From: a virus
IMG/VR virus record: IMGVR_UViG_3300030098_004108
Coordinates: 1-24,450 of that record
Length of the DNA stretch: 24,450 nt
Direction: 5' to 3' (one strand)
Part shown: positions 1-24,450 of the stretch, in pieces
How positions within the stretch are numbered: position 1 is the stretch's first letter
Layout: the number at the start of each line of letters is the position of its first letter
The notes under the pieces: generated by a model
The model's input: the letters and a program-made list of their open reading frames with translations, nothing else
What the model was told of the DNA's origin: nothing
Databases searched by the model: none
Position numbers and translations under genes: made by a program

Positions 1-782
1 GACTGAGCATCTCTTTTACAAGTTATTGAACCTGTTACCTCATATCCACCTATGGAATATCCTGAAGGTAATCCATTAGCTACATCAAAAGCAGTTACTG
101 AGACTGACCTTGATATATCTACACTAAAATCACTCATTAAAACATCCCCTGAATCTATAGTATGAACATCAACATCATGGAAATTTAATGGAGTTCCTAA
201 TGTGTCTGTAATGCTCCCTGATGTATCAGCAGGAGAGTCATGAGTTGCCTCTGTTGGATTATATGCAGTCATAAATTTAGCTGAACATTTTAAAACACCT
301 CCATCACTTAATCCATAATTAAAACTCAATCCTGTGCATAAACATGATTTATAGATTAAATCTTTAGCCCCATCATGTCCTGCTTTTTCAAAATGTAAAG
401 TAATAGGAACTGCATTAGCTACCCCATGCTCATATTTTTTAACAGAAGGCAAAGCACCTGTCAGAGCATTTGTCCCATCTCCTACTCCATATAATGCAGT
501 AGTTATCCGATTTATAGCTGAAGGACTACCATTAAATTGTAACTCAATCTCAAAAGTTTGTTTGTCCTTTGAATGTTTAGCCTGATGAGTTCCTTGTCCT
601 AATATTCCTGACCTCTGAGGTGCTATCTCTAGTGGTGCAGTATTTTCTGAAATAGTAAAATCTGTGCAGTCAATAGTGTGCCAAGTTCCATCAGCAGGAG
701 AACAAGCTGTCCCCATTGTTACCTCAGTCCCTATATTGACAATCACATCAGATTTAACCTGATAATTATTACTTATTGCCAT
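1..782 (-). CDS. tail tube protein (3' end beyond window)
   Basis: An open frame of 260 codons starts at an ATG and runs off the left edge without a stop. An AGGGAGAT Shine-Dalgarno lies about 7 bases before the start. The protein begins MAISNNYQVKSDVIVNIGT and has the character of a siphophage major tail tube subunit: no membrane segment, many beta-prone Thr/Ser/Gly stretches, and a segment (DGGVLKCSAKFMTAYNP) like the end of one tube beta-sandwich, followed by a second half. It would polymerise into the tail tube around the tape measure. It follows a probable tail terminator, the usual gene order in siphophages. One of the rare CpGs of the window is here, in an Arg CGG codon. The family call rests on composition, size and order, not on a diagnostic motif. 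Confidence 0.7.
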   Translation of the reverse strand, partial: MAISNNYQVKSDVIVNIGTEVTMGTACSPADGTWHTIDCTDFTISENTAPLEIAPQRSGILGQGTHQAKHSKDKQTFEIELQFNGSPSAINRITTALYGVGDGTNALTGALPSVKKYEHGVANAVPITLHFEKAGHDGAKDLIYKSCLCTGLSFNYGLSDGGVLKCSAKFMTAYNPTEATHDSPADTSGSITDTLGTPLNFHDVDVHTIDSGDVLMSDFSVDISRSVSVTAFDVANGLPSGYSIGGYEVTGSITCKRDAQ

Positions 783-796
783 TTGTTATATCTCCC

Positions 797-1228
797 TTAT
801 TTTGTATATAAATGATTGCAAGTTACATTTAAATCTATTATTTGTAATTCTTCATTATCTTCATTTTCAGTATCTGAAATAAAGTAGTCAATGCTATCCA
901 CAGACAAATTATGATAATTGCCACTACTTTGGATATTATCAAAGAGTAATTTTTTAACCCTGTCAGTCCTGCCTTTAGCATAAATCTCTCCATCCTTTGT
1001 ATATTTTTCCTGAAGATAATATCTAATTAAAACCTCATACTCTAACATCTCTGATTTATTTGTATATTGTAGAATGTTAGTTGATTGAGTTGAAATTCTG
1101 ATGGATTCATTTCCACCCTGTTTCATATATTGGGATGCTATATATACATTCCTAAATTCATCATCAAGTAAATTCCTGATAGCTTTTTCTACTTTATCAT
1201 AAGTTATTTTTTCAAATTCTAAAGTCAT
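797..1228 (-). CDS. probable tail terminator / tail completion protein
   Basis: A 143-residue soluble protein. Its middle and C-terminal parts (EYEVLIRYYLQEKYT, then LQIIDLNVTCNHLYTK) resemble the alternating alpha/beta layout of tail terminators of the lambda gpU / SPP1 gp17 kind, which cap the tail tube and join it to the head. Its position between the head-tail adaptor and the tail tube is the canonical place for this gene. The start ATG overlaps the stop of the upstream gene as TAATG, so translation is probably coupled. The downstream tail tube gene starts 14 bases later with its own ribosome site. No signature motif is visible, so the call leans on order and length; a neck or head-closure protein is the alternative. 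Confidence 0.5.
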   Translation of the reverse strand: MTLEFEKITYDKVEKAIRNLLDDEFRNVYIASQYMKQGGNESIRISTQSTNILQYTNKSEMLEYEVLIRYYLQEKYTKDGEIYAKGRTDRVKKLLFDNIQSSGNYHNLSVDSIDYFISDTENEDNEELQIIDLNVTCNHLYTK

Positions 1229-2442
1229 TATCTATACAACCCCACACTATAAGCATTAGTATTAGTTTCAACCATTCCCTCATTCCTTACAATAATATCC
1301 CATTCATCATCTACTGCCATAGCAGAACCTTCAAACCTTGCATATATACCACCTATAACATTCTGTAGAGTTCCTGATATAGTTATTGAGCTATTAGTAG
1401 TCCCATATAATTGGTCAGAACCATAGGTTTGAACAGAACAAATAGCAGTCCCATAAGCCCCTAGAGTTGTGCATTTTATTTTAATTCTATCATATTTTTC
1501 ACCAAGCCATGAGCCATGAGTTTCAACTAATTTCATAGTCCCTGTATTAGTTATCTCAACTATATCTCCTGATGAGTCAGTTTTATCTATTTCAAAAGCT
1601 AATTTTATAGCACCTGAATTAATCCTATCTGCCAAACCTGTTCCCTCAGCATTAGTAACCTGAGAATATAATTGCTCTGCATATTCTATATCTTTAGTCT
1701 GAACCATATATGAGGCAGTTAATAAAGCATTAGCTCTAATGAGTGGATAATCATATTCTGATGTAGATGCACCATCTAAAAATACAGGAGGTATAGGTCT
1801 TGGGAATCTTCCATCTAATAATGAACTAAGCTCCTGAGCTCCATTAACAAGCATCCTATCTACATAGGTCTTATAATCTTCCCCTGATTCAATTATTAAA
1901 TCATCATTAGGATTTTTATAAGCCCACATTATTAGCCTATTTTTATGCTCATCATAAAACCAAGTATAATTCTCCCCATTTATATCAATAACATCTGATG
2001 TAGCAGGTATAGAAACAGCCTGAGATGTTGCATGATATTGTGGTTCAGTATTTAAAACACCTCTAACCACATCAACCCTAGAGCCTGAAACTTTATAGAT
2101 TAACATATATTCAGTCCCAATTTTAATAATCCTACCTACTGCAAAATCTACATGAGTATCTGACATTGTGATGCTTGTTTCACTAATACTAATTGTCTCT
2201 GTAGTTGTTTCACCTGTAACTGATGATGCAGAAATATCATCAACCTGTAATTTACCATCTAATTCTTTACCATTCTCATATAGGTTAGTAATTACCCCAC
2301 AATCATTAGATACATATAAAGATTCACCTGTTTCAATTAGTTCAAAATTTCTGATAATTTCTTTAGAATCATAGGAATCAATATCAGGTAAAATATCCTG
2401 TAAATCTCTTTGACTTGCATATTTAAATGTAGTGTTAGCCAT
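1228..2442 (-). CDS. head-tail adaptor-like virion protein with extra beta domains
   Basis: A 404-residue protein with no membrane segment. The middle (about residues 190-285: DRMLVNGAQELSSLLDGRFP, then a helix-rich stretch with LIRANALLTASYMVQ and YAEQLYSQ) resembles the helical fold of head-tail connector proteins of the gp6/DUF1320 type, which sit under the portal. It is flanked by Thr/Ser-rich beta-prone regions (about 60-165 and 290-404), so the protein is much longer than a plain adaptor of about 100-150 residues. Position agrees: it precedes the probable tail terminator and tail tube. The start is an ATG with AAGGGAT upstream, and it overlaps the end of a tiny upstream gene. Adaptor is inferred; the extra domains could be decorations or a neck collar. 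Confidence 0.5.
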   Translation of the reverse strand: MANTTFKYASQRDLQDILPDIDSYDSKEIIRNFELIETGESLYVSNDCGVITNLYENGKELDGKLQVDDISASSVTGETTTETISISETSITMSDTHVDFAVGRIIKIGTEYMLIYKVSGSRVDVVRGVLNTEPQYHATSQAVSIPATSDVIDINGENYTWFYDEHKNRLIMWAYKNPNDDLIIESGEDYKTYVDRMLVNGAQELSSLLDGRFPRPIPPVFLDGASTSEYDYPLIRANALLTASYMVQTKDIEYAEQLYSQVTNAEGTGLADRINSGAIKLAFEIDKTDSSGDIVEITNTGTMKLVETHGSWLGEKYDRIKIKCTTLGAYGTAICSVQTYGSDQLYGTTNSSITISGTLQNVIGGIYARFEGSAMAVDDEWDIIVRNEGMVETNTNAYSVGLYR

Positions 2443-2569
2443 TTTTTATCCCTTTAGTTAATATATTTTGCTGTTTTTCAGCATCCTCTTTAGTTGGGAA
2501 TTTAGCTATCTCAACCTTATCAATTACTAAAACCCAATCCCCTCCATATTGTATAATATAGCTATCCAA
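2435..2569 (-). CDS. small hypothetical protein, 44 aa (TTG start)
   Basis: A 44-codon frame starting at TTG, overlapping the stop of the preceding small gene by 8 bases, with AGAGG about 5 bases before it. The product begins (M)DSYIIQYGGDWVLVIDK and ends NILTKGIKNG, and looks like a compact beta-rich soluble peptide with a basic C-terminus. Its stop lies 6-8 bases inside the next gene, giving coupling at both ends. It fills a stretch that would otherwise look non-coding. Function unknown. The support is the uninterrupted frame, the ribosome site and the tiling with its neighbours. Confidence 0.5.
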   Translation of the reverse strand: MDSYIIQYGGDWVLVIDKVEIAKFPTKEDAEKQQNILTKGIKNG

Positions 2570-2714
2570 GTTTTCCTCTTACTGATTTCCATAGTTTATC
2601 ATCTAATTTATTTTTAGATGATTTAACTAAATAATCACCCAAAGCAACTAATAAAGTCTTAATCATTTTCTCAGTAAATATTGTTTTAATTATTATTCCT
2701 AATAAAGTAGGCAT
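2562..2714 (-). CDS. small hypothetical protein, 50 aa
   Basis: A 50-codon frame with an ATG start preceded by a strong AGGAG site 7-8 bases upstream. It begins immediately after the stop of the preceding small membrane gene (TAA then ATG with no gap). The product starts MPTLLGIIIKTIFTEKMIK and ends KLWKSVRGKLG. It is amphipathic and lysine-rich with one weakly hydrophobic N-terminal helix, so it might associate with the membrane. It lies in the cluster of small genes between the lysis genes and the head-tail adaptor. No family recognised. Confidence 0.6.
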   Translation of the reverse strand: MPTLLGIIIKTIFTEKMIKTLLVALGDYLVKSSKNKLDDKLWKSVRGKLG

Positions 2715-2834
2715 TTATTTTCTCCTGTATTTTTTTATTAAATCAGTAATCCAAATTTTTAAGGCTATATATATAACCCATAAAGGGATAGCTATAATAA
2801 ACCCTGAAACAAATGAAAAAAATAATCTACTCAA
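2715..2834 (-). CDS. small single-pass membrane protein, 39 aa (TTG start)
   Basis: A 39-codon frame starting at TTG inside the last codons of the preceding gene. The product is one long hydrophobic segment (about residues 4-28: LFFSFVSGFIIAIPLWVIYI and on) followed by a positively charged tail DLIKKYRRK, so it is a single-pass protein with the basic end inside. The stop directly abuts the next ATG. The TTG start has only a weak AGAGA about 11 bases upstream, which lowers confidence. Small membrane proteins beside a lysozyme are often holins, antiholins or spanin parts; which applies here cannot be told. Confidence 0.45.
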   Translation of the reverse strand: MSRLFFSFVSGFIIAIPLWVIYIALKIWITDLIKKYRRK

Positions 2835-3075
2835 ATCCAAATTTATCTCTCCTGTTCCAATATTTAATCCTTGCTTTCTCCTCTATACAATTATCATCTA
2901 TTCCATCTCTTTTCAATATCCATTGTCCTCTATCAGAATTATAGTAAAATTCATCTTTATCCCATTTACATATTAATCCAACATTCTCATCATCCTCTGC
3001 ATAATATGGATATGAGCAATTAATAGTCTCACTAATTCCCCACATAATTAAAACTGATGTTATATATTCAATCAT
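2827..3075 (-). CDS. hypothetical protein, possibly exported, 82 aa
   Basis: An 82-residue protein with a short hydrophobic N-terminus (MIEYITSVLIMWGISETINC) followed by an acidic and aromatic soluble part (YYAEDDENVGLICKWDKDEF). Two Cys residues, at about 20 and 36, could pair if it is exported. The Cys after the hydrophobic stretch is not in a good lipobox, so a spanin-type lipoprotein is only a weak possibility. The ATG overlaps the upstream stop as ATGA. It lies in the lysis-associated cluster. No family recognised. Confidence 0.6.
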   Translation of the reverse strand: MIEYITSVLIMWGISETINCSYPYYAEDDENVGLICKWDKDEFYYNSDRGQWILKRDGIDDNCIEEKARIKYWNRRDKFGFE

Positions 3076-3494
3076 TTTTTAGGCTTCCCACCTTTACCCC
3101 ATATAATATCACCATTTCCTGAAACCATTTTAGAATGTTTGTTTTGAATCCTAACAGATTTATCATCTAATATTATTTCCTTAGAACTATCTTCCATCAT
3201 ATTATTTATTAATGTTTTACATATTTCAACCATTGGGTCAGGTTTATCTGCTCCTGATAGAGATGATAAAATAGTTATTAATGATATAACAACAGAACTA
3301 ACCACACCTGAGATAACTGCTAAACTCTCTGCTGATAAAGTCTGTGCTGAGTAAATCAAACTTAATATACATAATAGAATCACAGGCAAAGCACCTAATG
3401 ACACAACATACATAGCCTTATCTTTAAGAATCCTCTGAGCTAATAATCTATCAGCTTTTTTTTTGTCAATTTGTTTAGGACTTAATTCAGGCAC
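3072..3494 (-). CDS. two-TM membrane protein, candidate holin or lysis protein
   Basis: A 140-residue protein with a charged N-terminus (SPKQIDKKKADRLLAQRILK), two hydrophobic segments (about 28-48, with VVSLGALPVILLCILSLIY, and about 57-80, with LAVISGVVSSVVISLITIL) joined by a short loop, and a soluble C-terminal half ending GNGDIIWGKGGKPKK. A helical hairpin of this kind next to a lysozyme suggests a class II holin or another envelope protein, although 140 residues is long for a holin. The start is GTG, overlapping the stop of the metallophosphoesterase gene; a G-rich stretch (GGGGG) lies about 9 bases upstream. A second holin candidate lies between the phosphoesterase and lysozyme genes. 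Confidence 0.65.
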   Translation of the reverse strand: MPELSPKQIDKKKADRLLAQRILKDKAMYVVSLGALPVILLCILSLIYSAQTLSAESLAVISGVVSSVVISLITILSSLSGADKPDPMVEICKTLINNMMEDSSKEIILDDKSVRIQNKHSKMVSGNGDIIWGKGGKPKK

Positions 3495-4251
3495 TAATCA
3501 TATCCCCCCATAGACTTGTTTTACCATTAATTATTTCAACTATTTCTATTTTAAAATCACCATTTTTAAACCAATCTACTATAGCAAAAGCATGATTCCA
3601 ATTATGTAGATTCCCTCTTAACCATTTATTTTTTTCACTACTCATATCTTTTAAACAACCTAAACTCCAAGCTGATTGAGTTCCACCCAATCCTGTCTCA
3701 GTAAATCTCTGAAGGTCATGAGTATGTCCATAAATTATATTTTCTTTATATGCTGATAAATGCTTTTTAGCATGATGGATAGGGATATAATCTCCATGAG
3801 TAAAATTCAGCTTTCCTATTTTTAGCTTTTTAGTTGATACATATTCCCAATATTTATAACCTCTGTCATTTAATTTAAGAGCCTCCTGAGTCATATACTT
3901 GGGGAGATATGGATGCTTAGTAACAAAGTTATCAAGCCATAGTTCATGATTCCCCTGAATAAAATGCCTCTCCTTACAACCCACTCTATTTAAATGTCTA
4001 TCTATAATATCCATTCCTTCATTTACTTTTTTAACCTCTTTATCTAACATAGGGATTAATATCTCTAATGGAGGTCTCTCTCTATCCCTCCAATAATGAT
4101 TACTAAATAATTCCCATTCACCTGTATCACCTAAATCTATGTAGGTATCAGGTTTCACTTTGTCTATTGCTTGACATACTATATCAATAGCTTTTTTATC
4201 ATGCAGAGGGAAATGTTTATCAGGAGTAACTATTGCTCTCTGAGTAATCAC
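3487..4251 (-). CDS. calcineurin-like metallophosphoesterase
   Basis: A 254-residue protein with the full metal-binding signature of calcineurin-like phosphoesterases: DKH at residues 11-13, LGD at 40-42, GNHE at 100-103, THGD at 151-154 and GHTH at 175-178. These residues bind two divalent metals and hydrolyse phosphoester bonds. The substrate cannot be read from the sequence; relatives act on nucleic acids, nucleotides or phosphoproteins. The start is GTG, overlapping the stop of the preceding tiny membrane gene (GTGA), with AGAG 5-6 bases upstream. Its place within the lysis cassette is unusual, since phage phosphoesterases usually sit with DNA metabolism. It may degrade host or phage nucleic acid late in infection, or be a moron. 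Confidence 0.88.
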   Translation of the reverse strand: MITQRAIVTPDKHFPLHDKKAIDIVCQAIDKVKPDTYIDLGDTGEWELFSNHYWRDRERPPLEILIPMLDKEVKKVNEGMDIIDRHLNRVGCKERHFIQGNHELWLDNFVTKHPYLPKYMTQEALKLNDRGYKYWEYVSTKKLKIGKLNFTHGDYIPIHHAKKHLSAYKENIIYGHTHDLQRFTETGLGGTQSAWSLGCLKDMSSEKNKWLRGNLHNWNHAFAIVDWFKNGDFKIEIVEIINGKTSLWGDMISA

Positions 4252-4394
4252 TTAATCTCTTTATTTATTTTTATTAATATATATATCAATGTCATTAATG
4301 AAACTAATGCACTCATAATAGGAGGGATATACTCAGTCCAATGTAATGCACTCCCTACTATTCCTATTCCTGCTGTTTTTAATGTATCTACCAA
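4248..4394 (-). CDS. tiny holin-like membrane protein, 48 aa (TTG start)
   Basis: A 48-codon frame starts at TTG within the last codons of the lysozyme gene (TTGGTAG), with AAAGG about 8 bases upstream, and ends by overlapping the GTG of the metallophosphoesterase (GTGA). The product begins (M)VDTLKTAGIGIVGSALHW, then has a hydrophobic segment at about 24-42 (IPPIMSALVSLMTLIYILI) and a basic tail KINKEIK. An amphipathic N-terminal helix, one strong membrane helix and direct coupling to a lysozyme gene fit a small holin or pinholin, which would open the inner membrane for the endolysin. It is the only gene in what otherwise looks like a 136-base gap. Holin is inferred from size and context. 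Confidence 0.6.
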   Translation of the reverse strand: MVDTLKTAGIGIVGSALHWTEYIPPIMSALVSLMTLIYILIKINKEIK

Positions 4395-4798
4395 TTTTGA
4401 GCCTTTACTATGTTAGATAATTTTATAGCTCTATTAGGTGTCTGTTTAGCCCATAAACTATCAAGCATTTCAGCAGATGCTTTGTCCCATCTCTTACCTT
4501 CTAAATGAGCTATAGCTTTTTTAAACTTACTAAACCCATTTAACCCTAATTGAAAAACCATCTCATAAACTACATCCTGAACAGGCTCAGGCATATATTT
4601 CATCCATTTAAATTTATCATCTACCTTGTTCATTAAGTGAGCCAATTTTCTCTCTAATATTATATCAGCAATATCCCTATCTAATATCAAATCCTTAACA
4701 GCAAATCCATATCCAATAGTATCCACCCCTGCTGTGCATTTGTAAACCCTATCTCTAAATCCTTCTGACTCCTTAACTGCTTCTAATAATTTATCCAT
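4388..4798 (-). CDS. T4-like lysozyme / endolysin (GH24)
   Basis: A 136-residue muramidase of the T4 lysozyme (GH24) family, which cleaves the glycan strand of peptidoglycan at the end of infection. The catalytic segment near the N-terminus reads ESEGFRDRVYKCTAGVDTIG. Glu12 matches T4 Glu11 and Thr27 matches T4 Thr26, while the T4 Asp20 position is Cys21. The E-x8-D/C-x5-T form with Cys occurs naturally in this family, so the enzyme is probably active. No signal peptide or SAR segment is seen, so export needs a holin. The ATG follows GGAGG about 10 bases upstream, which lies inside the end of the fibre gene. The protein is slightly shorter than T4 lysozyme (164). Confidence 0.9.
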   Translation of the reverse strand: MDKLLEAVKESEGFRDRVYKCTAGVDTIGYGFAVKDLILDRDIADIILERKLAHLMNKVDDKFKWMKYMPEPVQDVVYEMVFQLGLNGFSKFKKAIAHLEGKRWDKASAEMLDSLWAKQTPNRAIKLSNIVKAQNW

Positions 4799-6859
4799 CT
4801 ATTCAGTTCCTCCTGATTCAAATGTATTTGATTGTCTTGCAGATGGGGAAATCCATGATGCTCCCCTTGTGTTACTCCTATTATATACACTTATTGGAGT
4901 ATCAGGAGTATCCTCAATCCACATACTAAATAATGCAACAGCATTATTTATATCATAATGGTAAAACTCCCTATTAGACCTCCCTGTGTCAGGGTATTCT
5001 ACCATTAAACTACTCTGAAATTCCTCATAATCAGTATTTAACTGCTCAACTATCCCAACAATCTGAGGAGCAGAATCAAAACTTTGATAACTCTTAACAT
5101 TAGCAGATTGATTGTAATCTCCATTATTTGAGGATAAATCAAAGGTTGCTCCATTATTATAGACCTTTGCAATATTACTACTATCTAATTTAGTATCCCA
5201 AATACAGACCTCATCAATTTTGCATTGACCATAGTAATCAAACTCACAATAAGGGAAGGCTTTAGTAACTGTATCTTCATTAGGTGGTGTATAGTCAAAC
5301 TCCCAAAAGCCTAATAAATAACCTGTAGTTACTTGCTTATTTACATCCTGATTTATATTATCAGGAAAATGAGATGCAGTTATTGATTCATTAAAAAGAA
5401 CTTCCCCATTAACATATATTACAATAGATTGTCCTGCCATGTCAAAAGTAACTATCCAATGATTCCATTCATTAGGGTTGTATCCTGTAATGATATTTTC
5501 TATTGTGTCTGTGCTATAATAAGCATCACTTTCCTCAGGTGAATCACCACCAGTAATAAGCCTTAACTTTCCATCATTACTAAATCCTATAGATAAAAAA
5601 TTATTATAAGCATCATCACCTGTTAAATCGCATCCATTATAACCATGAATAACACCTGCTCCTTCATCAAATACCTCAGGCAATCCATAACTTAATAATG
5701 TTGTTCCACTTGATGGATTTTTTAACCAAGCTGAAAAAGTCCAATCATCTGCTAAATAATCTGAATCATCAGTTATTTTAGGGACAACCCCATATGTTTG
5801 CATTTGACAATGTGTGTTGACATAATCAGGCTCAGGGGATGGTGTTTCTGCTGTTCTAACATCATTTAACTTAGCTGAACTTAACATTACATTTCCTGCT
5901 GTATCCCTAGCTGTTATCCATATATCATAAAGAGTATCTTGTGTCAATCCATCAAAAGTTAAAGAGACAATTTCATTCCCATCAATCCCTGTAACATTAT
6001 CAGCACTAGCTATAGTAACAGAACCATAGTCATCCTGATTTATTACCTGAGCAGGTGTAGGTGCTCCTGCATTGTAAGGAACACACAATCCAAATATATC
6101 ACCTGACTCATTAATTCTAGTGCTTACTATTATATGAGTTTCAGCAGGTTCATTCTCCATCCAAATTGAAAAACCATTATCAGGGACAAACTCAGGAGGA
6201 GTTGTATCAGCAGGAGGGTCAGGTGCATCCTCTGATAAAGTAGCTCCTGTTATTTGAGAATAAACTACTGAGGACTCATTAGGAGTATGTTCATCATCCT
6301 CAAATGTTAAATATAAATCATAAGATGTTCCTGTTGATAATCCTGTAAATAGTATAAAATTCTCTCCCTGACCCATTGGAATATTTAATCTTTTAAATCC
6401 TGCTCCAAGTGTTGTTCCACTAGCATCTTGACCTGCTCTAATTTGAGTAGTAGTAGGTTCATCTGCACCATCAGACAATAAAACACAATCATATTGACCT
6501 GCCTCATTAGGAGTAAATTTATATTTCAAGGCTGTAGTGGTTACCCCCTCATCTACTACAGATAATCCTGAGTTCATTACAGGAGGATAGGTGTCCTCAC
6601 CTGATACTCCATTCCATTGTTGGATTCCACCTGCAATAGTATTACCATTAAAATATCTTTTCATTCTATCATTTAAAGATAATATCTGACCATTCTCCTC
6701 AGTTCCTGCTGTTCCAAATTCATTGAATAAAGCATCATTTAAAGAGCCTTTATTATTAGCCCATGCACTATTTAAATAATCTTTCATCTGACCATTCAAG
6801 TCATTCCCTCCTGATGTATCATGGTCAAATCCTTGTTTTAGCTTGTCATTTACTGACAT
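4799..6859 (-). CDS. LamG / FnIII-type virion fibre or decoration protein
   Basis: A 686-residue protein with several domains. Residues 1-75 hold about four units of roughly 20 residues sharing LND(x)Phi(xx)(Y/F) (VNDKLKQGF, LNGQMKDYL, LNDALFNEF, LNDRMKRYF). Residues 95-190 and 225-335 are two FnIII-like beta-sandwiches with the ending LSTGTSYDLYLTFED / LTQDTLYDIWITARD. Residues about 345-575 are a LamG/concanavalin-like domain (DDWTFSAWLKNPSSGTTLLS, NEWNHWIVTFD, IVIYVNGEVLF, KIDEVCIWDTKLD), a fold that often binds glycans. A helical C-terminus follows. It sits directly after the major capsid gene, so it may be a head fibre or decoration, or a tail fibre. Start ATG has AAGGAG 6 bases upstream. 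Confidence 0.8.
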   Translation of the reverse strand: MSVNDKLKQGFDHDTSGGNDLNGQMKDYLNSAWANNKGSLNDALFNEFGTAGTEENGQILSLNDRMKRYFNGNTIAGGIQQWNGVSGEDTYPPVMNSGLSVVDEGVTTTALKYKFTPNEAGQYDCVLLSDGADEPTTTQIRAGQDASGTTLGAGFKRLNIPMGQGENFILFTGLSTGTSYDLYLTFEDDEHTPNESSVVYSQITGATLSEDAPDPPADTTPPEFVPDNGFSIWMENEPAETHIIVSTRINESGDIFGLCVPYNAGAPTPAQVINQDDYGSVTIASADNVTGIDGNEIVSLTFDGLTQDTLYDIWITARDTAGNVMLSSAKLNDVRTAETPSPEPDYVNTHCQMQTYGVVPKITDDSDYLADDWTFSAWLKNPSSGTTLLSYGLPEVFDEGAGVIHGYNGCDLTGDDAYNNFLSIGFSNDGKLRLITGGDSPEESDAYYSTDTIENIITGYNPNEWNHWIVTFDMAGQSIVIYVNGEVLFNESITASHFPDNINQDVNKQVTTGYLLGFWEFDYTPPNEDTVTKAFPYCEFDYYGQCKIDEVCIWDTKLDSSNIAKVYNNGATFDLSSNNGDYNQSANVKSYQSFDSAPQIVGIVEQLNTDYEEFQSSLMVEYPDTGRSNREFYHYDINNAVALFSMWIEDTPDTPISVYNRSNTRGASWISPSARQSNTFESGGTE

Positions 6860-6877
6860 AAAATCTCCTTAGTTATA

Positions 6878-6897
6878 GGGGGGAATAAATCCCCCCC
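6878..6897 (-). other. G6/C6 hairpin in the leader of the fibre gene
   Basis: On the plus strand six G, then AATAAAT, then seven C, so the minus-strand RNA folds as a 6-bp pure G-C stem with a 7-base loop. It lies between the capsid-gene terminator hairpin and the ribosome site of the fibre gene. No U-tract follows, so it is not a classical terminator by itself. It may protect an RNA end, mark a processing site or slow entry to the fibre gene. It is the strongest G-C block in a very A+T-rich window. Confidence 0.6.
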
Positions 6898-6908
6898 ATA
6901 TTCCAATA

Positions 6909-6932
6909 AAAAAAGATTGATTAATCTTTTTT
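6909..6932 (-). terminator. A/T-rich intrinsic terminator at the end of the capsid gene
   Basis: A perfect 10-bp inverted repeat (AAAAAAGATT, 4-base loop, AATCTTTTTT) that on the transcribed strand ends in seven U. It includes the stop codon and the last three sense codons of the major capsid gene. The stem has only one G-C pair per side, so termination is probably partial. That would lower expression of the fibre and lysis genes relative to the capsid protein, which is needed in hundreds of copies. Confidence 0.55.
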
Positions 6933-7772
6933 ATATAATACCATTATTCCATGAGAGTCCTGTCCTTCTTGGACATCATAGAAACCTGATGCAACTACTT
7001 CCCATGCACCTTTTGTAGCATTTCTTTGTTGCTCAACTCTTAACAATCCCTGAGCTCCAATACCACAAACAACTGCACTCTTACCAAATAGCCCTGCTTT
7101 AACATCATTCCCTGCTTCTATTACACCCTCAGATGAAAATACTTTAGTCAATCCAATTTGAGTAACAAAGCCTGTTGATGCATATTCATTAGCAGGAGTT
7201 GTTGAATTTAAGCCTGTGTTACTTGTATCAAGTAATAAAGGTCTCAACCCATTAGTTCCCCATATTCCACCTGCATTAGATACAAATGAATAAGGAGCAG
7301 ATGCTCCTGATGACTTAACTGCTTTCATCCCTGCAAAAAATACAGCTAAACTCAAAGCAGTATTTGTTGTCCCTACATCAGTTCCACCATTTAAATTAGG
7401 AAATAATGCACAAACATCAGCATCAAATTTCTGAGCTACAGCATTTCCTAAAACAGAACCAATAGAACTAACTACCCCTGCACCACCTACAGATGCCTCA
7501 TCTGATAGTGTTGTATGAATACCCTTTCTTGAAGGAGTGCAGACTTGAGTTGATGCAGTTACCCCAAAATCAGTCCCTGCAGTATTTTCTGACCCATCTG
7601 CATCACTATGAGCAGGTTGATTATAGATTGGAAAATTAACATTCCCTGCACCCTGTGGAGCTTGTGCTGATGTTATTAATGGAAGGCATACATTTACATC
7701 ATTAAAGTTATAAACTGCCTCCCCTTGAATTGTGGCTATTGCCTTTGATATATTAGTTACTGCTGTTGCCAT
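6921..7772 (-). CDS. major capsid protein (HK97-fold type)
   Basis: A 283-residue protein placed after scaffold, MuF, portal and terminase genes, the standard position for the major capsid protein. It has many small residues and beta-prone stretches, begins MATAVTNISKAIATIQGEAV, has a central helix typical of the HK97 spine (about residues 103-118, VSSIGSVLGNAVAQKFDADV), and ends in a strand-rich part (FYDVQEGQDSHGIMVLYKK). Size matches short HK97-type capsid proteins of small siphophages. No cleaved N-terminal delta domain or protease gene is seen, fitting assembly on the separate scaffold. The ATG directly follows the stop of the upstream gene, with GTGAG 6 bases before. The fold is inferred from context and general pattern. 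Confidence 0.85.
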   Translation of the reverse strand: MATAVTNISKAIATIQGEAVYNFNDVNVCLPLITSAQAPQGAGNVNFPIYNQPAHSDADGSENTAGTDFGVTASTQVCTPSRKGIHTTLSDEASVGGAGVVSSIGSVLGNAVAQKFDADVCALFPNLNGGTDVGTTNTALSLAVFFAGMKAVKSSGASAPYSFVSNAGGIWGTNGLRPLLLDTSNTGLNSTTPANEYASTGFVTQIGLTKVFSSEGVIEAGNDVKAGLFGKSAVVCGIGAQGLLRVEQQRNATKGAWEVVASGFYDVQEGQDSHGIMVLYKKD

Positions 7773-8033
7773 TTAAATCTCACTTTCATGTTTTAATTTT
7801 TTAAAATCAACACCTGAAAACATGAGTTTCCTTGACTTTATTCTTTTTCCCTCTTGATTTCTTGTGGCTCTTTCTTCCATTTCATCAATCACTACATCAT
7901 AATCCACCTGCTGTCCCTTATAAAAGCCTATAGGCTCTCCTTCAGGGGATATTGATTCACCTAAGGTCTTATCCTTATTTAAATCAGTTCCAAATGGTCT
8001 GAATGTTTTAGATTGCTCTTTTATTTTAGCCAT
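7773..8033 (-). CDS. small protein between scaffold and capsid genes, 86 aa
   Basis: An 86-residue hydrophilic, lysine- and glutamate-rich protein (MAKIKEQSKTFRPFGTDLNK at the start, RKLMFSGVDFKKLKHESEI at the end). It starts one base after the scaffold stop and ends directly before the capsid start. In similar phages this slot holds a decoration protein, a scaffold accessory or a small structural protein. There is no good Shine-Dalgarno before the ATG, so translation probably depends on ribosomes finishing the scaffold gene. No family recognised; a head-associated role is inferred from position. Confidence 0.7.
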   Translation of the reverse strand: MAKIKEQSKTFRPFGTDLNKDKTLGESISPEGEPIGFYKGQQVDYDVVIDEMEERATRNQEGKRIKSRKLMFSGVDFKKLKHESEI

Positions 8034-8034
8034 A

Positions 8035-8574
8035 CTATTCAGATGGTTTAAAGAAATCCATCAAATTCTTCTTTTTATGTTCCTTATAGCCTTGAGGATT
8101 TTTTAATGCCAATTCCTCAGGAGTTTCATAACCCCCAAATCTCCCTGCTTTAGCATTACTTACAGGAGTAGGTTTATTAGCATTAAAATCATTGACTATA
8201 TTCTGTAATGTTTTCAGGTCAGTTGACCCATAATTTTCTCTAATATTTTCAGGCAATTTAGTCAAGTAATCATTTCTCATCATCCCTTCCATCTCATTAT
8301 ATTTAACCTCATATTGTTGAGCCTTGTCATACTTACCTTTATATTCATTAGCTAAATCTTTCCATTTTTCCTGTTCTTCCATTTGTTTCAGTTTCTGCAT
8401 TTCTTGTTGTTTTTTTAATTTAGCATTTTCATCCTCACTTGCCTGAGCTCTTTGTCTATACTTTTTGCTTTCTGCAATAAAACTAGCCACCTCCTGAGCT
8501 GTATATGTGGTAGTTTTTTCCTTGCTATCAGTTGCAACCTCTTGTCCATCTTGGACTTTATTTTCTTCAGACAT
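8035..8574 (-). CDS. capsid scaffolding protein
   Basis: A 179-residue, highly charged protein predicted to be mostly helical and coiled-coil (about residues 30-100: AESKKYRQRAQASEDENAKL, then Lys/Gln/Glu repeats), with a Pro/Gly-containing C-terminal region ending KKNLMDFFKPSE. This composition and its place just upstream of the major capsid gene are typical of phage scaffolds. They guide capsid shells and bind the coat protein with a short C-terminal basic/hydrophobic tail. The N-terminus is acidic and disordered. Start ATG has AGGAG 5 bases upstream, and that site overlaps the TAG stop of the preceding gene. Confidence 0.8.
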   Translation of the reverse strand: MSEENKVQDGQEVATDSKEKTTTYTAQEVASFIAESKKYRQRAQASEDENAKLKKQQEMQKLKQMEEQEKWKDLANEYKGKYDKAQQYEVKYNEMEGMMRNDYLTKLPENIRENYGSTDLKTLQNIVNDFNANKPTPVSNAKAGRFGGYETPEELALKNPQGYKEHKKKNLMDFFKPSE

Positions 8575-8582
8575 TCTGTCTC

Positions 8583-8768
8583 CTATTTTGTTTTAAAAAT
8601 ATCTTTAATTATGTGCATCAGACTGAGGGGATATAGGAATGAACCTAATAAAATCCCCACTATATCAGTCTGACCTGTCCTAAGGATATCTCTTTGCTCA
8701 CTTGAAAAAATCCAAGTAAATAAGCATCCTACATAACCTGTAAAATATATCCATAATAAAACCTTCAC
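8583..8768 (-). CDS. small two-TM membrane protein, 61 aa
   Basis: A 61-residue protein with two hydrophobic segments (about 3-20, VLLWIYFTGYVGCLFTWIF, and about 38-56, VGILLGSFLYPLSLMHII), a charged loop (SSEQRDILRTGQTD) and a basic C-terminus DIFKTK. It is lodged between a neck-type gene and the scaffold gene. The ATG overlaps the upstream stop as ATGA, and the stop TAG is part of the scaffold's AGGAG site. A membrane protein in the middle of the head genes is unexpected; it could be a lysis-timing or superinfection-exclusion protein. Function unknown. Confidence 0.7.
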   Translation of the reverse strand: MKVLLWIYFTGYVGCLFTWIFSSEQRDILRTGQTDIVGILLGSFLYPLSLMHIIKDIFKTK

Positions 8769-9211
8769 ATCTTCACCTTGATAGTCTGAGTCTTATTATA
8801 AACCTTATCAATTCCTTTACCAAACATCCTCCTCACTTGCTTGGTAGCATAATTCTGTAAATCTTTAGATATAGGGTCTTTTTTAGTTGTTATCTCTCTC
8901 CCCATATCAGCATTGTGCTGAACTCTCTCAGCAAAAGAACCTGTCCACCCTATTTTAACTGATTCTCTATTAGCACCTCTAACCTGTAAATCTCTCAACA
9001 TATCTCCTGATAATTGTAAATCAGGAGTTCCTGAATAAAATGATTGACCTTTAATTTTTCCTGCAACTTTTCTGTCTTTATATTGCTGACTATATTTTTT
9101 AAACTGACCTGATGAGCCTTTCCCTTCCTTAGTTCTCTGCCTAATTCTCTCAGATAATTCCTCACCAAGTTTTATCCATTGACTTTTAGTTGGTCTAATA
9201 TCTTTGCTCAT
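8765..9211 (-). CDS. neck / virion morphogenesis protein (HK97 gp10 or Mu gpG-like)
   Basis: A 148-residue basic protein. The central stretch DLQLSGDMLRDLQVRGANRE, followed by SVKIGWTGSFAERVQHNADMG, is the pattern of phage virion morphogenesis / HK97-gp10-like neck proteins: a beta strand, a turn, then an alanine-rich helix ending in an aromatic or His residue. Its N-terminal half (IRQRTKEGKGSSGQFKKYSQ) is rich in Lys/Arg/Gln. These proteins act in head-tail joining or completion. The ATG overlaps the MuF stop as ATGA. Position directly after MuF is a common arrangement. Confidence 0.65.
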   Translation of the reverse strand: MSKDIRPTKSQWIKLGEELSERIRQRTKEGKGSSGQFKKYSQQYKDRKVAGKIKGQSFYSGTPDLQLSGDMLRDLQVRGANRESVKIGWTGSFAERVQHNADMGREITTKKDPISKDLQNYATKQVRRMFGKGIDKVYNKTQTIKVKM

Positions 9212-9984
9212 ACCTGAACACCTCTAGCAGTTACAGGATTAAATGATGGCTTTTTATCTATAAATTTCTTAGCTTTTTTATCATCTAATTTGACCTGACT
9301 TGTAACCATAGTCCATCTATGCCTACAATTAAATCCACCCCCATCTGTAAATGTTGATGGATAAGCACTATCTATCTCAGCCTTAGTCATCTCTCCTGCA
9401 CCTACCATATCTAAACATATATCCCTAGTCCTCTCATCCACTACTCCCTGATAATAATACTTAGTATCCTCAGGCATAGATTCAGCCATTAATTCAGTAA
9501 CCTGCCTAGAATAGCTGTTTAATGATGTATTAGCTAAGGTCTTGGCTTGGTCTGACCTTAGAACACCCCCAAATCCTTCCAAAATGCCCTGTTTTAGCTC
9601 GTTTTCTGTAGCCCCTGCTATAACACCCCTAGCAAGTTGTTGTTTGAGTGTATTCGCTAAATTCTTAGACTCACCTAAAAAGTATGATTTATCTATATTT
9701 ACTAAAGCCTGTAATGATTCCTCAGTTACTGCACCAAATCCATTTAGATTTTCTAAGACTTTAGTATATACTCCTGAGAGTTTTTCTATATCTCCTGATA
9801 GATTTAAATCATTTAATATAAAGCTCTCTATATCTATACCATCTAAAACTCTGATGATTTCCCCCTTAGTATATCCCTGATTTTTTAAATCTAATACCTG
9901 ATTAACTAAAGCTAATTGAACTCTCTCAATAGCAGAGGCAAACTGATTTGATGCTCCATCTATTATATTATCTAATTTACTCAA
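9208..9984 (-). CDS. MuF-like minor head protein
   Basis: A 258-residue protein of the Mu gpF / SPP1 gp7 type, a minor head protein that interacts with the portal. The diagnostic C-terminal part runs from VVDERTRDICLDMVGAG (about 181-197) to TFTDGGGFNCRHRWTMV (about 211-227): the DxRTRxxC and CRHR(W) motifs with Cys190, Cys220 and His222. The N-terminal two thirds are helical and lack recognisable features. The start is TTG, with AGGA 7 bases upstream inside the portal gene end; the first codons overlap the portal stop. The stop couples to the next gene. Two of the rare CpGs of the window are here. Confidence 0.85.
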   Translation of the reverse strand: MSKLDNIIDGASNQFASAIERVQLALVNQVLDLKNQGYTKGEIIRVLDGIDIESFILNDLNLSGDIEKLSGVYTKVLENLNGFGAVTEESLQALVNIDKSYFLGESKNLANTLKQQLARGVIAGATENELKQGILEGFGGVLRSDQAKTLANTSLNSYSRQVTELMAESMPEDTKYYYQGVVDERTRDICLDMVGAGEMTKAEIDSAYPSTFTDGGGFNCRHRWTMVTSQVKLDDKKAKKFIDKKPSFNPVTARGVQV

Positions 9985-11293
9985 CAGGCTTTCCTAATGC
10001 TTGTAATAATCCATTACCATTAGCAGGAGCAGGACTATTTAATTCTTTATTTTTAATTATTAATTCCTCAGCATCCTCTTTAGTAAGCTCTGCATCTTTG
10101 CTCATTAAGTAGTCAATAGGTGATGCAAGGTTGTGAGAGAATAGCCAATCCCATTTATTTCTCTCATTTTCAGGGTCAGGAAACTCAATCTCAGTAAAGT
10201 TAATAAACATACTATCAGGCAGATTGATACCCATCTCTGTGAGAGCAATTTGTCTCTCAATATTATATATCTGTTTTTCAAGTTGCCTAAATTTCTCAAC
10301 TGAGTCCTCTCTTGATTCCATCAATTCTAAATTATTTAATTTAATAGCTACACCTGACTGACTACCATTAACACCCCAATCAAATGATAAATGATGATTA
10401 GTAGATAATAATGTTAATTGGTCTTTTATAGCCTCTATAGATGCCTGAATATTAGTCTGAGGATTTACTGAATACATATTCCCATCTTCTATTACTGATA
10501 GCTTATTTAATCCTATCTGAATATTATTAGCATCCACTCTACCATTACAGGCTAAGATACCATCAGACATCCTGAGTTTAAATGCTAATTGTGTTAGTTG
10601 TTGGTCTATCTGCTTATTAGTTTGAGCAATATCAAATCCCTCACCTGTAGTCCAAAAGTTATCTATAGCATCATTATGAATAAATATAAATGGTAATACT
10701 CCATATGGATTTACTCCATCATTATTCCCATCAGGTGTAGTTATTTTGCCTTTCCAATCAAATATAAAATGCTCAGTATCAGACCAATAGACATACTTCA
10801 TATCCCTAGTATCACCCCTTGAGCCATCAGGATGCCCTAAACAATAAACAATCCCAATAGGATTAATATAATCATCATCACTAAATATAGGCTCAAATTC
10901 TAAAACAGGCTCATATTCAAATGCTGTCCCATTCCATTTAATCCTAACTGCTATAGTCCCTAATAGATTGTGAATCCTCTCAATCTTTTTTAATTTGTAA
11001 TCCTTCTGTCCTATCAATTCAGGATACCTATCTGATTCTAATGTTCTATTAGGAGTGTTCTTATATACTAGGCTAATCCTATCTATCAATCTCTTAGTCA
11101 GTTTGGTTGTATATATATCAACCTCATTATTGATTGAGCCTGTAAACTTATCCTCTATATACTTGCCTGTATTGTCATAGGTGTAGTAATCAATAGCCAT
11201 AGTTCTCTCTTTAAAGAATTTGTCTATAATATCTGCTTTATATTTCTTTAATGATTCCTGAATAACTTGTCCTGCACTACTAAATATTATCAT
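9977..11293 (-). CDS. portal protein (SPP1 gp6-like)
   Basis: A 438-residue protein immediately after the large terminase, the usual portal position and length. Segments such as TNKQIDQQLTQLAFKLRMSD and GSQSGVAIKLNNLELMESRE, and the long C-terminal helix beginning EDSVEKFRQLEKQIYNIERQ, match the stem, clip and wing regions of SPP1-gp6-like portals. Twelve copies form the ring through which DNA is packaged and which docks the connector. The start ATG overlaps the terminase stop as ATGA. The C-terminal residues encode the ribosome site of the MuF gene. The portal call is firm from context and pattern, less so for the exact family. Confidence 0.85.
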   Translation of the reverse strand: MIIFSSAGQVIQESLKKYKADIIDKFFKERTMAIDYYTYDNTGKYIEDKFTGSINNEVDIYTTKLTKRLIDRISLVYKNTPNRTLESDRYPELIGQKDYKLKKIERIHNLLGTIAVRIKWNGTAFEYEPVLEFEPIFSDDDYINPIGIVYCLGHPDGSRGDTRDMKYVYWSDTEHFIFDWKGKITTPDGNNDGVNPYGVLPFIFIHNDAIDNFWTTGEGFDIAQTNKQIDQQLTQLAFKLRMSDGILACNGRVDANNIQIGLNKLSVIEDGNMYSVNPQTNIQASIEAIKDQLTLLSTNHHLSFDWGVNGSQSGVAIKLNNLELMESREDSVEKFRQLEKQIYNIERQIALTEMGINLPDSMFINFTEIEFPDPENERNKWDWLFSHNLASPIDYLMSKDAELTKEDAEELIIKNKELNSPAPANGNGLLQALGKPVE

Positions 11294-12498
11294 AAGCTGA
11301 ATGTCCTTGTCATTGGAGGTCTTACAGGATGTCTATAATGCAGACCATAGGTAGCAGAATCTAAAGCATGAGTCCTCCTGATGTCTGACTTATCTATTCC
11401 TCCATTTTTATCCCTACCACATAATTCTAAATCCTTTATTAACTCTATACATTTAGGGTCAATAGTCATTTTAATTCTCCCTGTAGCATCTTTTAACTTG
11501 AAATTTAATGCACTAATTCTATCCCTGTGAGATGGTGCTTTCTTTTGAGCTATAACATTAAATCCATAAGCTCTTAATATATCAAAATCTGACTCAGATG
11601 AGGTTGTGCTTCTAGCTGTTCCTGATGGGTCAGGATATATATCTGTAATATCTTTCCATTTCTTCTTCATAACTCTAGCCATTTCATCTGTGTTACTATT
11701 AGTCAATCTAATCTCATCATAATAGTGGAGAGTCCCATCAGAATATTCACACACAGCACAGGCACTCATATAATCTACATTAAAGTCTATACCTGCCCAT
11801 TTATAATGACCATACTGATTAGCCTTCTTAACATGGGAATCCCTCTCAAAGTTATATGCTACTCTATTTCCTGCTGATTCAAATGTAGCCTCAAATTCCT
11901 GTTTAAATGTTCTCTCATCCATTGTCCTCTTAGCTTTCATTATTTCAGACTCAGGGACAAAGCCACCATCAATAGTCTTAAACTGCCATGATTTCCAATC
12001 CTTATCCTGCTCCTGACCTTTAAGAAATATATCATAGAAATGATTATGACCATCAGGAGTCCCAATAAATAAAGCAGATGAGTTAGGTGTATCTACTAAT
12101 GATGGATAGATAATTTCTTCCCATACATTAGGCTTCATAAAAGCATACTCATCTAATACCACTCTGCTCAGGCTAACACCTCTAAGACTATCCTCATTAT
12201 CAGCACCCTTTATAGATACCTCAGCACCATTATTAAACTTAATAGATAAATCTGATTCATTAATTTTTAAGTGAGGTCTCCCACCAAGTAATTGCTTCAG
12301 GAGTGGAAATATCACCATCCTTCCCTGTCTGTATGTAGGCATAATAATCCACCTTCTCTCCCCCTGCTTTAACGACCCATTCAATAAATACAGAAGGCTC
12401 AGAGTTGTCTTCCCAAATCTCCTCCCTGCCACTATACATTTCCATCTGCTCTGATGATTCAGGATATTCCTGATATTCTTGTTCACATTCAATTTCAT
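11290..12498 (-). CDS. terL: terminase large subunit
   Basis: A 402-residue packaging motor and nuclease. The ATPase part has Walker A GRRFGKTT at about residues 25-32, Walker B VVLDEY at about 113-118 and a GTP coupling segment at about 146-148. The RNase-H-like nuclease part has acidic residues in AGIDFNVDY (about 235-243), YPDPSG (about 288-293) and HALDSATYG (about 377-385). I place the start at the ATG that overlaps the small-subunit stop (TGATG); a TTG one codon upstream is possible. The protein is of the short type seen in small siphophages. A conflicting 102-codon frame over its first part is a shadow. Confidence 0.93.
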   Translation of the reverse strand: MKLNVNKNIRNILNHQSRWKCIVAGRRFGKTTLSLLYLLNGSLKQGERRWIIMPTYRQGRMVIFPLLKQLLGGRPHLKINESDLSIKFNNGAEVSIKGADNEDSLRGVSLSRVVLDEYAFMKPNVWEEIIYPSLVDTPNSSALFIGTPDGHNHFYDIFLKGQEQDKDWKSWQFKTIDGGFVPESEIMKAKRTMDERTFKQEFEATFESAGNRVAYNFERDSHVKKANQYGHYKWAGIDFNVDYMSACAVCEYSDGTLHYYDEIRLTNSNTDEMARVMKKKWKDITDIYPDPSGTARSTTSSESDFDILRAYGFNVIAQKKAPSHRDRISALNFKLKDATGRIKMTIDPKCIELIKDLELCGRDKNGGIDKSDIRRTHALDSATYGLHYRHPVRPPMTRTFSL

Positions 12499-12827
12499 CA
12501 ATTAGATTCAATGCCCTCAATATCAAGGACTTTAATTGGTTCAATCTCTTGGGTTTGGACTCTTTCAATAGCTTTCCCCTCTGTTCTATCTGCTATAAAT
12601 TGGACTGCCCATGCTTTCCCTTCTATAGCATATTTAAATACTCTCCTTAATACTACATCTAACTTAGTATGCTCACCATCTGATGTCCCTGATTCTTCCC
12701 CAATCTTTTTCAATATATCAGGAATAGATAATGTCCCCTTAGGTCTGCCCTTCCCTACAGATGCAGTATTCCCTGCAACAAATTGACCTTTGCTATTCCG
12801 ATTAGCTCCGTTTTTATTCGGATTCAT
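12498..12827 (-). CDS. terminase small subunit (DUF5681-like N-terminus)
   Basis: A 109-residue basic protein. The N-terminus has the SKGQFVAGNTASVGKGRPKG pattern seen in DUF5681 and many small terminase subunits; the middle is helical (LDVVLRRVFKYAIEGKAWAV) and would form the ring, and the C-terminus is acidic (EIEPIKVLDIEGIES). Its partner is the large terminase directly downstream, with which it overlaps by one base. It would bind the packaging site and load DNA. The gene begins inside the end of the methyltransferase gene (14-base overlap). Its first codons contain three CpGs exactly 10 bases apart, including CCG and CGG codons that are nearly absent elsewhere. Confidence 0.85.
   Translation of the reverse strand: MNPNKNGANRNSKGQFVAGNTASVGKGRPKGTLSIPDILKKIGEESGTSDGEHTKLDVVLRRVFKYAIEGKAWAVQFIADRTEGKAIERVQTQEIEPIKVLDIEGIESN
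12794..12824. repeat. 21-bp-spaced near-direct repeat with three phased CpGs (candidate packaging site)
   Basis: TATTCCGATT and TATTCGGATT differ at one base and start 21 bases apart, two helical turns. Their CpGs plus one between them lie at 12799, 12809 and 12819, exactly 10 bases apart. The middle CpG is in a CTCCG context. They cover the first codons of the small terminase gene. In many phages the packaging recognition site lies in or beside this gene. Recognition by terminase is inference. Confidence 0.35.
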
Positions 12828-13899
12828 ATAATTCTGCCTTCTTTCCTGTAAATTCTTCCCATCTCTTAACTATTACATCACAATAATGAGGGTCTAATTC
12901 CATACCATAACACTTTCTATTAGTCTTTTCACAAGCTATTAATGTTGAGCCTGAACCAAGAAATGGGTCTAATACTATTTTAGAATCAATTTTTTTTAAT
13001 ACCCATAGAAACAAATCAACAGGCTTTTGAGTTGGATGGAATCTATTTTTCTTTTCTGATGCTTGTTTATATTTCCTAACAACACCTTTTAAATTACTCC
13101 AAGCTAATTCACAATCCATTTGGTCACTTCCACCATTATTCTTATCCCAAACAAACCAAGATGCTGAATCAGGTAATACAGATGAATAATAATTAGCACC
13201 AAACCAAACCTGTGGAATATTTTTATTTAATATTTTATAAGATTCTTTTGCAACATTATTGTCATTATCATTTTTAATATCTTTATACTTATCTTTTAAA
13301 ACCCCTGAATTTTTTACAGCATCCATTCCATAGGGAGGGTCAGTAACAATAGAGCTATAATCATTAGGCAATTTATCCATATCTTTTAATACATCACCAC
13401 ATAACAATCTATGCTCACCCAATATCCATAAATCACCTAATTTAGTAACTGCTTCTTCTACCTCAGGGATTTCATCATCATCAATATTCCCCTCTTTATC
13501 TTCATCAGGTGCAAAGCCTACTAATTCATCATCACTAAATCCCCAATCAACTAAGTCCTCAGAATCAAAATTATTAGCTAAAGTATCATAATCCCATTCT
13601 CCTGTGTTCTTATTAAGCCTAATATTTAGCTCTCTCTCTTGGTCATAAGTAAGATTTACCTCTACACATGGGATTTTATTTATTCCTAAGTCTTTAGATA
13701 TTCTTAACCTTTGATGTCCTCCCACTAGGATATTCTTCCTGTCCTTATGGGTATTAACAATTAAAGGGTCAACTAAACCAAACCTCTTAACTGAATCTTT
13801 TAATTGAGAGTATTGGTCTTTAGTGAGCTGTCTAGGATTGTATTCAGCTACAATTAGCTCATCAGATGGATAATATTTTGTCTGTATTTTTTTATTCAT
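12814..13899 (-). CDS. ParB-fused DNA methyltransferase (class beta, N6-adenine or N4-cytosine)
   Basis: A 361-residue two-domain protein. Residues about 10-115 are a ParB/Srx nuclease-like domain (VDPLIVNT, then LVGGHQRLRISKDLG with GGHQR at 60-64). Residues about 150-355 are a DNA methyltransferase with catalytic TDPPYG at 186-191 and the SAM-binding DPFLGSGST at 311-319. This order (catalytic motif before SAM motif) is class beta, which methylates the amino group of adenine or cytosine. The HPTQKPVDLF motif at about 288-297 is typical. Such fusions are frequent in phages next to terminase genes, and may protect phage DNA or regulate it. There is no evident Shine-Dalgarno; a 12-bp palindrome lies just upstream. 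Confidence 0.9.
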   Translation of the reverse strand: MNKKIQTKYYPSDELIVAEYNPRQLTKDQYSQLKDSVKRFGLVDPLIVNTHKDRKNILVGGHQRLRISKDLGINKIPCVEVNLTYDQERELNIRLNKNTGEWDYDTLANNFDSEDLVDWGFSDDELVGFAPDEDKEGNIDDDEIPEVEEAVTKLGDLWILGEHRLLCGDVLKDMDKLPNDYSSIVTDPPYGMDAVKNSGVLKDKYKDIKNDNDNNVAKESYKILNKNIPQVWFGANYYSSVLPDSASWFVWDKNNGGSDQMDCELAWSNLKGVVRKYKQASEKKNRFHPTQKPVDLFLWVLKKIDSKIVLDPFLGSGSTLIACEKTNRKCYGMELDPHYCDVIVKRWEEFTGKKAELYESE

Positions 13900-13906
13900 T
13901 TATTAA

Positions 13907-13918
13907 GGTTAGCTAACC
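13907..13918. promoter_or_regulatory. 12-bp perfect palindrome before the methyltransferase start
   Basis: GGTTAGCTAACC is a perfect palindrome ending 7 bases before the methyltransferase ATG, where a ribosome site would normally lie. Half-sites of the same kind (TTAACC at 13937-13942, GGTTAG at 14087-14092) recur in this gap. It could be an operator for a dimeric regulator or a small hairpin at the ribosome entry. Which protein binds is unknown; the sigma-region-4-like protein just upstream is a candidate. Confidence 0.4.
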
Positions 13919-13966
13919 ATTAAATAGTTTATTTTCTTAACCTATACCTGATGAATTACTTTTTTA

Positions 13967-14016
13967 TAGGTTTGAGGATTAAACTATTCCCTATATATAT
14001 AAGGCTAGGTTTGAGG
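13967..14016. repeat. direct repeats TAGGTTTGAGG in the 215-base gap
   Basis: TAGGTTTGAGG occurs at 13967-13977 and again at 14006-14016, a 39-base start-to-start distance. On the minus strand each is CCTCAAACCTA followed within a few bases by a TATA-like stretch (TATAAAAAAG and TATATATAGG). The arrangement suggests binding sites for a transcription factor at the start of the methyltransferase-terminase-head operon. No consensus sigma70 promoter is clear here, which would fit activator-dependent late transcription. Confidence 0.35.
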
Positions 14017-14096
14017 TGTTTTTTGCATATTATTTTGATTTTATTAAAAAAATAGACTCAAATTTGCGATATATGGAGAGATTATGGGTTAGGTAA

Positions 14097-14111
14097 GGGT
14101 AACATATACCC
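14097..14111. promoter_or_regulatory. inverted repeat GGGTA-N5-TACCC after the regulator gene
   Basis: GGGTAACATATACCC is a 5-bp inverted repeat with a 5-base spacer, lying 3 bases after the stop of the sigma-region-4-like gene. It is at the upstream border of the 215-base non-coding gap 13900-14114, which contains no credible gene. It may be an operator or a weak RNA hairpin. No U-tract follows. Confidence 0.25.
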
Positions 14112-14114
14112 CTA

Positions 14115-14426
14115 TTAATAAAGATTCCTTATTTTAATTAATGCTTTCTTTCTCTCCCTACTTACCTGAGATTGACTGATAGTTTTTTTTAATAGTATTG
14201 ATATTTGTTTTAATGTATAGCCTTTAAATGTAAGTTCTATAATTGTGATTTGTTTTTTGTTTAGGTAGGATTTTAGGTAGCTCCATTCTAATTCCCAATC
14301 ATTATCAGAGACACCTATAGCCTGTAAGAGTCTATTTTTAAATTCATAGTCCCTGACAGGCTCTTGACTCTCAGCTTTCTGAAAGTCAATTAAAGTAACT
14401 TTTTTATTCCAATCTATTGATGGCAA
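14115..14426 (-). CDS. sigma-70 region 4-like / ArpU-type transcription regulator
   Basis: A 103-residue protein whose C-terminal half (about residues 55-100: LNKKQITIIELTFKGYTLKQ, then ISILLKKTISQSQVSRERKK and KIRNL) has the helix-turn-helix of sigma factor region 4 and ArpU/RinA-type phage late regulators: a first helix after a Lys/Gln turn, a G-Y-T turn, and a recognition helix with Ser/Gln/Arg. It is the last gene before the gap that precedes the terminase and head genes, exactly where a late-transcription activator is expected. The start is TTG, inside the end of the nuclease gene; no strong ribosome site is visible, so the start is uncertain. Confidence 0.6.
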   Translation of the reverse strand: MPSIDWNKKVTLIDFQKAESQEPVRDYEFKNRLLQAIGVSDNDWELEWSYLKSYLNKKQITIIELTFKGYTLKQISILLKKTISQSQVSRERKKALIKIRNLY

Positions 14427-14709
14427 TATTATCTAAGAAATCATCATAATCAATTAACATAAATGCTCTCCCACTATCCTCTCTGAAGCATACTGCATCA
14501 GCACCCTCAGGAATCTGTAAGAATGATGCTATCTTTTTTCTCCTCTTACATTGAATATCCCAATCACCTACAACAATATCAACCTCAGATGATTTCCCTA
14601 ATGACCTCCCATCACTAGCATAAGCTCTCTGACTCTCTATCCCTTTAGCTTTAGCCTTATTTACACATTCCCTCTCAAATCCATTCCCTTTAACCTTAGA
14701 TGAGTTCAT
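14404..14709 (-). CDS. Holliday-junction-resolvase-like PD-(D/E)XK nuclease
   Basis: A 101-residue protein with the layout of archaeal-type Holliday junction resolvases and related small phage nucleases. KVKGNGFEREC places a Glu at about 12, SSEVDIVVGDWDIQCKRRKK (about 40-59) gives the catalytic Asp44 and the Q-x-K (Gln53, Lys55) pair, and a short strand-rich end follows. It would resolve branched recombination or replication intermediates before packaging. It fits the nearby ERF recombinase and SSB-like genes. ATG start with AGGAG 6 bases upstream; it overlaps the preceding gene by 14 bases. Distant relatives include VRR-Nuc and RecU-type enzymes, so the exact family is uncertain. Confidence 0.6.
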   Translation of the reverse strand: MNSSKVKGNGFERECVNKAKAKGIESQRAYASDGRSLGKSSEVDIVVGDWDIQCKRRKKIASFLQIPEGADAVCFREDSGRAFMLIDYDDFLDNIAINRLE

Positions 14710-14893
14710 CTTCTGCTCCTGACTCTTTATTGAATAAATAAATCAAATCCTGCAACTGCTTATCACTTGGACTATTTATTCCATAGAGATGTTTACCATC
14801 AGCAGAGTTTAGCTTTTGTAAAGGCTCATTTTTATAATACAAGCCTAATCCTGCATTATTTAAAAAGACATTTAAGACTCTTAATACAATCAT
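14696..14893 (-). CDS. hypothetical protein, 65 aa
   Basis: A 65-residue soluble protein (starts MIVLRVLNVFLNNAGLGLYY, ends IYLFNKESGAEDELI) with a Leu-rich N-terminus and an acidic end. The start has a good AGGAG site 7 bases upstream. Its last codons carry the ribosome site of the nuclease gene (a 14-base overlap), so the two are probably translated together. No family recognised. A short adaptor or DNA-associated factor is possible from the location in the replication and recombination cluster. Confidence 0.6.
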   Translation of the reverse strand: MIVLRVLNVFLNNAGLGLYYKNEPLQKLNSADGKHLYGINSPSDKQLQDLIYLFNKESGAEDELI

Positions 14894-14905
14894 ATTATCT
14901 CCTGT

Positions 14906-15253
14906 TTATTTTATAAATCTTACATTAGAATCAGCATCTATAGTATCAGTATCCCTGAGCTTTAGATTCTCAACCCTAGTCCCTACACCTAAATCTAATC
15001 CCTGTTGCCATTTCCTAGAGTTTCTGAATCCCTGCACAATATCAGTTTTACACCAATCACCATTATCTAATACAAACTCAATCCTCCTATAATAAAATTT
15101 ACCATTTTTAGTAGGTTGTGCAGGATGAACTTTTTTAATAACTCCTTTATATAACATAGGCTCTCCATATTTATTATTAATATATTCTTTTAATTCTAAC
15201 TCCAACATCTCTGATGTTGTAAAGTGTTCTAAATCGTTGAACATAATGGACAC
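14906..15253 (-). CDS. hypothetical protein, possible OB-like fold, 115 aa
   Basis: A 115-residue protein. After an N-terminal helix (TTSEMLELELKEYINNKYGE) comes a strand-rich region of about 75 residues: MLYKGVIKKVHPAQPTKNGK, then FYYRRIEFVLDNGDWCKTDI, then VGTRVENLKLRDTDTIDADS. The alternating basic and aromatic strands resemble an OB-like nucleic-acid-binding fold, but I see no firm signature. The start is GTG, or an ATG three codons later; AGAGGAG lies just upstream and fits the GTG better. It overlaps the end of the zinc-type gene by 25 bases. Context is replication and recombination. Confidence 0.55.
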   Translation of the reverse strand: MSIMFNDLEHFTTSEMLELELKEYINNKYGEPMLYKGVIKKVHPAQPTKNGKFYYRRIEFVLDNGDWCKTDIVQGFRNSRKWQQGLDLGVGTRVENLKLRDTDTIDADSNVRFIK

Positions 15254-15552
15254 AATCTCCTCTCTAGTCTATAAGTTGGTAAAGTCCCTCTATCATAAAA
15301 ATCATAACTATTCCTGATAGTTTTAGAATTAGAGTAGTTATTAGGTTTTTTTTGCCAAGTTTTCTCACAATTACAACAATATTGAGGAGACCTAGACTGC
15401 TCCCTCTCTTTATTTAATATATCTATATTAGGAGAAGAAAATTCAGAAGGATACCACCACCCATTTACAGGGTCTGTTTTCCTTTCACCCACTTTCCTAA
15501 TATCTTCTTTATATCTTCCTGACTTGCTTGATTTTTTTCTGATTTTATCCAT
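15229..15552 (-). CDS. small zinc-binding protein, 107 aa
   Basis: A 107-residue basic protein with two Cys pairs, YCCNC (Cys59, Cys60, Cys62) and RLCPLC (Cys101, Cys104), separated by about 40 residues, which would hold one zinc ion. The N-terminus is strongly basic (DKIRKKSSKSGRYKEDIRKV). Short proteins of this kind are common beside replication initiators in phage genomes and may bind nucleic acid. Its ATG start lies 88 bases inside the initiator gene, an unusually long overlap for this window, so the true start may lie further on; no better ribosome site was seen. Confidence 0.6.
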   Translation of the reverse strand: MDKIRKKSSKSGRYKEDIRKVGERKTDPVNGWWYPSEFSSPNIDILNKEREQSRSPQYCCNCEKTWQKKPNNYSNSKTIRNSYDFYDRGTLPTYRLERRLCPLCSTI

Positions 15553-16259
15553 TCTGCCTGTAGTCTCCTATTCTCTTTTTTTTCATTTATCTCTCTAATA
15601 TCTTCAGGAGTTAATTGAGGTGCTTTGACCTTTATATCATCTAGCCATCTCTCCTGATTCAGGAATGTAGTAGGATGGGGAATATAAGCACCACCATCAC
15701 TATTCCAACTATCAGACTTAATATACCTATCTAAGCCTGAAATAATCTCATTAAATTTGCTTTCAAGTTTTTTTGATTTCCAAATTTGTTGAGCTTTTTT
15801 CTTAGATTTTTTATTAGGATATTTCAACCAAAATATATCAAAATTGGGTATGCTTTTTATATTCTTACTATTCTTACCTTTATTGTATGTGGTTGCTGAG
15901 TGGTTGCTGAGTGGTTGTTTAATGGTTGAGGTATCCTGAAAGTCCTTGTAATTACAGATAGTTAGGTGTGTTAGATTAGTGGTTAGATTTTTATCAATCA
16001 TTTTTAACTTTTGTAGCATATTTAAAAATGTTCTAACCTTTTGCCTACTCCATCCCCATCTACTTTCAAAGTATTTAATTGACCTTAAAACCTGACCTCT
16101 TTTACAGGTATAGACATCCCCTTTAATTAAAACCTCAGCATCTTTATGATTAGCTAATAATAATAAATCTATCCAAGCTCTAGCTCTGTCATAAGGCTTA
16201 GTATCCCATAAGGGATTATCCTGAATAGACCTATAAAGTTTAATAAAACCATTATTCAT
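15465..16259 (-). CDS. replication initiator / replisome organiser (wHTH, DnaD/O type)
   Basis: A 264-residue protein with the build of phage replisome organisers. The start NNGFIKLYRSIQDNPLWDTK and a winged helix-turn-helix at about residues 20-105 (GQVLRSIKYFESRWGWSRQK) match initiator N-domains. A low-complexity linker (about 110-135) follows, then a C-terminal part with FWLKYPNKKSKKKAQQIWKS and YIPHPTTFLNQERWLDD (about 192-208), a motif typical of phage replication proteins that load helicase. The linker is encoded by four 11-bp DNA repeats, so the gene probably contains the origin, as lambda O does. ATG start has AGGAG 6 bases upstream. No helicase, loader or polymerase gene is in the window, so host enzymes are probably used. 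Confidence 0.8.
   Translation of the reverse strand: MNNGFIKLYRSIQDNPLWDTKPYDRARAWIDLLLLANHKDAEVLIKGDVYTCKRGQVLRSIKYFESRWGWSRQKVRTFLNMLQKLKMIDKNLTTNLTHLTICNYKDFQDTSTIKQPLSNHSATTYNKGKNSKNIKSIPNFDIFWLKYPNKKSKKKAQQIWKSKKLESKFNEIISGLDRYIKSDSWNSDGGAYIPHPTTFLNQERWLDDIKVKAPQLTPEDIREINEKKENRRLQAEWIKSEKNQASQEDIKKILGKWVKGKQTL
15889..15932. repeat. four 11-bp iterons inside the initiator gene: candidate replication origin
   Basis: Four adjacent 11-base units: GTGGTTGCTGA, the same again, GTGGTTGTTTA and ATGGTTGAGGT, all sharing TGGTTG in phase (one helical turn). They encode the linker between the initiator's DNA-binding and C-terminal parts. On the downstream side lies an A+T-rich stretch (about 15850-15888), as expected for an unwinding element. 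The lambda O gene has the same arrangement. That these are bound by this initiator is inferred. Confidence 0.5.
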
Positions 16260-16323
16260 TTAATACTCCTAAGGAAGGAGGAGAGAAGATTATAAAACAG
16301 GCTAAACGAGGAGCAACAAGCAT
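16252..16323 (-). CDS. possible 23-aa leader peptide before the initiator gene
   Basis: A 24-codon frame (M-LVAPRLACFIIFSPPSLG-VLNE) begins 9 bases after an AGGAGAGAGG site and ends overlapping the initiator start. It contains a CpG in an Arg CGT codon, almost unused elsewhere here. It spans the loop and the 3' arm of a 13-bp inverted repeat. A 24-codon frame starting at a TTG 2 bases away in another phase is equally open. It may be a regulatory leader or nothing at all. Confidence 0.25.
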   Translation of the reverse strand: MLVAPRLACFIIFSPPSLGVLNE

Positions 16324-16341
16324 AACCCAATCCTCTCTCCT
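16279..16341 (-). promoter_or_regulatory. 13-bp inverted repeat before the initiator gene
   Basis: AGGAGAGAAGATT (16279-16291) and AATCCTCTCTCCT (16329-16341) pair over 13 positions with one G-U wobble across a 37-base loop in the minus-strand RNA. One arm is a strong ribosome-site sequence and the other its complement, so the hairpin could mask it. This 94-base stretch between the small membrane gene and the initiator has no other firm gene. It may tune initiator expression. A pure-purine arm makes such pairs somewhat more likely by chance. Confidence 0.4.
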
Positions 16342-16353
16342 ATGGTTATTCAA

Positions 16354-16506
16354 TTAGTCTCTAATCCTTTGATATGCTTGAAGGACAGAGAACATCAATG
16401 CTAGGACAGATATAAGCATTGATTTTAGGTCATAAGTTGTTATCATTTGAATAATTGATAAAGTCATAAGACCTAATAATATAAGATATGATATGCTATT
16501 TATCAA
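16354..16506 (-). CDS. small two-TM membrane protein, 50 aa (TTG start)
   Basis: A 50-codon frame begins at a TTG overlapping the SSB-like gene's stop (TTGA), with AGGA about 9 bases upstream. The product has two hydrophobic helices (about 4-22, SISYLILLGLMTLSIIQMI, and about 29-43, SMLISVLALMFSVLQ) and a basic end AYQRIRD, the look of a tiny inner-membrane protein. It fills most of a gap of 243 bases between the SSB-like and initiator genes. Function unknown. Small hydrophobic early phage proteins can exclude superinfecting phages or modify the host membrane; that is only a possibility here. Confidence 0.5.
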   Translation of the reverse strand: MINSISYLILLGLMTLSIIQMITTYDLKSMLISVLALMFSVLQAYQRIRD

Positions 16507-16754
16507 AAGGGAATTTCCTCAGGTGTTAATTTTACATCCTGAGGCTCAGGCTCAACCCTAATATCATCTACAGGCTTAAATGATAGAGATAGATATTTCT
16601 TGCCATTCTGAGATGTATTTTTCCATCCTGAGATATAATACATATTCCCCTTAATCATACATTTTCCTGAATAGTTAGGATGCTTATCACTCTTAACATC
16701 CTCAGGATTTACAGGGAATAAAGTCCCTGAATTTTCTTTGTGTTCATAAGACAT
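16503..16754 (-). CDS. SSB-like protein with EEIPF tail
   Basis: An 83-residue protein. The core (KCMIKGNMYYISGWKNTSQN, then GKKYLSLSFKPVDD) resembles the DUF736-like fold, in which a W-K-x-T-S-x-x-G-x-x-Y-L-S motif is typical. The C-terminus ends VKLTPEEIPF, which closely resembles the acidic DDDIPF tip of bacterial single-stranded DNA-binding protein that recruits repair and replication partners. A likely role is binding ssDNA for the neighbouring ERF annealing protein. The ATG overlaps the ERF stop (TAATG), and the ERF gene's last codons (MEDF) carry the GGAGG site. No full OB-fold can be asserted from the sequence. Confidence 0.6.
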   Translation of the reverse strand: MSYEHKENSGTLFPVNPEDVKSDKHPNYSGKCMIKGNMYYISGWKNTSQNGKKYLSLSFKPVDDIRVEPEPQDVKLTPEEIPF

Positions 16755-17194
16755 TAAAAATCCTCCATTATTTGTTTTTTAAATTTCATTACTTTTTTCT
16801 TACCTAATGACATCTCATTTCCATCATCATCTTTTTGACCTAGTCCAAGCATAGCAGATAATAGATACCTCCTACCATAAGTCATAGCCTGACCCACAGA
16901 GTGAGGAGTTACTTTATCCTGTCTATCCTTAATAGGCATCATTATCTCTGATTTAAGATATTGACCTGATTTGTGCATTATTTTACAGGTAACTAAAAAC
17001 ACCCCATCTCTCCATTCTGACCCCTGAGATACAGATAAATCATATTTAGGCAGGACACCTAAGGCAACCTCTAAAACTGCCTTTAAATCTGCATAATCAG
17101 AGCCAAAATGAGGATTCTTAGAGTTTTTAATAACCCCATTTACTAATTCCTTCTGAGCCTTTGATAAGGCTGATGCTATTTCATTTAGTTCCAC
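16754..17194 (-). CDS. ERF-family ssDNA-annealing recombinase
   Basis: A 146-residue single-strand annealing protein of the ERF superfamily (P22 Erf type), used in phage recombination and in circularising the genome. Characteristic segments are NPHFGSDYADLKAVLEVALG near residues 27-46, a strand-rich centre (VFLVTCKIMHKSGQYLKSEI), and HSVGQAMTYGRRYLLSAMLG near 98-117. I set the start at GTG, which has AAGGAG 7-8 bases upstream; a longer frame from a TTG 16 codons earlier lacks a ribosome site and adds only a basic run. The protein is shorter than Erf (about 200), so the C-terminal partner-binding part is missing or carried by the SSB-like neighbour. Confidence 0.85.
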   Translation of the reverse strand: MELNEIASALSKAQKELVNGVIKNSKNPHFGSDYADLKAVLEVALGVLPKYDLSVSQGSEWRDGVFLVTCKIMHKSGQYLKSEIMMPIKDRQDKVTPHSVGQAMTYGRRYLLSAMLGLGQKDDDGNEMSLGKKKVMKFKKQIMEDF

Positions 17195-17294
17195 TCTTGT
17201 TCTCCTTCTTTTTCTTAAAAATTCTATCATATTCCTTAGCAAAATGTTTAGTCCATTTCACTCTCTGCTCACTACCTTTACCATTTAATCTCAT
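17181..17294 (-). CDS. small basic protein, 37 aa
   Basis: A 37-codon frame begins at an ATG overlapping the stop of the Cys-rich gene (ATGA) and ends 14 bases inside the ERF gene's GTG start. The product is very basic (starts MRLNGKGSEQRVKWTKHFAK, ends KKKKENKSGTK), so it may bind nucleic acid. The end of the frame carries the AAGGAG site used by ERF. It is supported by coupling at both ends and by the lack of any other frame in this stretch. Function unknown. Confidence 0.55.
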   Translation of the reverse strand: MRLNGKGSEQRVKWTKHFAKEYDRIFKKKKENKSGTK

Positions 17295-17494
17295 ATTATA
17301 CATCTCTCACAATAATATCCTGTCTCATCAGTATAGGTATTCTTTTTCATAGGAATTAATCTATCATTACCTAACTCCTCATTACAGGATTCACAAGGTC
17401 TATGAGCAATAATCCAACAGGTTGAGCAATATAGGTCAGTATCTACTATAATTACTCCATCAATCTCCTCACATCTAACACATGAGCCTCTCAT
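17291..17494 (-). CDS. Cys-rich zinc-ribbon protein, 67 aa
   Basis: A 67-residue protein with four CxxC pairs: Cys5/8, Cys23/26, Cys34/37 and Cys62/65, enough for two zinc ions. The sequence between (DGVIIVDTDLY, LGNDRLIPMKKNTYTDE) is short and mixed. It directly follows another Cys-rich gene, and the two are coupled by a TAATG overlap, so they may act as a pair. The stop overlaps the start of the next small gene. Zinc-ribbon proteins of this size in early phage regions often target host transcription, but no specific family is recognised. Confidence 0.65.
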   Translation of the reverse strand: MRGSCVRCEEIDGVIIVDTDLYCSTCWIIAHRPCESCNEELGNDRLIPMKKNTYTDETGYYCERCII

Positions 17495-17700
17495 TAGTAG
17501 TCCCCCCTATGATTATAACTATCTTTTACATAAGGATATAATTTAGAATTACCTGAATCATAGCAATCATCACAATATATTCCTGTAAAAATACCATAAG
17601 CATCACACCTAGACCAAGCATGATAATTTACAGGTCTAACATCATATCCACTATCAGCCTGACAACCTGAACACATTTGATTTCCATTTTCATTCTGCAT
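17494..17700 (-). CDS. Cys-rich protein, 68 aa
   Basis: A 68-residue protein with Cys10/13 (MCSGC), Cys32 and Cys43/46 (YCDDC), arranged like one zinc-binding site with an extra Cys, plus His27. The rest is aromatic (VRPVNYHAWSRCDAYGIFTG) and ends NHRGDY. The start ATG overlaps the stop of the preceding membrane gene (TAATG) and has AAGGGGAGAG upstream. Partner of the adjacent Cys-rich gene by coupling. Function unknown. Confidence 0.65.
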   Translation of the reverse strand: MQNENGNQMCSGCQADSGYDVRPVNYHAWSRCDAYGIFTGIYCDDCYDSGNSKLYPYVKDSYNHRGDY

Positions 17701-17861
17701 TAATAATCTCTCCCCTTAAACCATATAAAACCATCATCATCCCATCTACAGGTAATAAACCAACAAAAAAACCCCCCAAATATGCTATATATGGAGGGAT
17801 TTTCAATTATTAATAGTAAGAGTCCAAAACACCAAATAACTGCTAATAAATGCTTTTTCAT
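17700..17861 (-). CDS. small membrane protein, 53 aa
   Basis: A 53-codon frame fully occupies the stretch between the upstream gene and the Cys-rich pair. Its ATG overlaps the upstream stop (TAATG), with AAAGGAG 7 bases before. The product has a hydrophobic N-terminal helix (about 4-20, HLLAVIWCFGLLLLII), a second hydrophobic patch (SIYSIFGGFFCWFI at about 24-37) and an acidic/aromatic end (RWDDDGFIWFKGRDY). A run of six G followed by seven T lies within it and could cause slippage. Function unknown, probably in the host membrane. Confidence 0.6.
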   Translation of the reverse strand: MKKHLLAVIWCFGLLLLIIENPSIYSIFGGFFCWFITCRWDDDGFIWFKGRDY

Positions 17862-18025
17862 TATTTTGCTCCTTTAATTTTATCATGACAATAATCCTGA
17901 AGGTCATCCCCTAATCTAATTAATCCTACACCGATAATCCCATTCACATCTACAACTACATCAATCATATCAGTTAAGGTTAAGCCTTCATCTATCATTA
18001 ATTTTTTAATCTGTTCTTTAGTCAT
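17861..18025 (-). CDS. hypothetical protein, 54 aa
   Basis: A 54-residue protein. I chose the ATG of MTKEQIKKLMIDEGLTLTDM because GGAGG lies 5-6 bases before it; an ATG ten codons upstream lacks a ribosome site. The N-terminal helical part resembles the first helices of a small helix-turn-helix or a regulatory peptide (TKEQIKKLMIDEGLTL), and the rest is Val/Ile/Gly-rich. It ends in KGAK, and the codons for KGAK form the AAAGGAG ribosome site of the next gene. It overlaps the preceding gene by 8 bases. Function unknown. Confidence 0.55.
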   Translation of the reverse strand: MTKEQIKKLMIDEGLTLTDMIDVVVDVNGIIGVGLIRLGDDLQDYCHDKIKGAK

Positions 18026-18440
18026 TCTCACCTCCAAAATGGATAGTAATATCACTAATCTTATCCCATTTTTTAGTGAAATTGTTTTTATTTGTAGCCA
18101 TTTTTATAAATATCTGAGATGGTTTAAATCCATTATAGAGTTGATTAAGACTACCATCATATTCTATATGAGTATCATAAAACTCATCAATGATTTTATT
18201 CTCAGTAATTTGATTTTCTACTAGGTGTAAATCTCCTACCCATTCATGAGTCTTATAATCTCCTAAATCATTTTGTAGGTTTAAAGTAACTTTCTTGATT
18301 TTAATATCAACAATAAAATCAGAATAGTGAGCCTCTAAACTAGGCATCCATTCAATATCACAATCTACAATATCATATCCATCATAGATATAATCAGTAT
18401 CTAAGAAATTTATATCTATAGGCATTAATTTAGTATCCAT
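18018..18440 (-). CDS. hypothetical acidic early protein, 140 aa
   Basis: A 140-residue acidic protein, rich in Asp, Ile and Tyr (TDYIYDGYDIVDCDIEWMPS), with no membrane segment, looking beta-rich in the first half and mixed after. The ATG overlaps the stop of the previous gene (TAATG), whose last codons (RGGK) supply an AGAGGAGG ribosome site. Its own last codons contain the GGAGG of the next gene. An acidic early phage protein could be a DNA mimic or a host-takeover factor; no evidence beyond composition supports this. No family recognised. Confidence 0.65.
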   Translation of the reverse strand: MDTKLMPIDINFLDTDYIYDGYDIVDCDIEWMPSLEAHYSDFIVDIKIKKVTLNLQNDLGDYKTHEWVGDLHLVENQITENKIIDEFYDTHIEYDGSLNQLYNGFKPSQIFIKMATNKNNFTKKWDKISDITIHFGGEND

Positions 18441-18718
18441 TATTTACCTCCTCTGATATACATTTTTTCCCCATCAAATTTAGCTCCAAATGATTTAAAA
18501 TCTTTTTTATCAGGATGAGTTATTAACATATTAAGACATTTATCAAAAAACCAACTTAATGATAACAATATCTTAGACTCAATTTCTAATCTAGATAATC
18601 TATTAGGATTGTGAAAACTAGCCTCCCTAACATTGTTCCTAGCTTGGATTTGAGCATCAGTTATTATCCATAACTGCTCACTCATTTTAATCATTTTATT
18701 TATTTGAATTTTAGTCAT
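18440..18718 (-). CDS. hypothetical helical early protein, 92 aa
   Basis: A 92-residue, mostly helical protein (starts MTKIQINKMIKMSEQLWIIT, has SRLEIESKILLSLSWFFDKC in the middle and ends KMYIRGGK). It is well charged, with an amphipathic centre, and may form a small helical bundle. The ATG overlaps the upstream stop (TAATG), preceded by the AAAGGAG formed by that gene's KGAK codons. The same pattern links it to the next gene. Function unknown. Confidence 0.65.
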   Translation of the reverse strand: MTKIQINKMIKMSEQLWIITDAQIQARNNVREASFHNPNRLSRLEIESKILLSLSWFFDKCLNMLITHPDKKDFKSFGAKFDGEKMYIRGGK

Positions 18719-18948
18719 TATTTTGCTCCTTTGTTAATATAATTATATAAAACTTTTTTAGCCTCTTTAAGTGTTGAACAAGTATCTACAACCATCCAAT
18801 TATGAGGAGTGTCCCATTCCGTTTCTTCTGTTTCATATACCACCCAATATCTACCAAAATAATCATATAATTGATAGTAAGTATCATTCAATTTATAATC
18901 ATATCGACCTGCTACTTTTGATGTTGCTATATCTTTTAATTTAATCAT
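18718..18948 (-). CDS. first early gene, hypothetical protein, 76 aa
   Basis: The first gene after the promoter-bearing gap. I chose the ATG of MIKLKDIATSKVAGRYDYKL because GAAGGAG lies 6-8 bases before it; a TTG 16 codons upstream lacks a comparable site. The product is aromatic (YYQLYDYFGRYWVVYETEE) and strand-rich, ending in NYINKGAK, whose codons form the next gene's ribosome site. The leader has two further copies of a GGAGCAA-type motif. Function unknown; the position suggests the earliest expressed gene. Confidence 0.6.
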   Translation of the reverse strand: MIKLKDIATSKVAGRYDYKLNDTYYQLYDYFGRYWVVYETEETEWDTPHNWMVVDTCSTLKEAKKVLYNYINKGAK

Positions 18949-18987
18949 GTTTGCTCCTTCGTTTATTTTAATACTTGTTGCTCCTAT

Positions 18988-19016
18988 AAAATACAAAGGA
19001 TAAAACTTCTATGCAA
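18988..19016 (-). promoter_or_regulatory. candidate sigma70-type early promoter
   Basis: On the minus strand TTGCAT and TATTTT are separated by 17 bases, close to a sigma70 promoter, and would start transcription shortly before the leader of the first early gene. It is in the longest non-coding gap of the window (18949-19243). A strong TATAAT lies further upstream (19103-19108) but has no good -35 partner. Confidence 0.4.
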
Positions 19017-19036
19017 GTTTTTTTGATAAATAAATG

Positions 19037-19080
19037 ATTAGGAGGAATTATATATGATATTAGGATAAAATCCTCCTAAT
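19037..19080. repeat. 10-bp inverted repeat with an alternative inner hairpin
   Basis: ATTAGGAGGA (19037-19046) and TCCTCCTAAT (19071-19080) are perfect complements across a 24-base loop. The right arm can instead pair with AGGAT at 19062-19066 (AGGAT-AAA-ATCCT). The two folds exclude each other. In RNA from either strand one arm is a Shine-Dalgarno and the other resembles the end of 16S rRNA. It lies just upstream of the candidate early promoter, so it may be an operator or an RNA switch. Confidence 0.45.
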
Positions 19081-19223
19081 TAAATTCAGGTAAGTTTATT
19101 ATATTATAAAAAATATAAAAAAGACTTGACTTTTTAAATAAGGCTCAAAATTGCCCTTTTTTGGGGAGTTTTAGGTTTTGTGGTATATTTAGACCTGATT
19201 TCTGTTTTTTAAATTTTCACGAG

Positions 19224-19253
19224 GGAGAGCTTAATGTAAAACTTTAAGCCTCC
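19224..19253 (-). terminator. hairpin at the end of the tail operon
   Basis: A 10-bp stem with one bulged base (GGAG-GCTTAA, 9-base loop, TTAAGC-T-CTCC in the RNA) that overlaps the last codons and stop of the last tail gene. No clean U-tract follows, so it would be a weak or processing-type terminator. A short CCCC-A6-GGG element lies about 70 bases further on. It separates the tail genes from the early region. Confidence 0.4.
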
Positions 19254-20251
19254 TCCTCAATGGTCATTGATACTGACCAATGATTTACAGCAGTCTGACT
19301 CATCTTAATATTAAACATTCTAGCTAACATTATATCAGATGGAGTAGATGCAGATGTATAAGTAGCAGTATTATCAGTCTGAAATATAAATGGAATATGT
19401 GAGCCTTGAATCTTATTTAATACATCTCCATAGAATGAATTGGTCTCTGTTAGGTTTTGAAAATCATTATCCTCAGGCAATAAATTGGTATCACCCATAA
19501 AAGAATAAGTTAATTGATATGACCTCCTACCTAATGCAGGGACATCAGTTGGGGATGTGTTTGAACTAATAGACCATTTATCTAATACCCAATTTTTAGC
19601 AGGGTCTGTCTGAAGGTTAGAATATCTCTGACCTCCTCTTGATTGTAATATGCTATTATTAAACTGATAATCTCTTGATAATTTCAAATCAGGAGGATGA
19701 GGGAAATCATAATATTTACCTACAACAATAGCACCTATTTTAATATTAGTATCATAATTATCATTATCAACATCATCAATTAATATCTGTATTTTTTCAC
19801 TCTGACCACCGTCAGGATATGAATCCCATTTAACCATAGACCAACCATTGTTTGAGGGAGTAAATGATGTTCCCCCACCTCCTATAGTTGCATTAGCTAC
19901 CTCTGTTATAGTAACTCCTGTCCATCCACCTGTATCATCTGCCTTAATAGATACATAGGCATCAGCTTCCTTTAAATTATGACCTAAAATAGCTATAAAA
20001 TTAGATGCCTGATAGCTGTCTGTTGTTATATTTGTATCAACCTCAATTTCTATAGTAGTATTATTACCATTACATTCAATAGTCTGAATATTGGTAGGGT
20101 CTCCATCAAACATTCCCTGAACACTTGAGCCTGATGCTAAAGCATTGGCTGATGAATAGGTAATATCACTAGCAGACATCCTGCCTATAGATATTAACCA
20201 ATTAATCCAATCAACATAAATTCTAGGTGTTTTAATCCTTCCGTATGACAT
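19244..20251 (-). CDS. tail structural protein, 335 aa
   Basis: A 335-residue beta-rich soluble protein. It begins SYGRIKTPRIYVDWINWLIS; its centre carries a Gly/Asn-rich sandwich region (NFIAILGHNLKEADAYVSIK), and the last part (IPFIFQTDNTATYTSASTPS, then MLARMFNIKMSQTAVNHWSV) ends in a strand pattern like distal tail or minor tail proteins. It is the last gene of the tail module after the tape measure, hub and Kre9-like genes, so it is likely a tail tip component. AGGAG lies 6 bases before the ATG, and an 8-base gap separates it from the preceding gene. No diagnostic family motif. Six C-terminal residues are Glu/Ala-rich. Confidence 0.6.
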   Translation of the reverse strand: MSYGRIKTPRIYVDWINWLISIGRMSASDITYSSANALASGSSVQGMFDGDPTNIQTIECNGNNTTIEIEVDTNITTDSYQASNFIAILGHNLKEADAYVSIKADDTGGWTGVTITEVANATIGGGGTSFTPSNNGWSMVKWDSYPDGGQSEKIQILIDDVDNDNYDTNIKIGAIVVGKYYDFPHPPDLKLSRDYQFNNSILQSRGGQRYSNLQTDPAKNWVLDKWSISSNTSPTDVPALGRRSYQLTYSFMGDTNLLPEDNDFQNLTETNSFYGDVLNKIQGSHIPFIFQTDNTATYTSASTPSDIMLARMFNIKMSQTAVNHWSVSMTIEEEA

Positions 20252-20259
20252 TTAATCTC

Positions 20260-21552
20260 CTAACTTGTTTTATCCCATTTAAAGACTAATGTAACATTAG
20301 TGTCATTAGATGCTGATGGTGTTAAAATACTAATAGCATATATTTTACCCTTATCTAGCTTATTATCCCCTGATGTAAATCCTGTAGTTGTATCTGTTTC
20401 AAGAGCTGTATCATCTGCAATATCAATAGTTTGGTCAATCCTCATAACAGAAGATGTAGGAACTTCTGTCCCATCATCTGATTCATACATTCCTAATCTA
20501 TAACTCCCATCCTGAGCAACCTCAGACCTGAATATTATTTTTAATAATTGACCATTGTATGGAGCAACAAATCCCACATATTCATTAGAATAAGTTAAAG
20601 ATGTCCTCTCTACTAAAGTTCCATTTAATGGGATATATACATTTGTAGATGTTGAATAATAACTACTATATTTAACATCATAAAAATATTTTATCCCAAT
20701 TTTAATATCAACTGAGGCATGGACTCCCTTGTCAGCATTATCTGATAAAACAATAGAATAATCATTCCCTATTGTATAATTAGACCCAAACTCGCATGAG
20801 TAAGGACTTGACTCAACAGTCTTAGCTATATGCTTTAAAAATACACCATTTTTATATAAATCTATGTCAACAGAACCAACCCCAACAGATGTCCATGATA
20901 TGGTTTTAGTTTCACCTTCAAAATCTATAATATCATCTTCAGCAGGACTTGTTATTGTAATAGATTTAACATCACTCAATCTAATATTATTAGCAGATTC
21001 TGAGTATAATGTTGCATCATCTGAGTCTGATACTCTAATCTTATAATCTGAACCTGTAGCTAAAGAATTATCTACCTGCCATAGGTATTTAGTCCCTTTA
21101 AAATCTTGAATTAATGGAGGGAATTGTGCAACTCCTCCCTTATATAATGTAATGTCAACTAATTTCACAGATTCAGTTTTAGTAAAACTCACGTCATAGC
21201 TTGTTTTCCTTGAGACCTCAACTCCTGACTCAGTAGGACTTAATAATGTAATTTCTCTTTCCTGAATTGTGAATTTATTAGATGTCCCAAATAATGAAGG
21301 AGATACATAGTTCCTCACCTGTATTTGATAGCTACTACCTACAGCTAGTCCTGATGTATCCCAATCATAACTCCCATCATTAGTAGTTGAGGCAACTATC
21401 TGAGTCCAACTTGCACCTCCATTAGTTGAATAATGGATAGATACATTAGCTATATCAGATGAGCCTTTCCATTTAATTTCCTGAGAGTTAATTTTATCCC
21501 ATACCTCTCCACCTACAGGGGATAACATTTCTATATAATTAGAGTAAGCCAT
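20260..21552 (-). CDS. tail protein with three Kre9/KNH-like beta-sandwich repeats
   Basis: A 430-residue protein with three tandem domains of about 90 residues (about 6-97, 100-190 and 197-286). Each follows the Kre9/KNH (Ser-Thr-rich GPI-anchored family) pattern: a start like LSPVGGEVW or ITSPAEDDI, an SxxxI(K/S)W strand, a VxIxLYKxG or VSIHYSTNGG strand, a (Y)xW(x) strand, and an ending like SSYQIQVRN, SDYKIRVSDSDDA or NDYSIVLSDNADK. Such Ig-like modules are found in surface and adhesion proteins. A C-terminal domain of about 140 residues of a different kind follows. In a phage tail this suggests a spacer or receptor-binding part of a tail fibre. The ATG overlaps the upstream stop (TAATG). 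Confidence 0.75.
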   Translation of the reverse strand: MAYSNYIEMLSPVGGEVWDKINSQEIKWKGSSDIANVSIHYSTNGGASWTQIVASTTNDGSYDWDTSGLAVGSSYQIQVRNYVSPSLFGTSNKFTIQEREITLLSPTESGVEVSRKTSYDVSFTKTESVKLVDITLYKGGVAQFPPLIQDFKGTKYLWQVDNSLATGSDYKIRVSDSDDATLYSESANNIRLSDVKSITITSPAEDDIIDFEGETKTISWTSVGVGSVDIDLYKNGVFLKHIAKTVESSPYSCEFGSNYTIGNDYSIVLSDNADKGVHASVDIKIGIKYFYDVKYSSYYSTSTNVYIPLNGTLVERTSLTYSNEYVGFVAPYNGQLLKIIFRSEVAQDGSYRLGMYESDDGTEVPTSSVMRIDQTIDIADDTALETDTTTGFTSGDNKLDKGKIYAISILTPSASNDTNVTLVFKWDKTS

Positions 21553-23951
21553 TAATTGTTTTTAGTAATATTTATTAATTTAATCTTCATTTTCCCTAAT
21601 TGTTTACTGACCTGAACTACTATCCAATTTTTAAAATTTAAATTGTCAGAAAATGCTTTAGTATATTCAGAGGAATCAAAGTCCACCATGTCTCCACATT
21701 GTAAATTATAAAATTTAGGATTTACGATAGTCATATCTAAAATCTCTCTAGGTCTGTCAGTTATAGAGGCATAATAGTTTAAAAATCCCACATTCCTATT
21801 CCCTATATCTGCTATATCTCCATCAGATTCTATAAAAAGTCCTAATCCTAATTTACCTGTAAATCCATCATATTCAGCAGTTGGGATAGATTGATTAAGA
21901 GTGTCTAGTTTTACATTTTTAACATTTTCTTTAGTTAATCCATATCCAAAAGCACTCCTCTGCTCCGTATTTGCTTCTATTTTTTCTAAATATTCATTAT
22001 TTTTTGCAGGATGCCTAAAATATTCAACAATCCATTTAGTGATAATATTATCTGTAAGAGTAATATTAAAATCAGAATAATCAGCATCTGATAATGTTGC
22101 TGATATATCATCTTCATCATAACTATTTTTTATAAATATATATTTAGGAGTATTATTCTCATAGGTAAATATAAAGCCTCCCTCATATTGATACTGCTCT
22201 AACTTTTCCTTTAAAGATACAGGCTCATTTATCCAATCCCTTATATGCCAAAGTGTTCTATTAGTATGTAAATTATCAAAATTTGGAGGGTCTGATGTCC
22301 CTATATCAGTAAATCTATAAAGTAATTCTCTATGTGCTTGTGGGATATTATAAATTGCATCTCCTTCTGAGCCTGTGTAAGTTTTATTCATACCATCAAC
22401 TCCACTATATAAAAATTCAGGAGGTTGCTCTGTATAAGTAACAGGCATTCCATCACCTGTATTCTCCCATGATAATCCATACTCATACAAAGCATATATA
22501 TCATAAATTTTAATCTTTGCTGTTGTAGTTCCATTATCAGCAACTCTAACTCTAACTATAAACTCTATATCAGTAGCACCTATAAAAGTGTTAAATCCAC
22601 TAAATCCAATCCCACCATCTAAATCAGTTGAGCCATCAGGGATAGTTAGCGTAACATCATAGCCACCTCCTGCAAAATTAAAATAAACATAAGAATTAGT
22701 ATCCCCATTATTAGAGCAATCAAATATTTGATATTTAAAAACAATTCTAACTTTCCAATCACTAATAGTCCCATCCTGAATCATTACAGGAGTGCCATCA
22801 GGACTATTAAATTTTAATTGCCATTTAGAATAATGGTTTTCAGACACTATAGTAGCAGTTTCTGAAAAAGTTGCTAAGGCAAAAGTTGAATTGTCTCCAT
22901 CAATAGCATTACTTAAAGGATTATCACCATCAAAATCAAAATTATTATCATCATCTGTATGAGTTCTAACAACTGACTCAGGTCTAATTGCAAAGCCTCG
23001 CCTGATTCCTCTTGTAGTTAAAAATGCTTTAGCTCCATCATGGTCTGATGTTTCAGTATCATGCCACTCATTCCCTGCCTGAGCAGTTGAAACACCTGAA
23101 CTCCTTGACAGATTAGATAAAGGCATAAAAACATCATTAGAATTATCATAATATTCTAAAGGGATTTGCATAGTGTTATCTCCTGAGTCCGTAAAGTCAT
23201 AAGCCTGTTCCCCTATTAAATATGCTACTCTATTATAGCTGTGAATATTTCCATAGGCTTCAACAGAATAATCTGATGATGGTAATACTTGACTATATGG
23301 GACAGGTCTTAATTTTTTATTATCCATTTCCTTGATAAATGTTGCTGTTATAGGTAAAAAATTCTCATATTCAGGTTTAAAATATGAGTTATCACTTGAT
23401 TTAAATTGACCAAAAGACAGAGGGACATAATTTTTCCCTGATGTAGTTTTTTTAGCACCTACCTCAATTCCATCCCATATATTTTTAGATGTAGCATTTA
23501 AAGTAATAGAATTTATATTATGAGATATAGATTTAATAGTTCCTGTAAATAACAATAAACAATCAGATAAAGCACTCATATTATTAAGCTGAGAATATAC
23601 TAAAATTTTTCTACCAAAATAATGGTTATTACTATCATCAGCATCTAAAGAATATAAAATATCAGATAATTGTTTATCAGTAACAGAACCACTCTCTCTA
23701 TATTTATAATTTATCATTTGGATAGATATATTAGATGTTTTAGCCTTAGATTCAAAAATATCTATTGAGTTCCTGATTGATGGAGTATTACTAACAACCC
23801 CTTTATATTTAACACCATCTATAGTAGTGTCAAACATAGATACAGCAGTAAAATTAGTTTCATCTCCATAATATAAATGAAATATCCAATTTTCATTAAT
23901 ATTTTTTAAGTCTAATGCTTTTTCATAATTAGCAGGTAAGGTTAAAGCCAT
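21552..23951 (-). CDS. large tail hub / baseplate-type protein, 799 aa
   Basis: A 799-residue soluble protein directly after the tape measure gene. The N-terminal quarter (NISIQMINYKYRESGSVTDK, ILVYSQLNNMSALSDCLLLF, TGTIKSISHNINSITLNATS) has the repeated strand pattern of siphophage hub proteins around the tail tip. The middle (about 300-500) carries a beta-sandwich insertion with jelly-roll-like strands, which may bind carbohydrate. The end (about 660-799) has TPTAEYDGFTGKLGLG-like strands and a final MVDFDSSEYTKAF segment like hub or fibre-attachment domains. The exact family is not recognised. The ATG overlaps the tape measure stop (TAATG). Confidence 0.65.
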   Translation of the reverse strand: MALTLPANYEKALDLKNINENWIFHLYYGDETNFTAVSMFDTTIDGVKYKGVVSNTPSIRNSIDIFESKAKTSNISIQMINYKYRESGSVTDKQLSDILYSLDADDSNNHYFGRKILVYSQLNNMSALSDCLLLFTGTIKSISHNINSITLNATSKNIWDGIEVGAKKTTSGKNYVPLSFGQFKSSDNSYFKPEYENFLPITATFIKEMDNKKLRPVPYSQVLPSSDYSVEAYGNIHSYNRVAYLIGEQAYDFTDSGDNTMQIPLEYYDNSNDVFMPLSNLSRSSGVSTAQAGNEWHDTETSDHDGAKAFLTTRGIRRGFAIRPESVVRTHTDDDNNFDFDGDNPLSNAIDGDNSTFALATFSETATIVSENHYSKWQLKFNSPDGTPVMIQDGTISDWKVRIVFKYQIFDCSNNGDTNSYVYFNFAGGGYDVTLTIPDGSTDLDGGIGFSGFNTFIGATDIEFIVRVRVADNGTTTAKIKIYDIYALYEYGLSWENTGDGMPVTYTEQPPEFLYSGVDGMNKTYTGSEGDAIYNIPQAHRELLYRFTDIGTSDPPNFDNLHTNRTLWHIRDWINEPVSLKEKLEQYQYEGGFIFTYENNTPKYIFIKNSYDEDDISATLSDADYSDFNITLTDNIITKWIVEYFRHPAKNNEYLEKIEANTEQRSAFGYGLTKENVKNVKLDTLNQSIPTAEYDGFTGKLGLGLFIESDGDIADIGNRNVGFLNYYASITDRPREILDMTIVNPKFYNLQCGDMVDFDSSEYTKAFSDNLNFKNWIVVQVSKQLGKMKIKLINITKNN

Positions 23952-24450
23952 TAAGCGAGTCCCAATCTTCTAGCATTATTAATCTCAGGAATTACTACAT
24001 CCCTTATAAAATCAGCATTAGTTACAGGAGCATTAAAATGTAGATTAATTCCACCTTCTGCTGTCCCCCCTCCACCTAATGGAGTGATATTAACTGATTC
24101 TGCACCATTCTCACCTGCTATAATCATAGTAGGCTCAGTTACCACCTCATTCATTCCCTGCTCAGCAAATTTCACACTCTTTAATCCTGCCTTTAACCCT
24201 TCCAAAGCTATTATCCCTGCTATAGCTGACCCTATCCCCATAGGGGTAAATGTTAAAGTCATAGCCTTTGATACAACTTTACTAGCCATTAAAACACCCT
24301 GAAATGAATCTAAAATCCCAATTAAAAAATCTCTAAATTTATCTCCACCTGTTTTAGATGGGTCAAATAAAGTAGATAAAGAGCTTTTTAATAAATTAGC
24401 TGAGTTGAAAGTCTGCTCTAATTTCTCAGTAACTACATCATTACTTTCTT
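23951..24450 (-). CDS. tape measure protein, C-terminal end (5' end beyond window)
   Basis: The open frame enters from the right edge with no stop for 166 codons, so the ATG at 24289 is internal and not the start. The visible part has an amphipathic helix, a hydrophobic Ala/Gly segment (GIGSAIAGIIALEGLKAGLK), and an ending typical of tape measure proteins: NEVVTEPTMIIAGENGAES, then ITPLGGGGTAEGGINLHFN and FIRDVVIPEINNARRLGLA. This protein sets tail length and acts in DNA ejection. Its full length is unknown here. Confidence 0.85.
   Translation of the reverse strand, partial: ESNDVVTEKLEQTFNSANLLKSSLSTLFDPSKTGGDKFRDFLIGILDSFQGVLMASKVVSKAMTLTFTPMGIGSAIAGIIALEGLKAGLKSVKFAEQGMNEVVTEPTMIIAGENGAESVNITPLGGGGTAEGGINLHFNAPVTNADFIRDVVIPEINNARRLGLA

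Follow-up and report, generated by a model that had tools for sequence, protein, structure and literature searches.

A probable replication origin of the SPP1 oriL kind in the linker codons of a phage initiator gene

The segment 15796-15932 of the window, the whole 24,450-bp stretch of viral DNA analysed here, is in all probability (about 0.9) a theta-type replication origin that sits within the phage's own initiator gene, in the codons for the linker, in the manner of oriL and gp38 of phage SPP1. It joins an array of 11-bp iterons to an A+T-rich element presumed to unwind. Judged on its sequence, the window fits each testable defining feature of the oriL/gp38 type, and embedded origins of that type are a kind already known. 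An earlier note on this DNA had predicted an origin inside the initiator gene from a resemblance to phage lambda; sequence comparison now lends that prediction the support of a direct homologue, SPP1 gp38, rather than of an analogy.

Initiator gene and its neighbourhood

The window is a linear and incomplete virus record. Its initiator gene (15465..16259, minus strand) encodes a protein of 264 residues of the SPP1 gp38 / DnaD-like helicase-loader type, which in profile searches matches the replication initiation protein PHROG_270 (E 1.2e-24) and the DnaD-like helicase loader PHROG_2514 (E 2.9e-24). Its N domain is 42.1% identical to SPP1 gp38 over residues 4-108 (tblastn, E = 2e-17). Residues 1-109 (15933..16259, minus strand), the presumed iteron binder, are modelled by AlphaFold with pLDDT mostly between 80 and 95 and in the helix/strand order of a winged helix. 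Foldseek with this model returned nothing at E < 0.001 and weak matches to winged-helix regulators, and a search of solved structures and profiles also gave weak matches to such regulators; the winged-helix assignment follows from the strand/helix order of the model together with these matches.

Residues 110-135, between the N-terminal domain and the helical C-terminal domain, have pLDDT below 50, which bears out the claim that the repeats encode the linker of the initiator. The first half of this disordered linker is coded by the repeats and the second half by the A+T-rich element. The C-terminal domain (15465..15854, minus strand), with AlphaFold helices after residue 136, is presumed to recruit the helicase or its loader, and a primosomal protein profile, PHROG_9327, covers residues 111-211. 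Pfam and NCBIfam searches found no DnaD C-terminal domain (PF07261/TIGR01446) in the initiator, and Pfam no Phage_rep_O (lambda O-type) match up to E 0.1.

Two genes upstream, in the same direction as the initiator gene, code for a single-strand DNA binding protein (16503..16754, minus strand; PHROG_7364, E 1.3e-10) and an ERF-type single-strand annealing protein (16754..17242, minus strand; PF04404, E 5.3e-18), which places the initiator in a replication/recombination module. Among the window proteins tested, from an incomplete record, there is neither a DnaC-type loader nor a DnaB helicase. The GC skew runs monotonically with no switch, since almost every gene has the same orientation.

Elsewhere in the window, positions 12814-13899 encode a 361-residue protein in which a ParB N-terminal domain (PF02195) is fused to an N6/N4 DNA methyltransferase (PF01555), and a tandem repeat at 18921-18982 (27-bp unit, 2.3 copies) partly covers the 5' region of an ORF (18718-18996). 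The left end (1-782) falls inside a gene resembling that of a tail-tube protein and the right end (23951-24450) inside one resembling a tape measure. Such genes usually lie side by side; the genome may be circularly permuted in this record, with part of the tape-measure region missing.

Iteron array and unwinding element

The array (15889..15932, minus strand) consists of four 11-bp units with the core AACCA on the coding strand, TGGTT on the plus strand, and codes for part of the disordered linker. The extent 15889-15932, given in the earlier note, proved right: Tandem Repeats Finder reports period 11 with 3.6 copies and 89% matches at 15889-15928, a repeat search finds 18-nt copies at 15889, 15900 and 15911, and TGGTTG is present four times. 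The minus-strand cores at 15890-15894, 15901-15905, 15912-15916 and 15923-15927 are spaced by exactly 11 bp, and nowhere else on the record's coding strand do two AACCA words lie 5-30 bp from each other; read along the gene, the four cores occupy coding positions 333, 344, 355 and 366. An isolated fifth core, a possible weak site, is found in the wing codons at coding position 276 (15980..15984, minus strand). It is contained in a 12-bp near-repeat at 15963-15986, AATCTAACCACT AATCTAACACAC, which is identical in the nearest relative.

Compared with itself at lag 11, the array agrees at 27/33 positions, the highest value for this lag anywhere in the window. When the gene is shuffled among synonymous codons, which preserves both protein sequence and codon usage, no more than 1 shuffle in 5000 attains it (p = 2e-4). 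Translation reads the four cores in frames 2, 1, 0 and 2, so that the encoded peptide, TSTIKQPLSNHSATTY, does not repeat. The term 'in-phase', applied to these units in the earlier note, is therefore correct for the DNA helix, given the exact 11-bp spacing, and incorrect for the codons. The repeats belong to the DNA and not to the protein, and selection acts on the DNA rather than on the peptide.

The A+T-rich flank described earlier is real and lies on the low-coordinate side of the array, where A+T reaches 78% at 15835-15888 compared with 67% in the whole record. The least stable 80-bp stretch of the gene (15796..15876, no strand assigned), which nearest-neighbour calculation places in the weakest 1.7% of the record, is the presumed DNA unwinding element. 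It overlaps the motif ACATACAATAAAGGTAAGAATAGTAAGAATATAAA (15856..15890, minus strand), the window version of ACAAACAABAATGWNAAKAATGWNAAKAAT. The window copy of this motif, ACATACAATAAAGGTAAGAATAGTAAGAAT, scores 23.6 bits, compared with at best 21.1 in 20 synonymous shuffles, and reads in frame as TYNKGKNSKN. Inside it are two exact 9-bp repeats, GTAAGAATA (TATTCTTAC on the plus strand), at 15860..15877 on the minus strand (Tandem Repeats Finder, period 9, 100%).

Homology to SPP1 gp38 identifies the array as the likely binding site of the initiator. The N-terminal winged-helix domain would bind the AACCA units and, since these lie 11 bp apart, or about one helical turn, the bound copies would stack on one face of the DNA. 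Stacked in this way, the initiator would open the adjoining A+T-rich DNA and the 9-bp repeats in it. Recruitment of the replicative helicase, or of its loader, would then fall to the C-terminal domain, and the origin would fire at 15796-15932.

Comparison with known systems

In SPP1, gp38 is reported to have nanomolar affinity for the direct repeats of both origins, oriL and oriR; oriL lies inside gene 38 and its A+T-rich part is the unwinding element, after which the helicase is loaded, while oriR is intergenic, in the late region (PMC6316719). In the SPP1 sequence, taken from its IMG/VR copy, gene 38 carries GACACGAAAAAGACACGAAAAAGACACAG followed by ATAAACAACAATGATAACAATG, the latter belonging to the same motif family as the element of the window. 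The two systems thus share a homologous N domain, an origin within the initiator gene, direct repeats of roughly 11 bp that code for the linker, and an adjoining A+T-rich element. They differ in the repeat word, GACAC-AGAAAA in SPP1 and AACCA in the window. The iterons and element of SPP1 recur as GACAGCAAAAGAGACACAGAAAAGACACAGAACAATATAAACAACAATGATAAACAATG near 4880-4950, where stops interrupt all three forward frames. This non-coding copy probably corresponds to oriR, as it lies where that origin has been described (PMC6316719), a match by description and not by compared coordinates. No second, oriR-like array or motif is present in the window, itself an incomplete record, and no homologue of the helicase loader gp39 or the helicase gp40 was found among the window proteins tested. 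oriR is a feature of SPP1 and not an established requirement of the oriL/gp38 type.

The SPP1 comparison also bears on the best-placed alternative, that the array is an operator through which the initiator or a repressor controls transcription of the replication genes, with the origin elsewhere. Binding within a gene could block transcription, and iteron arrays of plasmids often autoregulate. Operators are, however, expected near promoters and not 330 nt into a gene, the conserved weak-duplex element alongside fits unwinding, and in SPP1 the same pair of features is described as the origins themselves (PMC6316719). An operator without an origin is accordingly unlikely, and a double role, as operator and origin, is possible.

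A further relative of the embedded origin has been described in Staphylococcus phage 80alpha, whose ORF20 is a reported gp38 homologue; supplying the gene in trans does not make good its loss, and the origin is accordingly believed to lie within it (PMC5499656). The likeness to the window is one of description, and 80alpha encodes an adjacent DnaC-like loader, whereas none was seen in the window.

The resemblance to lambda is of another nature. In O and ori-lambda the initiator binds iterons beside an A+T-rich stretch, in the part of its gene that codes for the linker, as is predicted for the window. Lambda has four iterons of 18 bp, compared with the 11-bp unit of the window, and the window protein has no Phage_rep_O match. 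Lambda O has also been called unrelated to the gp38-type initiator (PMC5499656). The window origin is not of the lambda O family, and the parallel drawn in the earlier note holds for an analogue but not for kin.

Finally, a PHROG label as DnaD-like relates the window protein to Bacillus subtilis DnaD and the DnaD Recognition Element of oriC (PMC10201434). In both systems, presumably so in the window, an A+T-rich origin strand carrying sequence information is presented to a helicase-loading protein. The window differs in lacking a DnaD match in Pfam or NCBIfam and in having a 9-bp repeat as its element. A reading of the unwinding element as a DnaD-type single-strand site (motif TnnT) serves as a lead only, since TnnT arises easily in T-rich DNA.

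Conservation in the nearest relative and across the family

The initiator of the nearest relative (L002) is 72% identical in amino acids to that of the window, and its gene has all five AACCA cores at the same coding positions. Within the 45-bp array the two genes agree at 20/20 core bases but at 18/25 spacer bases (p = 0.011), and the array peptide differs (STIKQPLSNHSATTYN in the window, VTNKKPQSNQSATTYN in L002). At shared residues within 86-130, a region picked after looking, codons are identical in 34/36 cases as against 91/139 elsewhere (p = 2e-4). Taken by itself, the L002 array is too degenerate for significance in the test for 10-12 bp repeats.

Homologues were drawn from phage records, viral contigs, and bacterial and archaeal genome contigs. 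The database scans were seeded with two subsets of a 14-sequence alignment, the whole alignment being too divergent, and the set was reduced to 167 sequences at N-domain identity below 85%, of which 166 were usable. Autocorrelation of the linker DNA exceeds that of synonymous shuffles at lag 11 (0.375 vs 0.322, t = 13.9) and at lag 22 (0.368 vs 0.320, t = 12.6), the t-values and the other family statistics being descriptive, as related genes are treated as independent. The lag-11 peak is absent from the N and C domains of these homologues. Significant 10-12 bp linker repeats occur in 141/166 homologues, 112/166 also beating synonymous shuffles, and 25/166 have no significant repeats of this kind. 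The best lag is 11 in 99, 12 in 61 and 10 in 6. The arrays start at a median of 34 nt past the anchor tyrosine at the wing end, and their words are specific to lineages, for example AAGCAGAGGGC, AAAAGCCACAG, CCCACCGACAA and AACGAAACGCA. The persistence of the repeats where the protein linker differs, a point raised by the earlier note, holds for most of the 166 homologues as well as for L002. Among the 61/166 homologues with a best lag of 12, many arrays are of 12-bp or mixed 11/12-bp units (GGTACAGCAGAA / GGACAGCAGAA).

Behind the conserved N domain the C-terminal domains vary widely: apart from the window protein itself, just 17 non-redundant homologues have one that matches its own. The DNA of the linker might then serve mainly as a recombination joint for swaps of C-terminal domains between phages. 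Such a joint, however, predicts neither an 11-bp period nor a lineage-specific word nor a conserved weak-duplex element, and as the main function it is very unlikely; an origin placed between two domains may also be used as a joint, as a by-product.

A second element follows just downstream of the iterons in the family: ACAAACAA-BAATG, that is ACAAACAABAATG, and then 9-bp repeats AAKAATGWN. The DNA behind the iterons is A+T-rich (+0.11 over the gene mean, 90-120 nt past the wing). ACAAACAABAA is found in 66/166 linkers, compared with a mean of 8.9 and a maximum of 16 in shuffles, and outside linkers only once in 79 kb of remaining gene sequence. It is read in three frames, yielding TNKNDKN-like (52), HKQECKE-like (6) and QTIMNNN-like (8) peptides. 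Codon choice was assessed in elements defined by their peptide, a test free of the partial circularity of counts based on the EM motif. Asn1 is AAC in 67/81 cases (44% elsewhere), Asn3 is AAT in 77/81 (56% elsewhere) and Lys2 is AAG in 39/40 (35% elsewhere); the use of AAG in place of AAA indicates that the element is more than merely A+T-rich. By its codons, the second element is conserved as DNA.

These family data weigh heavily against the idea that the array is a by-product of a low-complexity disordered linker, with selection on the peptide alone. The stretch does code for a disordered linker, and such linkers are often repetitive. Yet 11 bp is no multiple of a codon and the cores fall in three frames; the repeats exceed synonymous shuffles; the downstream element yields three unrelated peptides, TNKNDKN, HKQECKE and QTIMNNN; and SPP1 has the same layout in a non-coding stretch. 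Linker peptides of the 11-bp class, moreover, show a self-identity of 0.188 at 11 residues and at most 0.142 at the other lags tested, and 11 residues equal 33 bp, or three units, as expected if the peptide is driven by an 11-bp DNA unit that is read in three frames. Peptide-only selection is in consequence most improbable. The same can be said of a recent, neutral and functionless tandem duplication by slippage, which could account for two units being identical but not for four cores that stay in place in L002 although the spacers have diverged, nor for the 10-12 bp arrays with other words at the same place in most homologues.

Search with the element alone

Viral contigs were also scanned at the DNA level with ACACAAACAAKAATGRWAAKAATG, which returned 110 stretches, 80 of them readable. 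In 79/80 the element sits at a gp38-type initiator. In 75/80 the element lies in a frame that the N-domain model of the initiator recognises, three further sites are initiators cut by the stretch end, judged by their linker peptides, and one belongs to a recoded phage (L293); a single site (L296) is unrelated. Directly upstream of the element, 10-12 bp repeats are present in 76/80 sites, with a best lag of 11 in 69 and of 12 in 10.

One initiator homologue from this material (L293, positions 724-1138; IMGVR_UViG_3300002059_000031) has five in-frame TGA codons and the same origin layout with 12-bp units. Its YQ-TGA-KGT aligns with YQG, and TGA is probably read there as glycine, as in recoded phages of the Absconditabacteria/Gracilibacteria kind. 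The gene had been considered as a broken initiator with an intact origin, which would be proof of selection at the DNA level; this was rejected, as recoding explains the TGA codons better.

A candidate origin code of the family

Beyond the window, the data lean towards an origin code common to DnaD-like/gp38-type phage initiator genes in many bacterial phyla, a reading held with moderate confidence. It would comprise helically phased iterons of 11 or 12 bp, with a word particular to each lineage, and an unwinding element that is shared and specific in sequence, ACAAACAABAATG(WNAAKAATG)n, and that is kept as DNA in whichever of the three frames it falls. The variable winged-helix domain would recognise the iteron word, and a conserved partner the element; perhaps this partner is the initiator or the helicase-loading machinery, acting on single-stranded DNA. 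The open literature searched yielded no account of either the shared unwinding element or a family-wide 11-bp rule; both may be undescribed, and an earlier description is possible.

The two-part layout provides a rule for locating replication origins from sequence in a large group of phages, mostly uncultured. It is also a case of DNA overriding protein, one DNA element giving three different peptides across lineages. The shared element raises the questions of what reads it and whether it determines where, or on which strand, the helicase is loaded. Recognition rules for the initiators could further be derived by pairing winged-helix sequences with predicted iteron words.

Two individual homologues deserve mention. 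In one (L274, minus strand, near 9952), the gene changes frame precisely at its origin. The frame of the N domain meets a stop within the unwinding element and a different frame encodes the C-terminal part, which may reflect a natural split or a sequencing error. The record of another, named 'Pseudomonas phage PSV3' (L029, OP712483.1), matches Staphylococcus phage PVL (L028) gene for gene in layout and positions, and may be a contaminant contig or mislabelled.
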